Source: a virus
IMG/VR virus record: IMGVR_UViG_3300046171_000225
Coordinates: 62,001-126,000 of that record
Reading direction: 5' to 3' (one strand)
DNA length: 64,000 bases
Shown: positions 1 to 64,000 of the stretch, piece after piece
Position numbering within the stretch: the first letter of the stretch is position 1
How the letters are laid out: every line of letters begins with the position of its first letter
Translations under genes and position numbers: made by a program
Notes under the pieces: model-generated
What the model saw: only the letters and a program-made list of their open reading frames with translations
Databases searched by the model: none
What the model was told of the DNA's origin: nothing

Positions 1-1293
1 GACAGGCCGTTCGCAGATCAGATATTTGAAGTATTTGACATTACCTTTCTAGAGCTATCATATCTTCGTCTCTTCGTGAGCAAGATCATGGACTACAGAG
101 AGAAGTACAGCGTTCATCCAACCACCAAGATCATGATGACTATTCTCAAGTCTGACTTGGAGAAAGAAAATGACATGCTTCAGAAACAAGTCAGAGATTA
201 CTTTGCAAGAATTCAGATCATGGACTCTGTGCGAGAGACAGACTTTGTAAAAGATAAGTCTCTTGATTTCTGCCGGAAGCAGAAGCTTAAGGGTGCGATG
301 CTAAAGTCAGTAGACCTACTTCAATCATCTTCCTTTGATGAGATTTCTAAGATCATTAATGACGCTCTTATTTTGGGAAGTGATTCTAATTTTGGCTACG
401 ATTACTTAAAAGACTTTGAGAAGAGGTTTGAGCTGAAGGCCCGCAGTCCTGTATCTACAGGATGGTCTGAGATGGACGCTATCTGTCAAAGTGGTCTTGG
501 TGTTGGTGAGCTAGGTGTCGTGATTGCTCCGACCGGTGCTGGAAAGTCTATGCACCTTACTCACTTGGGCTCTCAAGCTTTGATTAACGGCGTTAACGTT
601 GTTCACTATACGCTTGAGCTTAGTGACACCACGATTGCATCAAGATACGATTCTTGCATCACAGGGGTGCCACTGAACGACTTGAGATCGTTCAAAGAAC
701 TGATTTATGAAAGAGTAGAGAAGGTAAAGGGCACACTTATTGTAAAAGAGTACCCAACCAAGTCCGCTTCAACCAGAACCATTAGAAACCATTTGGAAAA
801 GCTTTCTAACCGTGGTATAGATCCCGGCCTTATCATCGTAGACTACGGGGACCTCTTGAGGCCTGTTGTAAACAGAAAAGAGAAAAGAACTGAGTTAGAG
901 TCAATCTACGAAGAACTTCGCGGTATCGCTCAGGATTACAACTGCCCAGTTTGGACTGCATCTCAGACAAACCGTTCTGGTTTGAATGCAGAGGTCATTA
1001 CCATGGAATCAATTTCAGAAGCATTTAGTAAGTGTTTCGTCGCAGATTTTATTTACACGGTATCTAGAACTGCTGACGACAAGACTTCTAATTCTGGTAG
1101 AGTTTATGTCGCTAAAAATAGAAATGGGCCTGACGGTCTCGTCTATCCCATCTTTATGGATACTAGCAATGTAAAAATTAGAGTTCTTCCGCCAAGCGAT
1201 GAAGAGGCAGAAGAAGTTAGTGTTAAGAGTCAGGCAGATGTCCTGAAAGAGAAATACAAGAAATTTAGACAGCAGCAAAGGGAGAATGCATAA
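1..1293 (+). CDS. Replicative DNA helicase, DnaB/gp41-like (5' end cut by window)
   Basis: RecA-fold hexameric helicase that unwinds DNA at the phage fork. The reading frame is open to base 1 without a stop, and the residues before the first GTG (position 76) look like the helical N-terminal domain, so the true start lies upstream. Walker A APTGAGKS sits near 526-549, followed by a Walker B (LIIVDYGD, about 834-857) and an ASQTNRSG segment like the DnaB-family sensor/arginine-finger region. The order fits DnaB or T4 gp41. It reads directly into the ribonucleotide reductase gene (1 nt gap), so replication and dNTP supply are co-transcribed. The family is clear; the exact subfamily is not. Confidence 0.88.
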   Translation, partial: DRPFADQIFEVFDITFLELSYLRLFVSKIMDYREKYSVHPTTKIMMTILKSDLEKENDMLQKQVRDYFARIQIMDSVRETDFVKDKSLDFCRKQKLKGAMLKSVDLLQSSSFDEISKIINDALILGSDSNFGYDYLKDFEKRFELKARSPVSTGWSEMDAICQSGLGVGELGVVIAPTGAGKSMHLTHLGSQALINGVNVVHYTLELSDTTIASRYDSCITGVPLNDLRSFKELIYERVEKVKGTLIVKEYPTKSASTRTIRNHLEKLSNRGIDPGLIIVDYGDLLRPVVNRKEKRTELESIYEELRGIAQDYNCPVWTASQTNRSGLNAEVITMESISEAFSKCFVADFIYTVSRTADDKTSNSGRVYVAKNRNGPDGLVYPIFMDTSNVKIRVLPPSDEEAEEVSVKSQADVLKEKYKKFRQQQRENA

Positions 1294-1294
1294 A

Positions 1295-3151
1295 ATGGAA
1301 ATTTCATCACAGATACTATCAGATATCACTGTTCACATGAAGTACGCAAAGTACCGAGAAGACCTTCTTCGTCGCGAGACGTTTAAAGAAATCGTAGACA
1401 GAAACAAGGCGATGCACATCAAGAAGTTCCCTGTTTGGGAAGACCAGATTGAGCACGCATACAGTTTTGTTTATGACAAGATGGTTCTACCCTCTATGCG
1501 TTCAATGCAGTTTGGTGGAAAGCCAATTGAAGTGGCTCCTAACCGAGTTTTCAACTGTGCTTACATGCCGATTGATGACCCTCGCGCCTTCTCTGAGGCT
1601 ATGTTTTTGCTGCTTGGCGGTACTGGAGTCGGGTTCTCGGTGCAGTCGCATCACGTCGATAAGCTTCCAGAGATTAGTCGTCCAAATCCTAAGCGAACTC
1701 GTCGTTACCTCATTGGGGATTCTATCGAAGGTTGGGCAGATGCTGTAAAGGTACTTATTCTTTCTTACTTTAACGGTACTTCAAAGCTGCGTTTCGATTT
1801 CTCGGACATCAGGCCCAAAGGTGCGCGACTTGTAACATCAGGTGGAAAGGCACCCGGCCCACAGCCTCTTAAGGAATGCTTAGTCAAGGTTGAGGGTATC
1901 CTCGACCGAAAAGAGAATGGCGAGAAGCTAACTCCTATTGAAGTCCATGATATTGTCTGTCACATTGCCGATGCAGTTCTAGCAGGCGGTATCCGCCGTG
2001 CTGCTCTTATCTCTTTGTTCTCTGCTGACGACGATGAGATGATTGCTGCCAAATCTGGCAACTGGTGGGAGACCAACCCACAGCGTGGTCGTGCAAACAA
2101 CTCTGTTGTCCTCATGCGTCACAAGGTCACAAAGGAATTCTTTATGGATCTTTGGGATCGTGTTAAGGCATCTGGCGCTGGCGAGCCAGGTTTCTACTTC
2201 ACATACGACAAGGATTGGGGAACCAACCCATGCTGCGAGATTGCTCTCCGACCTTACCAATTTTGTAATTTGACAGAGGTGAATGTTTCTAATGTCAAGG
2301 ATCAGGCGGATTTAGAGGAGCGTGTACGAGCAGCAGCGTTCATTGGAACACTTCAGGCAAGCTACACTGACTTCCATTACCTACGTCCTGTTTGGCAGCG
2401 AAATACTGAGAAGGATGCTCTTATTGGAGTCTCCATGACTGGTATCGCTTCCGGAGCTGTTCTTGGGCTTGATATGAAGGCCGCTGCTGAAGTTGTCAAT
2501 CAGGAGAACGCAAGGGTAGCAGCCATGTTAGGGATTAGACCAGCTGCTCGCACAACTTGCGTCAAACCAGCAGGCACAACTTCTCTAACGCTTGGAACGT
2601 CCTCAGGCATTCACGCTTGGCACAACGACTACTATATTCGTCGTGTACGAGTTGGAAAGAACGAGGCCATCTATGGCTACCTCTCGGAGTACCACCCGGA
2701 ATTAATCGAGGATGAGTTCTTCCGTCCACATGACACTGCTGTCATCTCTGCACCGCAGAAGGCTCCAGAAGGTGCCATCACACGCTCTGAGACGGCTCTA
2801 GAGATGCTTGAGCGAGTCAAGAGGGTTAGCGTGGAGTGGATTCGGACAGGGCACCGTAAGGGCCAAAATACTCACAATGTGAGTGCCACTGTTACCATCC
2901 GAGAAGAAGAGTGGGCTCTAGTAGGCGAATGGATGTGGGAAAACCGTGACCATTACAACGGACTTTCTGTGTTGCCTCATTCTGAACACAGCTATAAGCA
3001 AGCTCCATTTGAGGATTGTGACGAAGAAACCTATAATATGCTGATGAAGAGTCTAGCTGGGGTTGATCTGAGAAACATTATTGAGACTCAGGACGATACC
3101 GACCTCTCTGGTGAATTGGCGTGCGCAGGCGGAGCTTGCGAGCTTACTTAA
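1295..3151 (+). CDS. nrdJ: Adenosylcobalamin-dependent (class II) ribonucleoside-triphosphate reductase
   Basis: Reduces ribonucleotides to deoxyribonucleotides using a B12-generated thiyl radical, with no oxygen requirement and no separate beta subunit. Key cysteines keep the spacing of the monomeric Lactobacillus enzyme: Cys88 in FNCAYMP, radical Cys313 in NPCCEI, Cys324 eleven residues later, and a C-terminal pair CAGGAC. At 619 aa it is shorter than the about 740-aa prototype. ATG 1295 is preferred because GGGAG (1280-1284) lies 10 nt upstream; ATG 1286 would leave only 1 nt. The need for host cobalamin, and for glutaredoxin or thioredoxin as reductant (a glutaredoxin is at 12558), is inferred from the family. 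Confidence 0.93.
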   Translation: MEISSQILSDITVHMKYAKYREDLLRRETFKEIVDRNKAMHIKKFPVWEDQIEHAYSFVYDKMVLPSMRSMQFGGKPIEVAPNRVFNCAYMPIDDPRAFSEAMFLLLGGTGVGFSVQSHHVDKLPEISRPNPKRTRRYLIGDSIEGWADAVKVLILSYFNGTSKLRFDFSDIRPKGARLVTSGGKAPGPQPLKECLVKVEGILDRKENGEKLTPIEVHDIVCHIADAVLAGGIRRAALISLFSADDDEMIAAKSGNWWETNPQRGRANNSVVLMRHKVTKEFFMDLWDRVKASGAGEPGFYFTYDKDWGTNPCCEIALRPYQFCNLTEVNVSNVKDQADLEERVRAAAFIGTLQASYTDFHYLRPVWQRNTEKDALIGVSMTGIASGAVLGLDMKAAAEVVNQENARVAAMLGIRPAARTTCVKPAGTTSLTLGTSSGIHAWHNDYYIRRVRVGKNEAIYGYLSEYHPELIEDEFFRPHDTAVISAPQKAPEGAITRSETALEMLERVKRVSVEWIRTGHRKGQNTHNVSATVTIREEEWALVGEWMWENRDHYNGLSVLPHSEHSYKQAPFEDCDEETYNMLMKSLAGVDLRNIIETQDDTDLSGELACAGGACELT

Positions 3152-3157
3152 ACTAGC

Positions 3158-3206
3158 TTGACATCTCCTCACTTCTAGATTATATTTTTTCTGGAGGTGA
3201 GGAGAT
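3158..3206 (+). promoter_or_regulatory. Promoter nested in an RBS-masking inverted repeat
   Basis: TTGACA (3158-3163), 17 nt, TATATT (3181-3186) is a near-consensus sigma70-type promoter. A perfect 10-bp inverted repeat (3163-3172 with 3197-3206) pairs a segment inside the promoter with the Shine-Dalgarno and start codon of the next gene. RNA read through from the reductase gene would hide the ribosome site. RNA started at this promoter, about 3193, lacks the 5' arm. Confidence 0.65.
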
Positions 3207-3420
3207 GAATTTTAATCATTTATTGCCAAAACACGAGCTTTTAACCAAATGTGTAGGTGAAAAGCAGCACTCTTATATGCCCACTAGTCACATTGAGGCG
3301 ACTATTGGGCATGTCGCAATCCGGTTCAGATGTAAAAACTGTAATAAGTTGACAACAGTGTTCCTGAGCGATAGGGAATACAGAACACATGAAAAAGTTT
3401 TAGATAGGTTTGGAGTTTAA
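3205..3420 (+). CDS. Small CxxC protein, unknown function
   Basis: 71 aa, not recognised. One CxxC pair (RCKNCNK) plus a Cys and several His residues near the N-terminus could bind one metal ion, like a small zinc ribbon. GGAGGTGAGG lies just before the ATG, inside the 3' arm of the preceding hairpin. Its stop is directly followed by the GroES-like gene, so the two probably share the 3158 promoter. Confidence 0.7.
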   Translation: MNFNHLLPKHELLTKCVGEKQHSYMPTSHIEATIGHVAIRFRCKNCNKLTTVFLSDREYRTHEKVLDRFGV

Positions 3421-3421
3421 G

Positions 3422-3679
3422 ATGAATGTTGTACCTGTAAATGGATTTGTCCATGTATCTATGGAAGTAAAAGAAGAAAGTGATTCTTTCGTTCTTCTGC
3501 CTGATGATTATAAGGCTGCTGAGAACCCTTATAAGGTTGTGACCGTATTGACAGATACAGAAAAGTTTACCAAAGGTAGTAAACTTGTTGTTCCAACCCA
3601 TGTTATTAGGCAGATTGTGACAGATGAGGGTGATTTCTACTTGATTGAGTCCAGCCACGTAATGGCAGAGCTAAGATAA
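3422..3679 (+). CDS. GroES-like co-chaperonin (T4 gp31 analogue)
   Basis: 85 aa. The N-terminus VVPVNGFVHVSM, the central LLPDDY, and the C-terminal GDFYLIESSHVMAEL follow the GroES plan, which begins with a valine-rich strand, has a mobile loop ending in I-V-L-P-D, and closes with E-E-Y-L-I-x-E-S-D-I-L-A. The loop is shorter than in bacterial GroES. Phage co-chaperonins such as T4 gp31 cap GroEL to fold the major capsid protein. This phage also has its own GroEL at 21821, so the pair may work together. ATG 3422 has GGAG 7 nt upstream. The call rests on pattern, not on a search. Confidence 0.62.
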   Translation: MNVVPVNGFVHVSMEVKEESDSFVLLPDDYKAAENPYKVVTVLTDTEKFTKGSKLVVPTHVIRQIVTDEGDFYLIESSHVMAELR

Positions 3680-3699
3680 ACATAGCTATTGGGGGGATA

Positions 3700-4179
3700 G
3701 TGAACGCGCCTAAGATTTCTTTTGACTACGATAACACACTTATTAGATATGAGTACTTATACAATGAAGCTGGGTACGCTGTAGACGCAGTTTACACTGA
3801 GCCTCATCATGAAAATATTAAAATCATGAGGGACTTGTATGATCAGGGCTGTGAAATTTATATCACTACAGCCAGGATAAGAGGTGTCAGACTACCCGAA
3901 CATGATAACTCTCCTGCACCAGAAGAGTTAGTGTTTCAATTGAAACTACCAGTAAGAAAAGTGTTCTATACTTCAAATAGAAGTAAAGTTGGCACATTAG
4001 AGAAAAATAAAATACATATTCACTTTGACGATTGTGTTCATCAATGCAAAGAACTAGCTAAAAAGTGGACGGAAGAAGGAATAGGTGCTATACCTGTTTT
4101 AGTTGATGCCCCTGAGGGTATCAATGAATTTTTAAAAGAGAAGTTTAAGAAGCTTCTAGATGACTACGCATCTGCATAA
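3700..4179 (+). CDS. HAD-superfamily phosphatase, 5'(3')-deoxynucleotidase-like
   Basis: 159 aa, GTG start with GGGGGG 3-8 nt upstream. HAD motifs are in order: motif I SFDYDNT (catalytic DxDxT), motif II ITTAR, a lysine in the YTSNRSKVG region, and motif IV HFDD near residue 110. The compact length matches deoxyribonucleotidase-like HADs, which dephosphorylate (d)NMPs. Its position beside reductase and ThyX supports a role in nucleotide-pool balance, but the substrate is inferred. Confidence 0.72.
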   Translation: MNAPKISFDYDNTLIRYEYLYNEAGYAVDAVYTEPHHENIKIMRDLYDQGCEIYITTARIRGVRLPEHDNSPAPEELVFQLKLPVRKVFYTSNRSKVGTLEKNKIHIHFDDCVHQCKELAKKWTEEGIGAIPVLVDAPEGINEFLKEKFKKLLDDYASA

Positions 4180-4189
4180 GGAGGTAAAT

Positions 4190-4582
4190 ATGTCAGATAT
4201 GGTTGGAGTTGGGAGACTAATCCGCTCAGAGGATGGCGGTTTTGATATTATGTTGACCCGAGATTTCTATGAGGCTTTTGTAGGCTCGGAAGACCACCAA
4301 GAGGACGGAGCAATCACGGCATCTATGTTGGCTCCTTTTCTTTCTGCGGCGCTTGAGGAGATTGGTTTGGGCGGTGATCAAGCACTTCTAGATCTGTTTG
4401 TTGGAATTTGTCTCGAAGACGAGCAGCTACATGCAGAGATGGCCCCTAGCCGGTTTGAAGAGATCCTTACATATTCTCTTCAGTCTGTTAGAGGCGACCC
4501 GACGCTTACTGTTCCGGAAGGCTCAGGAGGATCAATTGTTGATTGTTTAGCTTATCAAGGATTCTTTAAATTGATTGGCTAA
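4190..4582 (+). CDS. Hypothetical acidic protein
   Basis: 130 aa, no recognised family, rich in Glu/Asp and Leu, predicted mostly helical. ATG 4190 is chosen because of AAGGAGG six nt upstream; the in-frame ATG at 4160 has no such site and overlaps the HAD gene. It is the last gene before a strong terminator, so it probably ends the transcript begun at 3158. Confidence 0.7.
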   Translation: MSDMVGVGRLIRSEDGGFDIMLTRDFYEAFVGSEDHQEDGAITASMLAPFLSAALEEIGLGGDQALLDLFVGICLEDEQLHAEMAPSRFEEILTYSLQSVRGDPTLTVPEGSGGSIVDCLAYQGFFKLIG

Positions 4583-4588
4583 CGAACG

Positions 4589-4615
4589 AAGCCCCGGTTC
4601 TGCCGGGGCTTTTAA
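4589..4615 (+). terminator. Rho-independent terminator
   Basis: GCCCCGG (4591-4597), a 5-nt loop and CCGGGGC (4603-4609), flanked by AA and followed by TTTTAACTTTT. Seven perfect GC-rich pairs plus a T-run make a textbook intrinsic terminator. Confidence 0.93.
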
Positions 4616-4629
4616 CTTTTGAGGATATA

Positions 4630-4875
4630 ATGACACACAAACATGTAGATATTTATGACATGCCAAAAGAGGCTGTTGACCATCCTGACCATTATGGCGG
4701 GAGAGAAAATACATATGAAGCTATCAAAATTATTGAAGCATATGACCTAAATTTTTCTCTTGGAAATGTAATTAAGTATGTCTTGCGAGCAGGTAAGAAG
4801 AGCTTTAATACCACTGAAGATCTGAAAAAAGCAAAGTGGTATATTGAGAGACATATAAACAACTTGGAGAAATAA
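4630..4875 (+). CDS. DUF3310 family protein
   Basis: 81 aa. The signature DHPDHYGG near the N-terminus, IKIIEAYDLNFSLGNVIKYVLRAGKK in the middle, and DLKKAKWYIERHI at the end match the DUF3310 (SaV-like) family, common in tailed phages next to nucleotide-metabolism genes. Its biochemical role is not established. It starts right after a terminator and runs into the amidase gene with a 1-nt gap. Confidence 0.88.
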   Translation: MTHKHVDIYDMPKEAVDHPDHYGGRENTYEAIKIIEAYDLNFSLGNVIKYVLRAGKKSFNTTEDLKKAKWYIERHINNLEK

Positions 4876-4876
4876 A

Positions 4877-5539
4877 ATGAAATTTGACAGAGTTATATTG
4901 GATTATGGCCATGGTGGTATGATCGATGGCAAATACCAGACTGCAGGTAAGCAGTATCACTTCACTGAGCCAGAAGAATTTTCTTTCTACGAGGGTGTTT
5001 TTAATAGAGGAGTAGCAAGCAAGCTTATGACTATGCTCCTGAAGCAGGGTATCGAAGTCTATGATCCAGTTGAAGGCTGCTATATTACCGAGGACCGTAC
5101 TTGGGAAGAGCTAGAACAATCCGATGTTCCTCTGTCTACTAGAGTGTCACGAGCAAATAAAGAAAATAAGAGAGGCAAAACTTTGTTCCTCTCTGTTCAT
5201 GCAAATGCTATTGGTCGTTCTAACACCGGACCTTCTCAGAAAGCTCGTGGAGCATCAGTTTTTGTCTACCGCAACAGTGGTGACGTTGGTACAATTGCTT
5301 CTAACCTTATGACTCAGTATAAGGCTACTGAGTTGCGCCCACGCAAGATTGTGGAGAACCAATCTTTTTATGTTCTTCGAAAAACTTCTATGCCTTCATT
5401 GTTGACAGAGAACGGCTTTTACGTTAATATCGATGACGCCAAGTACCTCGCTACTGAAGAAGGGCAGTGGGAGGTTGCAAGGGCTCACTTTAATAGTATT
5501 TATGAATTCCTCGATATTGGGGAGCCGAACCTAGCATAA
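4877..5539 (+). CDS. N-acetylmuramoyl-L-alanine amidase (endolysin, Amidase_3 type)
   Basis: Cleaves the amide bond between MurNAc and the stem peptide during lysis. The 220-aa single-domain protein shows the zinc ligands His12 (DYGHGG), probably Glu39, and His108 (LSVHAN), plus catalytic Glu178 in LLTENGF. No signal peptide is visible, so export would need a holin; a candidate holin-like protein is at 59948. No cell-wall-binding domain is attached, as in many Gram-negative phage endolysins. Confidence 0.85.
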   Translation: MKFDRVILDYGHGGMIDGKYQTAGKQYHFTEPEEFSFYEGVFNRGVASKLMTMLLKQGIEVYDPVEGCYITEDRTWEELEQSDVPLSTRVSRANKENKRGKTLFLSVHANAIGRSNTGPSQKARGASVFVYRNSGDVGTIASNLMTQYKATELRPRKIVENQSFYVLRKTSMPSLLTENGFYVNIDDAKYLATEEGQWEVARAHFNSIYEFLDIGEPNLA

Positions 5540-5553
5540 CAGAAGAGGATAAG

Positions 5554-6276
5554 ATGAACAGGAGCATTGAGCTTTATGGAGATGGAATTGGTAGAGTTGA
5601 TCTGGTGGAGTGGATGGGCAACGATCTTACTATCGTTAACAGTGCTCGCGTCAGTTTTGGAAAGCATAAGGAAGAACTAGATGCAAAAGATAAAAGACTT
5701 ATCAACTATCTGGTCAAGCATAGGCACACTTCTACGTTTGAGCATAATGTTGCTACCTTTCGGTTTGTTGTCCCCCTCTACGTTCGTTCTCAGCATCATC
5801 GTCATCGTACTTGGTCTTATAACGAAATCTCTCGTCGCTATACTGACGTAAACATCAAGTTCTACGAGCCACAAGGGTTCAGAACGCAGCACGAGTCTAA
5901 CCGACAAGCCAGCAACGCTGACGAGTTGATCGACCCAGAAATCATTAGTGGACAAGACCCCTACAACCATGGTGCTCCTTACTTTCACCCTGTCAGTAAA
6001 GTTATCAGAATGCATCACGCAGATTCTCTTGGGCTCTTCAACAGACTTATCGAAGCAGGCGTTTGCCGAGAGCAAGCCCGTGGTGTCCTGCCGCAGAACC
6101 TTTATACAGAGTATTACGGAACTGTAAACCTTTCTAACCTTATGAAGTTCATTGACCTTCGCACACACGAAGGGGCACAATGGGAGATAGTAAAAGTTGC
6201 TGAAGCCTGCCTAGAAATCGCTGAGGGGCTGTGGCCTGTTGCGGTTGGTGCTTATCGGAGAGCGAAGAATGATTGA
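5554..6276 (+). CDS. thyX: FAD-dependent thymidylate synthase
   Basis: Makes dTMP from dUMP with FAD, NADPH and methylene-tetrahydrofolate. The 240-aa protein carries the ThyX signature RHRTWSYNEISRRY near residue 90 and the C-terminal arginine-rich helix (VCREQARGVLP). It supplies dTMP together with dUTPase (19326) and the class II reductase. Its end overlaps the first copy of the GGAGAGCGAAGAATG cassette, from which the next tiny gene starts. Confidence 0.93.
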   Translation: MNRSIELYGDGIGRVDLVEWMGNDLTIVNSARVSFGKHKEELDAKDKRLINYLVKHRHTSTFEHNVATFRFVVPLYVRSQHHRHRTWSYNEISRRYTDVNIKFYEPQGFRTQHESNRQASNADELIDPEIISGQDPYNHGAPYFHPVSKVIRMHHADSLGLFNRLIEAGVCREQARGVLPQNLYTEYYGTVNLSNLMKFIDLRTHEGAQWEIVKVAEACLEIAEGLWPVAVGAYRRAKND

Positions 6277-6370
6277 GGTAGTTGTTACATCCTTTAGTTT
6301 TGGGTTTTTTGCTGGCTGGTATTTTTTTCGGGACGCCAAGTGCTGCCTGCATAGGGAGAGCGAAGAATGA
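6269..6370 (+). CDS. Tiny membrane protein, 33 aa
   Basis: Starts at the ATG of the first cassette copy and overlaps the end of thyX. A hydrophobic aromatic stretch (residues 5-20, with FSFGFFAGWYFF) can span a membrane once, followed by a short Cys-containing tail. It ends ESEE and overlaps the next start as ATGA. No function is known. The cassette start and frame coupling support it as real. Confidence 0.6.
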   Translation: MIEVVVTSFSFGFFAGWYFFRDAKCCLHRESEE

Positions 6371-6591
6371 TTGAGTGGAAAGAAACTAATGGTGACTTTA
6401 CTGCTGTGTGCTCTTATGATACACTCACAGAATCTTACACTGTTGAAGTCACACATACAGACGGCAGGCAAGATAGTGTAACTTGGGTTCGGATGGGCTA
6501 TGAGCCCAGATTTGGAATGGATGATCAGGACGCTCAAAGATCAATCCGTGAATCTGAAAGGATTTGTGTTAGAATGGAGAGCGAAGAATGA
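6367..6591 (+). CDS. Hypothetical protein in cassette cluster
   Basis: 74 aa, not recognised. Predicted beta-rich first half (alternating polar/hydrophobic with VTWVRMGYEP) and an acidic, Arg-rich tail ending MESEE. Starts at the second cassette copy and overlaps the next gene by 4 nt. Confidence 0.7.
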   Translation: MIEWKETNGDFTAVCSYDTLTESYTVEVTHTDGRQDSVTWVRMGYEPRFGMDDQDAQRSIRESERICVRMESEE

Positions 6592-6785
6592 AATTGCTTC
6601 GTAAGATTTTAATTCGTTCGGGAATCTGGGGCTACTTCTACCCGCCATATGATTTCGTTGGCGTCAAGGTTCATAGAGACTGGCCTTGGAAGAAAAAGCC
6701 TCTAACAGCCGATGAGATCGTGTCAGTACAGCCTATGACAGCGCCGTCAGCATTTGTCTTTTATTACGAGGAGAGCGAAGAATGA
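6588..6785 (+). CDS. Hypothetical protein in cassette cluster
   Basis: 65 aa, not recognised. A basic, aromatic N-terminal half (GIWGYFYPPYDF) is followed by a Pro/Thr-rich segment and the EESEE tail imposed by the overlapping cassette. ATGA overlaps at both ends indicate tight translational coupling. Confidence 0.68.
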   Translation: MKLLRKILIRSGIWGYFYPPYDFVGVKVHRDWPWKKKPLTADEIVSVQPMTAPSAFVFYYEESEE

Positions 6786-7147
6786 AAATTGAAGGACCGA
6801 TTTGGATCGAATCCAGACCAAATGAAGGCTCCCTTGTTGGAACTACACTTTACAATCAGTTTATTTCTTTTAATAACAAAGAGATGGACTATGAATGCCC
6901 GCATCACATGGCAGAAGTTATGAATGCCTTGCTAACACCCCAAGATGTAGATATGATAGGAGACAGAGATCCAAGTTCTCTTTTCGCCACCATCGGCTAT
7001 ATTCCGTGGAGTTCGATGCCTGATTATCTACAAGAACCCTTAGCAAATTTAAATGTGTCTGGACAAGACACAATTGTTGCTAGGCGACATTGGGTTCTTA
7101 AAGGTGACGAACTTTTCCCTGTTGTTGTGGGGGAGAACGAAGAATGA
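6782..7147 (+). CDS. Hypothetical protein in cassette cluster
   Basis: 121 aa, soluble, mildly acidic, no recognised motif. It contains a CPHH segment that might bind metal, but no second ligand pair is evident. It starts at cassette copy four and ends GENEE through the variant copy at 7132. Confidence 0.68.
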   Translation: MKIEGPIWIESRPNEGSLVGTTLYNQFISFNNKEMDYECPHHMAEVMNALLTPQDVDMIGDRDPSSLFATIGYIPWSSMPDYLQEPLANLNVSGQDTIVARRHWVLKGDELFPVVVGENEE

Positions 7148-7419
7148 AGATGACAACACAGATCGCAGAAAAGATTATTCAAGATGTGCGGACAGACGTT
7201 GAGACAATTTCTGATTTCTGTCACTACAACAAGATGGATGAAGAGATTACATTCATGGAGAACGCCACAGTGATTTTCAAAAAGCACGTCGATCTTACCG
7301 AAGAAGAAGAGATGGCAATCCGAGTGGCTATATCCATCGGCTATACTAAACTTTCGGATGACATTTCCATTTTGCAAGAACAGCTTAATGATCTAGAAGC
7401 CCAGATGCCTTGCTATTAA
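7144..7419 (+). CDS. Hypothetical helical protein
   Basis: 91 aa, predicted helical with a C-terminal coiled-coil-like segment (ISILQEQLNDLEAQ). It is the only member of the run that ends with TAA before the next cassette copy, leaving that copy intergenic. Confidence 0.68.
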   Translation: MKMTTQIAEKIIQDVRTDVETISDFCHYNKMDEEITFMENATVIFKKHVDLTEEEEMAIRVAISIGYTKLSDDISILQEQLNDLEAQMPCY

Positions 7420-7434
7420 AAAGGAGAGCGAAGA

Positions 7435-7848
7435 ATGAGTAAATTTAAAGTTCACGATCTAGTCTATCTTAACCTTCCTGCGGCTGATCAAGGAGATCAC
7501 GTTGATGGTTTTATTGCTGATGTTATAGAACCGGGAAAATATTTGGTCTGGTGGTTTGGAAAATGTAAATACTGGGTGGAAACTGATCAATTTCTTGAAC
7601 CAAAAGAGCCTAATCGTAAATTCAAAAAGGGCGATTATCTTACACGAGGCGGGCCTCTGACACAACGCCCCGATGGCACATGGCCTGAGCTTGGGCAAGT
7701 TGTGTATGCTTATCCACAGGGATGGTACTTGGTTCGTATTATTACAGTAAACGAGGGCAAATACCTTTGGTGGTATAGGCACGCAAGACCTGACTCGGGA
7801 AGATACTGGACATTACACGAAAAAAAGAAAGAGGAGAGCGAAGAATGA
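7435..7848 (+). CDS. Hypothetical protein with two SH3/KOW-like segments
   Basis: 137 aa. Two similar beta-rich halves each begin like a KOW/SH3 barrel (FKVHDLVYL near residue 4, FKKGDYLTRG near 63) and contain Trp/Tyr-rich strands (YLVWWFGKCKYW; YLWWYRH), suggesting an internal duplication. Such barrels often bind protein or nucleic acid; no specific role can be given. Confidence 0.7.
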   Translation: MSKFKVHDLVYLNLPAADQGDHVDGFIADVIEPGKYLVWWFGKCKYWVETDQFLEPKEPNRKFKKGDYLTRGGPLTQRPDGTWPELGQVVYAYPQGWYLVRIITVNEGKYLWWYRHARPDSGRYWTLHEKKKEESEE

Positions 7849-8015
7849 AAATCGGTGATAAGGTGCAGTATACTGAATATGGTATAGAGGGGGCGAAAGG
7901 CGTGATTGTCAGGAAGGCTTTCTATGTTCGTTATGAACTGCCCACTGGTAGGATCGTAGAAAGTTTTGCTCTCCCAGAGCATTTAAAACCTTTAGATAAG
8001 GAAACTAAAGAATGA
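7845..8015 (+). CDS. Small SH3-like protein, 56 aa
   Basis: Starts at the last full cassette copy. The sequence opens MKIGDKVQYTEYG, a typical small SH3-like barrel opening, and resembles the start of the next gene (MKVGDRVRD), so the two are probable paralogues. It ends at TGA 8013-8015, overlapping the following ATG. Confidence 0.68.
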   Translation: MKIGDKVQYTEYGIEGAKGVIVRKAFYVRYELPTGRIVESFALPEHLKPLDKETKE

Positions 8016-8239
8016 AAGTCGGTGATAGGGTTCGTGACTGCCTTTTCCATCTTGATGATGAATTTCATAGAGGGATAGGAACTGTCACTGAAGTCCATCC
8101 GATTGATAGAGCACCTAAAGGGTTCTATTATGTTGTCATAAGATGGGACGATAAGATCCCAGATGGTAACCCATTTGCCGTAACGGAATATACAAGCGAA
8201 GATTATTTTGATGATGTTGAACTTGTGGAGAATGAATAA
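8012..8239 (+). CDS. Small SH3-like protein, 75 aa
   Basis: Opens MKVGDRVRD and continues with alternating strands (GTVTEVHPI, YVVIRWDD) that fit a KOW/SH3-type barrel, ending in an acidic tail. Coupled to the previous gene by ATGA and to the next by TAATG. Confidence 0.7.
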   Translation: MKVGDRVRDCLFHLDDEFHRGIGTVTEVHPIDRAPKGFYYVVIRWDDKIPDGNPFAVTEYTSEDYFDDVELVENE

Positions 8240-8442
8240 TGTGGGAACTTTGGCAGTGGGACGGCCACTATATCAAGGGCAAGAAAATAAAGAGATTTAA
8301 ATCAAAGCAAGCAGTCTTTGAGTACGCAGAAAAGAACATTGAGTATGACAAGATTGCAGAGGGCCGCCCCAGAGAATGGTATCTTGAAAACAAGATTGGC
8401 CTCGCAGTTGGAATGATTATTGATAATAGGAAGGACAAATGA
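8239..8442 (+). CDS. Hypothetical basic protein
   Basis: 67 aa, rich in Lys, Trp and Tyr at the N-terminus (MWELWQWDGHYIKGKK); no recognised domain. Its end overlaps the next start as ATGA. Confidence 0.65.
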   Translation: MWELWQWDGHYIKGKKIKRFKSKQAVFEYAEKNIEYDKIAEGRPREWYLENKIGLAVGMIIDNRKDK

Positions 8443-8645
8443 GAAACAAAATGTTGAAAGCAGTTATTATGGAGCTGGAAGCAAAGGAAGCTAAGGCACA
8501 AGCAACAATTGAACTTTATCTTGATAAGGCTGTTGCTATTGCTGACCACAGCGAGATTCTTGACGAGATTGCTAAGTGGGCTAACTATGGTGCGGAAGCC
8601 CGAGACGCAAAAGAGTATTTGTTGTCGGAGTTTTCAGACAAATGA
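8439..8645 (+). CDS. Hypothetical helical protein
   Basis: 68 aa, Ala/Glu/Lys-rich and predicted almost wholly helical, probably a short helical hairpin. Last gene of the small-gene run before the histidine kinase. Confidence 0.65.
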   Translation: MRNKMLKAVIMELEAKEAKAQATIELYLDKAVAIADHSEILDEIAKWANYGAEARDAKEYLLSEFSDK

Positions 8646-8655
8646 GATAAATAAA

Positions 8656-8662
8656 CTATTTA
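8656..8662 (+). promoter_or_regulatory. CTATTTA motif before the histidine kinase gene
   Basis: CTATTTA ends only 4 nt before ATG 8667 and no Shine-Dalgarno is visible. If it is a -10 element, the transcript would start at or inside the annotated ORF, so either the real start is later or the message is nearly leaderless. Confidence 0.3.
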
Positions 8663-8666
8663 CTGT

Positions 8667-9917
8667 ATGCTAAACGGCATCAGTATACAATCACAGATAA
8701 GTCTTTTTATTTCTGCCCTCATTATGGCTCTCTTCTTTACGATGGAAGTGTTGGTTGTATTTGAGATCATCGCTGCAACTTATCACATCTCAGTGCTTGG
8801 TCTCTTTTGCCTTATGGCTTTTATGCCTCCGTGTGCTGTTGTTATTTCAGAGTTCCTTGAAAACATGCGACGAAAAGAGGAACTGGTCAACTCGCAGCTC
8901 GAAGGTATCAATAGTTCAAACTTAGTTGTGACCTTGACTATGGACGGCCATATACTAAAGGCCAACCCTAACTTTTGTGAACTTATGGGCTGTGACGAAG
9001 GCTATGTTATTATGCAGCCTCACAGAAAGATGGTCACTCCTGAATACTCTGAGAGTGACGAGTATGCTCACTTCTGGGCAAACTTACGAAAAGGCCGCAG
9101 CATCACAGGCAAGTTTGAAAGGGTTGCGAAGGATGGCTCGAAGCGATGGCTCTACGGCAACTATACTCCGATTAAGAATAAGTTTGGTACTTACGATAGG
9201 GTCTTGAAGATCGCAACTGACGTAACAACCGCACATTTAGTGGAGGAGATAGTTAGCCAAAAGACAGCGTATTTGGAACACGCTGCGAAGATCCTGCGTC
9301 ACGACATGCACTCTGGTATTAATACCTACCTTCCACGGGGCATCTCGTCTCTGAAACGCCGTCTGGACGACGAAACAATAAAAGAAAAGCGTCTTCAAAT
9401 GCCTATGAAACTTATTGAAGACGGACTTGTCCACACTCAGAAAGTTTATAAGGGCGTCTATGAGTTTACTAACTTGGTAAGGGAAGATACCACTCTTAGT
9501 AAAGAGGAACACAACATCAGAGAGATACTGGATGAGTATCTTCAATCTACTTCCTATGCAGACCAAGTTATCCTGTGCCCTGATCTTCCAACACTTCTTG
9601 TAAATGAAGCTCTGTTCTGTACTGCCGTAGATAATATGATTAGAAACGGCCTGAAATACAACGACTCTAAAACCAAGTATGTAAAAGTAATGATGGTTGA
9701 TGACGACACACTGGGCATCATAGACAACGGACGAGGGATGTCTCAGGAAGAATACCAGAGACTAAGCAAGCCTTACTTCCGGAGAGAGGGACAAAAAGAA
9801 GAAGGCACTGGCTTGGGTCTGAACATTACAGTTGCGATTTGTAAAGAACACGGCTTTGAACTCTCTGCTGAGAAGCGAGAAGAAGGCGGAACCATAATGA
9901 GGATAAAAGTAAAATGA
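8667..9917 (+). CDS. Membrane sensor histidine kinase with PAS domain
   Basis: 416 aa. Two transmembrane helices (about 12-34 and 42-62), a PAS sensor domain (about 80-190) and a C-terminal kinase core. The phospho-acceptor is His212 (or His215) in ILRHDMHSGIN. The ATPase has the N box (VDNMIRNGLKYND, Asn323/Asn327), G1 DNGRG (353-357) and G2 GTGLGL (380-385), so it looks catalytically intact. It would autophosphorylate and pass phosphate to a receiver, and the next-but-one gene (11536) encodes one. The stop overlaps the following start (ATGA). Complete histidine kinases are very rare in phages. The signal sensed is unknown. Confidence 0.9.
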   Translation: MLNGISIQSQISLFISALIMALFFTMEVLVVFEIIAATYHISVLGLFCLMAFMPPCAVVISEFLENMRRKEELVNSQLEGINSSNLVVTLTMDGHILKANPNFCELMGCDEGYVIMQPHRKMVTPEYSESDEYAHFWANLRKGRSITGKFERVAKDGSKRWLYGNYTPIKNKFGTYDRVLKIATDVTTAHLVEEIVSQKTAYLEHAAKILRHDMHSGINTYLPRGISSLKRRLDDETIKEKRLQMPMKLIEDGLVHTQKVYKGVYEFTNLVREDTTLSKEEHNIREILDEYLQSTSYADQVILCPDLPTLLVNEALFCTAVDNMIRNGLKYNDSKTKYVKVMMVDDDTLGIIDNGRGMSQEEYQRLSKPYFRREGQKEEGTGLGLNITVAICKEHGFELSAEKREEGGTIMRIKVK

Positions 9918-11539
9918 AACTCCTACTTGAAAGATGGCGTCAATATGTAAACGAAGAACTTTTGAACGAACTCTCTCTCGAAGATGTTGAGAAAAGATTT
10001 GATTCAAAGAAGTTTTCAAAGGCTGTTAAGCGTTACGAAGTTTCCCCTGACTATGCAAAAGAACAGCTACTTGCTCGTATACCTAAAGACATTACCGAAA
10101 AAGATAAGGCTGGGGCACTTAACTGGCTGATCAGCCTTTTTGTAAAAGATCCTAAACAAGTGTTTGTTGATCCGGAAGGAAGGCCCATATCTCGCTCAAA
10201 AGTAACTGGTGATCTTGAACTTTTCTTCCAAATTAAGAAGCAAAATCTAGCTAGATTTCTTGACAAAAGAAGTTTGTCTAGAATGGAGTCTGTTTCCGAG
10301 TTAGGTAAAGTCGTAGATGCTGCTAGAGAGCCTTATAAAAAGCATATGGAAAAAAAGGATTACTTAGACGCTGAACAAGGCAAACTAAAAATCTTTGAAA
10401 ATGACGAATATAAAGTTTTCATTCCAACCAATAAAGGGGCAGCTTGCGAACTAGGTAAAGGGACGGAATGGTGTACTGCTGCGCCGGGACTGCATTATTA
10501 TGAACATTATCACAAAGAAGACGATCCTTTAATTATTTTTAAAAGCAAGACTGATTCTAAAAAAGATGTACAAGTGCATTTTGGAAGTCATCAATTCATG
10601 GATGTAAACGATGAAGATATCGGACAAGAACGCGCTGTTCGTCTTGCTAGTTTGTTGAAGGGTAATAAATACTTACCAAAAAAGGTCTTAAATATCATAG
10701 ATGAGATAGAATATATCTCTCTGGGTGATGGTAAGGAAATAATTGTTGATTTTACGGGCCATAAGCTCTGGTATCTAAACGGCAAATTTCACCGTGAAGA
10801 CGGTCCTGCTCTTGAGTCGCCTGAAGGTTATAAAGAATGGTACCTAAACGGCAAACAACACCGTGTGGGGGGTCCTGCCGTTGAAGACCCCGATGGCGCT
10901 GAAGCATGGTATCTAAACGGCAAACTCCACCGTGAAGATGGTCCTGCCAAAACAACCCGAGTCGGCATACAGGAATGGTGGCTGAGGGGCCAACGCCACC
11001 GTGTAGACGGCCCTGCTATTGTCGTACCAGGGGTTTCAGAAGCGTGGTACCTAAACGGCCTTCTTCATCGTGAAGACGGCCCTGCTCTGTCCAATGCCAC
11101 AGAAAAAAAGTGGTACTTAAAAAACTTTCTTCACCGTGTAGACGGCCCTGCCATTGAGAGAGCCGATGGCAGAAAGGAATGGCACCTGAGGGGCAAACTT
11201 TACCATAGGGAGCAGGCTGACGGCACAAAGAAGTGGTATCAGGACAGAGCTCTTCATCGCGAAGACGGCCCCGCTATTATATATCCAGATGGCTCAAAGG
11301 AATGGCATTTAAACGGCCAACAACACCGTGAAGATGGTCCTGCCATTGAGATGGCCAACGGCACAAAGATCTGGTACCTAAACGGCCTTCTTCATCGTGA
11401 AGACGGCCCTGCCATTGAGAGGCCCGACGGCGTCGGACCTATGGCAGACGGCTCAAAGGAATGGTTCCTAGATGGCAAACGCTATACCAAAGAACAGTAC
11501 GAAGAAGAAATGAAATCTAGAAAAGGAGAAGAAGGATGA
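9914..11539 (+). CDS. HREDGPA-repeat protein with possible virion-targeting N-terminus
   Basis: 541 aa, three parts. Residues 1-20 (MKLLLERWRQYVNEELLNE) match the tag found on eight other proteins here. Residues about 130-220 form a domain with the motif GKGTEWCTAAPG, seen in other phage proteins but of unknown role. From about residue 280 come some eleven degenerate repeats of the type WYLNGxxHREDGPA, 20-23 residues each, like MORN/YwqK-type repeats that build extended beta sheets. It lies between kinase and receiver genes with ATGA overlaps on both sides, so it is made in step with them. It may be a head-packaged effector or the output of that pathway; both are inference. Confidence 0.75.
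   Translation: MKLLLERWRQYVNEELLNELSLEDVEKRFDSKKFSKAVKRYEVSPDYAKEQLLARIPKDITEKDKAGALNWLISLFVKDPKQVFVDPEGRPISRSKVTGDLELFFQIKKQNLARFLDKRSLSRMESVSELGKVVDAAREPYKKHMEKKDYLDAEQGKLKIFENDEYKVFIPTNKGAACELGKGTEWCTAAPGLHYYEHYHKEDDPLIIFKSKTDSKKDVQVHFGSHQFMDVNDEDIGQERAVRLASLLKGNKYLPKKVLNIIDEIEYISLGDGKEIIVDFTGHKLWYLNGKFHREDGPALESPEGYKEWYLNGKQHRVGGPAVEDPDGAEAWYLNGKLHREDGPAKTTRVGIQEWWLRGQRHRVDGPAIVVPGVSEAWYLNGLLHREDGPALSNATEKKWYLKNFLHRVDGPAIERADGRKEWHLRGKLYHREQADGTKKWYQDRALHREDGPAIIYPDGSKEWHLNGQQHREDGPAIEMANGTKIWYLNGLLHREDGPAIERPDGVGPMADGSKEWFLDGKRYTKEQYEEEMKSRKGEEG
10765..11490 (+). repeat. Tandem coding repeats (WYLNGxxHREDGPA units)
   Basis: About eleven units of 60-70 nt, each with a run like TGGTAyCTAAACGGC followed by CACCGTGAAGACGGyCCTGC. 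The last unit is degenerate. They keep frame and vary mainly at spacer codons, so they are protein repeats rather than a CRISPR-like array. Confidence 0.9.
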
Positions 11540-11967
11540 TAAACTCTATTTTATTAGTTGATGATGAAAACCTATTTCATCTTGTATTTGAGGACGCTTG
11601 TTCTCTGTTAGACATTACCCTGAACTTGGAAAGCATTTCTTCTTCTGACGAGGCAGCAAGGTTATTCAAGGAATGGCAAACCCAGCCAGACAAAAAGCCT
11701 GAATGTGTTTTTGTTGATCTCAACATTGTTGGTTCTTCCTTTGACGGTATTGAACTAACCAGAAAGATCAACTTTGAATACGGCAACGGTGTTGTTATTG
11801 GTATTATTTCTTCGTCTGCGGACGATACTGAAATCGCCAAAGCAGTCCAAGCAGGGGCACAGTTCTGGATTGTAAAGTCAGATGACATTGAGCCAAGGCT
11901 TGAAGCATTCCACAAGGATTACCCTGCTTACAAAGACAGAACAGCACAGTTCAAGGTTTATAGATAA
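11536..11967 (+). CDS. Single-domain response regulator receiver
   Basis: 143 aa, receiver domain only. Acidic pocket Asp9-Asp10, phospho-acceptor Asp61 in VFVDLN, Ser92/Ser93 at the Thr/Ser switch position and Lys114 in WIVKSDD are all present, so it should be phosphorylatable. With no DNA-binding output domain it would work CheY-like, by protein contact or as a phosphate sink. ATG overlaps the stop of the repeat-protein gene and is preceded by AGGAGAAGG. The cognate kinase is presumably the product of 8667. Confidence 0.9.
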   Translation: MINSILLVDDENLFHLVFEDACSLLDITLNLESISSSDEAARLFKEWQTQPDKKPECVFVDLNIVGSSFDGIELTRKINFEYGNGVVIGIISSSADDTEIAKAVQAGAQFWIVKSDDIEPRLEAFHKDYPAYKDRTAQFKVYR

Positions 11968-11969
11968 CA

Positions 11970-12536
11970 ATGATTGTAATGACTGAAAGGGTCAAGGATG
12001 ACCTTATAAAGCTTGCGAAAGAAAGAAACATTTACCTTGAAGGCAACATTCTCAAAGTCATAGATACTGACGGCGATGCCGAGTTTGAGGCTTATGTCCA
12101 AGACGCCCTTCAGCAAGACAAGGTTACCCGTCGCAAGCGTCTGGAGATGACCAAACAAGTCCAACAGCAGAATAAAGAGTTGCTGGAGACACAAGAAGAA
12201 AAAGATGTTCTTATGGAAGAACTTCGCGAAGCCCTTCAGCAAGCAGAGGACGCCAAGGTAGAAGCTGAGAATGACCTTGATGTTCTTCAAAAGAAAACAC
12301 AGTTTGAACTTATCGGTCAGATCGTAACGGTTGCCCTTTGGATCATTATGGGCGTCGGCCTTACAACAACCGGTCTTTTCGTAGTGTCTATGTATACTGG
12401 TGTCGATACAACACTTATTGGAAATACTTGGTCAAATCTATTTGGAATCTTGCTAACAAACTCATTTAGTATTATAGGTACTATCATGGGTGTCAAATAT
12501 TCGTCTGAGAGTTCGCCTAGAAGTAGCAAAGAGTAA
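11970..12536 (+). CDS. Coiled-coil membrane protein
   Basis: 188 aa. A long coiled coil (about residues 40-110, Gln/Glu/Lys-rich) is followed by two transmembrane helices (about 112-142 and 150-176) and a Ser-rich tail. It starts 3 nt after the receiver gene, with weak ribosome-site support. Its place at the end of the kinase operon makes it a candidate membrane partner or scaffold of that signalling module; this is inferred from position only. Confidence 0.72.
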   Translation: MIVMTERVKDDLIKLAKERNIYLEGNILKVIDTDGDAEFEAYVQDALQQDKVTRRKRLEMTKQVQQQNKELLETQEEKDVLMEELREALQQAEDAKVEAENDLDVLQKKTQFELIGQIVTVALWIIMGVGLTTTGLFVVSMYTGVDTTLIGNTWSNLFGILLTNSFSIIGTIMGVKYSSESSPRSSKE

Positions 12537-12557
12537 AGACACTTTTATGGAGTAACA

Positions 12558-12872
12558 ATGCTAGAACCACAATTTAAAATGTATGCAAAGCCGACTTGCC
12601 CCTTTTGCGAGAAGGCAAAAGATCTTATTTTAAATAATCTTAAGCTTTCTGTGTCAATTGAAGACGTTACTGACAGACCAACCTTAAGAAACGAGCTTAT
12701 TGGTGAAACGGGAATCAAGACTGTTCCAATCATTTACCTTGGCGATAAGTTGATTGGAGGATGTACGGATCTAGAAGAATCAATCTTAAATGGAAGAATG
12801 GAGGTTTTTCTACTAAAAGAAGAGATTCGTCTCTTGAAGCAAGAAATTACCTCTTTGCGTACAAGCATTTAA
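12558..12872 (+). CDS. Glutaredoxin with C-terminal coiled-coil extension
   Basis: Thiol reductant, about 80-residue thioredoxin fold. Active site Cys14-Pro-Phe-Cys17, cis-Pro in TVPIIYL, and glutathione-site GGCTDLE are present. A helical tail of about 25 residues (LKEEIRLLKQEI) is an addition to the normal fold and may allow oligomer formation. In phages such proteins commonly reduce ribonucleotide reductase, here the class II enzyme at 1295. Confidence 0.88.
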   Translation: MLEPQFKMYAKPTCPFCEKAKDLILNNLKLSVSIEDVTDRPTLRNELIGETGIKTVPIIYLGDKLIGGCTDLEESILNGRMEVFLLKEEIRLLKQEITSLRTSI

Positions 12873-12875
12873 AGA

Positions 12876-13748
12876 TTGAATTTTAGTCGTATAGTTATTG
12901 GTTCGTCCGTTGAAGCATTGTTGTATGCTTTCAAGACAGATAGCTACATCTTGATGCTGAATCATGAAATCCCGTTTGAGTTCGACTATAGTGAAGAAAA
13001 TCAGACTTTTGATTTCCTGAAGATTAGCGATACAGATCAGCTAAATACTAGTGGTGACACAATACGGGTTGGAGCACAAAAGCAAAAGATATGGCAAAAG
13101 CTACTGTTTGTTCTCCATCTTAGCGGAAAAGTTTTATTCGGTAACCAATCCCGTTCTGCCACGGTAGATTCAAACTCGTTAAGCGTGGGATGTGAGGGAG
13201 CAAAGAGAAGAGATCTCTCTTTTGACAAGCTTACCGTGTTTGATGATCACAATGTTTACGGTCTCCCTCCAGCGATCAATCAAATTAAAAAGAAGAACGT
13301 TGTTTATGATTGGTTTAACGTAAACTCTTGCGAGCAGCATGAATACGACTTTTTGCAGTTTGATGCAGACTTTGTAAAGAATGTGTTCTTCTACAAAACA
13401 AAGAGAAGCAAGTCACAAATTAAAGATTTCGTGACTGTTTCTTATTTGGAGGATGAAGAAATTTATGATTTCTCAAACTCTGAAACATACGTCAAGTTCA
13501 AGATGCTTAGCGTTTATGAGGAGCTGGGTATTAGGGGTACTCGAAACGGAAGAGACCCAAAGAGGACTGGACATTATAAGCACTATGCGCTTGATATAGA
13601 GTCTGCTAGTCGAGTAGTGACACCTAGAGTCCAGAATATCTATCCAAAGATAAGTAATATAGATTTTAATTATATGTCGTTTGACGATATATACATGCTG
13701 GAGGATAATAGCTCCGGGTATACTAAGAAGGTGGCGGAGATGTTGTGA
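12876..13748 (+). CDS. Hypothetical protein, possible Rossmann-like N-terminus
   Basis: 290 aa, TTG start (no ATG in the first part). The opening FSRIVIGSSVEALLYAF resembles the beta-alpha turn of dinucleotide-binding flavoproteins, but the second Gly of GxGxxG is missing and no other FAD motif is clear. Its neighbours, the nucleotidyltransferase-like protein and DNA polymerase, overlap in series. Function not assigned. Confidence 0.62.
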   Translation: MNFSRIVIGSSVEALLYAFKTDSYILMLNHEIPFEFDYSEENQTFDFLKISDTDQLNTSGDTIRVGAQKQKIWQKLLFVLHLSGKVLFGNQSRSATVDSNSLSVGCEGAKRRDLSFDKLTVFDDHNVYGLPPAINQIKKKNVVYDWFNVNSCEQHEYDFLQFDADFVKNVFFYKTKRSKSQIKDFVTVSYLEDEEIYDFSNSETYVKFKMLSVYEELGIRGTRNGRDPKRTGHYKHYALDIESASRVVTPRVQNIYPKISNIDFNYMSFDDIYMLEDNSSGYTKKVAEML

Positions 13749-14629
13749 GTAAATTTCATTTAGCAGGCATAATCCCAGTGCAGAAGAACGACCTCTCTTT
13801 TAATTTTGAGTGGCCTGACTCTCTTATGCCGATTGGGGAAAACCTAACAGCCGTCGAGCGAGCAGTGATGGAATGTGCTTGGGCTGGGTGCGAGACTATC
13901 TGGATCATTTGCAACGATGATATATCCCCGGTGATTAAGCACCGAGTAGGAGAGTTGGTTCAAGATCCTGTGTGGCTTCGAGCTTTGGATCCGTACCCTT
14001 CAGAGTCAAGAAAACCGATCCCAATTTTTTACGTCCCAACCCATGCAAAGCATAGAGATAAGATAGACTCGCTTGGTTGGAGTATCATATATGGGTCCTT
14101 GTCGGTGTTTAAGATAGCCATTAAGATGAGTAGATGGCTAGTTCCAAGCAGATATTACGTTGCTTTTCCTTACTCAGTCTACGATCCTCAGATTTTAAGG
14201 AAACACAGAGCCGAGATCTCTAATAAAAAAGGTTTTTGTCTTTCATATGAAGGCAAAACAATTAAAGATGGTGAAAAACTAGGCTTTACGTTCAACAAAG
14301 ACGATTTTATTAGGTACAGACGGGTGGTCAGGCAAGAGGGCGTGGGTCTATACAAGTCTCCGGAAGAGGGCCAGATGCCGAGGGAGAAGTATCCCAAAGA
14401 AGAAAGATATTCCGCCCAGTTTTTTTCGTTAGAGAAGATATTTAGGTCTACGGACGTGGAAAACAGCACTGTCGTAGACCTTCCTTGGCACTATCCTATT
14501 GACACATGGGACGAGTGGGCTAACTATATAGGGTCAACACATCAAGGCTTGATTAAAAGGCCAAGTAAACTTTTTCTCTCGTACAGAGAGTGGAACAGAA
14601 TAGGGGTGGATAACGATGAAGACGAGTAG
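13745..14629 (+). CDS. GT-A-fold nucleotidyltransferase-like protein
   Basis: 294 aa, GTG start overlapping the previous TGA. The N-terminus HLAGIIPVQKND...PDSLMPIGENLTAVERAV, then CAWAGCETIWIICN, follows the sugar-nucleotidyltransferase plan in which an N-terminal loop binds NTP and a Pro-x-Gly-x-x segment closes the site. The usual GxGTRL is replaced, so activity is uncertain. It directly precedes and overlaps the DNA polymerase gene. Confidence 0.55.
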   Translation: MSKFHLAGIIPVQKNDLSFNFEWPDSLMPIGENLTAVERAVMECAWAGCETIWIICNDDISPVIKHRVGELVQDPVWLRALDPYPSESRKPIPIFYVPTHAKHRDKIDSLGWSIIYGSLSVFKIAIKMSRWLVPSRYYVAFPYSVYDPQILRKHRAEISNKKGFCLSYEGKTIKDGEKLGFTFNKDDFIRYRRVVRQEGVGLYKSPEEGQMPREKYPKEERYSAQFFSLEKIFRSTDVENSTVVDLPWHYPIDTWDEWANYIGSTHQGLIKRPSKLFLSYREWNRIGVDNDEDE

Positions 14630-17600
14630 AATTGATTTTGTTAACTTGCATGGACACTCGGTAGCCGGGTCAATCTTTGATGGCCTTGGTTTTCCACAAG
14701 ATCACATGAACTTCGCCTACGAGAATGGTTGCAAGGCGCTCGCTCTCACGGACCACGGAAATATGAATGGGCTTTCGCATCAAGTCCTTCACGGTAAGAA
14801 GATGAAGAAGGAGGGCAAGGACTTTAAGCCTATTTACGGTGTGGAAGCCTACTTTGTGCCATCTATCGCGGAGTGGCGTGAGGAATACGAGGCAAACCTC
14901 AAAGATAAGAAGAAAGCCCGTGCGATTAAGAAGGGAGACACGAGTGGAGCTACCGTTGAGGATGAATCCGAGTCCAAGAAGAGTTCCAAAAACATTCTTA
15001 ACCGTCGTCGCCACCTTGTTCTACTTGCCCAAAACCAAAAGGGCCTCAACAACCTCTTCAAGTTGGTTTCCGAGTCTTACCGACCAGAAAACTTCTACCG
15101 CTACCCCCGGATCGACTTCGACCTTCTAGAGAAGTACTCAGAGGGCATTGTGGCAGCTTCCGCTTGCTTGGGTGGTGTCTATGCCGGGTGCATGTGGGAG
15201 CACCGTGAGGAGGGCGAGGAGGCTGTCCTAAAGGCTATGCGTGGCATCACCGAGCGCTTTATTTCCATCTTTGGTGATCGTTGGTATGGCGAACTTCAAT
15301 GGAACAATGTACCCGAGCAACATGACCTCAATAGGTACATTATCCAAATGCACAAGGAATATGGGATTAAACTCATTTCTACGGCGGATTCTCACTATCC
15401 CGACCCAAATGCTTGGAAAGACCGAGAGCTCTACAAGCGATTGGGTTGGCTAGGCAAGGGACGACCTTCTTGGGCAGAAGATGGAGATCTACCCATCTCT
15501 GTTGATGAAATCGGATACGAACTATACCCCAAGAATGGTGACCAAATGTGGGCATCATACAAAAAGTATTCCGAAGAGTGTGGAACAACCTACGATGATA
15601 GGCTTGTGCTGCGTTCTATCTTGGAGACATGCGATATTGCGTACAACAGGATTGAAGACTTTTTCCCTGACAATACCGTCCGACTACCCGATTTTGTTAT
15701 TCCGCCCGGAGAAACAGCGGATACGGCATTGGAAAAATTTTGTCTAGAAGGACTAAGAACTAAGGGTCTCCACACAAGAGAAGATTATATCAATCGACTT
15801 AAGCATGAGCTTGAAGTCATCAGAGACCGTGGCTTCTCGAAATACTTCCTTACAATGAAGGAGGTAACCGATATTGCTAACGAAGAGATGCTTACGGGTC
15901 CGGGCCGAGGGTCGGCTGCTGGAGCTCTAGTTGCTTACGCTCTAGACATCACACAGGTTGATCCTATTGAGTACGGCCTGCTCTTCTCCCGTTTCCTACG
16001 CTCAGACGCCACAGACTATCCGGACATTGACTACGATGTGGCAGAGCCGATGGAGCTTAAAGATATTCTTATTGATCGTTGGGGCGACAACGTTGTCGCT
16101 CCAATCTCGAACTGGAATACTCTACAACTTAAGTCCCTTGTAAAAGACATTTCTAAGCTCTATGAGATTCCATTTACCGAGGTGAACAACGTTACCGGTA
16201 AGATGATGGTAGAAGCCACAGGCCCAGCGAAGGAAAAGCACGGTATTAAGTCTGGAGTTTACAACCCTACCTTTGAGGAGGTGCTTGAGTTCTCTCCCAC
16301 ACTTCAGAAGTTCTTGCTTACTTATCCTCATGTTGCCGAGCATATTAATGCTCTCTACGGACAGGTGCGCTCCTGTTCACGTCATGCAGGTGGTGTTGTG
16401 ATTGCAGAGGACTTGGACTACCACATGCCTCTCATCTCCTCGAAGAACGTCAGGCAGACTCCATGGTCAGAGGGCCAGAACGTCCGTCACTTGGAACCAA
16501 TGGGCTTTATTAAGTTTGACCTTCTTGGTCTTTCTACCTTGAGAATGATTGAGGGCGCAGTCCGACATATCTTGAAGAGGCATTACAATATCGAGAACCC
16601 TACGTTCAAGGATGTGAAGGATTACTACGATAAGAATCTACACCCCGACACAATGGATTTGGCAGACCAAGAAGTATACAAAAATATCTTCCATACTGGC
16701 AAATGGGCGGGTGTCTTTCAGTTCACAGAGTCAGGTGCTCAGAACTTCTGTGTCCAGGTCAAGCCAACAAGCATCATTGATATTGCTGCTATCACGTCTA
16801 TTTATCGTCCCGGACCTCTCGCAGCAGATGTCGATAAGGAATACTTGAAGGCCAAGGAGCAACCGCAGTTCGTTAACTACTTTAACGATATGCACAAGGA
16901 CATTACGCAAGAGACTTATGGCTTCCTTATTTTCCAAGAGCAGATTGCTCTCCTTGCCCACAAGCTTGGAAAAGACCTTACTCTTGACGAAGGAAATAAG
17001 CTTCGTAAGGTCTTGACCAAGAAGGGAACTGGTAAAGAAGCGGAAGTAAAGAACAAGCTACATAAAAAGTTTGTAGACGGTTGTGTTGAGAAAGGGATTA
17101 CCGCCAAGGCTGCTAACCGTATGTGGGAGACGTTTGAGTACTTCTCTGGGTATGGCTTCAACAAGTCTCACGCTGTGTCTTACTCGATCCTATCGTACCA
17201 GTGTGCTTGGCTTCTGAACTACTACCCGTCTGAATGGATGGCAGCCTTCTTGGATAAGGAGCCAGAGACGAGAAAAGAACAAGCACTTAGCACTGCCAAG
17301 TCTTTTGGCTTTGATATTGAGCCTATCAATATCAATACTTCGGGAGACGTATGGGGAATCTCTCCAAATGGCAAAACTCTTATCCAGCCGCTTAGTGCTA
17401 TCAAGGGATTGGGGGCTGCCGCTATTCAGCAGATCCTGGCCAACAGACCCTTCAGTGATATTGAGGACTTCTTGTTTAATGAAAACATTGTATACTCAAA
17501 GCTTAACAAGAAGTGTTTGGATGCTCTCGTTAGGGCAGAGGCACTAGATCTGTTTATGGATGAGCGCTTCACTGGCCGTAAGCATTTCTGGTCTGCAGTC

Positions 17601-18053
17601 GCTGTTGACCGGCCACGAAACAGGAAGAAGTTCAATATCAATATTGAGACTTATGCTCCGGAAAAAGATTTTACTCTAGAGCAAGAGATCCAGAACATTG
17701 TTACTTTGACGGGAAGATTCCCTTTTGAAAGGATTATGTCTGAGGATGTTCTTGAGAGCCTGAAGAGAAACTGTATTCCTCCGATCTCCGAGTACGACCC
17801 TGAGATCATGGTAGTATGGCTTGTTCCTCGTTCAGTGAAGAAGAAGACAACCAGAAAGGGTAAGGATTATTTTGAGATTGAGGCTACGGATAGCAACTCT
17901 GTTATCACCAAAGTTCGATGTTGGGGCATCGACGTTAGCAAGGGTGATAAGATTGTTGTGAACGCTCCCTACATAGTAAAGCCCAGCCACAGTCCAGAAT
18001 GGGGATTCTCTACCCGAGGTAAGGTTGCCGTGAATTGGAAGATGCTTGCCTAA
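14616..18053 (+). CDS. dnaE: DNA polymerase III alpha subunit-like (C-family) replicase
   Basis: 1145 aa, about the size of bacterial DnaE. An N-terminal PHP domain (residues 3-120, NLHGHSVAGS and LTDHGNMNG) is followed by a palm with GPGRGSAAGALVAYAL, and the catalytic PDIDYD near residue 470. Fingers (FQFTESGAQNF; YRPGPLA), helix-hairpin-helix and an OB-like C-terminal domain (VVWLVPRSVKKK) follow. T4-type phages use a family B enzyme, so this is an alternative replicase lineage. A separate DnaQ-like exonuclease at 25144 could proofread. Confidence 0.95.
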   Translation: MKTSRIDFVNLHGHSVAGSIFDGLGFPQDHMNFAYENGCKALALTDHGNMNGLSHQVLHGKKMKKEGKDFKPIYGVEAYFVPSIAEWREEYEANLKDKKKARAIKKGDTSGATVEDESESKKSSKNILNRRRHLVLLAQNQKGLNNLFKLVSESYRPENFYRYPRIDFDLLEKYSEGIVAASACLGGVYAGCMWEHREEGEEAVLKAMRGITERFISIFGDRWYGELQWNNVPEQHDLNRYIIQMHKEYGIKLISTADSHYPDPNAWKDRELYKRLGWLGKGRPSWAEDGDLPISVDEIGYELYPKNGDQMWASYKKYSEECGTTYDDRLVLRSILETCDIAYNRIEDFFPDNTVRLPDFVIPPGETADTALEKFCLEGLRTKGLHTREDYINRLKHELEVIRDRGFSKYFLTMKEVTDIANEEMLTGPGRGSAAGALVAYALDITQVDPIEYGLLFSRFLRSDATDYPDIDYDVAEPMELKDILIDRWGDNVVAPISNWNTLQLKSLVKDISKLYEIPFTEVNNVTGKMMVEATGPAKEKHGIKSGVYNPTFEEVLEFSPTLQKFLLTYPHVAEHINALYGQVRSCSRHAGGVVIAEDLDYHMPLISSKNVRQTPWSEGQNVRHLEPMGFIKFDLLGLSTLRMIEGAVRHILKRHYNIENPTFKDVKDYYDKNLHPDTMDLADQEVYKNIFHTGKWAGVFQFTESGAQNFCVQVKPTSIIDIAAITSIYRPGPLAADVDKEYLKAKEQPQFVNYFNDMHKDITQETYGFLIFQEQIALLAHKLGKDLTLDEGNKLRKVLTKKGTGKEAEVKNKLHKKFVDGCVEKGITAKAANRMWETFEYFSGYGFNKSHAVSYSILSYQCAWLLNYYPSEWMAAFLDKEPETRKEQALSTAKSFGFDIEPININTSGDVWGISPNGKTLIQPLSAIKGLGAAAIQQILANRPFSDIEDFLFNENIVYSKLNKKCLDALVRAEALDLFMDERFTGRKHFWSAVAVDRPRNRKKFNINIETYAPEKDFTLEQEIQNIVTLTGRFPFERIMSEDVLESLKRNCIPPISEYDPEIMVVWLVPRSVKKKTTRKGKDYFEIEATDSNSVITKVRCWGIDVSKGDKIVVNAPYIVKPSHSPEWGFSTRGKVAVNWKMLA

Positions 18054-18059
18054 TCAAAA

Positions 18060-18088
18060 GACCTCAGTTAGCTTGTAGGCAGGAGGTC
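18060..18088 (+). promoter_or_regulatory. Hairpin masking the uvdE ribosome site
   Basis: GACCTC (18060-18065) pairs perfectly with GAGGTC (18083-18088) across a 17-nt loop, burying most of AGGAGG that serves ATG 18091. No clear promoter lies in the loop, so this may simply dampen translation of polymerase read-through RNA. Confidence 0.5.
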
Positions 18089-18090
18089 AT

Positions 18091-19035
18091 ATGCTGCCAA
18101 GAAGAATCGGTTACGCTTGTATCAACATGCAACTCTCCAACCCTAAAGAGTATGGTGGTGCTCCACGCGGCACCAAAAAGATTACTACAAATAGATCTAT
18201 GATCAAGAGAACCTTTTTGGCTGAGGGCACTAGTTATGCCTCTGAGTTGGGATTGCAAAATGTTAAAGACTTGTACAAGATTCTACAGTGGAACGAAGAA
18301 AATGGTTTTAACTTCTTTAGATTATCTTCTAACCTTTTTCCTTGGGCCTCGGAATATAACTGGGATCAATTACCAAACATTGAGTCTATTTGCGAATGGC
18401 TTGGCAGATCGGGAGATTTTGCCAAGAAGCACGGACACAGGATCACAGCACACCCAGGACCGTTCAACAAACTGACCAGTGGCGATGAGAGGATCATCGG
18501 CAACACAATTAAGGATCTTAGCATCCATGGCTGGACATTTGACCAGATGGGGCTACCAAGAACTCCTTGGGCTAAGATAAATATTCATGTTGGTGCTAGT
18601 TATGGTGACAAGCAAAAAGCTTGCGATAACTTTTGTCGCAACTTTGAGAGACTCCCAGACTCAGTAAAAAGCAGACTAACAGTTGAAAATGATGATAAAG
18701 CCTCCCTCTACTCGACCAAAGAATTGTATGAGCTTATTTTTTCGAGAATTGGTATACCCATTGTTCACGATATTCATCACCATGGTTTTTGTGATGGAGG
18801 ACTTTCTCAAGAAGAGGCCATATCCCTAGCAGCATCCACATGGGGAGACGTGGTTCCTGTTATCCACTACTCAGAAAGTAGGCCAAAAGAGCAGGGAGAC
18901 CCAAAGATTAAACCACAAGCACATTCAGATTATGTGTACGATTACATAGAAACTTATGGACATGAAATAGATTGTATGATAGAAGCAAAGCACAAAGAAC
19001 TTGCAGTCATTAAATGGCTGGAATTACACCGATGA
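18091..19035 (+). CDS. uvdE: UV damage endonuclease (UvdE family)
   Basis: TIM-barrel endonuclease that nicks DNA 5' of UV photoproducts in a photolyase-independent repair path. The 314-aa protein shows the family's metal-site motifs in order: RLSSNLFPW, TAHPGPF, INIHVGASYGDK, LTVENDD, VHDIHHH, VIHYSESR and the terminal IEAKHKE. AGGAGG lies 4-9 nt before the ATG. Useful to a phage exposed to sunlight, which fits an aquatic habitat (inference). Confidence 0.92.
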   Translation: MLPRRIGYACINMQLSNPKEYGGAPRGTKKITTNRSMIKRTFLAEGTSYASELGLQNVKDLYKILQWNEENGFNFFRLSSNLFPWASEYNWDQLPNIESICEWLGRSGDFAKKHGHRITAHPGPFNKLTSGDERIIGNTIKDLSIHGWTFDQMGLPRTPWAKINIHVGASYGDKQKACDNFCRNFERLPDSVKSRLTVENDDKASLYSTKELYELIFSRIGIPIVHDIHHHGFCDGGLSQEEAISLAASTWGDVVPVIHYSESRPKEQGDPKIKPQAHSDYVYDYIETYGHEIDCMIEAKHKELAVIKWLELHR

Positions 19036-19044
19036 GGAGGAAAA

Positions 19045-19329
19045 ATGTTTAGCGTTTACGAATACAACAACGAAGAGAAGGAAGATACTGTCATGGATGA
19101 AAAGACTGAGAAGATGATCGAGTACATTCGTAGCCTCAAGGCAATTGAGGATGCTATGGAGCCTTACAAAGAGCAGAAGCGTGAACTCCGTAAGGACTTC
19201 AAGGAGCAGGGCTGGCTTACTGGTGACGAGATTAGTCTCACAGTTAAGGCCTACCGTATGATGAAGTCTGAGGTTGATATCGATGAGCTCGTCAAGATCT
19301 ACGATTCTCTTCGCGGAGGCAATAAATGA
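19045..19329 (+). CDS. Hypothetical helical protein
   Basis: 94 aa, highly charged and predicted all-helical (KAIEDAMEPYKEQKRELRKDF), not recognised. Strong GAGGAGG site; ends with an ATGA overlap into dUTPase. Confidence 0.72.
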   Translation: MFSVYEYNNEEKEDTVMDEKTEKMIEYIRSLKAIEDAMEPYKEQKRELRKDFKEQGWLTGDEISLTVKAYRMMKSEVDIDELVKIYDSLRGGNK

Positions 19330-19781
19330 TTTTAGAGTACGTTGCACTCTCACATTGCAAGCATTCTCCTACAAGAGCAAATCCATCAGATGCTGGTCTT
19401 GACCTTTGTTTCAACCCAAAGGACGGAGCACAAACTGTTCTCCGACCCGGAGAATCTGTGGTTCTTGCAACTGGTTTAAAGTTTGGCATCCCACACGGGT
19501 ACATGCTCCAGATCATGAACCGTAGCGGCAACGCAGCTAAGCGCTCACTCATGGTTGGTGCTTGCGTCGTAGACGCTGGTTATGATGGTGAGGTATTTGT
19601 AAACCTTCATAACATGGGTACTATGAAGCAGATCATCAATCCCGGTGATAAGATTGCACAGGGTGTCGTTATCCCAGTAGTGCCTGTTCGGTTTATGGAA
19701 ACATCAATCGATGATCCTTATTGGTACCCAATTGCCATCTCTGAACGTGGTGATGGTGCTCTAGGGAGCACTGGCCAATGA
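19326..19781 (+). CDS. dut: dUTP diphosphatase
   Basis: Hydrolyses dUTP to dUMP, keeping uracil out of DNA and feeding ThyX. 151 aa, homotrimeric type. Five motifs in order: PSDAGLDL (1), NRSGNAAKRSL (2), VVDAGYDGE (3), GDKIAQ (4) and RGDGALGSTG (5, a variant of R-G-x-G-G-F-G-S-T-G). ATGA overlaps on both sides. Confidence 0.94.
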   Translation: MILEYVALSHCKHSPTRANPSDAGLDLCFNPKDGAQTVLRPGESVVLATGLKFGIPHGYMLQIMNRSGNAAKRSLMVGACVVDAGYDGEVFVNLHNMGTMKQIINPGDKIAQGVVIPVVPVRFMETSIDDPYWYPIAISERGDGALGSTGQ

Positions 19782-19999
19782 ACCGCAAACAAAGAAGAGC
19801 AGCAAAGAAGCAGAAGTCTTCTGAAGCAATTGATACAAAGATGGCCCTGTTTGGCAAGTTGCCTGACAGTTGTGTGGCTTGTGGGAAACCTTTTGATAAA
19901 AAGGACAAAGACATGGCTATGACTTGGAGCGTTGCTGTGAGAGAAAAAGAAGAAATTGTAGACTTGTTTTGCCCTTCTTGTTGGTCCAAGCATGGCTGA
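19778..19999 (+). CDS. Small zinc-binding protein (two CxxC)
   Basis: 73 aa. A basic N-terminus (MNRKQRRAAKKQK) precedes a CVAC...CPSC four-cysteine site separated by about 30 residues, typical of a small zinc ribbon that could bind nucleic acid or RNA polymerase. Similar short proteins occur in T4-like marine phages. Function unassigned. Confidence 0.75.
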   Translation: MNRKQRRAAKKQKSSEAIDTKMALFGKLPDSCVACGKPFDKKDKDMAMTWSVAVREKEEIVDLFCPSCWSKHG

Positions 20000-20321
20000 C
20001 TATGGTTTTAACGAAAAAAACATAGTTTTTACTGACACAGACAAAAGACATGCGGACCTTAAGATCAGACTGCAGAGCGACGACCTCGGCCAGTCTGATT
20101 TTTTCCGTGCCATGATCACCGGCTATATAAACAAAGATCAACGGATTATATCTTTCCTGTATGATTGGAGAGAGAAAGAGAAGAAATACTCTAAGCGAAA
20201 AAGAAAGATCCAAGAGTCTTCTTTGAAAAAGGGAGATAAAATGATTTCTAAATTTGGAATCAACGAAGAAGAACTAGAAAACATATTCGATATGCTAGAA
20301 CAAGAACATCCAGACCTCTAG
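19992..20321 (+). CDS. Hypothetical basic/acidic helical protein
   Basis: 109 aa. An N-terminal segment (KRHADLKIRLQSDDLGQSDFFRAMITGYI) resembles small phage proteins with ribbon-helix-helix-like character, then a very basic linker (EKKYSKRKRKIQ) and an acidic helical tail. A small transcription factor is possible but unproven. Overlaps the Zn protein by 8 nt. Confidence 0.65.
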   Translation: MADYGFNEKNIVFTDTDKRHADLKIRLQSDDLGQSDFFRAMITGYINKDQRIISFLYDWREKEKKYSKRKRKIQESSLKKGDKMISKFGINEEELENIFDMLEQEHPDL

Positions 20322-20352
20322 CATAAAAAATGGTTTTTTAAAATTAAAACTA

Positions 20353-20359
20353 CTATTTA
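20353..20359 (+). promoter_or_regulatory. CTATTTA promoter-like motif
   Basis: CTATTTATA in the gap before ATG 20392, 32 nt upstream of the start. The same heptamer recurs in other gaps of this window. Read on the other strand it is TATAAATA, the T4 late -10 box, but the genes here run on the + strand. Confidence 0.4.
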
Positions 20360-20391
20360 TACATGTAATCTGTTTACAGGAGATTTTTACT

Positions 20392-21072
20392 ATGAGCAAG
20401 GACAAGCTTCTTAATGAGTCAACCATCCGTCGTTTCATGAAACTAGCAGACATGCAGGCAATGTCTAACGAGTTTTTGACCGAGATGGGCAAAGGTATGT
20501 ACGGTATGAAAGACGACATGGACGAAGGCATGTACGGCATGAAAGATGACATGGACGAAGACATGCACGGTATGAAAGACGACATGGATGAAGCCATGCA
20601 TGGCATGGAAGACGACATGAAAGACAAGGACATGAAAGACATGGACATGGAAGACGAGGATGAGGATCCTGTTGTCGATATGGATGCTGAGCCTGAGCTT
20701 GACATGGAAGAGGAAGAGATGGACGAGGTCGAGATCACTGAAGACGACCGCGCTGCTCTAGCAGCCGCTATCCCTGTTCTTGAGAAGATTGCTAGTGCTG
20801 CTAAGGCGATGGACATGGACATGGACATGCCTGCTAAGATGGACGCCGAAGAAGAGCCAATGATGGAGGGCGAGATCGAAGAGGCCATGCACGCCATGAA
20901 AGACGACATGGAAGAGGCGATGCACGCCATGAAAGATGACATGGAAGAAGGCATGCACGGCATGAAAGACGAGCTTGACGAGGTTGAGCTTATTGATGAG
21001 GACGAGCTAGTTCAGGAAGTCACTCGCAGAGTTGCTGATAGACTTCGTTCCATTCTTGCTTCAAAGAAGTGA
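20392..21072 (+). CDS. Acidic Met/Asp-repeat protein (possible internal/core virion protein)
   Basis: 226 aa, extremely acidic and Met-rich. The N-terminus LLNESTIRRFMKLADMQ resembles short virion-associated core proteins of T4-like marine phages, followed by SNEFLTEMG, which includes an L-T-E that could be a prohead-protease site. The body is two blocks of a decapeptide-like repeat MxGMKDDMDE/MHAMKDDMEE (residues 37-75 and 160-195) around a helical segment. The C-terminus is a helix (VTRRVADRLRSIL). Own promoter motif and strong terminator make it a separate, probably abundant product. Head-core role is inferred. Confidence 0.7.
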   Translation: MSKDKLLNESTIRRFMKLADMQAMSNEFLTEMGKGMYGMKDDMDEGMYGMKDDMDEDMHGMKDDMDEAMHGMEDDMKDKDMKDMDMEDEDEDPVVDMDAEPELDMEEEEMDEVEITEDDRAALAAAIPVLEKIASAAKAMDMDMDMPAKMDAEEEPMMEGEIEEAMHAMKDDMEEAMHAMKDDMEEGMHGMKDELDEVELIDEDELVQEVTRRVADRLRSILASKK

Positions 21073-21091
21073 ACAGTAGATTACAAGTTTT

Positions 21092-21123
21092 AAAAAGCTG
21101 TGCTTAGGCACAGCTTTTTTTTT
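21092..21123 (+). terminator. Rho-independent terminator
   Basis: AGCTGTGC (21096-21103), a TTAG loop and GCACAGCT (21108-21115) with A-run before and nine Ts after. Strong intrinsic terminator after the acidic repeat protein. Confidence 0.95.
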
Positions 21124-21124
21124 C

Positions 21125-21159
21125 TTGACATAAAGTTAAAAAGTGTTTAATTATAAATA
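21125..21159 (+). promoter_or_regulatory. Promoter before clpP-like/groEL
   Basis: TTGACA (21125-21130) directly follows the terminator. TATAAATA (21152-21159), identical to the T4 late -10 consensus, lies 21 nt downstream; a TTTAAT (21146-21151) sits at 15 nt. Either a sigma70-like promoter with poor spacing or a T4-like late promoter could drive the ClpP-like and GroEL genes. Confidence 0.5.
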
Positions 21160-21173
21160 GACTTGGAGTTTAA

Positions 21174-21812
21174 ATGTCTGAAGAAGTTGATCTGCCACAG
21201 GAGGTTACGGAATCCTTGGTTTTGGCAGATCCTGGTGCTTTGAATACTATAGGCCTTATTGGCGATGTTACCGAAGAGACGTCGAACGAGCTTATCTTTT
21301 CTCTACTCATGATGAAAGAGAAACAAGAGTTGGACTACTACACCGCCCTTGCAGTTTCGCAAGCGGAAGAAGATGTTGAAGAGCCAGAGAAGCCAGATAT
21401 TAATTTTTATATTTCTACAAACGGTGGCTCGGCAGACGAGATGTTTGCTATCTATGATGTCATGCGTCTTATCAAAAGTAGAGACGTGACCTCGGTTTGT
21501 ACTTATGGACTTGGAAAAGTTATGTCTGCAGGGGTTTTACTTCTTGCAGCAGGGACCAAGGGAAAGAGAAGAGTTGGCAAACATTGCAGAGTCATGATAC
21601 ATTCTGTTATCGGAGGGTCCACAGGGCCTATGCATCAGCTAGAGAATGAGTTTTCAGAGGTCAAGAAGATCCAGGATAACTACATAAGTGCTCTAGTTTC
21701 CGAGACTAATATGACAGAAGAATATCTAAGAGACCTATTGAAGAAGAAGATAAATGTTTACCTGTCTGCTGAAGAAGCAGTCGAACTTGGAATCGCAGAC
21801 GAAGTGTGCTAG
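21174..21812 (+). CDS. ClpP-like serine protease, catalytic Asp changed
   Basis: 212 aa with the ClpP fold: FYISTNGGSADEMFAIYD, nucleophile Ser118 in KVMSAGVLLLAAG and His143 in MIHSVIGG. The third triad position (Asp171 in E. coli ClpP, four residues before the conserved L-S-A) is Asn194 here (INVYLSAEE). Activity may be low or rely on another residue. An acidic insert of about 25 residues (50-75) is unusual. In phages such proteins often act as prohead proteases or with chaperones; it overlaps groEL. Confidence 0.82.
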   Translation: MSEEVDLPQEVTESLVLADPGALNTIGLIGDVTEETSNELIFSLLMMKEKQELDYYTALAVSQAEEDVEEPEKPDINFYISTNGGSADEMFAIYDVMRLIKSRDVTSVCTYGLGKVMSAGVLLLAAGTKGKRRVGKHCRVMIHSVIGGSTGPMHQLENEFSEVKKIQDNYISALVSETNMTEEYLRDLLKKKINVYLSAEEAVELGIADEVC

Positions 21813-21820
21813 GAGGTACA

Positions 21821-23368
21821 GTGTCTAAGAAATATTGCTCTAATCAAGAACTAGAAAGTAGAATCGCCAGCGGGATCAATAAGTTGGCAGATAATGTGGC
21901 CTCTACCCTTGGCCCAAGAGGAAGGAACGTTATCCTTCAGAAAAAGGATTCTAATCCAATCGTAACAAAAGACGGAGTCACAGTAGCCGAGTTTGTAGAG
22001 CTTGAAGATCCGTTTGAGAATCTAGGTGCTCAAGTCATCAAGCAGGCTTCGAGAGTTACTAACGCAGAAGCTGGCGATGGCACTACTACAGCCACGGTCT
22101 TGGCTAGGGCGATGTACCGGAACGCCAGAAAGTATATTTCTTCTGGTCATGCTCCTATTCAGATCAAGCGCGAGATGGATAAGACTGTTTCTGAAGTTGT
22201 AGAGAGTCTTTCGGAGCTTGCAAGTCCTATTTCTTCTATTGAAGACATCCGTCATATTGCTACTATCTCAGCCAACAATGATCCTGAGATAGGTGAACTA
22301 ATTGCAAAAGCAGTTGAAAGTGTTGGCAAGGATGGCTCTATCACTGTCGAAGAAGCACGCTCTCTTCAGACTAGCCTAGACTTGGTAGAGGGCTTTAGGC
22401 TTGGCTCTGGCTATGCTTCTAGTTCCTTTATCACTGATGAGCGTCGTGGGGCTGTCGTATACGAAGATGTATTTGTTTTAGTTGCTGATGCTAAGATTGA
22501 TAAGGTAGACGACATTCTACCTGTCTTGGAAGTTATAGCGAGGGAGGGACGACCTTTGGTGATCGTCGCTTCAGATATTGAAGGGCAGGCACTAGCTGCT
22601 TTGATTATGAATAGTATGCGTGGAACAATGAAGGTAGCTGCTGTTAAGGCTCCCGGCTATGGCGAAGAGAGAAGAGGTATCTTGAACGACCTTTGTTTGA
22701 CCACTGGTGCTACTTATGTCACTAGATCTAGTGGCCTCAAGCTAAAAGAGGTAACTCTAGAGCATCTAGGTATGGCTAAGAAAATTGATATAACAAAGGC
22801 AGTTACTACAATTGTGGGAGGCAAAGGAGACTACGCCGAGGTCGATAGAAAAATCGAAGCCCTCAAGATCGAAGCTGCACAGACCGATTCGATGAATGAA
22901 GCTGAAAGAATTCAGCAGAGAATCACTAGACTTGCTGCTGGTATTGCTATCATCCGAGTAGGCGCTGCCACTGAAGTCGAGATGATAGAAAAGAAACATC
23001 GTATTGAAGATGCCTTAGAAGCAGTCAAGGCTGCTAGAGATGAAGGCATTGTTCCCGGTGGCGGTGTTGCTCTTGTCCGTACCGTCCCTAAGGGCAAACT
23101 CACTGGTGCTCAGGCTGTTGTTTACGATGCTATATGCGAGCCGATTAGGCAGATGGCCTTCAATGCTGGTGAAAGCCCAGACGTAGTCCTAGACAGAGTC
23201 AAGAAACTTAAAGGCTCTAAAGGGTGGGACTTTAACGATAGTAAGGTTGTAGATATGCTTGAACAAGGCGTTATTGATCCTGTGAAGGTTACTAGAACAG
23301 CATTGCAGAATGCTTGCTCAGCAGTTGGGGCTCTCATAACTAGTGGCTATGCCATTGTGGAGGACTGA
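21821..23368 (+). CDS. groEL: Chaperonin GroEL
   Basis: 515 aa, near full length. The ATP site GDGTTTATVLARA, apical-domain RGTMKVAAVKAPGYGEERR and equatorial GIVPGGGVALVR are all present. The C-terminal Gly-Gly-Met tail of bacterial GroEL is absent. The GTG at 21821, with AGGAGG 5 nt upstream, is preferred to the ATG at 21806. Phage GroELs can fold phage proteins without host help; a GroES-like protein is encoded 18 kb upstream at 3422. Confidence 0.95.
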   Translation: MSKKYCSNQELESRIASGINKLADNVASTLGPRGRNVILQKKDSNPIVTKDGVTVAEFVELEDPFENLGAQVIKQASRVTNAEAGDGTTTATVLARAMYRNARKYISSGHAPIQIKREMDKTVSEVVESLSELASPISSIEDIRHIATISANNDPEIGELIAKAVESVGKDGSITVEEARSLQTSLDLVEGFRLGSGYASSSFITDERRGAVVYEDVFVLVADAKIDKVDDILPVLEVIAREGRPLVIVASDIEGQALAALIMNSMRGTMKVAAVKAPGYGEERRGILNDLCLTTGATYVTRSSGLKLKEVTLEHLGMAKKIDITKAVTTIVGGKGDYAEVDRKIEALKIEAAQTDSMNEAERIQQRITRLAAGIAIIRVGAATEVEMIEKKHRIEDALEAVKAARDEGIVPGGGVALVRTVPKGKLTGAQAVVYDAICEPIRQMAFNAGESPDVVLDRVKKLKGSKGWDFNDSKVVDMLEQGVIDPVKVTRTALQNACSAVGALITSGYAIVED

Positions 23369-23655
23369 TGCGAGCAAACATTAGTTTTTCTGTTGATTTT
23401 GAGAAAGTACCAGCAGAGCTTTCTAGACTTGTTGATCATCAAGGTCAGGAGGTTATGTCAAAGTGTGCAGATATTATTAGATGCTTGTCGGATGGAAACT
23501 TCATTAAAGCAAGAGAGTCCATCTTTGAGGCTCGCAGAGCTTTAGGTAATGCTGAAGTCCGGCTGGCAGAGATTGATAGAATACTAGCTGGGTATGTTTC
23601 TTTGCAGAACGGCGAAGTTGAGGACGAACAGGAACCCGCCAATGAAGATGGGTGA
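23368..23655 (+). CDS. Hypothetical helical protein
   Basis: 95 aa, helical with an acidic tail. Starts within the groEL stop (TGATG). Not recognised; co-translated with groEL, so a chaperone accessory role is conceivable but unsupported. Confidence 0.68.
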   Translation: MRANISFSVDFEKVPAELSRLVDHQGQEVMSKCADIIRCLSDGNFIKARESIFEARRALGNAEVRLAEIDRILAGYVSLQNGEVEDEQEPANEDG

Positions 23656-23857
23656 TGTTGTACATGTCCCAGCGAACGTCAACCTGAGAAAAACTATCCC
23701 AGGTCAAGGCCTTTTACTTTACCAAACAACCGTTCCAAAAAAAGCTTTATACATTCAGGACTTGATTAACTCTCGTCCTGAGTGTTGTGAGATTGAATAT
23801 GGCGGTGACGTTTGGATAGCTAAAAAAAGAGATATAAAACTTTTGGAGATCAAATGA
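23642..23857 (+). CDS. Hypothetical SH3-like protein
   Basis: 71 aa from ATG 23642 (MKMGDVVHVPANVNL), overlapping the previous gene by 14 nt. The MxGDVVxVP opening and short strands suggest a KOW/SH3-like barrel. An in-frame ATG at 23594 would overlap far more and lacks a ribosome site. Confidence 0.65.
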   Translation: MKMGDVVHVPANVNLRKTIPGQGLLLYQTTVPKKALYIQDLINSRPECCEIEYGGDVWIAKKRDIKLLEIK

Positions 23858-24132
23858 TTGTGGAATTGACTAGAGTGCAATATGGCACTGGAACACATGG
23901 AGCAGGAAGCCTCGAAAGAGTTCTTATTAACACCGACTATATTGTATACATTAAGCCTACGGCTCCTCCTGAATTAGTTGAGAATGTTCGGAGCACACTT
24001 CACAAGGATGTGCAGTTTTCAAGGCTAGTATTAGATCATTCTAGTCATATGAGCGACATCACCGTTGTTGGATCTCCAGAATCTCTTGCGTCTAAGATTA
24101 GTATGGCAAGAACACAACTACTAAAAGGCTAG
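23854..24132 (+). CDS. FlbD-like small protein
   Basis: 92 aa. The plan MIVELTR...RVLINTDYIVYI...ITVVGSPESLASKI resembles the FlbD-type family (M-I-x-L-T-R, N-x-D-x-I, V-x-E-S). Phages carry such proteins, with no known role in phage. Confidence 0.6.
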   Translation: MIVELTRVQYGTGTHGAGSLERVLINTDYIVYIKPTAPPELVENVRSTLHKDVQFSRLVLDHSSHMSDITVVGSPESLASKISMARTQLLKG

Positions 24133-24142
24133 AAGCTTGTTG

Positions 24143-24166
24143 GCCACCTATTTATAAATGGGGGGC
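24143..24166 (+). promoter_or_regulatory. CTATTTA motif inside an RBS-masking hairpin
   Basis: GCCACC (24143-24148) faces GGGGGC (24161-24166) with one mismatch. The loop holds the rest of CTATTTA (24148-24154) and the palindrome ATTTATAAAT. The G-run is the Shine-Dalgarno for ATG 24173. RNA starting after the motif would lose the 5' arm. Confidence 0.5.
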
Positions 24167-24172
24167 ATTCTT

Positions 24173-24316
24173 ATGTTTAAAGTTAACAAATGTATAAAAC
24201 TTGAAGATAGAGACATAGATCTATTTCTTCTTAAATTGTTAACAATTTATGAGAATTACGATTTTTGCGAAGCACTTTTATTATTGGTATTAACTTCAGA
24301 TATGGGTGAGGCATGA
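24173..24316 (+). CDS. Small hypothetical protein, 47 aa
   Basis: Opens MFKVNKCIKLEDRDIDLF and is Leu-rich, probably helical. A strong GGGGGG site lies 7 nt upstream. Its TGA overlaps the cupin ATG (ATGA), which supports it as a coupled real gene. Confidence 0.62.
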   Translation: MFKVNKCIKLEDRDIDLFLLKLLTIYENYDFCEALLLLVLTSDMGEA

Positions 24317-24660
24317 GCGGAAAAAGAATTGATAAGCCATGGGGATACGAAGAGATTTGGGCACATACCGACAAGTACGTTGGAAAAGTTCTTCATATCT
24401 TCAAAGGTCGTCGTTTATCTGAGCAATTTCATAGAGTAAAAGACGAAACTATTTATGTTTTGAGTGGCGACCTACAGCTTGAGATCAATGGCGGAGAGCA
24501 GATCCTAATTCTGTCTCCGGGTGAGAGCTATCGTATTGAAACTGGAGTTATCCACCGTTTTGTAGCGTCTGAGCATGGCACAGACGTCAGACTTATGGAA
24601 GTGAGTACACCAGAGCTAGGTGATGTAGTCAGGACAGAGGATGACTACGGTCGAGAGTGA
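24313..24660 (+). CDS. Cupin, mannose-6-phosphate isomerase (type II) C-terminal-like
   Basis: 115 aa, single cupin barrel. KPWGYEEIWAHTDKYVGKVL, SEQFHRVKDETIYVLSG and PGESYRIETGVIHRF match the cupin part of ManC/AlgA-type phosphomannose isomerases, with metal-binding His/Glu in FHRVKDE and VIHRF. Alone it could isomerise or bind a sugar phosphate. A phosphomannomutase-like HAD is at 27313, so sugar-phosphate chemistry is plausible. Confidence 0.78.
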   Translation: MSGKRIDKPWGYEEIWAHTDKYVGKVLHIFKGRRLSEQFHRVKDETIYVLSGDLQLEINGGEQILILSPGESYRIETGVIHRFVASEHGTDVRLMEVSTPELGDVVRTEDDYGRE

Positions 24661-24688
24661 CAAAAACAATGTTACCATTTAAGGCTTC

Positions 24689-24716
24689 CCGCACTATTTA
24701 GTACAGTGCGGAGAAG
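24689..24716 (+). promoter_or_regulatory. Hairpin with CTATTTA in its loop, overlapping the next RBS
   Basis: CCGCACT (24689-24695) pairs perfectly with AGTGCGG (24705-24711); CTATTTA (24694-24700) starts in the 5' arm and runs into the loop. The 3' arm runs into GGAG, the ribosome site for ATG 24722, and then TTTT. It can act as a weak terminator of the cupin RNA, an RBS lock, and a promoter site. Confidence 0.55.
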
Positions 24717-24721
24717 CTTTT

Positions 24722-25096
24722 ATGTCTATTAGGGTTAAAATTAAAAAACCATTAGAGCAGTTGCTTGAGAAAAGAGAAAAAGAAGCTTATCACAGAATTA
24801 ACTTGCAAGTAAAAGTTAAGAAAAAAGCAGACACAGATATTACTGACGTGTTCAACCAGATTCGAGGAATCAACGGAGTTACAACTCTCCGACAGGAAAA
24901 AGCTGTTGCTGATATGGGTACTTTTTACTTATGCGACATCGTTGTAAAGTTTCTCACTAAAGGCGTTCCTCTCAAGCAGTACGTTTATAATGTGCTTGTT
25001 AACCAGATAAACAGCGAAATGGAAGTAAGAGGTGTTCCGGGAGCAACAGTCAAAATGATTAACTGGAACTCTTTGGATCGTGCGCCTAAAAATTAG
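24722..25096 (+). CDS. Hypothetical alpha/beta protein
   Basis: 124 aa, basic N-terminus then a ferredoxin-like pattern of alternating strands and helices (ITDVFNQIRGINGVTTL). A structural or nucleic-acid-associated role is possible; not recognised with confidence. Confidence 0.7.
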   Translation: MSIRVKIKKPLEQLLEKREKEAYHRINLQVKVKKKADTDITDVFNQIRGINGVTTLRQEKAVADMGTFYLCDIVVKFLTKGVPLKQYVYNVLVNQINSEMEVRGVPGATVKMINWNSLDRAPKN

Positions 25097-25125
25097 TTGA
25101 CGGCTACATCCAACGGTCTTAAGTA
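25097..25125 (+). promoter_or_regulatory. Sigma70-like promoter before the exonuclease gene
   Basis: TTGACG (25097-25102), 17 nt, TAAGTA (25120-25125). The -35 overlaps the end of the previous gene region. GGGGG (25135-25139) then serves ATG 25144. Confidence 0.5.
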
Positions 25126-25143
25126 TGTATAGCCGGGGGATGA

Positions 25144-25932
25144 ATGAGCGACGTCATCAAGACGGATGAATTCCTAGAATATGTTCAAGCCAACTCTGAC
25201 AGGATCTGGATCTTTCTAGACACTGAGACGTTAGGGTTCAATCCCGACAAGCACCAGATGACCGAGGTAGCCGCGAAGGCTGTCCGGTTTACAGACAAGG
25301 GTATCGAAGAAGTAGGCCTATATCATGAAAAGGCCAAGCTCTTGTCCTTGACTAGGTTGCGTATGATGAGGCCATACAGGGGGAAAGGTCTATCTTACCA
25401 AGACCTCCTCAAGATGACTAACTACGGAGAACCCTTAAACAACCGAACCTACATCGATGAGAAAGACATGCTCAGCGGGGTTCTTGATTTTATTGATGGG
25501 TATGATGATCCTATACTAGTGGCACACAACTCTTCTTTTGATATGAGATACCTAAACGGAAGGCACAACTGCTACTGCAGAAATAAGAATCCTTATGACG
25601 ACTATGAAGTTCTTGATACCCTGAAAGTTATGAAGACTTACTTCACAGCTTATGTTGCGACTGAATCTAAAAGGTTTAAGCATCGGTGGCTGGCAGAAGA
25701 TGAAAAGAACCACATAGTCGAGATGAGAAGGGTCAGGAAAGCCCTTCAGAAAAAGAAAAAGAGGATGTCTCTTAAGCTGGGTAATGTGGCTGCAGCTTTG
25801 AAGATAAACTCTGACGGCTGGCACTCTGCTAAATTTGATGTAGAGATATTAATATCGACCGTGCAACAAATGCTTGTACTATTTAATAATGGTAAAGGTA
25901 AAGAGTTCTATCCGGAGAAAACATTTCTATGA
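25144..25932 (+). CDS. DnaQ-like 3'-5' exonuclease (DEDDh)
   Basis: 262 aa. Exo I FLDTETLG, Exo II VAHNSSFDMRYL and Exo III GWHSAKFDVEIL (His-x4-Asp) form the DEDDh catalytic set. A very basic loop (RKALQKKKKRMSLK) before Exo III could bind DNA. It is the natural proofreading partner for the DnaE-type polymerase at 14616, although no clamp-binding motif was identified. It overlaps the Nudix gene. Confidence 0.88.
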   Translation: MSDVIKTDEFLEYVQANSDRIWIFLDTETLGFNPDKHQMTEVAAKAVRFTDKGIEEVGLYHEKAKLLSLTRLRMMRPYRGKGLSYQDLLKMTNYGEPLNNRTYIDEKDMLSGVLDFIDGYDDPILVAHNSSFDMRYLNGRHNCYCRNKNPYDDYEVLDTLKVMKTYFTAYVATESKRFKHRWLAEDEKNHIVEMRRVRKALQKKKKRMSLKLGNVAAALKINSDGWHSAKFDVEILISTVQQMLVLFNNGKGKEFYPEKTFL

Positions 25933-26330
25933 TTATAAAGATAAAAAAACATATAGTTTCTAAAGTCTTATTCATCAGAGAAGGGGAAGTTCTCATCTTA
26001 AAGAGAGCGCAGGTCCCCTCTTTGAGATCCCCATGGACTTGGGATCTGCCGGGTGGCCATATGGAACCTGGCGAAACCCCTGAAGAAGGGGCTTATAGAG
26101 AGGTAATGGAAGAGATCAGTATCACTCCAGGGTCACTCTCCAAGATCCATGAAGAGTCTAATGCTGGGAAGCACACTCATTTTTATATTTGTGAATCTTG
26201 GGAGGGTGATGTGACTCTGTCGCACGAGCACAAGAGCTACAAGTGGGTTTCGCCACAGGAAATGGAAGAATACAAGCTCCGAATTGGCAAAATGTACTAT
26301 GAAGTTATCATGAGAGCCATGAAAACATAA
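25929..26330 (+). CDS. Nudix hydrolase
   Basis: 133 aa. The Nudix box runs from Gly43 to about residue 65 (E49, R57-E58, E61-E62 all present) with Ser in place of the penultimate Gly. Hydrolyses a nucleoside diphosphate linked to another moiety; MutT-like cleaning of oxidised dNTPs, RNA decapping or NAD-type substrates are all possible. ATGA overlap with the exonuclease suggests a replication-fidelity role. Confidence 0.88.
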   Translation: MIIKIKKHIVSKVLFIREGEVLILKRAQVPSLRSPWTWDLPGGHMEPGETPEEGAYREVMEEISITPGSLSKIHEESNAGKHTHFYICESWEGDVTLSHEHKSYKWVSPQEMEEYKLRIGKMYYEVIMRAMKT

Positions 26331-26344
26331 AAATGGTTTATTAG

Positions 26345-26364
26345 CTCCTATTTACTCTTAGGGG
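26345..26364 (+). promoter_or_regulatory. CTATTTA motif inside an RBS-masking hairpin
   Basis: CTCCTA (26345-26350) pairs with TAGGGG (26359-26364, one G-U). CTATTTA (26348-26354) spans arm and loop, and the GGGGG in the 3' arm is the ribosome site of ATG 26375. Confidence 0.52.
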
Positions 26365-26374
26365 GTATTAAACT

Positions 26375-27064
26375 ATGGAAACAATCGTAAGAATAATATT
26401 AGCATTTATCTTTCTAGCTTCTTGTGGAAACACCGAGACGCTAATTAATACCGACGATACGGAAGGGGTGGGTTATCTTTCTGTCTTGTCTACTAATGTT
26501 ATAGCGAAGAGCAGGAACTCGACAGTTCAGATTTTTTCATACGATGATATGGGAAGACAGATTTCGGGCTCTGGTGCTTATGTAGTACACAAGAACAGCC
26601 ACTTTATCTTGACCGCGACTCATGTTGTAAAGTATTCTAGTAAGGCCCTAATCATTTCTGGCAAAGAAAAGATTCTTGCTGAGGTTATCTACGCTGAGGA
26701 AGCCTCGGATGTGGCAGTGCTAAGAGTCGCAGGCATGGTCACTAGGAAGCCACTGGTCTGGAAAACTACTCTGCCAAGAATAGGTGACAAAGTTTTCTAC
26801 ACTGGTTTCCCGAACAGCTACGAATACCTAACAATCAATGGGGTGGTTAGTGGGCAGACAGCTGGACGCATAGTTTTGCATTCCTACGCTTGGGGTGGCT
26901 CTTCCGGTTCGGTCGTGTTAGATTCGCGAGGGAGGTTAGTTGGAGTAGTCTCTGCTATTGACATTGGCGTAGGCTATTTAGGACAACCCCAGCTAGTGCA
27001 AAATATAGTTCTCGTATCTCCGATTAGAGAGCTAGATATAGACAGTATATTAAGCTCTATGTAG
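26375..27064 (+). CDS. Lipoprotein trypsin-like serine protease
   Basis: 229 aa. A lipoprotein signal (residues 1-16) ends in LAS followed by lipidated Cys17. The chymotrypsin-fold triad reads His83 (LTATHVV), Asp112 (ASDVAVL) and Ser177 (GGSSGS), with DegP/HtrA-like spacing but no PDZ domain. It would sit on a host membrane facing the periplasm, a very unusual location for a phage enzyme. Superinfection exclusion or envelope remodelling are possible roles (inference). Confidence 0.85.
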   Translation: METIVRIILAFIFLASCGNTETLINTDDTEGVGYLSVLSTNVIAKSRNSTVQIFSYDDMGRQISGSGAYVVHKNSHFILTATHVVKYSSKALIISGKEKILAEVIYAEEASDVAVLRVAGMVTRKPLVWKTTLPRIGDKVFYTGFPNSYEYLTINGVVSGQTAGRIVLHSYAWGGSSGSVVLDSRGRLVGVVSAIDIGVGYLGQPQLVQNIVLVSPIRELDIDSILSSM

Positions 27065-27079
27065 AGAGAAGGAGAAGAC

Positions 27080-27313
27080 ATGAAAGAAGAAACAAAGTCG
27101 TTGATTAATGAAAATGTAGAGTCTTTGATCAAAGAAAACGACATGCTAAAGAAAAAAGTTTTAGAACTAGAAGAAGAGAACACATACTTATGGCAGATGC
27201 TAGAGGAGAAAAGCAATTCTGAGAAAGCTGTTGGACAGGCAATTGAAGCTATGCTACAAGAAGCCATTGAAGAACAGTATCTTAAGAGCTTGAAACCAAT
27301 TGGAGACGCTTAA
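27080..27313 (+). CDS. Coiled-coil protein
   Basis: 77 aa, nearly continuous heptads of Leu/Lys/Glu (ENVESLIKENDMLKKKVLELEEE), so a short parallel coiled coil is likely. Sits between the lipoprotein protease and the HAD gene (TAATG overlap). No function known. Confidence 0.72.
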   Translation: MKEETKSLINENVESLIKENDMLKKKVLELEEENTYLWQMLEEKSNSEKAVGQAIEAMLQEAIEEQYLKSLKPIGDA

Positions 27314-28347
27314 TGAGAGTTTACTTATTCGACATTGACGGGACGCTAACACCGCCTCGTCAACCTATGTCTGAAGGTTTCGCTAAGTTCTTTCTAGACT
27401 TTTGTGAAGAGAACACTGTTTATCTTTCGACAGGTTCTGACTGGAGCAAAGTTGTAGAGCAGGTGCCTGAGAACATACTGCACTCTTGTGCGGGCGTATT
27501 CACCTGTTCTGGGAACTCTTACTGGTCTCTCGACGTAGATGATGTGTTTGTTGAAGACGCGTCCTACAGGGCTGATTTTGAGCCCTCTGAGGCATTGCTT
27601 AGTGACCTTGGCCTTTTCCTTGAGAGCTCTGACTGTCCAAAGAAGACTGGCGAGCATATTGAGCATAGAACAGGTATGATAAACTTCAGTACAATTGGCC
27701 GCGCTTGCAGCCAAGAAGAGAGAGAAGAATATTCCATGTGGGACAAAGAAAACAAAGAAAGAGAAAAGATTGTCTCTGTTCTCCGCAAAAGGTACAACGA
27801 TCTGAGTTTCAACATTGGCGGACAGATCAGTATTGACATCAGCCCTACTGGCTATGACAAGTCACGCTCCGTCTCTTATCTTAGAGAATGGCACCCAGAC
27901 TGTTCTATTCACTTCTTTGGAGATAAGATGCAACCGGGCGGCAATGATTATCCAGTTCTGAAAGAGTTAAATGATAATGACACCTACGAAGATGTAGATG
28001 ATTATGAGCACACTCTCAAACTTCTTGTCGGTGAACCTGTAGAAACTCCGAAAACTGATGCTGAAGTGCTTAAGCCAAAACCATCTGCAAAGCTTGCTCC
28101 TCGTGGTATCGAGACATTTACAATCTGTAGGCAAGCAGACGAGTCAGGTGTGTCGGGTACCGGAGTTGTGATCGAGGGCGTTGAGTACGCTACAGGACAA
28201 GTGGTACTCCACTGGCTTACCCCGTTCCCAAAGGGCAGTATCGCTATCTTTGAAAGTCTAGAAGATTTTAAGAGAGTGCATATAAACCCTCATCCGAACA
28301 ATAAAACAATTATTACTTGGTCAGATGGAAGGCAGGAAGAATTCTAG
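27313..28347 (+). CDS. Phosphomannomutase-like HAD protein with C-terminal extension
   Basis: 344 aa. Residues 1-245 follow the eukaryotic-type phosphomannomutase plan: nucleophile FDIDGTLTPPRQP (Asp7, Asp9), STGSD, GGQISIDISPTGYDKS, and FFGDKMQPGGNDYPV. The C-terminal about 85 residues, after a Pro/Lys linker, form a separate beta-rich domain (SGVSGTGVVIEGVEY). May convert sugar phosphates together with the cupin at 24313. It converges on the only minus-strand gene with a 4-nt overlap. Confidence 0.8.
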   Translation: MRVYLFDIDGTLTPPRQPMSEGFAKFFLDFCEENTVYLSTGSDWSKVVEQVPENILHSCAGVFTCSGNSYWSLDVDDVFVEDASYRADFEPSEALLSDLGLFLESSDCPKKTGEHIEHRTGMINFSTIGRACSQEEREEYSMWDKENKEREKIVSVLRKRYNDLSFNIGGQISIDISPTGYDKSRSVSYLREWHPDCSIHFFGDKMQPGGNDYPVLKELNDNDTYEDVDDYEHTLKLLVGEPVETPKTDAEVLKPKPSAKLAPRGIETFTICRQADESGVSGTGVVIEGVEYATGQVVLHWLTPFPKGSIAIFESLEDFKRVHINPHPNNKTIITWSDGRQEEF

Positions 28348-29213
28348 CCTTCTTGTTCTTGTTCTTGGTCTGACGGGAAGACAAAGCTAAGCTGATCTAC
28401 TGGCTGCTCTGGGGCTCGCCTAGAACCAGGGTACCCAGGGTCAGGCAGATCATCTGTCTCTGCGGCTCTGTAGTAAGATACTGGTAGTCGTAGGAATGAA
28501 TCAACAATATTAAATACTGCTGCTACGTGCTTGCAGATATAATACTCTCTGTTTGGGTCTCTGATGCCTTGGTCCGCAGAGGTGTTCGCGTAGTCACCTG
28601 CCCAGTATCCCGGTGTTCCTGAGGGAGACGTCATGTTCGGGTTCCACCTTGCCTTTCTTGGATTGTAGCCCGGAGGGTTGCTTCTGCCCTGGCCAGCAGG
28701 ATAGAGATAGTTAAGTCTCTCGGCGTTATACTCGGGGCCGTTCCAAATGAAAAAGGGGCAGTTGCATTTTACCATCACATCTAGTTGCTTTAGACGCTCA
28801 GATGCAGGTAGTTCTGCAAGTTGTTCTGCTCTTGGACCGTCTTTGCTAAACTGAACGGTAACCGTGTACGGACCTTCTTTGGAATTCGGCCAGTCGTCGG
28901 AGGGCACCTTGTATATAAATCTTCTAGTTCTAGCTTCGCCTTGTCCCGCACCATAGACCATATCAATCTTGCCTGAGCGTGGTGGGTTCTCGATGTTCTG
29001 TCCGTAACCAGCGCCTCTTACAGCAGTGCCGCCACGGCTGTTAATCACACTATTGTTGCGAGAGACAAGTTGATTGTACTTTATACCATTTACAAATTCA
29101 TGAAGTTGTATAATCTTGCCGGTATTTTCAAGGAGAAAGTTATCGTAATGATGTCCACAAGTACAAGTTTCGTAGTCGTCAGAGTAATCTTTCCAATCTT
29201 TTAAAAACTTCAT
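28344..29213 (-). CDS. SWIM-type zinc protein, the only minus-strand gene
   Basis: 289 aa. A split SWIM-like zinc site (VKCNCPFFIW and YICKHVAAVF, C-x-C...C-x-H) is separated by about 70 residues rich in Pro/Gly/Asn. An N-terminal CxC/H pair (CTCGHH) lies at residues 17-22. The start MKFLKDWKDYSDDY resembles the W-x-x-Y tag of the cargo proteins, though no clear [LI]-x-E follows. Related split-SWIM proteins occur in marine T4-like phages. Its reversed direction suggests separate control or later insertion. Confidence 0.78.
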   Translation of the reverse strand: MKFLKDWKDYSDDYETCTCGHHYDNFLLENTGKIIQLHEFVNGIKYNQLVSRNNSVINSRGGTAVRGAGYGQNIENPPRSGKIDMVYGAGQGEARTRRFIYKVPSDDWPNSKEGPYTVTVQFSKDGPRAEQLAELPASERLKQLDVMVKCNCPFFIWNGPEYNAERLNYLYPAGQGRSNPPGYNPRKARWNPNMTSPSGTPGYWAGDYANTSADQGIRDPNREYYICKHVAAVFNIVDSFLRLPVSYYRAAETDDLPDPGYPGSRRAPEQPVDQLSFVFPSDQEQEQEG

Positions 29214-29232
29214 TATGTTCTTCCCATCCTAG

Positions 29233-29244
29233 TACTAATTAGTA
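29233..29244. promoter_or_regulatory. 12-bp perfect palindrome between divergent genes
   Basis: TACTAATTAGTA lies in the 70-bp gap between the starts of the minus-strand SWIM gene and the nucleotidyltransferase gene. The core ACTAATTAGT recurs at 59923. It could be an operator or a two-way -10 region. Confidence 0.45.
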
Positions 29245-29283
29245 TATTAGATCGGAATAGATTTATTTTAAAGAGGAATAAAT

Positions 29284-30234
29284 ATGTTTGACGACTGGGC
29301 TTGGAAAAGTTATGTTAATGTGATGACTGAAGCTAAGGAACCTACTCCGTTTAAGAGTAAGGCTCAAAAAAGGTACAAGAAGCTAAGGTATAAAAACGAC
29401 ATTTATACTAGAAATGGTGGTATCAAAAACAAGGCTTCTGGTGCTCCCTACTCTGGTGACTTACAGAGATTTGGCACTAGCAGTTTAAGATTTGAAAGTC
29501 TCACTGAAGAAGTAATAGATGGACTGGACGTTTCCAGTCTCAAGCCTCAGGACACTTTGTCTCCTGTTTTGTGGGACGGTAAAGAAATAGATTCACGCCA
29601 CAAGATGAAGCTCATTAGTATTGCCAATGACTTTGTAGATAGTCTAGGGCTTGATATAGAAATAAAAGATATACTTCTTGTTGGCTCAATGGCAGGGTAT
29701 AATTACTCCGAGCATTCTGACATTGATCTGCATATTGTTCTAGACTTTGGGGAGATAAGCACAGACCCCGAACTCCTTAGAAAGTATTTCTTCCTTGCGA
29801 AGTCAAAGTGGAATAGGAACTACAGGGTTACAATAGGTGGTCATGATGTTGAGGTTTACGCAGAGGACATAGGAGATGACCCTGTTCCATCTCCGACCTA
29901 CTCTCTTATGAGAGATGGGTGGATTTTAGAGCCTAGCAAAGAAGACGTTTCGATTGATTACGAAGGTGTTGTCAAAAAGGTAAAAGAAAAAGTTAAGCAG
30001 ATTGATGAGCTGCAGAACTTGCAGGACAGTGGAAATTATGAAGAAGCATACAATTTATCTTTAGCTATGAAAACAAAACTTCGCAACTTTAGAAAAAGTG
30101 GATTAGATGAAAGCGGAGAATTTTCCATTGAAAATTTAGCTTATAAAATTCTTAGAAGGTCTGGTGAGATAGAAAGAGTGGCAGACATTCTCAAGAAATC
30201 TTATACTAGTATGAGAGAGGATGATGGAATTTAA
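29284..30234 (+). CDS. Pol-beta-type nucleotidyltransferase with possible virion-targeting N-terminus
   Basis: 316 aa. The catalytic signature is Gly134-Ser135, then Asp146-x-Asp148 (SEHSDIDLHIVLD), with a third acidic residue in the HDVEVY strand (Asp188/Glu190). It would transfer a nucleotide to a protein, RNA or small molecule. Residues 1-16 (MFDDWAWKSYVNVMTE) fit the W-x-x-Y tag with an M-T-E near the end. C-terminal third is helical. If packaged, it could modify host targets at once on injection (inference). Confidence 0.8.
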   Translation: MFDDWAWKSYVNVMTEAKEPTPFKSKAQKRYKKLRYKNDIYTRNGGIKNKASGAPYSGDLQRFGTSSLRFESLTEEVIDGLDVSSLKPQDTLSPVLWDGKEIDSRHKMKLISIANDFVDSLGLDIEIKDILLVGSMAGYNYSEHSDIDLHIVLDFGEISTDPELLRKYFFLAKSKWNRNYRVTIGGHDVEVYAEDIGDDPVPSPTYSLMRDGWILEPSKEDVSIDYEGVVKKVKEKVKQIDELQNLQDSGNYEEAYNLSLAMKTKLRNFRKSGLDESGEFSIENLAYKILRRSGEIERVADILKKSYTSMREDDGI

Positions 30235-30451
30235 CGAACAAGATATAATTAAGATCTTAAACATTCATGCAAGAGCACTTAAAAAATTAGATTTGATGGC
30301 TATGGAACTTATAGAAGAAATTTATAATGAAAAGGTTTTAGTATCAAATATTTATAAACACCTAAAAGAAGAAGTAGCACAAGAGCAAACACCTCAATCG
30401 TCAGACAATAAAGAGCCTGACAATGTTATCAGGTTCCCATTTGAAGAATAA
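30221..30451 (+). CDS. Hypothetical helical protein
   Basis: 76 aa, helical, overlaps the nucleotidyltransferase end by 14 nt. Tail DNVIRFPFEE is a short motif sometimes seen at phage protein C-termini. Possible partner of the upstream enzyme; no recognised family. Confidence 0.65.
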   Translation: MMEFNEQDIIKILNIHARALKKLDLMAMELIEEIYNEKVLVSNIYKHLKEEVAQEQTPQSSDNKEPDNVIRFPFEE

Positions 30452-30461
30452 CATAACCTGA

Positions 30462-30482
30462 CTCTCTAATTATTATAGGGGG
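30462..30482 (+). promoter_or_regulatory. CTAATTA motif inside an RBS-masking hairpin
   Basis: CTCTCTA (30462-30468) pairs with TAGGGGG (30476-30482, two G-U pairs) around a 7-nt AT loop. CTAATTA (30466-30472) takes the place of CTATTTA. The G-run is the ribosome site for GTG 30491. Confidence 0.5.
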
Positions 30483-30490
30483 AACACAAT

Positions 30491-30886
30491 GTGGAAGATC
30501 TTGAATTTTTAGAATCCTATCTAATGATTGAATATGATGTTGACGTTGTGTTTGGCAAAGATGAAGTAGACGCTTACTACTACGATGCAGACTGTATCGG
30601 GGTCAATACGAACCATGATAAGGAAATACAACTTTTTTGCTTGCTACATGAAGCAGGACACCTTATAATAAGAAAGCGTGAAAACTTTGAACAACTTTAT
30701 CCCCACACTAGCAAAAAAGGGACAACCCAGCTAAGCAAAATTGATATTATTAGAGAAGAAATCAATGCTTGGAACGAGGGAAGATCTCTTGCTTTGATGT
30801 TAGGAATAAAAATTAATGAGAAAAGATGGGAGAGCTACTGGAGACATCAAGTCTACAAGTATGTTAAATGGGCCGCAGATAAGTAA
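30491..30886 (+). CDS. Zn metallopeptidase of IrrE/ImmA type
   Basis: 131 aa, GTG start. The HEAGH motif (His53, Glu54, His57) is followed by EEINAWNEG about 35 residues later, which could supply the third zinc ligand, as in IrrE/ImmA-like peptidases that cleave phage or stress repressors. No helix-turn-helix domain is attached. Possible role in removing a host or rival-phage regulator (inference). Confidence 0.72.
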   Translation: MEDLEFLESYLMIEYDVDVVFGKDEVDAYYYDADCIGVNTNHDKEIQLFCLLHEAGHLIIRKRENFEQLYPHTSKKGTTQLSKIDIIREEINAWNEGRSLALMLGIKINEKRWESYWRHQVYKYVKWAADK

Positions 30887-31064
30887 AGGTGACCTTGTTA
30901 TCGTCTCCAACAATAAATCACACACGAGTCTTGCGATTGTTCTTGACACTGATGAAGAATGGTCCTATGTGATTTATGTAGCAGGGAAAGGCGCAGAAAT
31001 CAAGCATGATCCATTTTGGATTGCTAATTTAGTATTAACTCCATATGGAGAGGAAGATGAGTGA
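30861..31064 (+). CDS. Small SH3/KOW-like protein
   Basis: 67 aa from ATG 30861, overlapping the peptidase by 26 nt. QISKGDLVIVSNN and EWSYVIYV give the strand pattern of a small barrel. The ribosome site is weak, so the start is uncertain. Confidence 0.55.
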   Translation: MLNGPQISKGDLVIVSNNKSHTSLAIVLDTDEEWSYVIYVAGKGAEIKHDPFWIANLVLTPYGEEDE

Positions 31065-31641
31065 CGTTCAAGCTAAAATAGAACTAGCTCTGAGCAAAGA
31101 GCTTGACCGGCACCAAAGAGGCTACGTCCTTTCTTTTCAATCATTTTATGATCGAACAGGATTTTTGTCTGGTGCGCAGGAGCGGATGCTTGACAGGTTC
31201 CTTGCAGAGCACAGTGACGAAGCGAAAGCTAAGAGAGCAGCTTGGGCTAAAGAGTTTGAGTCTAAGCGGGAGGAATTCAAGATTATTTTTGAATACTACA
31301 AGGCTCAGAGAAATTACTTTGGCTCTGTCATCATGGGATTTCAGGAGGACGAAAACTATGTGCCGCCTGAAAAAACATACAACAAGATGTGTTTTAACAA
31401 GTACGCCGATAAAGTCCGGCAGGCACACTACAGTGAGCCGAAGTATAAGAACGGCATTCTTGTCTTTCCGAGAAGTACTTGTCCTAGCCGACACGCCTTT
31501 GAAAGAGGTGCTATCGTTCTAGAAGCAGGAGCAGCACCCGTTGTATCCGCTTGCAAAGGGGCGAAAAGATATTTGTTGTTGCCTGTTGGCGCACCGCACG
31601 GTATCTTGGTCGAAGAAAGACACCTGAAAACCAGAAAGTGA
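31057..31641 (+). CDS. Hypothetical protein
   Basis: 194 aa. First half helical and charged, second half with scattered Cys (NKMCFNKY, STCPSRH, VSACKGAK). ATG 31057 follows GGAGAGGAAG; the in-frame ATG 31045 lies inside that site. Not recognised. Confidence 0.68.
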   Translation: MSDVQAKIELALSKELDRHQRGYVLSFQSFYDRTGFLSGAQERMLDRFLAEHSDEAKAKRAAWAKEFESKREEFKIIFEYYKAQRNYFGSVIMGFQEDENYVPPEKTYNKMCFNKYADKVRQAHYSEPKYKNGILVFPRSTCPSRHAFERGAIVLEAGAAPVVSACKGAKRYLLLPVGAPHGILVEERHLKTRK

Positions 31642-31667
31642 TTCCTGAATAGATAGAGGGTAGACAA

Positions 31668-32369
31668 ATGCAAAACCGATGTAGCTTCTGCGGTGTCAGG
31701 GGACATACTAGAATCACTTGTCCCACTAGGATTCAGGCTGTAGCTAAGGCTAGGTCACTACATAGCCATACTCCAGAAGCTTTGTCTATAAGACAGAAAA
31801 GTCTTATTGTAGAAGACAATCAGATCTTACAGAAGAAAAAGAATCCAACGCCAAGAAAATGTTCTTACTGCAGGGGAAGATACGGGCGTTTTGAGTATGG
31901 ACATAATAGAAGAAACTGCCCTCAACTCAAAGAAGATAAAGAAAAGGTTATTCCTAAAAACAAAGTGTGGCGCGAACTAGCCCTAGAGTCAATGGCAAAG
32001 CATGGCTTTGGTGTTGGTACTATTTTTGAGTATGCTGCTTTTAACGAAAAGCACAGATATATTGTAACAGATGTTCTTTGGGACAGGATTGGGATTTATC
32101 TTCCATACTCAGAGTGGGCTGCCCCGAAAGAATGTTTTACAGTGCAAAGGTTTGATGGGGTAAAGCATACATTGAACTTCATCAGAACTCCTCATTATGA
32201 TCATTATACATGCTTCCACATAAAGAAACTTAATATTTTAGTTCCCATGTCTGAAAGGTCCATCAGGTCAAACGCATCAGATGACTGGTTAGAGGGAAAA
32301 GAAGGCTTGGAACTACTATTTAGTAAAAAGTCAGATAAATTAATTGACCACGCAAGTATGTTAAGTTAA
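31668..32369 (+). CDS. CCHC zinc-knuckle protein
   Basis: 233 aa. A perfect C-x2-C-x4-H-x4-C knuckle (Cys5, Cys8, His13, Cys18) and a second looser one (KCSYCRGRYG...GHNRRNC) make a single-strand nucleic-acid binder of the type common in retroviral and eukaryotic proteins and uncommon in phages. The C-terminal about 130 residues look like a beta-rich domain. Lies upstream of the MoxR/VWA pair with its own AGAGGG site. Confidence 0.78.
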   Translation: MQNRCSFCGVRGHTRITCPTRIQAVAKARSLHSHTPEALSIRQKSLIVEDNQILQKKKNPTPRKCSYCRGRYGRFEYGHNRRNCPQLKEDKEKVIPKNKVWRELALESMAKHGFGVGTIFEYAAFNEKHRYIVTDVLWDRIGIYLPYSEWAAPKECFTVQRFDGVKHTLNFIRTPHYDHYTCFHIKKLNILVPMSERSIRSNASDDWLEGKEGLELLFSKKSDKLIDHASMLS

Positions 32370-32427
32370 GGTTCCGATGGCTTCGTAGGGAAGCGGACTA
32401 CTCAATCTCAGTTTGCAGAGGTGCAAC

Positions 32428-33555
32428 ATGGATTTCAAGACTCTCAATCTCATTCTTTCCGACCTACTGAAGCAGGGGGACAGTTCTTCTAACTTCCCTA
32501 TCATGATCAGAGGTCGTCATGGCATTGGCAAATCGGAAGTGGTGTACCAGCTTGCCGCCATTCTAGGCATGAAAGTTGTGGAACGTCGCGCCTCGCAGAT
32601 GCAGGAAGGCGATCTTATTGGTATGCCAAGACAAGAGCCAGTTATCACTGATCAAGGAACAGAAGTTGCTACCTTCAATAGTTTTGATTGGTTAGTGGAG
32701 TGCTGCGAGAACCCTCGTGTGCTTTTCTTTGACGAGGTTGACCGTGGAGATCAACAAGTAAGGCAAGGCATCATGGAACTCACCGATAGCCGCAAGTTGT
32801 TTGGCAAGGTGCTTCACCCTGAGACCATCATTATCGCCGCTGTCAACGGCGGCAAGCATGGCTCCGAGTATCAAGTTGGGGAGCTAGACCCTGCGGAGGC
32901 TGACCGTTGGGCTATCTACGATGTTGAGCCAACCGTAGAGGATTGGCTTGATTGGGCAAACGGCAAAGTTAACCCACTCATGTGGGACTTCATTAACCAG
33001 AACCGTGATCACCTAGAGCATAAGGATTCGTTCGAGCCGAATGAAGTTTATCCTTCTCGACGCAGTGTCGTTCGCTTGGATAAGGTTTTGGAGCGTGCTT
33101 CTCTGTACGATAGCTACAAAGAAAATGTCGATCACATGACAAACATTGCGATGGGCTTTCTTGGTATGGGGACGGCCCTTGCCTTTGGCCGGTTTGCAGC
33201 TAACTACGAGTATCAGGTAACTGCTGAAAATATTGTTTACGATGGCCTGTGGGAAAAGACTAAAAGCTTTGGTTTGAACGATCATTTGGCAATGACTGTT
33301 AAGATTTCAAACAGCGGCATCTTGGATAAGAAGCTCAGCCCTGAGCACCTTGAGAATGTAGCAAACTACTTCGTCACACTTCCATCTGAGGTTGGGGCTA
33401 AGTTCTGGGTTCTCTTCTGCGGAAAGGCTCAAGACAACTTCCAGAACCCCAACTTGGTAGAATTCAGCAATACAACCGCTCGTAATGGCCTTCGGGTGTC
33501 AGAGCATTATAGCCAGATGTTGACAGGTAATGTACTAAAGGCTAAAGAAGACTAG
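32428..33555 (+). CDS. MoxR-type AAA+ ATPase
   Basis: 375 aa. Walker A GRHGIGKSE, Walker B VLFFDEVDR, sensor 1 AAVNGG and an arginine-containing lid identify a MoxR-family AAA+ that remodels or activates partner proteins with a VWA-domain co-factor, which is the next gene. ATG 32428 is preferred because AGAGG lies 8-12 nt upstream; the preceding in-frame TTG has no site. Confidence 0.85.
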   Translation: MDFKTLNLILSDLLKQGDSSSNFPIMIRGRHGIGKSEVVYQLAAILGMKVVERRASQMQEGDLIGMPRQEPVITDQGTEVATFNSFDWLVECCENPRVLFFDEVDRGDQQVRQGIMELTDSRKLFGKVLHPETIIIAAVNGGKHGSEYQVGELDPAEADRWAIYDVEPTVEDWLDWANGKVNPLMWDFINQNRDHLEHKDSFEPNEVYPSRRSVVRLDKVLERASLYDSYKENVDHMTNIAMGFLGMGTALAFGRFAANYEYQVTAENIVYDGLWEKTKSFGLNDHLAMTVKISNSGILDKKLSPEHLENVANYFVTLPSEVGAKFWVLFCGKAQDNFQNPNLVEFSNTTARNGLRVSEHYSQMLTGNVLKAKED

Positions 33556-33566
33556 GGAGGTGCGTT

Positions 33567-34763
33567 GTGTCATTTGACCTCGGTTTCCATATTCATAGGC
33601 TTCTGAGAGCAGAGCCTTTCTTCGCTTCTTTTTCGAGAAGAGTAGAAAAGGTGTCTGACAAGACAATTCCAACAGCCGCCATGTCTTACGACAAGGACAT
33701 CAAAAGATTTTGCTTTCTCTACAATCCGGATTTCTTTGAGAGTCTGTCGGATATTCATAAAGTTGGAGTGATTAAGCATGAGTTTTATCACTTGATCTTT
33801 AAGCATCTAACAGACCGGATTCCTTTTGATCCGGTCAAACAAGCAGAATTGCTTAAGATGTGGAATATCGCCGCAGACTTAGCGATTAACACCCACATTC
33901 AGAAAGAACTACCCAAGATGGCCTGCGTCCCAGGTCGTAAGCCGTTCAAGGATTATATTCCGGGATGTACTGCTGAGGCTTATTTTGAGGTCCTGAAGAA
34001 GGACAAACAGAACCAGCAGGGTCCTTATGCGCCCAACAACAAAGGTGTCCCACAAGAGCCTCAGACGCTAGACGATCACTCTGCGTGGGGCGCAGGGGAC
34101 CAAGATTCAGGAGGCTTGGACTCAAAGTTTGCCGAAGAGGAGCTTGCAGACATCACCAAAGACGCTGTTAAGACAGCGGAAGAGCGTAGCTCAGGGTGGG
34201 GGTCTGTGCCGCGCAGCGTACAGCAGACTATTAAGAAGTCGATCTCCAAGACCATCTCACCAGAGGCTGTTCTACGATATTTCATCAAGACCTCTTCCAA
34301 GTCTAATAAGAAGACAACGATCAAGAGAATCAACAAGAGATACCCGTTCATCCATCCCGGTAAGCGGTCAGATAGAGTTGCTAACATTGCGATCAGCATT
34401 GATCAGAGTGGTTCGGTCTCTGATAAGATGCTTCAAGTATTCTTCTCTTTTCTAAACAAGTTTGCCTCTATCGCAACATTCACTGTCGTTCCTTTTGATG
34501 ACACGGTTTGCGAGGAGAAAGTCTATGTTTGGAGAAAGGGAGAGAAAAAAGAATGGACTCGTGTTAGGTATGGGGGTACAAACTTTAATGCTCCAACTAA
34601 CTGGGTTAATAAAAGAAACTTCGACGGACATATAGTTATTACAGATATGCAAGCGCCAAAGCCTGTGGCCTCTAAATGTCAAAGACTTTGGATCACAGAT
34701 ACTTATAATAAGAAGTACTCGTACTTCAATACAAGCGAAAAGATTCTAGCAATTGATATTTAA
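33567..34763 (+). CDS. VWA-like metallopeptidase-fold protein (DUF2201 type)
   Basis: 398 aa, GTG start with GGGAGG upstream. The N-terminal half has HEFYH (His71, Glu72, His75), a metallopeptidase-like zinc motif. A Pro/Gln-rich linker leads to a C-terminal VWA domain with MIDAS DQSGS (about residue 278). This architecture pairs with MoxR ATPases in bacteria; here the genes are 11 nt apart. Together they probably form a chaperone-like complex that inserts metal or remodels a target, which in this phage is unknown. Confidence 0.83.
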   Translation: MSFDLGFHIHRLLRAEPFFASFSRRVEKVSDKTIPTAAMSYDKDIKRFCFLYNPDFFESLSDIHKVGVIKHEFYHLIFKHLTDRIPFDPVKQAELLKMWNIAADLAINTHIQKELPKMACVPGRKPFKDYIPGCTAEAYFEVLKKDKQNQQGPYAPNNKGVPQEPQTLDDHSAWGAGDQDSGGLDSKFAEEELADITKDAVKTAEERSSGWGSVPRSVQQTIKKSISKTISPEAVLRYFIKTSSKSNKKTTIKRINKRYPFIHPGKRSDRVANIAISIDQSGSVSDKMLQVFFSFLNKFASIATFTVVPFDDTVCEEKVYVWRKGEKKEWTRVRYGGTNFNAPTNWVNKRNFDGHIVITDMQAPKPVASKCQRLWITDTYNKKYSYFNTSEKILAIDI

Positions 34764-34764
34764 T

Positions 34765-34902
34765 TTGTGAACTAAGGAATATATGGTATAATGTGTTCAA
34801 TGTCAGTCACGAACACACTGCTGTTAAAAGCAGAAGCATCTATTGCAGTTGAAGGTTGACTAACGAGGGAGACGCGGTAAAGACAGCGACCCCTTAGTTC
34901 AC
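34765..34902 (+). ncRNA. Structured leader or noncoding RNA with promoter
   Basis: The 152-bp gap holds an 11-bp perfect outer inverted repeat, GTGAACTAAGG (34767-34777) with CCTTAGTTCAC (34892-34902). Inside are a 7-bp hairpin (34792-34798 with 34811-34817) and a 5-bp hairpin CTGCT/AGCAG (34818-34833). A promoter-like TTGTGA (34765-34770), 16 nt, TATAAT (34787-34792) overlaps the outer 5' arm. It may be a regulatory leader of the 34916 gene or an independent RNA. Confidence 0.55.
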
Positions 34903-34915
34903 ATCAGAGGTTAAC

Positions 34916-35125
34916 ATGACAACGGAATTGCAACTATGGTCAGCCAAGACAAGCATCACGGTTGCGAGAGCATCGATGCAGAACTTGATTAACGCGCATG
35001 ACACTGATTCGGTTACCAAAGAGTCTTTGGAGATTGAAATCCGTGCCCTGTCCAACGTACTTCACAGGATCGAACAACTGGAAGGTTGGCTAAAAGTAGT
35101 TGACAGCCAGAGGCAAAACGACTAG
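34916..35125 (+). CDS. Hypothetical helical protein
   Basis: 69 aa, amphipathic helices, no recognised family. Follows the structured leader directly, with AGAGG 10-14 nt before the ATG, and ends 11 nt before the first tRNA. Confidence 0.65.
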   Translation: MTTELQLWSAKTSITVARASMQNLINAHDTDSVTKESLEIEIRALSNVLHRIEQLEGWLKVVDSQRQND

Positions 35126-35136
35126 ATAGTATATAT

Positions 35137-35220
35137 GCCAGAGTGGTGTAATCGGTAGCCACGACAGATTTAAAATCTGTTGCCCAGTGGGGCGTGCGGG
35201 TTCGAGTCCCGCCTCTGGTA
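35137..35220 (+). tRNA. tRNA-Leu (anticodon UAA)
   Basis: 84 nt. Acceptor GCCAGAG/CTCTGGT (last pair G-U), anticodon stem ACAGA/TCTGT, loop with TAA at 35171-35173, long variable arm, T-arm GCGGG TTCGAGT CCCGC. Closely follows the E. coli tRNA-Leu(UAA) layout. CCA is not encoded. Confidence 0.95.
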
Positions 35221-35236
35221 CTCTTTTGGAGAAGCA

Positions 35237-35419
35237 GTGTTTAGAATCTATGCCTACAACGCCAAGACTGGCCATTATGATAACCTTGACGCTTACCGTA
35301 GTAAGTCAAGAGAAGAGGCCATTGATAGGTGGAGAAAGGACAACCCTAACAAGTCTAAGGTACTAGCTAACACTCCTTACATTAAAATTGTTGCACTTCT
35401 CGATGGAGGGGGTATATAG
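35237..35419 (+). CDS. Small hypothetical protein, 60 aa
   Basis: GTG 35237 with GGAG 6 nt upstream. Opens MFRIYAYNAKTGHYDNLDAYRS, basic in the middle. The longer in-frame reading would run through the tRNA and is rejected. Ends 9 nt before tRNA-Thr. Confidence 0.6.
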   Translation: MFRIYAYNAKTGHYDNLDAYRSKSREEAIDRWRKDNPNKSKVLANTPYIKIVALLDGGGI

Positions 35420-35428
35420 GTTTTGCAA

Positions 35429-35504
<76 letters not shown>

Positions 35505-35510
35505 CTTTAA

Positions 35511-35585
35511 AGGCAAGTAGCTCAGTGGGAGAGCACTTGGTTTACACCCAAGCGGTCGTCGGTTCGAAACCGACCTTGCCTACCA
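35511..35585 (+). tRNA. tRNA-Val (anticodon UAC)
   Basis: Acceptor AGGCAAG/CTTGCCT, anticodon stem CTTGG/CCAAG with TAC at 35543-35545, T-arm GTCGG TTCGAAA CCGAC, encoded CCA. Only 6 nt after tRNA-Thr, so the two are one precursor. Confidence 0.95.
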
Positions 35586-35797
35586 TCTGGGGCCTTTGCT
35601 CGACGGGGCAGAGGAGTCGAAGAGAGCGCACACGGATCAAACAAAGAGCCGAGACCGGAAGTGATAGTCTCCGTCTGGTTAAGGGTTAATCTGAGAAGCC
35701 AATGAGAGAGACTCACTCTTGTCTTCGTCCGATACATAGCGGTGTGCGCCTCTTCTCCCCATTTACTTTATACTGAAATTACTTTTAGGTAGCCAAC
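35586..35797 (+). ncRNA. Structured noncoding element after the tRNAs
   Basis: 212 bp without a credible gene. GGGG (35605-35608), a bulged C and AGAGGAG (35610-35616) pair with CTCTTCT-CCCC (35750-35760). Then GCGCACAC (35626-35633) pairs with GTGTGCGC (35742-35749), enclosing about 108 nt with a further GAGAC/GTCTC hairpin. A local TCGAC/GTCGA (35600-35604/35616-35620) competes. GC-richer than its surroundings and contiguous with the tRNA precursor, so probably a co-transcribed RNA. The opening GGGGCCTTTGCTCGACGGGG recalls tmRNA 5' ends, but no T-arm or CCA end exists. Confidence 0.55.
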
Positions 35798-37111
35798 ATG
35801 CGTGAAGAAAGTTCTGTTGAGGAAAAAGACTATGAAAGTCATAAGGCTGCTATCTATAAAGTTTTTCCACTTTATTCAAAATATTCCTTATCGTACAAGT
35901 CCAGGATTATGGACTGGTCTGAGCAATACTGGTGGCGGGAAGAGAATAGGGAAAAGATTGAAAAAGAAGTGGAGCGACAAGGGCTAGAAGAAGATCCATT
36001 TGGTTTTGCCAATGTTGCCGACAAGATGATGCATGATATTATGTATCCGGAAAAAGACTTTTATATTGTTTACCTTCCGGAACAGTGTGTACACTATACC
36101 CGTTTTCCTGAAAATATATTAGAGGCGATGGTTAATGACCCTGATGTTACTAGCGTCGCTTATGCCGCTTTTGATCTAGGCGAGGTAAAAGAATGGATGG
36201 AGAAAGGAAAGCCTAGAGATTGGTACGAAAACGGAAGGTCACGCACTTTATCATATAGTTTTTCTTGGGAAATTCTAGAAGAATTTGATTGTGATCTAAA
36301 TCCTGACGAGCCACAGAGAAAGATGGATTTTTATCTTTCCGAAGAGGTCAAAAACGGCACAGAACAGAATGTTTTGAATAATATACCAAACATGCCCTCT
36401 GCTGAAGAAAGACAAGCCATTAAAGAGATGAAGTATGTTATCGAGCAGCTATGTCAGGAAGATTATATAAATTTAGTAGAGACTTACCGTCTAGTTATGG
36501 AAAGACATCTTGGTATTTGGGCAAGAGACTTAAAATGCTTTCCCAGCCCAGTAGATTTTATGATCGCCAAGTTTGCTGAAGATTTTCCGGGCTTTGATGC
36601 ACAGAGTTTCTACCTTCTTTCTTCTGCTTGTAAAGATTTTGTTATTCAAAGTGCTCAAAAACTCTATGAAGAATGTCTTAAGGAACAAGAAGAAAGAATT
36701 GCAGAACAACAGAAAAATAGAGTTACTTCCTATGGAGAGAGGTGCCTTAGGGCAGCTCTAGAGGCCAAACTTAAGACCAGCTTCCCGAACGTAAGACACC
36801 CAGACATTATCAATCCCGATACTGGATACCGGCTGGAGCTTGACTGTTATTCAGAGGCACTGCAAATAGCTTTCGAGTACCAAGGAGTTCAGCATTATGA
36901 AGTGTGTGAATTCTTCGGGGGCGAGAGAGCGCTACAGAAAACCCGTGGGAAAGATGAGTATAAAAAGAAAAGATGCAAAGAGTTAGGTATCAAACTTTTT
37001 GAAATTGATGACAGAAAGCTTAATTCAGACAAAGATAAAAAGAAAGCGCAGATTGAAGCTTTAGTCGAAGAACTTATCGAGACTCATGCTCTATTAAATT
37101 TAGTTACTTGA
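35798..37111 (+). CDS. Protein with C-terminal Vsr/PD-(D/E)XK-like nuclease domain
   Basis: 437 aa. The first 300 residues are helical/acidic and unrecognised. The C-terminal about 120 residues read RLELDCYSEALQIAFEYQGVQHYE, then a Lys/Arg-rich helix and KELGIKLFEID, the layout of Vsr/DUF559-like nucleases with Asp and Glu-x-Gln as the metal-binding pair. May be a free-standing homing or defence nuclease lying in the tRNA region; target unknown. Confidence 0.65.
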   Translation: MREESSVEEKDYESHKAAIYKVFPLYSKYSLSYKSRIMDWSEQYWWREENREKIEKEVERQGLEEDPFGFANVADKMMHDIMYPEKDFYIVYLPEQCVHYTRFPENILEAMVNDPDVTSVAYAAFDLGEVKEWMEKGKPRDWYENGRSRTLSYSFSWEILEEFDCDLNPDEPQRKMDFYLSEEVKNGTEQNVLNNIPNMPSAEERQAIKEMKYVIEQLCQEDYINLVETYRLVMERHLGIWARDLKCFPSPVDFMIAKFAEDFPGFDAQSFYLLSSACKDFVIQSAQKLYEECLKEQEERIAEQQKNRVTSYGERCLRAALEAKLKTSFPNVRHPDIINPDTGYRLELDCYSEALQIAFEYQGVQHYEVCEFFGGERALQKTRGKDEYKKKRCKELGIKLFEIDDRKLNSDKDKKKAQIEALVEELIETHALLNLVT

Positions 37112-37130
37112 CATTTATTGAGAGGCGACT

Positions 37131-37220
37131 ATGATGACAGGGTTCATAATTGGTATTTTTACCGGGTACTTGTTTGCTTACATTCAAGTAGCACTAGACA
37201 ACGAGAAGGACAATGATTAG
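37131..37220 (+). CDS. Tiny membrane peptide, 29 aa
   Basis: One predicted transmembrane helix (GFIIGIFTGYLFAYIQVAL) and an acidic tail. GAGAGG lies 5 nt before the ATG, and the end overlaps the next gene by 8 nt. TTGACA at 37108-37113 upstream with TATGAT at 37130 might be a promoter for the following gene. Confidence 0.55.
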   Translation: MMTGFIIGIFTGYLFAYIQVALDNEKDND

Positions 37221-37413
37221 TATCTATGCACCGATGGTGACTTCAACACTGGCAGTGGTATGTGCTGTGTTCCTTATTGCAACCGGCGACTTCGCAGGGG
37301 CAGGAGCTTGGCTTATCTTTTCCACGATCATGATGTTGGTCGCTAGGTTTGAGGCTTTCTTGCAGCAAGCTGTTAAGATCCGCGCAGAGGTCCAGGGGCA
37401 AGAAGAAGGATAA
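37213..37413 (+). CDS. Small membrane protein, 66 aa
   Basis: Two predicted transmembrane helices (about 8-25 and 29-47) and a charged C-terminal tail. Not recognised; holin-like size, but no lysis context is visible here. Confidence 0.65.
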   Translation: MISIYAPMVTSTLAVVCAVFLIATGDFAGAGAWLIFSTIMMLVARFEAFLQQAVKIRAEVQGQEEG

Positions 37414-37416
37414 GCT

Positions 37417-37451
37417 AACTATTTATTAGTGTCTCAGAGGAGCACTAATAA
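37417..37451 (+). promoter_or_regulatory. CTATTTA motif with RBS-presenting hairpin
   Basis: CTATTTA (37417-37423) overlaps the 5' arm TTATTAGTG (37421-37429), which pairs perfectly with CACTAATAA (37443-37451). The ribosome site AGAGGAG sits in the 13-nt loop, and the start codon ATG 37452 directly abuts the stem. Confidence 0.5.
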
Positions 37452-37676
37452 ATGATTAGATGGATTCCAATATTTCTTGTTTCGTGTAGTTCCCTCGCGG
37501 GTTACGTTGACGTCAAGCCTGAGATAGAAAATTTTGATGAGCCACTTGACACTTTGAAAGAAGAAGTTATAGACTCTGATAGTATCTGGGACACAGGTTT
37601 TGATGGTGATACGAGTAAAGTAAAAAAAGAATCAGACACGGGAGTTTTTATTCCTTACCCTGATGACACGTATTGA
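37452..37676 (+). CDS. Small acidic lipoprotein
   Basis: 74 aa. Signal MIRWIPIFLVS then lipidated Cys12 (LVSC-SS), followed by an acidic, Asp-rich unfolded segment. The +2 Ser favours outer-membrane sorting in Gram-negatives. Could block a surface receptor or act in lysis (spanin-like size); neither is shown. Confidence 0.7.
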   Translation: MIRWIPIFLVSCSSLAGYVDVKPEIENFDEPLDTLKEEVIDSDSIWDTGFDGDTSKVKKESDTGVFIPYPDDTY

Positions 37677-37683
37677 GGAAGAT

Positions 37684-37800
37684 ATGAACGACGAAGAATC
37701 AAAAAAGAATGTACACTACCTTATGTCAGCTTGGATGTTGGGTACAGTTGCGTTCTTTAGTCTCTTCAGTTATATGTTCCTACACTACTTTTCTAATTGA
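37684..37800 (+). CDS. Tiny membrane peptide, 38 aa
   Basis: Charged N-terminus (MNDEESKKN) then one transmembrane helix (AWMLGTVAFFSLFSYMFLHY). GAGGAAG lies 3 nt before the ATG. Confidence 0.58.
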   Translation: MNDEESKKNVHYLMSAWMLGTVAFFSLFSYMFLHYFSN

Positions 37801-37814
37801 TCCGTGGAGGGATT

Positions 37815-38315
37815 ATGAATGTGAAGACAATGGTCGAAAAGCTTACTGCTCTCGGTGTTACTGACGATACAGATATTAGTTTCACCTTTTCTGATTTTGC
37901 CGAAGTGATGCACTACACTGGCGATTACATAGAAAAGACGATTGATGAAACAGATTTTCTTTACACAATCTGTGATGTGATTAAATCTGATGCTTTTGAG
38001 GACAATCACATTATTGAAGAGATGGATGATAACTGCCTTCTCCCAGAATGGGACGAAGACGAGTATGAGGATGAACAAGAATGGCAAGACCACCGTGAAG
38101 ATACCATTCCTGATGTCCTTCAAGAGCAGTGGTTTGAATACGGTTGGGTTGATAGCAGCCTGACCCAGTACGACCATAAGCGAGGTCGTTGCGACGTTTC
38201 TTGTGAGTTCTCTATCCCATTCTCGAAGGTCCGAGAGCGTCAGGATGACTACTGGATGTCATGTGAAGTTTCAGTTGATATCCCAGACAGTGGACATATG
38301 ACTTTCAACATTTGA
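37815..38315 (+). CDS. Hypothetical acidic protein
   Basis: 166 aa, very acidic (DEDEYEDEQEWQD). ATG 37815 is preceded by GGAGGG; an upstream in-frame TTG is unlikely. The opening (VKTMVEKLTALGVTDDTDISFTFSD) resembles the start of the 43568 protein (ALGVT/DLGVT with a following strand), so the two may be distant paralogues. Confidence 0.7.
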   Translation: MNVKTMVEKLTALGVTDDTDISFTFSDFAEVMHYTGDYIEKTIDETDFLYTICDVIKSDAFEDNHIIEEMDDNCLLPEWDEDEYEDEQEWQDHREDTIPDVLQEQWFEYGWVDSSLTQYDHKRGRCDVSCEFSIPFSKVRERQDDYWMSCEVSVDIPDSGHMTFNI

Positions 38316-38382
38316 TCTAGGAGAATCTTTCAGGCCCTAAGGGAGCTAAGCTCCACTGCCAACAAATAACCACACGCATTAT

Positions 38383-38459
38383 AGGGCGGTAGCCAAGTGG
38401 TTAAGGCAGCGGTCTTATATACCGAAGATTCGTGGGTTCAAATCCCACCCGCCCTACCA
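38383..38459 (+). tRNA. tRNA-Ile (anticodon UAU)
   Basis: Acceptor AGGGCGG/CCGCCCT, D-arm GCC/GGC, loop CTTATAT with TAT at 38416-38418, first anticodon-stem pair mismatched (G-A), T-arm GTGGG TTCAAAT CCCAC, encoded CCA. It would read AUA. Most bacteria read AUA with a lysidine-modified CAU tRNA, so a UAU anticodon is notable. Confidence 0.88.
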
Positions 38460-38470
38460 CTTTCCGCTTA

Positions 38471-38489
38471 CACACCGGATTATAGTGTG
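38471..38489 (+). repeat. CACACCGGxTATAGTGTG repeat, copy 1
   Basis: A 19-nt stem-loop-forming element (CACAC/GTGTG) just after tRNA-Ile, repeated at 38714 before tRNA-Lys. Contains TATAGT, so it could double as a -10 box or be an RNA-processing signal. Confidence 0.55.
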
Positions 38490-38507
38490 ATAACAAAGGA
38501 TAATAAA

Positions 38508-38696
38508 ATGAAGTTTCTAGAAAAGAACAGCAAGATTTCAAATGGTTTTATTGTTGCGACCCTCCTGTCAATCGTGGGTTCAATCATAATTTGGAACACT
38601 GCGGGCTCTGACCCTGCACATATCGAGCGCCTTGCCCTGTTTGTTGGCCTCTGGGCTCCAACATTTATGGGCTTTGCTAACTATTACTCCGAGTGA
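38508..38696 (+). CDS. Small membrane protein, 62 aa
   Basis: Two predicted transmembrane helices (about 12-29 and 40-58). ATG 38508 has AAAGGA upstream; the longer in-frame reading would begin inside tRNA-Ile. Not recognised. Confidence 0.65.
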   Translation: MKFLEKNSKISNGFIVATLLSIVGSIIIWNTAGSDPAHIERLALFVGLWAPTFMGFANYYSE

Positions 38697-38713
38697 TATG
38701 TTAGTCTCGCTGG

Positions 38714-38731
38714 CACACCGGCTATAGTGTG
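38714..38731 (+). repeat. CACACCGGxTATAGTGTG repeat, copy 2
   Basis: 18-nt copy, here extended to a 7-bp stem GGCACAC/GTGTGCC. Lies 9 nt before tRNA-Lys. Confidence 0.55.
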
Positions 38732-38740
38732 CCAACCTTT

Positions 38741-38813
38741 GGATCCTTAGCTCAATTGGCAGAGCTCCGGACTTTTAATCCGTAGGTTCTGGGTTCGAGT
38801 CCCAGAGGATCCA
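38741..38813 (+). tRNA. tRNA-Lys (anticodon UUU)
   Basis: Acceptor GGATCCT/AGGATCC perfect, anticodon TTT at 38774-38776, one mismatch at the top of the anticodon stem, T-arm CTGGG TTCGAGT CCCAG. CCA is not encoded. Confidence 0.92.
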
Positions 38814-38836
38814 CTTTTATTTATTAGGATGTCGTC

Positions 38837-39061
38837 ATGAAACAGTATAGAAAAGGTGATCGTTTCGAGGTCTTGAAGAAAGGCGAAGATACGAGCGGCA
38901 GTAAGGTTTCTAAGGGATCTATCGTTGTCATGTACGACATGTCTCTTGGATGCAACCCTCCTCCCAGCAATAGTTTTTATCTGAAGATCAAAGGTGTGAC
39001 AACCGAAGGTCAAATAATTGATTGGCATCTAGACAGCAGATATGTTAAAAAGATTATGTAG
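38837..39061 (+). CDS. Small SH3-like protein, 74 aa
   Basis: Opens MKQYRKGDRFEVLKKGE, then SKGSIVVMYD and SFYLKIKGV, a KOW/SH3-type strand order like those at 7845 and 8012. No role known. Confidence 0.65.
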   Translation: MKQYRKGDRFEVLKKGEDTSGSKVSKGSIVVMYDMSLGCNPPPSNSFYLKIKGVTTEGQIIDWHLDSRYVKKIM

Positions 39062-39071
39062 GAGATAGAAA

Positions 39072-39170
39072 ATGTCGCTTCAGATATTTTTTTCTTTGGT
39101 CTTGTCTATTGGGTGGTTTACTGTTTGTGTTATTGCAGTTATCGCTCTTGCTAGTATACTTTGGGAATAA
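39072..39170 (+). CDS. Tiny membrane peptide, 32 aa
   Basis: Almost all hydrophobic, one transmembrane helix (SLVLSIGWFTVCVIAVIALA). AGGAG 7-11 nt upstream of ATG 39072. Confidence 0.55.
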   Translation: MSLQIFFSLVLSIGWFTVCVIAVIALASILWE

Positions 39171-39184
39171 TAAGGAGGTAGAAA

Positions 39185-39259
39185 ATGTTTGACTGGGCAG
39201 ATTTTTCTGTTTTGATGATCATGATTGCACATTTTGTTGCTTTGGTTCCTTCCTTCTAA
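39185..39259 (+). CDS. Tiny membrane peptide, 24 aa
   Basis: MFDWADF followed by one hydrophobic helix. AAGGAGG seven nt upstream is a strong ribosome site, which is the main support for such a short gene. Confidence 0.42.
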   Translation: MFDWADFSVLMIMIAHFVALVPSF

Positions 39260-39302
39260 TTACAGAGGGAGGGAATATTATTTGGTAGCTAAGAGAGAAG
39301 AA

Positions 39303-39797
39303 ATGTACATGTACCAAGCATTGAAGCTAGACGCTTCCTACAGGCCGATTGGCATTGTACCGTCGCTGGATGCCTTGGTTTCTTCTATCGTAGGAAAATC
39401 AACAGTTCTTGAGACCCACGATAAATATATTTCTTCAGCTCGTGCTACATTTGCTTTACCATCAGTGATCGTAATCGACAGGGTTGCGAAGAAAGGAAAA
39501 ACATTTCCTTGCAACAGAAACAATGTCTTTATTAGAGACTGTGGAATTTGTCAGTATTGCAGCAAGAAACTGACTAAAGCAACATGCACTCTTGATCACG
39601 TTATTCCGAGAAGTAAAGGCGGAAACCTATCTTGGGATAATATTGTTTTGTGCTGTATGCCATGCAACCAGAAGAAAGGGTCAAAAACTCTTTCACAAAC
39701 TGGGATGAAACTTTTACGTCAACCCAAGCCTCTGTCCTATAGAGAGTATCTTTTGAACAATCCTCTTGACAGTGAGTCTTGGAAGGACTACATATAG
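39303..39797 (+). CDS. HNH endonuclease
   Basis: 164 aa. CGICQYCSKKL, LDHVIPRSKGGN and CCMPCNQKKG form a four-Cys-zinc HNH nuclease (His in DHV). ATG 39303 is chosen; earlier in-frame codons lie over the preceding tiny gene. The N-terminal half (YQALKLDASYRPIGIVP) is shared by many phage HNH proteins. Position between tRNA genes fits a mobile endonuclease, or a phage packaging-associated HNH. Confidence 0.85.
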   Translation: MYMYQALKLDASYRPIGIVPSLDALVSSIVGKSTVLETHDKYISSARATFALPSVIVIDRVAKKGKTFPCNRNNVFIRDCGICQYCSKKLTKATCTLDHVIPRSKGGNLSWDNIVLCCMPCNQKKGSKTLSQTGMKLLRQPKPLSYREYLLNNPLDSESWKDYI

Positions 39798-39805
39798 TTT
39801 TATAA

Positions 39806-39882
<77 letters not shown>

Positions 39883-39902
39883 CTTTACAACATGGAGTAG
39901 TC

Positions 39903-40066
39903 ATGACACGCGAAGAAATGATTGATGCTATCGTAAATGATGTAGACAATTGGGATCTAGACAATATTTTTGAATGGATTCAGAACGAGATGCGTGTTAA
40001 ACTCAATGGCCTATCAATTGATGATATTGCCGAAGAGTATTCCATGGTAGCAAGTAACGAACATTA

Positions 40067-40067
<1 letters not shown>
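39903..40067 (+). CDS. Small acidic protein, 54 aa, ending on a tRNA
   Basis: Opens MTREEMIDAIVNDVDNWDLDN; acidic and helical. GGAG lies upstream. The last base of its TAG stop is the first base of tRNA-Leu(UAG), so tRNA 5' processing would cut at its stop codon. Confidence 0.65.
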
Positions 40068-40148
<81 letters not shown>

Positions 40149-40156
40149 TTTTTTTC

Positions 40157-40184
40157 TTGACAGACTATTTTGGTTTGTTATTTT
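40157..40184 (+). promoter_or_regulatory. Sigma70-like promoter after the tRNA region
   Basis: TTGACA (40157-40162), 16 nt, TATTTT (40179-40184), preceded by a T-run that may end the tRNA transcript. Would drive the 40212 gene. Confidence 0.5.
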
Positions 40185-40211
40185 GAAAGAGCCGAAAGGC
40201 AAGGAGTAATC

Positions 40212-40412
40212 ATGAAGTTCAACAAGAGCAAGACCACAAGTAACTCGGTCTTCAACATTAGCCGCAACACTACCGCCAAGAAGGCTGGTATCAACAACCT
40301 CTCCATCACCACAAAGTCTGAGGACTGGCGTGTCACCGACACAACTGTTCGCATGACTCTCCGTGATGCTCGTGCTCTCAAGCAGTTCTTGAACGAGAAC
40401 CTTACCGACTGA
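40212..40412 (+). CDS. Hypothetical basic protein
   Basis: 66 aa, Thr/Ser/Lys-rich, ending in a helix (MTLRDARALKQFLNENL). AAGGAG upstream of ATG 40212. First gene after the 40157 promoter. Not recognised. Confidence 0.68.
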   Translation: MKFNKSKTTSNSVFNISRNTTAKKAGINNLSITTKSEDWRVTDTTVRMTLRDARALKQFLNENLTD

Positions 40413-40421
40413 GGACGAAAG

Positions 40422-40925
40422 ATGCCTAACGGTCAGAGGAGCCTTGATCCACTCGCGGACATATCGCTCGTGAAAAGAAAGACTATGTCTTTTGGAAATG
40501 AAATTCCACATGGACTTCGAGTAGAAGTTTATTGGAACCATCGCAAGAAAATGTTTTCTGTTCGCACACTAGAAAACTTTTCTCTGCACTTTACAAAAGG
40601 CAAAGTTATCAGGCACCTCTACACCGTTAGGTTATCTGACGTTTCCTTTGTTGTTCAGCAGGCCGGAAGGCAAAAAGAGTTAGAGGAAGGAAGAAGAATT
40701 GTTCATGCTCTCTGTCGAGGCAAGATCGAATATCCTATTCTCGAAAACAAAAATAAGAATATCCCTATTATTGGGGAAGAAGTAATTTACGACCCCAGCG
40801 TTCATTACTCTTTTGTCACACAAAAAACTAAAGAACCAATCTATGAAGCAAAAGGTATTTTCCTTGACACAATGATTGGTGGTGGCGTTGGTGCTTATCC
40901 AAGAATCACACTATATAAATTGTAA
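40422..40925 (+). CDS. Hypothetical protein
   Basis: 167 aa, mixed alpha/beta with a basic middle, no recognised domain. Begins 9 nt after the previous stop with GAGGACG upstream, so probably co-transcribed. Confidence 0.68.
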   Translation: MPNGQRSLDPLADISLVKRKTMSFGNEIPHGLRVEVYWNHRKKMFSVRTLENFSLHFTKGKVIRHLYTVRLSDVSFVVQQAGRQKELEEGRRIVHALCRGKIEYPILENKNKNIPIIGEEVIYDPSVHYSFVTQKTKEPIYEAKGIFLDTMIGGGVGAYPRITLYKL

Positions 40926-40949
40926 TACAATCACACCCTAGGGTATTAT
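40920..40949 (+). promoter_or_regulatory. Possible promoter before the basic peptide gene
   Basis: TTGTAA (40920-40925), 18 nt, TATTAT (40944-40949), within an AT-rich gap. Moderate match only. Confidence 0.35.
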
Positions 40950-40967
40950 ATATTGTGAGGACAACAA

Positions 40968-41102
40968 ATGAAAAAGAAGAAAGCACCAAAGAAAAGAAAT
41001 GTTGTTGTCCTAAACATGATCTCACGACGGCAGAAAGCTGGCCCTCATCCTAACAAGAAGAGGAAAGAGAATAAAAAGGCTTGCCGTGGCAAGGTTACTT
41101 GA
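40968..41102 (+). CDS. Very basic peptide, 44 aa
   Basis: MKKKKAPKKRN start and KKRKENKKACRGK end give about 40 percent Lys/Arg. Likely binds nucleic acid. GTGAGGAC upstream of ATG 40968. Confidence 0.6.
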   Translation: MKKKKAPKKRNVVVLNMISRRQKAGPHPNKKRKENKKACRGKVT

Positions 41103-41135
41103 CTACACTCCGAACGAAACCAATGTGAGGTAGAT

Positions 41136-41864
41136 ATGCTCAAGGCGACTGGCGGAAACTCCAAGCTACGGAAGACCAGCAAGAAGGTGAAGGCATATCT
41201 TGAAGAGCATGGCTCTCTGGATGGTTTCGTTCCACGCAAGGGAGCCTACAGGGTCTTTTCCTTCAACATTCCCGCAGGCGGTTATGAATTGGATGGCAAG
41301 AAATATATTACTTGCCCCGGCGCTGGACCGTGTCTCGATGTATGCTACGCGAGACAAGGCACTTATCTTTTCAAGGGCTCCAAGAAACTCCGTATTGAGA
41401 ACCATCAGACTCTCTTGCGTCTGCGTCGCACCGGAGGCCACGAAGCTGTTGTAGAGGCCCTACAGGGCGTAGTAGATAGCCTTCCAAGGACAACTGCAGT
41501 CTTGCGCCTGCATGACAGCGGTGATTACTTCAAGGTTTGGTATCTCTCTGCTTGGATTGAAGTAGCAAAGAATAACCCGGACATTCTTTTCTATTGCTAC
41601 ACAAAGAGTATTCCTTTCTTTACTGGCTTGGACGAGAATACTCCTTCTAACTTCCGAACAACAAAATCTTATGGTGGCAAGTTTGATCATCTGATCGAAG
41701 GATCTAACTCTAAAATCTTTGAGACAGAGGAAGATAGGATCGACGCAGGGTACATTGATGGTAACGATTCTGATATGCCAGCGATTGTTGGCGAAGAACA
41801 GATTGGGCTTGTCTATCATGGAGTCAAGAAGCCTACAGCAGAAAACTTTGCTGCCCTAGCTTGA
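41136..41864 (+). CDS. Phage gp88-like family protein
   Basis: 242 aa. A cysteine cluster CPGAGPCLDVCYARQG, then RLHDSGDYFKVWYLSAWIEVAK and FYCYTKSIPFF match the mycobacteriophage gp88-type family found widely in phages. The cysteines suggest a bound metal or Fe-S cluster; activity is unknown. A second protein at 56419 carries the same domain pattern together with a cargo-type N-terminus. Confidence 0.8.
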   Translation: MLKATGGNSKLRKTSKKVKAYLEEHGSLDGFVPRKGAYRVFSFNIPAGGYELDGKKYITCPGAGPCLDVCYARQGTYLFKGSKKLRIENHQTLLRLRRTGGHEAVVEALQGVVDSLPRTTAVLRLHDSGDYFKVWYLSAWIEVAKNNPDILFYCYTKSIPFFTGLDENTPSNFRTTKSYGGKFDHLIEGSNSKIFETEEDRIDAGYIDGNDSDMPAIVGEEQIGLVYHGVKKPTAENFAALA

Positions 41865-41921
41865 CAGGTTCTGGGAACCCTACACCCATTTTATTTGACA
41901 ACCAGACACAACGAGAAAAAG

Positions 41922-42143
41922 ATGCAGAGTAAAGTTATTGCTTCGCTGTCCGCAGAAACCCCAAAAGGACAGATTTATGTAACAGTCAGGCTTTCTCCTG
42001 AAGACAAGACGCCGATTGTTACCATAGATACTCCTGACTGGGACGAGCTCTATGATGAGGACGGACCTGGGTTGCGCCTTTGGTTGAATGATTTTCTTCT
42101 TCACGAAGGAGTAGAGCTTCCTTCCCGACGTGTCTGCGGCTAA
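41922..42143 (+). CDS. Hypothetical protein
   Basis: 73 aa from ATG 41922; an in-frame TTG at 41895 is part of a TTGACA and less likely. Beta-rich N-terminus, acidic centre. Not recognised. Confidence 0.58.
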   Translation: MQSKVIASLSAETPKGQIYVTVRLSPEDKTPIVTIDTPDWDELYDEDGPGLRLWLNDFLLHEGVELPSRRVCG

Positions 42144-42169
42144 TATCTAAAAACTGTAGGAGTGTTCAA

Positions 42170-42478
42170 ATGAATTTTAGCACACACAATGATGGCCGTG
42201 TCAACATAAATGGAACGTCGCTTCAAGGGTATCTTGAAGCCGACTACCAGACGCTGAAGGCTGCGTTTGGAGAGCCGATGCAGTGTGGTGGTCCCAAGGT
42301 CAAGTGGGAATGGTGTCTCCAGTTTGAAGACGAGGAAATTGCTACGGTCTATGACTGGAAGAACTATCACCTATCGGAGCCAGAGCAGGTTGTGACTTGG
42401 CATATTGGTGGATTCAACAGGAATATCTTTGAAAGAGTAAAGAAGATTATTGCTGACGTTCAAAAGCAGACAGTTTGA
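42170..42478 (+). CDS. Small conserved-looking phage protein
   Basis: 102 aa. The pattern LQGYLEADYQTLKAAFGEP...VKWEWCLQFEDEEIATVYDWKNY...WHIGG is typical of a small phage family that folds as a compact alpha/beta unit; its function is not established. The LxxxFGEP motif also appears in the 45421 protein. Confidence 0.65.
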   Translation: MNFSTHNDGRVNINGTSLQGYLEADYQTLKAAFGEPMQCGGPKVKWEWCLQFEDEEIATVYDWKNYHLSEPEQVVTWHIGGFNRNIFERVKKIIADVQKQTV

Positions 42479-42492
42479 TCTTTGGAGAGAAA

Positions 42493-42603
42493 ATGCTTGA
42501 GTACGAAGAAGGAATTATTTATGCTACGATCATAGTAAATAGCATGATCTATGCTGGTGCTCTGATTACTTTCTTTCTCGCACCAGAGTTATTAGCACAC
42601 TAG
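42493..42603 (+). CDS. Tiny membrane peptide, 36 aa
   Basis: Acidic start (MLEYEEG) and one transmembrane helix (about 8-32). GGAGAG six nt upstream. Confidence 0.55.
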   Translation: MLEYEEGIIYATIIVNSMIYAGALITFFLAPELLAH

Positions 42604-42612
42604 GACAGTAGA

Positions 42613-42846
42613 ATGTTTCATTATCTCCGGCCTTCGGAAATAGAAGTGTGGCAGAAGGTTCAACACTTCAGGGCAAATGAAGTAAGTTGGGATAGAGAGA
42701 AGAAATACTTTCTTGTTTGGGCGGATACTGACTCGCCCGAAAGCCTAACGGAAAATGCCAGTTGGAGAGACGAACATTACCGTGGCTGGATCGACAGAGA
42801 CTTCCAGTATGTGTTGGACACTATGAATTTGCTTGACGGACGATAG
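42613..42846 (+). CDS. Hypothetical protein
   Basis: 77 aa, Trp-rich (four or more), soluble, no recognised family. Its stop codon lies within the 42838-42868 hairpin. Confidence 0.65.
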   Translation: MFHYLRPSEIEVWQKVQHFRANEVSWDREKKYFLVWADTDSPESLTENASWRDEHYRGWIDRDFQYVLDTMNLLDGR

Positions 42847-42868
42847 CCTAGTGATTAGGTTATCGTCC
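42838..42868 (+). other. 13-bp hairpin over a stop codon
   Basis: Thirteen consecutive pairs (one G-U) around a 5-nt loop, GGACGATAGCCTA against the run ending TTATCGTCC. There is no T-run after it, so it is more likely an RNA-stability or processing element than a terminator. Confidence 0.7.
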
Positions 42869-42886
42869 TAACTCGTTGGAGGGCCT

Positions 42887-43099
42887 ATGCTGATTGATAA
42901 GCTGCTGTTACTCATCCTTGTCTTCTTTGGGGGTCTTATCTCCTGTGCTTCCTCTGACTCTGACGAGCAGGAAAGATTTGTAAAGGTCTACGAACAGGCT
43001 GCATGGGTGGTTTGGAAGGATACAGTGTCGGGTCAATGTCATGCCCAGTACGATAGGGATCGCGCTGCTGCTGTTGTTCAAAACGTGCCATGCCAGTGA
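42887..43099 (+). CDS. Small lipoprotein, 70 aa
   Basis: Signal MLIDKLLLLILVFFGGLIS then lipidated Cys20 (LISC-AS). The mature part has two more cysteines (GQCHAQY, NVPCQ) that could form a disulfide in the periplasm. GGAGGG upstream. A spanin outer subunit or exclusion protein is possible; not shown. Confidence 0.72.
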   Translation: MLIDKLLLLILVFFGGLISCASSDSDEQERFVKVYEQAAWVVWKDTVSGQCHAQYDRDRAAAVVQNVPCQ

Positions 43100-43151
43100 T
43101 GAAGAATAATGGTTGTGGTTGAGAAAAGAACGATCATTTGTGAGGGAAGAA

Positions 43152-43307
43152 ATGTTTGAGACTTTCATTGGCATTTTCTTTATGTTGGTTCTGATTGCGG
43201 GATTCTTTTCTCTTATGGGATTTATTTTCCGTAACCTAGTCGGAATCATCTTTGCCACCGTGGTCATCGGCGTCTTCTTCCTGTCCATGGGTGGTTCGAC
43301 TCTATGA
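43152..43307 (+). CDS. Small membrane protein, 51 aa
   Basis: Two predicted transmembrane helices (about 5-25 and 28-46). ATG 43152 has GAGGGAAG upstream; the in-frame TTG at 43113 is less likely. Confidence 0.62.
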   Translation: MFETFIGIFFMLVLIAGFFSLMGFIFRNLVGIIFATVVIGVFFLSMGGSTL

Positions 43308-43309
43308 AA

Positions 43310-43359
43310 AAACCTCCTTGACACAAAACGACAAATTGTTAGTAGTGTCAGGGAGGTTT
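43310..43359 (+). promoter_or_regulatory. 15-bp hairpin masking an RBS, with TTGACA in its 5' arm
   Basis: AAACCTCCTTGACAC (43310-43324) pairs with GTGTCAGGGAGGTTT (43345-43359), one G-U pair, 20-nt loop. GGGAGG in the 3' arm is the ribosome site of ATG 43363. The 5' arm contains TTGACA (43318-43323), but the -10 is unclear. It may also end upstream RNA, since a short AT-rich tract follows. Confidence 0.65.
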
Positions 43360-43362
43360 ATT

Positions 43363-43524
43363 ATGGAACACAACATTGAATTGATCGAGGAAGAAAGAGA
43401 GTCTATTTTATCTTTTGCAGGTTATTTTTTAGACAACGAGGCTCTTTGTATAGGTGATAGCACAGATGATGGAACACCAATACCTGATTGGGCGTTTTCA
43501 GATTTTGAGTTGACGCCAGCTTGA
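43363..43524 (+). CDS. Small acidic protein, 53 aa
   Basis: MEHNIELIEEERESILSF opening, strongly acidic throughout. The ribosome site is locked in the preceding hairpin, which suggests regulated expression. Confidence 0.62.
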   Translation: MEHNIELIEEERESILSFAGYFLDNEALCIGDSTDDGTPIPDWAFSDFELTPA

Positions 43525-43567
43525 TATATGATTAGGCGATCCGTGAAACCACAGCAGGAGTGTTCAA

Positions 43568-43978
43568 ATGAACTACGACGAGATGAAGAAGAAGAACACC
43601 GAGATTTTGTTGGCGAAGCTAAAAGACTTGGGTGTTACTCGCGCAGAAGTGTTGTATTCTGGTGGTGGCGACTCGGGTGATTTTACGGATCCCTGTTTGT
43701 TTACTTCGGAAGGTCCGTGTGATGATCCTATTTTCAAGCAGATTGTTGTTCAATACAGCAGGTATTTCAATGAAAGTTGGGAGATTGGAGAAAAAGATGT
43801 GGGCCTCGAAGAAGCCTTCATGGACTATGCAGAGTCAATCCTAGAGCGGCATCACCCCGGCTGGGAAATCAATGAAGGAAGTAATGGAACCATGAATTTT
43901 TCTTTTGAAGAAATGAAAGTTACCATTGACCACACCTACCATGAACCAGTTTCAGACTGGGATACTTACGCCCTATGA
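43568..43978 (+). CDS. Hypothetical acidic protein (DUF6878-like)
   Basis: 136 aa. LLAKLKDLGVTRAEVLYSGGGDSGDF followed by acidic strands resembles the small DUF6878-type phage family. ATGA overlap into the next gene. Confidence 0.68.
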   Translation: MNYDEMKKKNTEILLAKLKDLGVTRAEVLYSGGGDSGDFTDPCLFTSEGPCDDPIFKQIVVQYSRYFNESWEIGEKDVGLEEAFMDYAESILERHHPGWEINEGSNGTMNFSFEEMKVTIDHTYHEPVSDWDTYAL

Positions 43979-44412
43979 GCGAAGCAAAGTTTCTTTTCGA
44001 GGTGGAGCAGGAAGTATCTGATCTCCCAGAAGGATACTTTCGTTATGCTAGTGAAGCATGGGCTTCTTTCGTGCTTCCAAAGAAACTTCTTCCTCTCATT
44101 CAAAAGATGTGTGAGGGGATTGAAGAACCAAGGATTACTTATGAGGTCCGGAAAATAAAAGCTGGACAACACTTTAGCCATGGCCGTTGGCACACTGATG
44201 GGAAAAAAGAAGGAGACGAGACACACCGTCTTCTTACCATCGGAGGAAAACCAACGGAGGGGCATGGTGGAAAGATTCTTCATGCCGGAATGGTATGGGA
44301 ATACGATGGAGCCTACCGTCATCGGGCAGTCCCAACAGACAAGGACTGCAAAAGATTCCTACTACGTGTGAGCAGAACGTCTATGCCTTATCGGAACCGT
44401 TGGGTCCGGTAG
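43975..44412 (+). CDS. Possible 2-oxoglutarate/Fe(II)-dependent oxygenase-like protein
   Basis: 145 aa. RWHTDG could give the His-x-Asp iron pair, RHRAV the distal His, and FLLRVSRTSM the 2-oxoglutarate-binding Arg, in the right order for a double-stranded beta-helix. Spacing is short, so this is tentative. Confidence 0.45.
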   Translation: MSEAKFLFEVEQEVSDLPEGYFRYASEAWASFVLPKKLLPLIQKMCEGIEEPRITYEVRKIKAGQHFSHGRWHTDGKKEGDETHRLLTIGGKPTEGHGGKILHAGMVWEYDGAYRHRAVPTDKDCKRFLLRVSRTSMPYRNRWVR

Positions 44413-44484
44413 GGTATTCTTTCTTTGTAGAAAGGTTGACACCTTCTCCCGATGTGACTACGACATTTGTAGCCGGGAGGAATC

Positions 44485-44715
44485 ATGGGCTGGTTCGGTT
44501 CTGTTAGTGCAATTTTGAACTACCTGCGGGTTGTCAACGCAGACCGCGACGAGGAAGGAAACTTTCTTATCGCTGGAGAAAACATTTCTACTGGCTTCGG
44601 AGGACAAGATGCTGTTGTCTCCGAGAAGACAGTTTATTTTGTCGATGGCCAAGAAAAGAATCTTGCTCATGGTCTGAACGGCATGAGTCAGGGCCTTGCA
44701 GCAAAAGTATTCTGA
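44485..44715 (+). CDS. Hypothetical protein
   Basis: 76 aa, Gly-rich, not recognised. CCGGGAGG upstream of the ATG. A TTGACA at 44436 may belong to a weak promoter. Confidence 0.62.
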   Translation: MGWFGSVSAILNYLRVVNADRDEEGNFLIAGENISTGFGGQDAVVSEKTVYFVDGQEKNLAHGLNGMSQGLAAKVF

Positions 44716-44728
44716 AAGGGGAAAGAAA

Positions 44729-44986
44729 ATGTTTATTGACCACGAGATTTTTGATGATGGTACAGAGATCGAGCAGCATCGTACAGACGAGCGAGGAGCG
44801 ATTCTTTGGTCCTTTGCCAACGGAGACTATAAGCTCCAGCTTCTAGTCAATGATGAAATGGGGTATAGACTTACCACCAAGGGCTACTGCCGTCGCACCA
44901 AAGACCTAGAGCTCTTGAAGGGCGAGCGCGAGCGTTGGATGGAGTTGGGCAGCACCATCGACCGGTGGGCGGAGAAAACTATTTGA
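44729..44986 (+). CDS. Hypothetical protein
   Basis: 85 aa, charged alpha/beta. ATG 44729 follows AAAGGGG; an earlier in-frame ATG overlaps the previous gene. Confidence 0.62.
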   Translation: MFIDHEIFDDGTEIEQHRTDERGAILWSFANGDYKLQLLVNDEMGYRLTTKGYCRRTKDLELLKGERERWMELGSTIDRWAEKTI

Positions 44987-45026
44987 AGGCCCGACATTCA
45001 GCGCCAATTTTTTCACAGGAGGGAAC

Positions 45027-45209
45027 ATGGAAAAGGTTTGGGACTACGAATGTTTTGATGAAACGATTAGCTTCGCAGAAAGTTTGGGTTGGGTTGACCC
45101 TCTAGGCGATGATGCTACCCCCAACCTCATCGACGAAACAGAGGGCGATGCTCTCAATTTTATCCAAGCAAAAGGATATGCTATCCGTGTTGACGGAGAA
45201 ATCCTATGA
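45027..45209 (+). CDS. Small acidic protein, 60 aa
   Basis: Acidic, Trp/Tyr at the N-terminus, no recognised family. AGGAGGGA upstream; ATGA overlap with the next gene. Confidence 0.62.
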   Translation: MEKVWDYECFDETISFAESLGWVDPLGDDATPNLIDETEGDALNFIQAKGYAIRVDGEIL

Positions 45210-45379
45210 CGTACAAAGAATTATTTGAAAGGTTGAAGAATCTTACTCCAACCCAGTTTGAACAAAACGTAACGATCTACGTGGCGGACCTAGACGAGTA
45301 CCACCCTGCTTGGCAGGTTGGCGTTGCAGACGAGGAACAATCTGTTCTTGACGAAGACCATATCTTTTTGACAGTCTAA
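45206..45379 (+). CDS. Small hypothetical protein, 57 aa
   Basis: Opens MTYKELFERLKNLTPTQFEQ, a pattern met in other small phage proteins, then an acidic strand region. Coupled to the upstream gene by ATGA. Confidence 0.65.
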   Translation: MTYKELFERLKNLTPTQFEQNVTIYVADLDEYHPAWQVGVADEEQSVLDEDHIFLTV

Positions 45380-45420
45380 ACTGACTACGATACATTACGA
45401 ACACAACAGAGGAGAGGACA

Positions 45421-45780
45421 ATGGGTATCCGTTCAGAAGTAGCTTTCGCAGCCAAGCCAAACGTAGTAAATAACCTTACGACAGAGTCTCGTGCGACCCT
45501 TCTTCGTTACTTTGGAGAGCCTACGGAAACTACGGACGAAGGAACGCTATGGTTCGTTGAAGGTATTAAGTGGTATAGTACGGCCTATGACGACCTTATT
45601 GCGCTCTATAAAGACCTTGGTGAAAACCATGCCTTTGATCAAGTTGATTATTTTCTTATTGAAGCCTGCTACGATTATCCCGAACATGGAAGTGAGGCGG
45701 ATATTGGGGAATGGTACGATAATCCTTGGGGAGTAACAAAGAATATCAGCGTTAGTGTGGATTTTGAATTGACAGTCTAG
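45421..45780 (+). CDS. Hypothetical protein
   Basis: 119 aa. MGIRSEVAFAAK opening, LLRYFGEP in the middle, acidic Tyr-rich C-terminus. Phage-type accessory protein of unknown role; AGGAGAGG upstream. Confidence 0.66.
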   Translation: MGIRSEVAFAAKPNVVNNLTTESRATLLRYFGEPTETTDEGTLWFVEGIKWYSTAYDDLIALYKDLGENHAFDQVDYFLIEACYDYPEHGSEADIGEWYDNPWGVTKNISVSVDFELTV

Positions 45781-45796
45781 CTAAAGGAAAAAAATC

Positions 45797-46003
45797 ATGT
45801 TCCCAGAAAATTTCTTTGACAAGGTCAAGTATTTTGAAGACAACCCCAATAGGTGGAACGGTGGGTCGTCTAGTGAGGTTTACCTCATGCTAGAGGGGTA
45901 TTGCCAAGACCTATGGGAGATGCACTACAAGGGATGGACAAGGGAACACCTCAAGCAGATGATTGTTATCCTTGACGGCGAGATTGATGAAGGCTACGAG
46001 TGA
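45797..46003 (+). CDS. Small hypothetical protein, 68 aa
   Basis: Helical and aromatic-rich, no recognised family. AAAGGA upstream. Confidence 0.62.
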   Translation: MFPENFFDKVKYFEDNPNRWNGGSSSEVYLMLEGYCQDLWEMHYKGWTREHLKQMIVILDGEIDEGYE

Positions 46004-46030
46004 TAGAGAAATAATTTGTAGGAGCCAGCC

Positions 46031-46438
46031 ATGGATGAACCAGTAAACCTTGTGACCTTTCCCGAGCCCACAGAGCACCAGACCATGTTGTGGTCCACGG
46101 GGGAGAAGAGATACCAACTAAAAGCTCGTGCCAGCTACCATAGGGGAGCGGCTGTCACGGTAGGCGACCTAAAGGTTCATCCAAACTTCCGAGAAACAGA
46201 AAAAGTTTTCACCGAAGGAGTAAAGATTCCGGTGACGTGGGAACATATTTCTCGGGCGGTTGAAGAAAAAGAAAAGTGGGAAAGGTTTGAAGAGTATTGT
46301 TTGGTCGACAATATTTTTTATATCGGAGAGGATGGAAAAAAGATAATTGGTACCGTCCAAAGAAATCATCGAAAGACCTACTACCAGCCAGACCGTATGG
46401 GCTATCCAGTGGCAGTTCTTACGGATGAGGATGAATAA
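46031..46438 (+). CDS. Hypothetical protein
   Basis: 135 aa, mixed alpha/beta and charged, last gene before a strong terminator. AGGAG upstream. Not recognised. Confidence 0.65.
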   Translation: MDEPVNLVTFPEPTEHQTMLWSTGEKRYQLKARASYHRGAAVTVGDLKVHPNFRETEKVFTEGVKIPVTWEHISRAVEEKEKWERFEEYCLVDNIFYIGEDGKKIIGTVQRNHRKTYYQPDRMGYPVAVLTDEDE

Positions 46439-46464
46439 ATCTTTCTCTACAACCAAAAGAAAAT

Positions 46465-46500
46465 AACCCTCTAACCCAGTACGGGAAGGAGGGTTTTTTT
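46465..46500 (+). terminator. Rho-independent terminator
   Basis: AACCCTC (46465-46471) pairs with GAGGGTT (46489-46495), with an inner CCC/GGG, followed by seven Ts. Strong intrinsic terminator. Confidence 0.92.
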
Positions 46501-46559
46501 GTGGACACTCTAAAGACAACGGAATAGGCCCTTGGTGAACCTCAAATTGGAGTGGCACC

Positions 46560-46787
46560 ATGCAAAGATTGATAGATGCTATTCGGAATGATGAATTGGT
46601 TGGCCGTGGTACGTGTAGCTCCATTGACGAGTGCTACGACGACATAGACTTGGTTGATTCTCTCAACGAGGAAGACATCACCACACCCGAAGGTGCGGTG
46701 AAATGGGCAAGGGAACGAGAAGGTCTTTGGCAGGAGAAAGGAAGCAACGCTCGTTGGGGCGAAGACAACGATCTTTTCTACTTCTAG
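46560..46787 (+). CDS. Small hypothetical phage protein
   Basis: 75 aa. The pattern CSSIDECYDD...ITTPEGAVKWAREREG...SNARWGEDND is the hallmark of a small phage/bacterial family of unknown function. Confidence 0.68.
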   Translation: MQRLIDAIRNDELVGRGTCSSIDECYDDIDLVDSLNEEDITTPEGAVKWAREREGLWQEKGSNARWGEDNDLFYF

Positions 46788-46809
46788 GAAAATCTTTTTT
46801 GGAGGCACC

Positions 46810-47178
46810 ATGGAAAGGAAATCATGCGAGCAGTGTGGTCAAGTTTACTTCTCCGCCTACGCCAGAAGTACAAGGTGCTACCCTTGCTTCTCCGGCAGGG
46901 ACTCTCATGCAGTGCAGGCTACCCGCGCTCTACAAGGATGGGCAACCAACCTTGAGAGAAAGGTCGTCCATCTTGAGTTTCAGATGCGAGCTATGGAACA
47001 CACGATACACTCTTTGCGTTCGGATGCCCGCACCAAGACAGGGAAGATGCCAGGAGGAGACCACAAGAAGATTCTTCGCCAGGTCCATCCAGACAGAACG
47101 GCGGCTCTCTTGAAGGACGAAGAAAAACTACGGTCTGTCTTGACCATGGCTTTCACCCACATCAACGGAAATAGTTGA
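46810..47178 (+). CDS. Zn-ribbon protein with J-domain-like end
   Basis: 122 aa. CEQCGQVYFS...CYPCF gives a four-Cys zinc site, then a coiled region, then HKKILRQVHPDR, whose H-P-D recalls the J-domain loop that stimulates Hsp70. The helices around it are shorter than a full J domain. Confidence 0.62.
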   Translation: MERKSCEQCGQVYFSAYARSTRCYPCFSGRDSHAVQATRALQGWATNLERKVVHLEFQMRAMEHTIHSLRSDARTKTGKMPGGDHKKILRQVHPDRTAALLKDEEKLRSVLTMAFTHINGNS

Positions 47179-47193
47179 GGAGGAAAAAGAAAA

Positions 47194-47469
47194 ATGATTC
47201 CAAAGACGAAAGACGAAATCTATTGGGCTATCAAAGCAAAATTGGATTCAGCTATGCGCCAGTGGAAGAAGCCAGAGAGCTCCAGCATGGCAGACGTCTT
47301 CCTCCACATCCATGCAGCACAGAAGGCCCTAGCCGAGCATGAGCCCGAGGAACAAGAAAAGGAAAACCCACTAGGGGCATACCCTAGCTACGCTCGGTAC
47401 ACCCACGCTGAATGGTACAGACGCCACCAGCACAAGACGGTTGTTGAGGAGGTGAAGGATGAAGCATAA
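47194..47469 (+). CDS. Hypothetical helical protein
   Basis: 91 aa, helical, ending VVEEVKDEA. The end codons double as GAGGAGGTGAAGG, a ribosome site for the reading frame that follows. Confidence 0.62.
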   Translation: MIPKTKDEIYWAIKAKLDSAMRQWKKPESSSMADVFLHIHAAQKALAEHEPEEQEKENPLGAYPSYARYTHAEWYRRHQHKTVVEEVKDEA

Positions 47470-47670
47470 GGACCACCACTATTGGGAAGGAGACGGTAAG
47501 CCCCAGAGAGAGCGTACCGTCAGTGCAACCAACATGCCTGACGAGTTCTAGACGCCTACTTGGCTGGTCGTTTCTCGTTCGAGGAAGCCTACGCTCTTTA
47601 CCCCGGACCAGATATTTATTCCTACGAAGTGAAAGAAGAAATCGGTGAGGAGGTGAAGAATGAAAAATAA
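47459..47670 (+). pseudogene. Frameshifted small gene
   Basis: A reading frame from ATG 47459 (MKHKDHHYWEGDGK...) stops at 47551 after NMPDEF. Directly after, the -1 frame continues LDAYLAGRFSFEEAYALYPG to a stop at 47670, with protein-like composition and the next gene's ribosome site in its tail. One frame step near 47545 would join them into about 70 residues. Either a decayed gene, a sequencing error or programmed shifting; no classical slippery heptamer is present. Confidence 0.5.
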
Positions 47671-47980
47671 AGAGTGGTGGGAAGAAGAAGACTACAACTG
47701 GGAAGAAGACTACAACTGGGGAGGTACAGAAGACAACCCGTGGGAGAGAGACCTCGCAAAAAGCCTTCTTGACCGAGCATGGAATTCCAAGGGAATGATA
47801 GCAAGTATTATTACCCACCATGGGGTAGAAGAAAGAACCGTAGTAGGAAGGAATGGATTCTACTCTTGGGGAGAAGAAATTATTCTTACACTGGACAGAC
47901 CTCTGATGGGAAGGACCAGTAATACCTACACGGTAGACAGAACCAACGTAGGTAGCGTGAGCTTCCACAAGCCCAAGTGA
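47660..47980 (+). CDS. Hypothetical protein
   Basis: 106 aa. Trp/Glu-rich start with a short repeat (DYNWEEDYNW), then a beta-rich part. GAGGAGG upstream. Not recognised. Confidence 0.62.
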   Translation: MKNKEWWEEEDYNWEEDYNWGGTEDNPWERDLAKSLLDRAWNSKGMIASIITHHGVEERTVVGRNGFYSWGEEIILTLDRPLMGRTSNTYTVDRTNVGSVSFHKPK

Positions 47981-48183
47981 GGGGTGTGGGATGGAGTGGT
48001 GGAGAGTGGGTGAATGTGGGGTGAAGTGGGAAGAAGGGGTAGGTGGGTCTAGTCCAAGAAAAAGAAAAGACGAGGGAGCATAGAAATTAGCTCAACCTCG
48101 CCAGAAAGGGAAATGTGTCAGGTACGGAGTAAATAGTTCTCCGTTGGAGAAAAAGAATATCTTTTCGAGGAGTGGAGGAATAA
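47981..48183. other. 203-bp gap with a C-free G-rich tract
   Basis: 47981-48048 holds 68 bases without a single C, with repeated GGG/GGGG runs. The rest has a 6-bp hairpin ACGGAG/CTCCGT (about 48123-48143) and a ribosome site for 48184. No gene is seen. Confidence 0.7.
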
Positions 48184-48414
48184 ATGCTGGTAGAACGAAA
48201 AGGAAAGGAATTCGGAGAGAAAATGTTTCTGGATTGGTTCTTTGAAGGACAAAAAGAAGCTGCTCTAGTAGAAGTTTTCCTCCAGGCACAAAAAGAAACT
48301 TCTTCTCTACAGCAGAAAGAAAAGAAACCCTTCATTGATGCGTTCGAGAAGGGTTGGGAAGGAGCACGAGCACAGGTCTTCTGCATCTTTCCAGAACCAG
48401 CAGGAGAGGCATAG
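48184..48414 (+). CDS. Hypothetical helical protein
   Basis: 76 aa, Lys/Glu-rich, helical. Ribosome site GGAGGAA. Not recognised. Confidence 0.58.
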   Translation: MLVERKGKEFGEKMFLDWFFEGQKEAALVEVFLQAQKETSSLQQKEKKPFIDAFEKGWEGARAQVFCIFPEPAGEA

Positions 48415-48486
48415 ATAATTCTTTGCTCCCTCTACAGGAATCCGATAGCCATCATGGGCACACACTCTCTCTACACGAGGTGAAAC

Positions 48487-48753
48487 ATGGAAGACGAGAA
48501 GAACCTGCTACTGGTCCCCAACTACATCATGGAAGGCTACAGAACCTATTTTGATTTGGACGGGAAGCAGAAAATGTTGTCTCACGAGGATGCAATTATC
48601 TTTTTCTTGAAGTCCGAAGCCTTTTGGCTTGGTGTCAACACTCCCGAGCTTCACTCATGGGGGATGCAGCGCAGCGACGGAAAGAGTTTCTTTGCCCTCG
48701 TCGTCAAGAACGGCACCATCCCAACCTACGCAGCCAAGAAGGAGGTAGCATGA
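48487..48753 (+). CDS. Hypothetical protein
   Basis: 88 aa, soluble alpha/beta, no recognised family; ATGA overlap into the next gene. Codon use shifts toward G/C from here on. Confidence 0.62.
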   Translation: MEDEKNLLLVPNYIMEGYRTYFDLDGKQKMLSHEDAIIFFLKSEAFWLGVNTPELHSWGMQRSDGKSFFALVVKNGTIPTYAAKKEVA

Positions 48754-49271
48754 GCAGCACTATCCACGCCTTGGAAGACGCGAAGGCCATTGTCCGACAG
48801 GCCATCGAAGACCGCAAGAAGGGTGTGCGCTATGACGAGGCGAAGGTGCGTCGTCTAGAAGCCGCTGCGGAGTGGGTACAAGGAGACAGGTACATTCCCA
48901 TCGGGTCTAGCCTCATGTTTGAGGGGGTTGACCTTTGGGAACTGTACTACTGGTACGACGCTGGGCTCTGTTCCGACCTGGCATTACCCGAGGACTACTA
49001 CGCTGCTCGCGTCCCTTCTGTTGAGGGGCTTGCGTTCGCTGCTGCAACCATTGTGTTCGCTGACCACGGTGACCTCACTGGGGCTCCTGCTGGGTACAGA
49101 GCTAGGTGGACGGGCGGTAGCGATAGCTGGGACAACCTTGAGTGGACTGGAGTCTTTGTAGATTTGAGCACCGACCGAACCTTCGGAACGTGGACAGTCC
49201 GGCAGGTTCAAACTAGCACTGGTCGCAAGTTTCGTGTCTGGGCGTTTGGGAAGGAAGTACGACGAGGGTGA
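48750..49271 (+). CDS. Hypothetical protein in GC-rich island
   Basis: 173 aa. ATG 48750 overlaps the previous TGA and has GGAGGTAG upstream. Trp/Tyr-rich (DLWELYYWYDAG; WTGGSDSWDNLEW). Codons are clearly GC-richer than elsewhere in the window. Not recognised. Confidence 0.65.
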   Translation: MSSTIHALEDAKAIVRQAIEDRKKGVRYDEAKVRRLEAAAEWVQGDRYIPIGSSLMFEGVDLWELYYWYDAGLCSDLALPEDYYAARVPSVEGLAFAAATIVFADHGDLTGAPAGYRARWTGGSDSWDNLEWTGVFVDLSTDRTFGTWTVRQVQTSTGRKFRVWAFGKEVRRG

Positions 49272-49449
49272 ACAAAAGAATTATTCTTGACCTCGCAGAT
49301 AAAGTGAATACTAGGAGGGGGCGGGAAGCTCCCGACAACCAATAGAGCCCGAAGGGGCACGGAGGCCAACATGGCACGCATGGCACGAGGCATCATGGGA
49401 TTGCAGGACGGAGAGCGCGTATCGTTGGAAGGCTGGTCGTCAGCTTTCG

Positions 49450-50208
49450 ATGATGCGAGAGAGGCAGGGCACATCGGGTATAGCTCTGGTGGCTACTCAG
49501 ATGGTTCACCCCAAGACGGTAGACCACTTGGTTCGCCAGACCTTCGAGGACGCGACGCGCTACAAAGTCACCAGCGCGGACTACGGTGTCACAGGCCTCA
49601 AGGGCAAGTACACCAACGCCTCATGGTACGGGCAGTGGACCTTGGACCCGAAGGACGACTCGGGCATGGGCATCTCCATCATCGCTCGTATGGGCAAGAT
49701 GCCGTTGAGCGTTGGCGCAGGGAGCAGAGTTTTTCTTTGCACCAACGGCATGTTCAATGCCTCCGACGCCCACATGAAGTTTGGGCAGACTAACTCGCTC
49801 CAACGATACCTTGCCCCCATCCTCACCGAGATGAGCCTGCAGGTTGGACCCATGCACGCTCGACGTGTCGCCATGCGTGAAGCCATGCGTGGTGTGCGAG
49901 TGACCGAGGCAGGGGCACAGCGTTGGTTGGGTGAGCTTGCATGGCAGCGACACATTGACGCCGATGGTCCTGTCATCCTCGATGCCCTTCCAGAGAACAG
50001 CATCAAGCGCATCGCGGAGGACGTTGTTCAGCCCCAGCACGACGCCTTCTTGCTGGAGGACGGCACCCGCAGCTTGGACACCTTGTACCAAGCCTCGAAC
50101 TACTGGTGCCGCTTCACGCCCCATGGTCAGCGCATGGAAGCCCTACAGGCCATCGACGCGCACTTCCAACGGCTGGTCGAGGCTCCACCGGAGTACCTGT
50201 CAGCCTAG
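49450..50208 (+). CDS. DUF932-like protein
   Basis: 252 aa. SRVFLCTNGMFNASDAHMKFGQ resembles the conserved centre of DUF932 (phage/plasmid-like) proteins. No ribosome site precedes ATG 49450. Instead GGAGG stands before ATG 49371 in another frame, whose first about 40 residues (MARMARGIMGLQDGERVSLE) look natural. A +1 shift near 49480-49500 would join the two. Either the gene begins at 49371 with a frameshift, or two overlapping genes exist. GC-rich codons suggest transfer. Confidence 0.65.
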   Translation: MMRERQGTSGIALVATQMVHPKTVDHLVRQTFEDATRYKVTSADYGVTGLKGKYTNASWYGQWTLDPKDDSGMGISIIARMGKMPLSVGAGSRVFLCTNGMFNASDAHMKFGQTNSLQRYLAPILTEMSLQVGPMHARRVAMREAMRGVRVTEAGAQRWLGELAWQRHIDADGPVILDALPENSIKRIAEDVVQPQHDAFLLEDGTRSLDTLYQASNYWCRFTPHGQRMEALQAIDAHFQRLVEAPPEYLSA

Positions 50209-50242
50209 TCACCCTCCTGGCGAATCGTCCTGGCAAAATGAG

Positions 50243-50275
50243 CCCTCACCGTTTCGGCGGTGGGGGTTTTCTTTT
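50243..50275 (+). terminator. Rho-independent terminator
   Basis: CCCTCACCG (50243-50251), 6-nt loop, CGGTGGGGG, then TTTTCTTTTT. Nine pairs including one G-U. Confidence 0.93.
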
Positions 50276-50335
50276 TGTTGCACCCCCAAGAAGAACTGAC
50301 TAGCAGAGCGAAGGAAAAATCCTTTGGAGGTCATC

Positions 50336-50548
50336 ATGGAGAAGTTCTTGAAGTTCCTTACCACCTGCATGGCCCTCGGCATGTTGCCTTGGGTCGTGGC
50401 CAGCCTGCTCAACGTGCTCGTGTTCCCCCAGTCCAACTGGGCCTGCATGTTCAGCCCCGGAGCCACGACGGCCATCGTCGCCGTTCACTGCATGTGGTGT
50501 TGGTGGCTGTTCGGTGTGGTCCACCCGTACCTCACGACCGAGGACTAG
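50336..50548 (+). CDS. Small membrane protein, 70 aa
   Basis: Two predicted transmembrane helices (about 5-28 and 40-63), Trp/Cys-rich. ATG 50336 has TTTGGAGG upstream. Flanked by two near-identical terminators, so it is a stand-alone cassette in the GC-rich island. Confidence 0.65.
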   Translation: MEKFLKFLTTCMALGMLPWVVASLLNVLVFPQSNWACMFSPGATTAIVAVHCMWCWWLFGVVHPYLTTED

Positions 50549-50588
50549 CCCCCGCTGCACGCTGGCCGTTGAGCTCAACTGGCCCAAG

Positions 50589-50620
50589 CCCTCACCAAGC
50601 CGTTGGTGGGGGTTTTCTTT
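50589..50620 (+). terminator. Rho-independent terminator
   Basis: CCCTCACCAA, GCCG loop, TTGGTGGGGG, TTTTCTTTT. Shares CCCTCACC and GGTGGGGGTTTTCTTTT with the terminator at 50243, so the two are probably copies. Confidence 0.93.
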
Positions 50621-50882
50621 TGCCTTCATCTCGCGGCCTGAAATGGGTCTAGGAGCTCGGGGTACCCCTCCCCCCCCTCTACCCCCTAGAGATAAGTCCC
50701 TAGGGCCTCGCCGCGCCCCACACCACCTGATACATCCGCGACACCCACAGAAATTTTCCAGATTTAAGCCCTTTAAAAAAACCTACATAAAAGTTGACTT
50801 CCCAAATCGGGCATGCTAAAAATACCCCCAAATAAAATTTCCAGATTTAGGAATATCCCCCTCACTGTCTAAGGAGCTACAA
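50621..50882 (+). other. 262-bp gap: repeats and promoter
   Basis: A C-rich patch (about 50664-50690) opens the gap. TTTCCAGATTTA occurs twice (50755-50766 and 50838-50849) flanking a promoter, TTGACT (50794-50799), 17 nt, TAAAAA (50817-50822) with an extended TGC. It should drive the HNH gene at 50883. No gene is seen. Confidence 0.55.
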
Positions 50883-51440
50883 ATGCCTAGTTGCGCAAGC
50901 TGTGGAACAGAGTTTGAACTAACCAAGCCTAACAAACGCTTTTGTTCAAAGAGATGTAAGGATAGGGAAAGAAAGAAAAGATATAGACAAACGGCTAGAG
51001 GGCGAGAAAAGCACAATCAGTATCGCGACAGGTATAGAAAATCAGAAAAGGGTCAAGAGAGGGAAAAAGAATACCGCAAGGGGTACGAGAAAAGGCCCCG
51101 AGTGAGATTAAGAAAAAATATAAGCAAAAGCATACGTGATGCACTTAAGGCAGCTAACAACGTCAAAAAATCAAGCATGTTTGAGAAGCTTCCCTACACG
51201 CCATTACAATTAAACGAACACCTAGAGAAGCAGTTTGATGAAAGAATGAGTTGGGACAACTATGGCACCTATTGGCATATAGATCATATAATACCACAAG
51301 CTGCGCTTCCTTATGATAGTATGGAACACCCTAACTTCGCTAAGTGTTGGGCGCTTGATAATCTCCAGCCCTTGAGTGCTGTTGAGAATATTAAAAAGGG
51401 TAGCCTTCATGAGGGCCAGAGGCATTATTTCAGTACCTAG
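50883..51440 (+). CDS. HNH homing endonuclease with N-terminal zinc finger
   Basis: 185 aa. A four-Cys finger (CASCGTEF...FCSKRC) precedes a long basic helix that would grip DNA, and a C-terminal HNH (YWHIDHIIPQAAL, then NLQPLSAVENIKKG). AAGGAG upstream of the ATG. AT-rich unlike the island before it, and it has its own promoter, as expected for a mobile endonuclease. Confidence 0.88.
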   Translation: MPSCASCGTEFELTKPNKRFCSKRCKDRERKKRYRQTARGREKHNQYRDRYRKSEKGQEREKEYRKGYEKRPRVRLRKNISKSIRDALKAANNVKKSSMFEKLPYTPLQLNEHLEKQFDERMSWDNYGTYWHIDHIIPQAALPYDSMEHPNFAKCWALDNLQPLSAVENIKKGSLHEGQRHYFST

Positions 51441-51465
51441 GCCTTAATTAAATCTTCTGTGGAAC

Positions 51466-51494
51466 TTGACACCTAACCCCCTATAGGTTAAGCT
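51466..51494 (+). promoter_or_regulatory. Promoter-like site before the GIY-YIG gene
   Basis: TTGACA (51466-51471), 17 nt, TAAGCT (51489-51494). A small hairpin TAACC/GGTTA lies across the spacer. The -10 is weak. Confidence 0.4.
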
Positions 51495-51499
51495 ACCCC

Positions 51500-52126
51500 A
51501 TGGAAGACCCCAAAGGAGAAAAAGTTTGCCCTAGCTGTGGTACTCTTAAGCCCCTAACGGAATATGGGGTACGCAAAAGTAAGAAAAGCGGTAGGAGAAG
51601 CTGGTGCAAGGCATGTATGGTTACCCATACCCGTATCAGAAGAGAAAAACTAAAAGAAGAGTTCGCTCTAAACCCACCTCAGTACACAGGGGCAATGATT
51701 ACTTGCCGTAGGTGTGGGGAAGAGAAGGTTGATTCAGATTACCACTTTGACTACTCTAAGAAATCGGGTATCGGAACCATATGTAAGCCCTGTCATACAG
51801 GCGCTAGGGCTACCTCTGTTAAGCGACAGCCTAGTGGCATATATACTATAAAAAATAAAAAGAATGGACGCATCTATATTGGACAAGCCATACACTTGGC
51901 CCGTAGGTGGGCAGACCACAGGCGTGGCCTACAAAAAGGCAATCATAATAATAAGGTCCTACAAGCCGACTATGACCTTCATGGTCTAGAGGGCTTTCAC
52001 TACGAAGTTATAGAAAACATGGGACGGGGACAAAAGCGCTCTGCTCTACTTCTAAGAGAAATGGAAAAAATTCTGGAACACCATAGTCAAGGAGCAGAAC
52101 TTTATAACCTTCTTGTTCTCGATTAG
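51500..52126 (+). CDS. GIY-YIG homing endonuclease with zinc fingers
   Basis: 208 aa. Two four-Cys zinc modules (CPSCGTLKPLTEY...WCKAC and CRRCGEEKVDSDY...CKPC) come first, then a GIY-YIG nuclease (SGIYTIKNKKNGRIYIGQA, Arg in HLARRW, catalytic Glu in YEVIE). It is a different family from the neighbouring HNH enzyme. Free-standing homing endonucleases spread by cutting relatives that lack them. Confidence 0.9.
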   Translation: MEDPKGEKVCPSCGTLKPLTEYGVRKSKKSGRRSWCKACMVTHTRIRREKLKEEFALNPPQYTGAMITCRRCGEEKVDSDYHFDYSKKSGIGTICKPCHTGARATSVKRQPSGIYTIKNKKNGRIYIGQAIHLARRWADHRRGLQKGNHNNKVLQADYDLHGLEGFHYEVIENMGRGQKRSALLLREMEKILEHHSQGAELYNLLVLD

Positions 52127-52127
52127 A

Positions 52128-52134
52128 CTACTTA
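52128..52134 (+). promoter_or_regulatory. CTACTTA promoter-like variant
   Basis: CTACTTATGGTATAA lies 21 nt before GTG 52156. One-base variant of the CTATTTA motif, with TATAA just after. Confidence 0.35.
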
Positions 52135-52155
52135 TGGTATAACGGAGTGCTTTAA

Positions 52156-52863
52156 GTGAAAAAATTATTTGAGTCATGGAGAGGCTACTTAACCGAGATG
52201 CCAAGAGAGTTTGGCCCTATATTTGATCAGCCATATGGTGGAGCTGGTGGAGATGAGGTTGAGGAGTTTAAGAACTTAAGCCGAGAAGAGATTGAAAGAG
52301 AGAAAAAATTTGGCAACCTCTACTGCCAAGAAGATGTTTGTTGGATAGGCAAAAAGGGAAGAATGATCAAGGTTGATCTTGACTATGTCTATCCAATACA
52401 GGGAAATATCTTTTATCAAGACAAGCTTGATTATTTTAAAAATCTGTTTAGGACACAAGATGAAGTTTATCTGCATGCTCCTTACGGGATTTTATCTATT
52501 GTTGACCTAGATAGTATTAAGGAAAGCATAGAATACGAAATGTATAGCGGTGATCATAAAGCCCTAACCACTGGTGATGAAGAGCTTGATGTGTATATTC
52601 TCGATAAAGAAAAATATGTAGAGGATAATGACCTTGAAGAAGAAGAGGTTCAACAACTCGAGCAAGATCTTCAATACGCTATAGCAAACAACGAGGGAGA
52701 TTTAGGCGACACAATCTTTCAATCAAGGGACGGAAACCATAGAATATTTGGGGCTAGAGCTGCGGGTAAAAAATATATTTGGGCGATAATGTATCAAAAT
52801 CAATACGATGATGTAATGGGTGAAAAGCCTTGGATGGCTGGATACAAGAAGTATCTAAAATGA
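52156..52863 (+). CDS. Possible virion-cargo protein with ParB-like loop
   Basis: 235 aa, GTG start. N-terminus MKKLFESWRGYLTE carries the shared tag with an L-T-E directly after. The body is acidic. Near the C-terminus, RDGNHRIFGARAAG resembles the D-G-N-H-R loop of ParB/sulfiredoxin-like NTPases. If the tag is removed in the head, about 220 residues would be injected. The first 25 coding bases are identical to those of the next gene, showing recent duplication of the tag. Confidence 0.75.
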   Translation: MKKLFESWRGYLTEMPREFGPIFDQPYGGAGGDEVEEFKNLSREEIEREKKFGNLYCQEDVCWIGKKGRMIKVDLDYVYPIQGNIFYQDKLDYFKNLFRTQDEVYLHAPYGILSIVDLDSIKESIEYEMYSGDHKALTTGDEELDVYILDKEKYVEDNDLEEEEVQQLEQDLQYAIANNEGDLGDTIFQSRDGNHRIFGARAAGKKYIWAIMYQNQYDDVMGEKPWMAGYKKYLK

Positions 52864-52888
52864 TTTCTTTACGGGAGACGGAAAGCAA

Positions 52889-53740
52889 ATGAAAAAATTA
52901 TTTGAGTCATGGAGGAGGTATGTTGGAGAAGGTATTCTCCAAGAGGTTCCTCTAGAGGGCTTTGGTAAGTATGGCGATGAGGGAGACGAAAAGTTTAAGT
53001 CTATTGCATATGATCAAGTTGATGATCCCGACTATGTTAAGCGCTCTGTTGCTCTATTTGAAAAAGTTCCCGATCCCTTTTATATTATTGTTGTTGACAA
53101 TGTGGGACAAGCTGGTCGTGGCCTACCCCCTAAGCTTCCCGAAATAAAAAATTGGGTCGAACAAAAAATGTGCCCGGAGTCCGGCGAGGGGCCGGATGAT
53201 TGCTGGAGACGGGATGCTAAGTTTCTTGTTGTTGGGCACCATTCCCTGAGTGATGACTATGAAGGCCCTGAATGGCAACTTGTCCATGATGTTATTGGTC
53301 ACTCAGCTCAAGACAGCGTTTACCGTAACTTAGAGAAAGTTCCAGTTACCTCTGGTGGATATGATAACTGGTGGGCTACTAAGTTTCTCTCAAAGTACTA
53401 TAAAGAAAAAGATGTTGCTCATCGCGAACTCCAAGGAATTATGATGGAAGAGTTCCCTAAAGCTATTCATCAGGCCCTCCCTGAGCATCTAAGGCTGGGA
53501 GAGACAGAAGACGACCTTCTGCCAGATATTCTTGGTGCCATCTTCGTTGGAGATTTTGGACCGGAAGACGCAGACAAGGTAGATCTAGAATACCTCAGGG
53601 ATCTTAATCCTGATATCAGTCCTCTGGGCCTCCGAGAGCAGGTTAAGACTGCTATTACCTTATATAAAAAATACCTTCTCACATGGTGGGAAGATCAATT
53701 AAACCCTAAGGGCGAAATAAGCGTCCTTATTCCCTTTTAG
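52889..53740 (+). CDS. Possible virion-cargo protein, unknown domain
   Basis: 283 aa. N-terminus MKKLFESWRRYVGEGILQE has the tag plus an I-L-Q-E. Contains VHDVIGHSAQD and VVGHHSLSDD, His/Asp-rich segments that could form a metal site, but no family was recognised. GGGAGACGG upstream. Predicted mainly helical C-terminus. Confidence 0.72.
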   Translation: MKKLFESWRRYVGEGILQEVPLEGFGKYGDEGDEKFKSIAYDQVDDPDYVKRSVALFEKVPDPFYIIVVDNVGQAGRGLPPKLPEIKNWVEQKMCPESGEGPDDCWRRDAKFLVVGHHSLSDDYEGPEWQLVHDVIGHSAQDSVYRNLEKVPVTSGGYDNWWATKFLSKYYKEKDVAHRELQGIMMEEFPKAIHQALPEHLRLGETEDDLLPDILGAIFVGDFGPEDADKVDLEYLRDLNPDISPLGLREQVKTAITLYKKYLLTWWEDQLNPKGEISVLIPF

Positions 53741-53749
53741 GAGATTGTC

Positions 53750-54088
53750 ATGAGAATCAGGATTATAAAAGCCAAAAGACTTCTAGAAGGAGACGAAGAT
53801 CCTAGAAGAGGTATGAAAGAAAGAATGGAAAAAGCTGAAGAAGCTATTGAGATGTTCTTCGACCAGATCTTTGCACAAGCTCAAAGCGTAGAGGAGCATG
53901 ATGCTCTTGTAGGACTTTTCTTTGATCGCATGGCTATCTACTCTAGTCCACCAGAAGACGGTCTGTCTGATGAAGAGTTCGTAGATTTACTTTTCAAGAA
54001 CACCAGAAAGATGAAAGAGCCTGCAGAAATGGATGAGCCGGAGCCTATGAGACCCCAGGGTGCTCAGGACAGAAGGGAAGAGGACTAA
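53750..54088 (+). CDS. Hypothetical acidic protein with MRIRII start
   Basis: 112 aa. The first 13 residues, MRIRIIKAKRLLE, resemble the starts of the 60270 and 61289 proteins (M-x-I-x-I then L-E), a second N-terminal pattern. The rest is helical and acidic. AGGAG upstream; TAATG overlap into the kinase-like gene. Confidence 0.7.
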   Translation: MRIRIIKAKRLLEGDEDPRRGMKERMEKAEEAIEMFFDQIFAQAQSVEEHDALVGLFFDRMAIYSSPPEDGLSDEEFVDLLFKNTRKMKEPAEMDEPEPMRPQGAQDRREED

Positions 54089-54774
54089 TGCAAAAATTAT
54101 TTGAAGCCTGGAATAAGTTCCTTACAGAAGACGAAAAGGCTTACTTCCCTTGGCTCGCTGCTCTCCAAAATCTAGAAGATCCAGATCGTGAAGCTGTGGA
54201 AGAGGCTTTCCCTGAGTGGGAGCACTTGGGTGCTGGCTCTTACCGAGCTGTTATGTCTCCAAAGGGCGAAGAGGATTATATTATTAAGGTTATCCACGAT
54301 AAGAAAGATGCTTACCAAAATGAGATGGAGTACGAAGTATCAAAGGATTTTCCTACTCTTTTCCCTAAAGCATTCGCTCATCATCCTAAGTTTAACTGGA
54401 TCGTCCTTGAGAAAGTCAAGGTTATTGAGAGTTTGAACATGGAGTTCCGTAGAGCGTTTGAAGCCGCTTTCCCAAAAGTGACAAAATACGCGTCGGACGC
54501 TGGGGTAAAGAACTTCTTCCTTGCTTTCAAGTCCGTACTCTATGCTGCAGCTCTTGGTGCTGACCCGGATGCAGAAGATGATATCTCACCAGCACAGATG
54601 GAAAACATTAAAAAGATAAGAGATTTCGGACTTGAGCAATCTGAGCCTTTCCGTGAACTTGTCAAGGCAATTGCAACATACAAGATCGATGTCTCTGATA
54701 TTTCAGTTGGAAACATTGGAATCAATGATGAAGGTAAATTTATTATTATCGACTCTTCAATTTGGGAGGCGTGA
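54088..54774 (+). CDS. Protein-kinase-fold cargo candidate
   Basis: 228 aa. Tag MQKLFEAWNKFLTE, then a small kinase-like fold: glycine loop LGAGSYRAV (48-55), Lys67 in YIIKVIH, a helix with Glu79-83, hinge WIVLEKV, catalytic-loop-like Asp204-x4-Asn209 (DISVGN) and metal-binding-like Asp222 (IIIDSS, in place of DFG). The full set of key residues is present although the C-lobe is short. Packaged with the head, it could phosphorylate host targets at once, as T7 kinase or T4 Alt act early. Function is inferred. Confidence 0.72.
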   Translation: MQKLFEAWNKFLTEDEKAYFPWLAALQNLEDPDREAVEEAFPEWEHLGAGSYRAVMSPKGEEDYIIKVIHDKKDAYQNEMEYEVSKDFPTLFPKAFAHHPKFNWIVLEKVKVIESLNMEFRRAFEAAFPKVTKYASDAGVKNFFLAFKSVLYAAALGADPDAEDDISPAQMENIKKIRDFGLEQSEPFRELVKAIATYKIDVSDISVGNIGINDEGKFIIIDSSIWEA

Positions 54775-54968
54775 TGCAACTCTCTAAGAGGTTTAAGAAA
54801 GTTATTGCTTGGAGATTTCTTTCTTTTTTTGTTACCATACTCATCAATTACCTTGTTTTTGGGTCTTGGAATAAATCTTTTTGGTTTACGGTCGTGCTCA
54901 TGACCATTTTTACAATTTTACATTATTATTTTGAGATGATGTGGGAAAAAATCGAAGATAGGATCTAG
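54774..54968 (+). CDS. DUF2061 small membrane protein
   Basis: 64 aa. SKRFKKVIAWRFLSFFVTILINYLVFGSW and the end YYFEMMWEKI match the DUF2061 family of two-helix membrane proteins. Starts in the stop of the kinase-like gene (TGATG). Confidence 0.8.
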   Translation: MQLSKRFKKVIAWRFLSFFVTILINYLVFGSWNKSFWFTVVLMTIFTILHYYFEMMWEKIEDRI

Positions 54969-54975
54969 TTTTGTA

Positions 54976-54982
54976 CTATTTA
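54976..54982 (+). promoter_or_regulatory. CTATTTA motif before the nuclease gene
   Basis: TACTATTTATACAT, nearly the same as at 20351, lies only 5 nt before ATG 54988 with no Shine-Dalgarno. If it is a -10, the message is leaderless or nearly so. Confidence 0.35.
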
Positions 54983-54987
54983 TACAT

Positions 54988-55326
54988 ATGAATCTGTACC
55001 TGTACAAAGCAAAATTAGATCGTGTGATTGATGGAGACACTGTCGATGCTATGATCGACCTTGGATTCAACACTTGGGTACATAAAAGAATACGCTTGCT
55101 TGGCATAGATGCTCCCGAGACGCGCACCAGGGACCTTGAAGAGAAGGCAGCAGGGCTACAGACCAAGGAACGCCTCACGAGCCTTCTAGAGGCCTCAGGA
55201 GGCGAGTTTGTCGTTGAATCTCATGGTGTTGGCAAGTACGGTCGCTGCCTTGGTACTCTATGGATTGGAGATCAAAATATAAATAATCTTCTTCTTTCGG
55301 AAGGGCTCGCGGAGGTCTATGAATGA
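54988..55326 (+). CDS. Thermonuclease (SNase-like)
   Basis: 112 aa. DRVIDGDTVDAMIDLG, RIRLLGIDAPET and GKYGRCLGTLWI carry the SNase calcium-site Asp residues and catalytic Arg/Glu. No signal peptide. It may degrade host DNA or RNA. The start is fixed by the conserved first strand. Overlaps the lipoprotein gene by 4 nt. Confidence 0.9.
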   Translation: MNLYLYKAKLDRVIDGDTVDAMIDLGFNTWVHKRIRLLGIDAPETRTRDLEEKAAGLQTKERLTSLLEASGGEFVVESHGVGKYGRCLGTLWIGDQNINNLLLSEGLAEVYE

Positions 55327-56366
55327 AAGGTTGGCTTAGAAGCTTATTAATGGTGCTAGTCATTACAGGCTGTGTTGAATGGGACATAGGCGATCCCGCA
55401 GATACTACCCCACCTGTTCCGAATGCTCCGGATATTATAGCCGACCCTGTAGAAGATGTTATCCAGCAACCCGAAAGGAACAAGGTTGATGTTTTATGGG
55501 TCATAGACAACTCTGGTTCCATGGAGCAAGAGCAACAAGCCCTTATTCTAAGCTTTGAATCGTTTATACAATACTTTATTGATTCGGACTTGGATTGGCA
55601 CATTGGTGTGACCTCAACCGACATGTCGCCCGGACCCGACCCCGGAATCGGCGGAAAACTTCGGCGATCTGGTGGTCGCGTTTATATAGATGGGGATACA
55701 CCCAACCCTATCGGTGTATTTTCCGACATGGCCGCGATGGGTACAACCGGGTCTGGTACGGAAGAAGGTATTGCGGCCACTTGGTCCGCACTAACCAAAC
55801 ACCGCTCCTGCGAGCACAACTTCGGATTTTATCGCGAAGACGCGAAACTGGTCGTGATTGTTATTTCCGATGAAAACGACCATAGCGAGAGTCCCAAATG
55901 GTCTGAATGGGTACCCGGAATGTTGTCCCTAAAGTCAAAGCCCGATGAGATTGCCTTTCATGCCATTGTTTGTACCTCTCCCGGCCCCATAAACGGTATA
56001 GGATGCGGTCCTCCTTATTTCGGTGATGAATCTGTTGGCTATTTATATATGGACTCTGCTGCGGCCCTAAACGGCTCTGTCTGGGACATCCGACAAAAAA
56101 ATTGGGATCCCTTTATGTCGGAGTTGGGTTTGTTGTCGATAGCCCGTCGTCAAGAGTTTTTCCTAAGTTCTGTTCCGGTTGTCGAATCCATTGTTGTGTG
56201 GGTCGAAGATGGAGACTGGGAATACACCTTTGAGTTGGATGTGGACTTTGGTTATGATGAAATCCGTAACTCTATTTACTTTTATAGTATCCTGCCCCCG
56301 GAAGGATCACAGGTTCATATTCAATACGTTCCACGGTCGGAAGGACTTGCAGAGAAATATGAGTGA
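55323..56366 (+). CDS. VWA-domain lipoprotein
   Basis: 347 aa. Signal with lipobox VITG-Cys17, a Pro/Asp-rich spacer, then a VWA domain with complete MIDAS (Asp62-x-Ser64-x-Ser66, VIDNSGSM) and a beta-rich C-terminal part. Such proteins are typical of bacteria with complex envelopes, especially deltaproteobacterial groups, and may have been captured from a host. It would be displayed on the host membrane or, less likely, serve as a tail adhesin. Confidence 0.85.
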   Translation: MKGWLRSLLMVLVITGCVEWDIGDPADTTPPVPNAPDIIADPVEDVIQQPERNKVDVLWVIDNSGSMEQEQQALILSFESFIQYFIDSDLDWHIGVTSTDMSPGPDPGIGGKLRRSGGRVYIDGDTPNPIGVFSDMAAMGTTGSGTEEGIAATWSALTKHRSCEHNFGFYREDAKLVVIVISDENDHSESPKWSEWVPGMLSLKSKPDEIAFHAIVCTSPGPINGIGCGPPYFGDESVGYLYMDSAAALNGSVWDIRQKNWDPFMSELGLLSIARRQEFFLSSVPVVESIVVWVEDGDWEYTFELDVDFGYDEIRNSIYFYSILPPEGSQVHIQYVPRSEGLAEKYE

Positions 56367-56390
56367 AACTCCTTTCGACTCATGAAACAA

Positions 56391-56397
56391 CTACTTA
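56391..56397 (+). promoter_or_regulatory. CTACTTA promoter-like variant
   Basis: AACTACTTATACTATATCGAGG: the motif variant plus TATACT, 21 nt before ATG 56419, with GAGG as ribosome site. Confidence 0.38.
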
Positions 56398-56418
56398 TAC
56401 TATATCGAGGTTTATAAA

Positions 56419-58017
56419 ATGAAAGACATACTGCAGAACTGGAATTCCTACACAGGAAAGGCCAAACTTACAGAATCGCAGAAAAACAAACTTCATGTCA
56501 AACACCAAGCACTAAGCAACAACGGCTCATTAGACTTGATATTTGAGTCTGGTTTTGACAATATGTTCGAATCAGTAGCTAAATGGCAACAATTTTATGA
56601 AGATGGCTGCCAAATTCTTGGTAAGAAGGCAGTATCAGAGGTTTTAAACTACAGGATATGTTTAGAGTCTTTAAAAGAAGCAAGAAAAAAAGACAAAAAA
56701 CATACACCAATGAACAAGCCGTCTCAACAAATTGCACGAATGTATGGCTTGCCGGACATACAGCAGAGCCAAACAGAACCAGGAGCACTAGAGTCTACAG
56801 TCGAGTATTTCGAGCGTGTCTTAAAGATGGATCTCTCCCCTGAAGAAAGGGAAGGCCTTGAAGACCTTATGCTTGCGATAGATAATGAAGAAGAGGAAAA
56901 GAGTCAAGAGGAAGAAAGTGAAGAGGAAGACTCTTTCGATCCCTTTTCTAACTTAAAAGCTAGAGCTATCGATAAACAAGAAGTCCCTGGCTTCTATGAC
57001 AGTCCAACAGAGGTTTGTTATTTACAACTCTCTGATGAAAATTCAAAGCTTGAGAGTTTGGATATTGTTTCCATGTCTTTACCTGTTGGATATACATGTA
57101 AGTATGCTGGGTCTTGTAAAACTTTTGTAGAGCCATTAGGTAGAGATGAGAAAGGGGACTTCACAACAAAGCTGAGAACAACACCTAAAACGATAACTCA
57201 CTGTTTCATGGGCGCGATAGAACAGCGCTCACCAGAATATAGAGCTAAAGTTTGGTATAATGCTTACTTATTAAAGGTGCCATCTGCCGTAAGGTATATG
57301 AACAAGGGACTTTTAGACGCTGTCGCGGCAGATCCAGCTGACATTTCCATGGAAGAGTTGATTATAAGAAGTATAAAAAATTATATGGAACAAAAAGCTA
57401 AAAAGATAAAACTGTTCAGAATACATGCTGGTGGAGATTTCTTTTCCCAAGAGTATTTTGACGCTTGGTTAGGTGCTGTAAGACATTTTAAAAACATTAT
57501 TTTCTATGCTTACACGACTTCTCTCCCTTACTGGTCCGCCCGTGTAAATGATATTCCGCCTAACCTTAGACTGGTCGCATCTGCCGAAACGGCATCTAAG
57601 CGAGCTTATAGAGAATCGATCAAAAGTGCTATTGATTCATTTAGAAAAGTTTACATTAAAGACACTCCTCGGTCAGCTGCTGAAGCCCGATTGCAAATTG
57701 ACGTCAATGACTTTGAAGCTGTACTAGGGGAGGGAGATTTTGCATTGTTGCTTCACGGTGCTAGACAAGAAGCAGGAAAAACAGTTGAAATATCCTCTTC
57801 CTTTAAAAATCCGGATGGCACAAGGGACAGTATGAAAGTTAATGCGTCTACTTTAGCAAAATTTAATTCCAAGTTAATTAAACTTAAGGCTAAACAGTTC
57901 CAGACTGACCCAGAAATAGCAGAACAACAAATGAGAGATATCCTGATTGCAACAGCCAAATGGCACGAAGAAAGAATGGCTCCTCCAGCCCCTAAGGATG
58001 AAGAAGATGACAAATAA
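56419..58017 (+). CDS. gp88-like protein with possible virion-targeting N-terminus
   Basis: 532 aa. Residues 1-19 (MKDILQNWNSYTGKAKLTE) match the tag with an L-T-E. A long acidic linker (about 150-185) precedes a gp88-like domain: YTCKYAGSCKTF, HCFMGAIEQ, RIHAGGDFFSQEYFDAWL and FYAYTTSLPYW, parallel to the 41136 protein. Cysteines could hold a metal or Fe-S cluster. Likely an injected effector derived from the cytoplasmic family member; inference. Confidence 0.75.
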   Translation: MKDILQNWNSYTGKAKLTESQKNKLHVKHQALSNNGSLDLIFESGFDNMFESVAKWQQFYEDGCQILGKKAVSEVLNYRICLESLKEARKKDKKHTPMNKPSQQIARMYGLPDIQQSQTEPGALESTVEYFERVLKMDLSPEEREGLEDLMLAIDNEEEEKSQEEESEEEDSFDPFSNLKARAIDKQEVPGFYDSPTEVCYLQLSDENSKLESLDIVSMSLPVGYTCKYAGSCKTFVEPLGRDEKGDFTTKLRTTPKTITHCFMGAIEQRSPEYRAKVWYNAYLLKVPSAVRYMNKGLLDAVAADPADISMEELIIRSIKNYMEQKAKKIKLFRIHAGGDFFSQEYFDAWLGAVRHFKNIIFYAYTTSLPYWSARVNDIPPNLRLVASAETASKRAYRESIKSAIDSFRKVYIKDTPRSAAEARLQIDVNDFEAVLGEGDFALLLHGARQEAGKTVEISSSFKNPDGTRDSMKVNASTLAKFNSKLIKLKAKQFQTDPEIAEQQMRDILIATAKWHEERMAPPAPKDEEDDK

Positions 58018-59872
58018 GTTCCACAATGCATGGCGGGGCTTTTTGAATGAACAGGAGGACAAGCCACCAGAAGAACTGCCTGACGGCGAGCTCACCAAAG
58101 ATGAACTTGCCATATGGCAGAATGTTCTTGCTGATGTGTCGAAGTCTTTCTCTCTAAAAGAATCTTTTCTAGCAGAATACCTCATAGAACAGAGTCCTCC
58201 ACAAAGGATCCTGGATCCTCCATTCCCAGAAGAAGAAGATTACGATCCACGTAACCCCCCTTTTGATCCACGGAGAACTCCCCCTCCGACAGGCATGCCG
58301 TATGACCCTCTGAGTGACCCTGAAGAGATTCACAAAAGTATGCAGACTACCAGAGCTCAGCAGAAAAAGGGCGAAGAAAAAGGCTTTCCAAAGGCTGTAG
58401 ATAAAGACGATCCACAGGAAATGATCCCAGGTATTGGGTCTGTGATGCCGATTAAATTAAGCTCAAAATACTCAAAAGACAGTAGTTTTTGCCAAGTATT
58501 TCCTGGTATTAACAAATGGAGCCAGGAGAGTGCTGACAATTTCGGTGAGACCGTCCTATTTGTTTACGCCACAATGCAGACAACTTGGCCGAGAGTGGCA
58601 GTGTTCTTCCGTTTTTTGGTAGACTTTGTCAAGGAAAATCAGGCTAGTCCATCAAACTTTGAGCAGTTTGTCTATCGTCCCCCTAGAAACAATACTCAAA
58701 CGGACTATAATGAATTTAAATATTACCTTGGCAAGGATCTTTATGCAAAGTATTCTAGAAGGCTGAGACAGGCTGTCAAAGCAAGAGATGATGCTTCAAG
58801 CAGAGAATACCTAATTAATAAAGTGAAAGAACTACGTTCTCTCAAAGGCAGAGATGGAAGATCTCGTTATGAGACAAATAAAAGAATCAGAGCCAGAGTA
58901 GATCGTATGGAGCGTGTACTACGTGATTCTCAAAGAATCCCTGAAATAGAATACGAAATCGAAGAGAAAGTCAATGAGCAGAGAAACCAGTTCAGAGACC
59001 AAGGTCTTCCAGACTACGAGACAGCCAGAGATAACTATGAAAACGCTTTAAGTAACCACAACGGCTACAGAGGAACCGAGCTAACTGCCCTGTTTAAAAA
59101 AATTCATGGAGTTTCCGAACTAACTCCTGAGCAGGAAGAATATGTTAGCACAGCCCGAGGGGTGATTGCTTACATGGCTGCTACTCCCGGAGCTAGATAC
59201 TATGTACCTACTTGGAACAGTAGAGCAAGTATTTTTTCTAGTGTCTCCGAGCATTTGAAAAAGTACAATAAAGACAAAAACCCCAATGACCTATTAGATC
59301 TATTGGTTGATGTCGTAAAGATCCCAGGGATCGGCGTTGTGAAGGGTGGCTTATTAGTCCAGCTTCTAACTGGACAACTGGGGTGTATTGATAATGTCTG
59401 GCAAAAAATTCTTTATGCTCAGGACGAAGTCATTGCAGAAAGAGTAAAAAGAATAGTCCGCTCTAAGAAACCAGATGCAGAGAAGGCACTCAGAGATTAT
59501 GCAAGTGCTTATATCACTCTTCTAGAAACACTGGAGAAAAGTTACTCTGTAGACTCTAAGGGCATATTTGAAGTATGGTCACAAATTACCACCCTTGCCA
59601 ATAAAGGTGGTCCCAATAAGGGATACAATATGAATCTAGAGTTTCTAAAAAAATCTACGGGTAAGCGAAGTAAAAAACTTAGCCCTGTTCAGATTGCTGT
59701 TAGAGGCGAATCAAATAGTGACACGTTCAAATTCTACACCATGGGTGGTGGGCCTAATGAACCACGCACTGCCAAAGAGCAAGACCCTAGAACCCTAGAT
59801 TACCCACAGGCCGTAAAAGAAAGCAAAGTTCTAGAGACTTTCAAGAAGTGGAAGAAGTCTCAGTGGGACTAA
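58007..59872 (+). CDS. Large possible virion-cargo protein with HhH-like segment
   Basis: 621 aa from ATG 58007 (AAGGA about 9 nt upstream; an ATG at 57998 is the alternative). Tag MTNKFHNAWRGFLNEQ with L-N-E. A Pro-rich stretch (85-115), a long helical middle, then KIPGIGVVKGGLLVQLL-GCID, a helix-hairpin-helix-like element as in DNA glycosylase folds, so it may bind DNA. Overlaps the previous gene by 11 nt. Confidence 0.72.
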   Translation: MTNKFHNAWRGFLNEQEDKPPEELPDGELTKDELAIWQNVLADVSKSFSLKESFLAEYLIEQSPPQRILDPPFPEEEDYDPRNPPFDPRRTPPPTGMPYDPLSDPEEIHKSMQTTRAQQKKGEEKGFPKAVDKDDPQEMIPGIGSVMPIKLSSKYSKDSSFCQVFPGINKWSQESADNFGETVLFVYATMQTTWPRVAVFFRFLVDFVKENQASPSNFEQFVYRPPRNNTQTDYNEFKYYLGKDLYAKYSRRLRQAVKARDDASSREYLINKVKELRSLKGRDGRSRYETNKRIRARVDRMERVLRDSQRIPEIEYEIEEKVNEQRNQFRDQGLPDYETARDNYENALSNHNGYRGTELTALFKKIHGVSELTPEQEEYVSTARGVIAYMAATPGARYYVPTWNSRASIFSSVSEHLKKYNKDKNPNDLLDLLVDVVKIPGIGVVKGGLLVQLLTGQLGCIDNVWQKILYAQDEVIAERVKRIVRSKKPDAEKALRDYASAYITLLETLEKSYSVDSKGIFEVWSQITTLANKGGPNKGYNMNLEFLKKSTGKRSKKLSPVQIAVRGESNSDTFKFYTMGGGPNEPRTAKEQDPRTLDYPQAVKESKVLETFKKWKKSQWD

Positions 59873-59920
59873 ATAAAATTTAAGTAGATTTGTTCCTCTA
59901 ATCTCAAAAGAAACTAATTA

Positions 59921-59934
59921 GTTTAGTTTGTGTG
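59921..59934. promoter_or_regulatory. 14-bp palindrome AAACTAATTAGTTT
   Basis: Perfect palindrome 13 nt before ATG 59948. Its core ACTAATTAGT also occurs in the divergent gap at 29234. Possible operator or promoter core (CTAATTA). Confidence 0.45.
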
Positions 59935-59947
59935 GAGGTGTATCTAA

Positions 59948-60238
59948 ATGTCAGGAAGTACAATCAGCATTAGCAATGAGAGAATGTGGAAAATGTTTAC
60001 TCTGGTTACTGGTGTACTTATCGTGCCTTTAGTTGGCTGGGTTTGGAATACAAACGTAGCTGTAGCGCAGATACAAAATGATCTTCAAGATGCTGAAGGG
60101 ACTATTGTTGTTCTTGGGCAAAAAGTTGAAGAATCTGATGTTAATGCAAAAGCTATCATCTCCATGAAGAAAGATATAGAATACATGAAAGAGACTCTTG
60201 ACAGAGTAGAAAGAATTGTTGTCGATAAGCAGAGGTAG
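59948..60238 (+). CDS. Membrane-anchored coiled-coil protein, holin/XhlA-like
   Basis: 96 aa. One transmembrane helix (about 16-36) and a coiled coil ending DIEYMKETLDRVERIV, like XhlA/holin-type phage proteins that take part in lysis. GTGGAGG upstream. The endolysin is far away (4877), so a lysis role is only a suggestion. Confidence 0.6.
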   Translation: MSGSTISISNERMWKMFTLVTGVLIVPLVGWVWNTNVAVAQIQNDLQDAEGTIVVLGQKVEESDVNAKAIISMKKDIEYMKETLDRVERIVVDKQR

Positions 60239-60269
60239 AGAGTCATCTAGCGAAGGAGCACAAAATACC

Positions 60270-61292
60270 ATGAAAATCAAGATAATTCCAGCTGGAGCCC
60301 TCGAAGAAAAGAAGAAAAAGAAGGCTAAAAAGAAAGACGACCGCTGCACTCGTATAGCCAAAAGAAAATATAAGGTGTGGCCCTCTGCTTACGCCTCAGG
60401 AGCCGTGGTACAGTGTAGGCGAGGTAAGATATGGAAAGGACTCAAAGAGGGCCAGGAAGAGCCTCTAGAGGCAGCTGAGGAGGCTATCCTAGACACGTTG
60501 AAGGCAGAAGGTGGTGCCGCTGGTCTAGAACCCCTAGAGAAGGCTGTGGCAGACTTGAAATTGCCTGAGGATTTTAACATTGTAGAGTTTTTGAAGGATC
60601 TCGACACTGTTGGGCAGCATGAAGATGGGGACTACTACTCTAAGCAGGGTCTAGAAGAGGGAGAGATCATTGATTTCCCAGCTAAGGAGCGCTCCGACGA
60701 GAACGTCCAGCTAGTAAACCAGTTATTTAAAGATTTCAACCAGCTACAAGACGTAGATAATAAAGATGAAATCGGCATTGTTCTTACACTAAATTTGAGA
60801 CAGCTTGAATCTGATCAGATGAGAGAAGTTGACCCTGACCTCAACCAAGTAGCTTTTGAGAAGATGTATGGCAGAGTGGTCGATGTTGTTGAGAAAGCGA
60901 TACAAGATAACGTCGTAGAACTAAGAGAAGCCAAAAAAAAAAGAAAGAAGCGAAAAAAAGCAGGCACTGAGTCCTCAAAAGAGAAATCCCTAAGAGACTG
61001 GTTTGGTCGTAAGGGAGCAAAGGGCAAGAAAGGCGGCTGGGTTGATTGTAACGCTCCAGACGGCAAAGGTGGCTACAAAGCTTGTGGTCGTGAGAAAGGC
61101 GAGAAGCGTAAAAAGTATCCTGCCTGCAGACCAACCCCTGCTGCTTGCAAAGAGCGCGGAAAAGGCAAGACTTGGGGCAAAAAAGCTAAGAAAAAGAAGA
61201 AAATGAAGGAATCTGCTGAAGAATATGTCTACGGAGTTAAAAATCCGGGTCGTATGGGCAACATTTATAAAATAAAGGTGGTTAAGTCATGA
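60270..61292 (+). CDS. Lys-rich Cys protein with MKIKII start (virion-associated?)
   Basis: 340 aa. Start MKIKIIPAGALEE, then a very basic run. RCTRIAKRKYKVWPSAYASGAVVQCRRG is a motif repeated across T4-like phages. An acidic helical middle follows, then a C-terminal Gly/Lys/Cys region (GGWVDCNAPD, YKACGREKG, YPACRPTPAACKERG). Extreme charge and paired cysteines suggest a DNA-associated internal protein. ATGA overlap with the next gene. Confidence 0.7.
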   Translation: MKIKIIPAGALEEKKKKKAKKKDDRCTRIAKRKYKVWPSAYASGAVVQCRRGKIWKGLKEGQEEPLEAAEEAILDTLKAEGGAAGLEPLEKAVADLKLPEDFNIVEFLKDLDTVGQHEDGDYYSKQGLEEGEIIDFPAKERSDENVQLVNQLFKDFNQLQDVDNKDEIGIVLTLNLRQLESDQMREVDPDLNQVAFEKMYGRVVDVVEKAIQDNVVELREAKKKRKKRKKAGTESSKEKSLRDWFGRKGAKGKKGGWVDCNAPDGKGGYKACGREKGEKRKKYPACRPTPAACKERGKGKTWGKKAKKKKKMKESAEEYVYGVKNPGRMGNIYKIKVVKS

Positions 61293-61696
61293 TTATCCGT
61301 ATTGTAAAAAAGGTTTTGGAGATGGCATGCCCCCGTGCTACCCAAGATGTGGACCTAAACACAAAAAACAGAAACAGTACCAGAGAAAACCACATGTATG
61401 GGCCTCTAAATGTGAAAGAGCCCGGTGATTATTGGGAAAAACTGGCCAAAAAGTGGGATACAACTGAAAAAGCTGCAAAAAAGAGCACTTGTGGTGTCTG
61501 TGTAGCCTTCGACATCTCTCCACGTATGGATGATTGTATGCCCGGTTCTGTTTCTGACGACAGTGGGCGTCTTGGTTACTGCTGGATGCATCATTTTAAG
61601 TGTCACTCTGCTCGATCCTGCGACACATGGGCTACTGGTGGCCCTATAACTAAAGATAAGGTATCTTATGAATGGCAGAGAAAAGGCGAAAAATGA
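61289..61696 (+). CDS. Cys-rich phage protein with MIIRIV start
   Basis: 135 aa. MIIRIVKKVLEMACPRAT, then NHMYGPLNVKEPGDYWEKLAKKWDT and CGVCVAFDIS...GYCWMHHFKCHSARSC. The eight or so Cys/His residues suggest a zinc-stabilised fold; similar proteins occur in marine T4-like phages with no known role. In a run of three overlapping genes with cargo-type starts. Confidence 0.72.
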   Translation: MIIRIVKKVLEMACPRATQDVDLNTKNRNSTRENHMYGPLNVKEPGDYWEKLAKKWDTTEKAAKKSTCGVCVAFDISPRMDDCMPGSVSDDSGRLGYCWMHHFKCHSARSCDTWATGGPITKDKVSYEWQRKGEK

Positions 61697-63411
61697 AAAA
61701 GATACTTGAGTCGTGGAGACTATACGAGAATCAAGCCCTAAAAGACGGGATTGAAAGAGAGTTTAGAATTATCCTCATTAACTGGGTTAGCAAGTATAGT
61801 CCGGGCTCATCTGAAGGTAAAAAACTTGAGGCATGGTTTAATACTAATAAAAAGTCGCAGTTTAATAAATATTCTTATGACCAATTATATGGAGCCATGG
61901 TCCAGTATATGGATCAAATTGCAGTTGTTCCTCTAATGGTGGGGGAAGAGCTTTTTCCTAGGCGTGTGGCGTATAGTAAAAACAGTCAGCAATTAGCTGC
62001 TTATGGTCCCCCACCGCTAAACCCTCCATACGATAAACAAAAAACTGGTATGTTTATAGTTAATGCCCAAAAATGGTCACAAAGTGATGAAGGGAGAAAG
62101 AAAGATATTATTAACCATGAAGCTGGCCATTGGCTAGATTGGTTTAAAGGGTTTATTGGTAGCAATACAGATACAAAATTTGCTTCCCAAAGTGGCACTG
62201 ACCTGTCCTTACTTAAAACCATATTTTTGGACTCTCCCGTGGATGGGCACGGGTTAAATCAAGAACAGCTACAATATTTTGGTAGCAAAAAGGAACAACG
62301 TGCTTACTTGAAACAATATGTCGGCTCTAGTTTATCCAAAGGCGATATATTTAATATTTGTACTGCTCAGCGAGAAATAGTTGCCTCCGGTGGCTTTAAA
62401 AGCCTCACACCAGAGAAATATAAGGATATATCATCCCGAGTCAATTTCAGACCCGAACTGATTCTTTATTTTAATTGTGGCAGAGCCAGTCAAGATCAAA
62501 TTATTGATGCTGTTAAGCAGCTGGTCAAAGTAGATCAAGGGCAACGCACCATGGTTGCAGAGCGAGAAGCGTCAGTTGACCCTAAAATGAAGAAATATCT
62601 TGAGGACCATCCTTACATGGAGCCTGACGGCATGCAGGAAGGTGAAACTCAAGATATCCCAGAGACGCAGCGTAAGATTTTATTAAGAATCAAAAAACAA
62701 TTACAAAAATCTGCTGAAAAACATGCTCGACAAGCGAGACAGGCTACAGATATTGCAAAAGCATCACAAAAATCATCTGATTTGCATCGCGATCAAGTTG
62801 ATCAGCTTGATGCAATGACCGAAGACAACTTAGAAGAAAAAAGAGGAGCAACTCCTGCCTACTGTAGGTCCACTGCATGTAAAGATATGGGGTTCACACA
62901 GAAAGCCAGTTGTAAATCCCAAGGTATTAAGGATTGTTACAGAGGCAAAAAGAAAAATGAGCAAGTTGAGCTTCAGGAGCGTTGCCAAAAGGGATATAAG
63001 ACACACCCAACAAGAAAAACAAAGATTATGTTTGGTAAACGGTATAGAAATTGTGTAAAAGCAGAGGAAGGCCGCATGTTAGAGGCCGACCCTAAGAAAG
63101 GAACGGGCAAAAAGCCTAAAGGTTCTGGTAGAAGACTATATACTGATGAAAATCCTAAAGATACAGTTTCTGTTGAGTTCTCTTCAGTAGCTGCTATCAA
63201 GCGTACACTTGCAAAAGCATCTTTCAAGGCCAAGTCTCACAAAAGACAGTCTCAGATTATTAACCTTATACACCAGAGAGTCAGGGCTGCATATAAAAAT
63301 GCAAAGGATCCAAAAGTAAAAGCAAGGCTTAAAAGAGCTTATGAATATGCAGAAGAAAGAAAAGAAGCTTCAAAGAAAAAGACAGCAAGACTGAGGAAGG
63401 CTAAAAAATGA
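61693..63411 (+). CDS. Zn-metallopeptidase-like cargo candidate
   Basis: 572 aa from ATG 61693, overlapping the previous TGA. Tag MKKILESWRLYENQ, with no clear [LI]-x-E close by. His142-Glu-Ala-Gly-His146 (INHEAGHWLDWF) is a zinc-peptidase core, with a candidate third ligand downstream. The C-terminal third is basic with Cys motifs (YCRSTACKDMG, CKSQGIKDCYRG, MFGKRYRNCVKAEE) seen in other phage head-associated proteins. A packaged protease could act on host proteins at injection. Confidence 0.75.
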   Translation: MKKILESWRLYENQALKDGIEREFRIILINWVSKYSPGSSEGKKLEAWFNTNKKSQFNKYSYDQLYGAMVQYMDQIAVVPLMVGEELFPRRVAYSKNSQQLAAYGPPPLNPPYDKQKTGMFIVNAQKWSQSDEGRKKDIINHEAGHWLDWFKGFIGSNTDTKFASQSGTDLSLLKTIFLDSPVDGHGLNQEQLQYFGSKKEQRAYLKQYVGSSLSKGDIFNICTAQREIVASGGFKSLTPEKYKDISSRVNFRPELILYFNCGRASQDQIIDAVKQLVKVDQGQRTMVAEREASVDPKMKKYLEDHPYMEPDGMQEGETQDIPETQRKILLRIKKQLQKSAEKHARQARQATDIAKASQKSSDLHRDQVDQLDAMTEDNLEEKRGATPAYCRSTACKDMGFTQKASCKSQGIKDCYRGKKKNEQVELQERCQKGYKTHPTRKTKIMFGKRYRNCVKAEEGRMLEADPKKGTGKKPKGSGRRLYTDENPKDTVSVEFSSVAAIKRTLAKASFKAKSHKRQSQIINLIHQRVRAAYKNAKDPKVKARLKRAYEYAEERKEASKKKTARLRKAKK

Positions 63412-64000
63412 TTCTAACAGAAGAAAAACTAAAATCAATTATTCTTGATGAGCTACGAAAGACGGTTTTTAAAGAGGGCTTACGTCATCACTACGTCAAT
63501 CGTGTCCCTGTTCATGAATCTATCTATCGTATTGGTTCTCCTTGTTACTTCAATGTAATCAGTCAGGCAAGAGACTTTTATAAGAAGGGCCTCTATGAAG
63601 CTGTTAATGAAGAGGAGAGGGACATTCTAGAGAACACTAACCTTGGTGAATGGGCGATGTTTGAAGGAGAAGAAATCCCTTTGGATTTCCCGATGTATGC
63701 GGAGACTCTCGAAGAAGCCAAGAAGAAAAAGAAGAAAGATCCCCCGATTGGCAAGCCTTCCAGAAACACAGGCTCTGGCAAGAAGTATAAAGTCTTTGTT
63801 CGCAACCCTAAGACTGGTAAGATCAAGAAGATTACTTACGGTGATTCCAAAGGTGGCCTCAAGGGTGGCTGGAACAGCCCTGAGGCTCGTAAGTCATTCG
63901 CTGCACGTCATAAGTGTGCCGAGAAGAAAGATCGCACTAAGGCCGGTTACTGGGCCTGCAGAGCACATAAAGATTTTGGACCAGGAATCGGAAGGTTCTG
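63408..64000 (+). CDS. Basic Cys-containing phage protein (3' end outside window)
   Basis: 197 residues visible, frame open at the window end. Start MILTEEKLKSIILDELRK, a middle with LGEWAMFEGEEIPLDFPMY, and a basic end KGGWNSPEARKSFAARHKCAEKKDRTKAGYWACR, again a family typical of T4-like phages. The L-T-E at residues 3-5 may be a processing site. ATGA overlap with the peptidase-like gene. Confidence 0.75.
   Translation, partial: MILTEEKLKSIILDELRKTVFKEGLRHHYVNRVPVHESIYRIGSPCYFNVISQARDFYKKGLYEAVNEEERDILENTNLGEWAMFEGEEIPLDFPMYAETLEEAKKKKKKDPPIGKPSRNTGSGKKYKVFVRNPKTGKIKKITYGDSKGGLKGGWNSPEARKSFAARHKCAEKKDRTKAGYWACRAHKDFGPGIGRF

What the first reader, a model, noticed from the sequence alone, without database searches (positions are those of the whole stretch)
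35586..35797. Structured RNA element 2 directly after tRNA-Val, with a tmRNA-like opening
A long helix (4+7+8 bp with bulges) encloses about 108 nt and inner hairpins. It is contiguous with the tRNA precursor, so tRNA processing would release it. GGGGCCTTTGCTCGACGGGG resembles the conserved tmRNA 5' end, yet there is no T-arm, tag ORF or CCA. It may be a decayed or repurposed tmRNA, or a new phage RNA.
Basis: partly seen in the sequence, partly recalled or inferred. Interest (0 to 1): 0.65.

Follow-up and report, generated by a model that had tools for sequence, protein, structure and literature searches.

The report
Orphan structured RNA after phage tRNA-Val
Between a phage tRNA gene and a homing-endonuclease-like gene lies a 175-base stretch that would fold into a strong three-armed RNA; it is not a tmRNA, has no relative we could find, and in layout looks most like the unexplained small RNAs (rnaC, rnaD) of the tRNA cluster of phage T4.

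Summary
The fold is real as a prediction. Window 35588-35762 (+) starts two bases after the CCA of tRNA-Val. MFE is -72.5 kcal/mol, z = -4.17, 0 of 1000 shuffles as stable; about 0.7% of 175-nt windows across the 64 kb score as low. It fills most of a 212-nt gap without a credible gene.

The tmRNA reading fails: no Rfam tmRNA model matches, ARAGORN finds none, there is no T-arm, and the 'tmRNA-like' letters sit inside the 9-bp hairpin.

No homologue turned up in Rfam, annotated phages, IMG/VR pattern scans or 28 related viral records. The only other viral contig with this tRNA-Val lacks both the RNA and the endonuclease-like ORF that starts 36 nt downstream. So there is no covariation evidence and no proof that an RNA is made.

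The closest analogue in layout is T4's tRNA cluster, where rnaD/rnaC follow tRNA-Arg and the homing endonuclease gene segB sits next door. Best reading: a lineage-specific structured RNA on the tRNA transcript, a stable small RNA and/or a leader of the endonuclease mRNA. Modest interest.

The parts
35588..35762 (+). Predicted structured RNA, three-way junction
   Evidence: z -4.17, 0 of 1000 shuffles; fold
35588..35592 (+). P1 5' strand UGGGG, pairs with 35757-35761 CCCCA
   Evidence: pair probability 0.50-0.95 by context
35593..35614 (+). P2 hairpin, 9 bp, loop GACG; holds the letters that resemble tmRNA
   Evidence: pair probability 0.97-1.00
35619..35635 (+). P3 5' strand, GAAGAG(A)GCGCACAC and one further pair
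   Evidence: pair probability 0.98 in all contexts
35740..35755 (+). P3 3' strand, GTGTGCGCCTCTTC with one further pair
35646..35730 (+). Upper part of the long arm: imperfect helices and terminal loop
   Evidence: pair probability 0.3-0.9
35511..35585 (+). tRNA-Val (anticodon TAC) with encoded CCA, immediately upstream
35429..35504 (+). tRNA-Thr (anticodon TGT)
35798..37111 (+). ORF of 437 codons; C-terminal part resembles phage homing-type endonucleases
   Evidence: phrog_559 E 1.7e-15, phrog_9084 E 5.9e-14
35772..35792 (+). Weak hairpin over the putative ribosome-binding site AGGTAG
   Evidence: GGUA mostly paired in extended folds, but the local fold is weak, -2.8 kcal/mol, z +0.77

Best explanation
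A lineage-specific structured RNA is transcribed as the 3' continuation of the tRNA-Thr/tRNA-Val transcript of a 163-kb phage. Maturation of the tRNA-Val 3' end would cut just after CCA, leaving an RNA that begins with the closing stem of a three-way junction. A second cut in the AU-rich spacer before the endonuclease gene would free about 175 nt as a stable small RNA, as with rnaC and rnaD of the T4 tRNA cluster. The compact fold would shield it from exonucleases and separate the tRNAs from the downstream message. Shown: sequence, absence of a credible gene, predicted fold, gene order. Inferred: transcription, processing, stability and any function in trans.
For: Fold much stronger than shuffles. 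Pairing of hairpin and lower arm robust in long contexts. One of the longest gaps of the window, 212 nt. GC 54% in a 44% window, reached by about 5% of stretches. Same strand as, and contiguous with, two tRNA genes. T4 has a similar layout: tRNA-Arg, 1-nt gap, rnaD (119 nt), rnaC (139 nt), with segB beside them. T4 rnaC has a similar fold z, -4.57, and both T4 RNAs are made (PMC3014915, PMC9697503).
Against: No homologue, hence no covariation. z is sensitive to the chosen ends. T4 rnaD shows no unusual fold (z -0.83), so fold strength is not a hallmark of that kind. No own promoter and no terminator found. No sign that an RNA accumulates.
Confidence: 0.45

Rival explanations
1. A cis-acting leader of the endonuclease gene: the fold and the weak hairpin over the ribosome-binding site keep translation low and separate the endonuclease message from the tRNA precursor, as RNA structures do for mobE (shown) and segB (implied).
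For: The endonuclease-like ORF starts 36 nt after the fold. Both are absent together from the relative with the same tRNA-Val. AGGUAG is largely paired in extended folds. Precedent in PMC3014915.
Against: The strong fold ends before the ribosome site; the hairpin over it is weak, z +0.77. 175 nt is more than such leaders need. The whole tRNA-Val to tRNA-Ile stretch differs in the relative, so joint absence is weak evidence.
Confidence: 0.3
2. A spacer or relic that folds well by chance or because of its GC-rich, repetitive GAGA-like composition, without a selected function.
For: No relative anywhere searched. Other windows reach similar z (5 of 720). The z depends on the ends chosen.
Against: 0 of 1000 shuffles with the same dinucleotides. 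Closing stem, hairpin and arm meet in one junction that spans almost the exact gap between tRNA-Val and the next gene.
Confidence: 0.22
3. A decayed or repurposed tmRNA.
For: GGGGC-N6-TCGACGGG occurs once in the window and in none of 100 shuffles, though the pattern was drawn up after seeing the sequence.
Against: No tmRNA model match at E up to 10, none in the whole record, no ARAGORN call. The letters form a hairpin; no T-arm.
Confidence: 0.03

Closest known systems
Phage T4 rnaC and rnaD (species 1 and 2 RNA) in the T4 tRNA cluster
   Same: Small RNA directly downstream of a phage tRNA gene, same strand, in a cluster with a free-standing homing endonuclease gene (segB); unknown function; similar size; rnaC as strongly folded (PMC3014915)
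   Different: Our model does not match them. rnaC ends in a T-arm-like hairpin, CCGGGUUCGAAUCCCGG, which our element lacks. Gene order around the nuclease differs. The T4 RNAs are experimentally seen; ours is only predicted.
Leader structures of free-standing homing endonuclease genes (Aeh1 mobE, T4 segB)
   Same: Structured non-coding RNA just upstream of an endonuclease gene; segB also lies among tRNAs (PMC2988022, PMC3014915)
   Different: Here the strong fold lies upstream of, not over, the ribosome site; segB is of the GIY-YIG family, whereas this ORF matches other endonuclease families.
tmRNA (RF00023 and permuted forms)
   Same: A few letters of the 5' end
   Different: No model match, no T-arm, letters in a hairpin
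GOLLD and ROOL, large ornate RNAs
   Same: Non-coding RNAs found in phages, often near tRNA genes (own knowledge)
   Different: Several times larger (own knowledge); no Rfam match here

Membership tests
tmRNA | Match to a tmRNA covariance model or an ARAGORN tmRNA call | tested here: not met
tmRNA | tRNA-like domain: acceptor stem with T-arm and CCA | tested here: not met
   The closing stem is 5 bp without a T-arm; the upstream CCA belongs to a complete tRNA-Val
T4 rnaC/rnaD-like phage tRNA-cluster RNA | Sequence or structure homology to rnaC or rnaD | tested here: not met
   Model R1 against the T4 tRNA region, filters off: only noise, best 8.7 bits outside both genes
T4 rnaC/rnaD-like phage tRNA-cluster RNA | Non-coding and contiguous with phage tRNA genes on one strand | tested here: met
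   T4 layout
T4 rnaC/rnaD-like phage tRNA-cluster RNA | Accumulates as a discrete stable RNA in infection | not testable with these tools
   Needs RNA from infected cells
Homing endonuclease leader | Structure sequesters the ribosome-binding site | tested here: inconclusive
   GGUA mostly paired in extended folds, but the local hairpin is weak, z +0.77
Homing endonuclease leader | Downstream gene is a homing-type endonuclease | tested here: inconclusive
   phrog_559 and phrog_9084 match residues 299-425, but no Pfam or NCBIfam family and no usable structure model; activity not testable
Any Rfam 15 family | Score above the gathering threshold | tested here: not met

The most novel reading that the evidence does not exclude
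A new family of phage small RNA with a three-way-junction fold, released by tRNA maturation and carried with a homing-type endonuclease as one mobile cassette inside a phage tRNA cluster, acting in trans on host translation, RNA turnover or tRNA-targeting defences.
Probability: 0.12. Interest if true: 0.6.

Novelty: new member of a known kind. Interest (0 to 1): 0.33.

Why it matters
If an RNA is made, it adds a second, unrelated phage lineage to the T4 pattern of structured RNAs of unknown function in a tRNA cluster with a homing endonuclease. That would suggest the arrangement is recurrent rather than a T4 oddity, and give a second system for asking what such RNAs do.

Tried and rejected
tmRNA of any form: no model match. 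Other Rfam families: only hits to eukaryotic lncRNA, snoRNA and miRNA families below their gathering scores. Intron, 6S, pRNA, retron or omega-RNA readings: considered; no Rfam family of these kinds matched at E up to 10, and the downstream ORF has no Pfam domain above threshold. Protein coding: the ORFs that cross into the gap run through tRNA genes. Homologues: blastn in 50,697 phage records gave only short chance matches. Two IMG/VR patterns built on the element gave 0 hits. A covariance model from the single sequence found only the element itself in its own 163-kb record and 28 related records; its reach to distant relatives is limited because it rests on one sequence. Scans with the downstream ORF found no close relative in IMG/VR or GTDB genomes. 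The AlphaFold model of that ORF from one sequence is unusable (pLDDT 38), so no fold search was run. The GP88 scan gave no relatives.

Full report
What is there. The window lies in a 163,026-base viral record with phage replication genes such as a DnaB-like helicase, a DNA polymerase, a ribonucleotide reductase and a GroEL-like chaperonin. Around 35 kb there is a same-strand tRNA cluster: Leu 35137, Thr 35429, Val 35511, and further tRNAs from 38383 to 40148. tRNA-Val ends with an encoded CCA at 35585. The next gene, an ORF of 437 codons, starts at 35798. The 212 nt between are among the largest gaps in the window by a simple gene caller.

The fold. Bases 35588-35762 fold to -72.5 kcal/mol. 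None of 1000 dinucleotide shuffles reaches that, z = -4.17 (one search gives -4.18 for 35586-35762). The base is a three-way junction: P1 UGGGG/CCCCA, P2 a 9-bp hairpin CCUUUGCUC-GACG-GGGCAGAGG, and P3 a long arm of 6 and 8 bp with a bulged A, enclosing 108 nt. P2 and the lower part of P3 keep pair probabilities of 0.97-1.00 when up to about 860 nt of context is added, P1 0.50-0.95, the upper arm 0.3-0.9. Caveats: the boundaries were chosen to fit, shifts of 5-10 nt reduce z to between -1.8 and -3.6, and 5 of 720 windows of the same length reach -4.2. The region is GC-rich, 54% against 44% for the window.

Not a tmRNA. Rfam scans down to E = 10, of the region and of the element alone, give no tmRNA model of any kind. 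ARAGORN gives none, and none is found in the whole record while all 14 control genomes ring. The tmRNA-like string does occur just once in the window, but the pattern was drawn up after seeing it and it is part of the P2 hairpin. There is no T-arm, and the adjoining CCA belongs to a complete tRNA.

Relatives. The nearest relative with this tRNA cluster is L002 (IMGVR_UViG_3300030330_005874), 64% identical in a neighbouring ATPase. It has Leu, Thr, Ala and Val tRNAs in the same order, and a tRNA-Val that differs from the window's by only a few bases. It is the only IMG/VR contig holding the tRNA-Val 3' pattern. There, tRNA-Val is followed within about 55 nt by an unrelated gene, so both the RNA and the endonuclease-like ORF are absent, and the whole stretch up to tRNA-Ile is different. 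A covariance model built from the single sequence finds only the element itself in its own record and nothing in 28 related records, and only noise in L002 and the T4 tRNA region with filters off. Blastn in the phage collection gives only short chance matches. Covariation therefore cannot be tested.

The neighbour ORF. Its residues 299-425 match phage endonuclease families annotated HNH or homing (phrog_559, phrog_9084). No Pfam or NCBIfam family is reached, and a single-sequence structure model failed. Its GC3 of 35% is lower than that of most genes compared, as is common for mobile genes, though one other gene of the window (29284-30234) is similar.

Comparison. T4's tRNA cluster has rnaD one base after tRNA-Arg, rnaC after that, and the homing endonuclease gene segB between tRNA-Ile and tRNA-Arg. 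[quoted passage not shown] A later study classes RNAC and RNAD as late RNAs and validates them by Northern blot (PMC9697503). rnaC folds with z -4.57 but rnaD with -0.83. The resemblance is in layout only; sequence and structure are not shared.

Mechanism. I favour a structured segment on the tRNA transcript that tRNA 3' maturation would separate, left as a stable small RNA (0.45). A cis leader of the endonuclease comes next (0.30), then a fold without selected function (0.22), then a tmRNA remnant (0.03). The first two can both be true. No promoter-like site was found inside the element and no intrinsic terminator after it, so both ends would have to come from processing; that is inference.

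Verdict. A genuine predicted structure, an orphan, and a new example of a known but poorly understood arrangement. Interest is modest because nothing shows that an RNA is made or conserved.

Noticed in passing
34764-34912: Another structured gap upstream of the tRNA cluster: a perfect 12-bp closing helix TGTGAACTAAGG/CCTTAGTTCACA around about 120 nt, z -3.17. Its 5' arm overlaps a promoter-like TTGTGA-16-TATAAT. Absent from L002, where the gap is 25 bases.
   Followed up: partly
38468-38490 and 38711-38734: Two similar palindromic boxes, CACACCGG..TATAGTGTG, before and after the small ORF between tRNA-Ile and tRNA-Lys, with a TATAGT that could be a -10 element; a possible repeated promoter-operator.
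   Followed up: no
39225-39797: A second endonuclease gene (HNH, Pfam HNH_5 E 3.4e-17) sits between tRNA-Lys and tRNA-Arg in the same cluster.
   Followed up: no
3051-3325: Strongest fold z-scores of the scan (-5.6 to -6.7), around the inverted repeat 3162-3179/3190-3207, just after a ribonucleotide reductase gene.
   Followed up: no
32413-34763: AAA ATPase (AAA_5) followed by a DUF2201 metallopeptidase/VWA-like protein, each also found in several related viral contigs.
   Followed up: no
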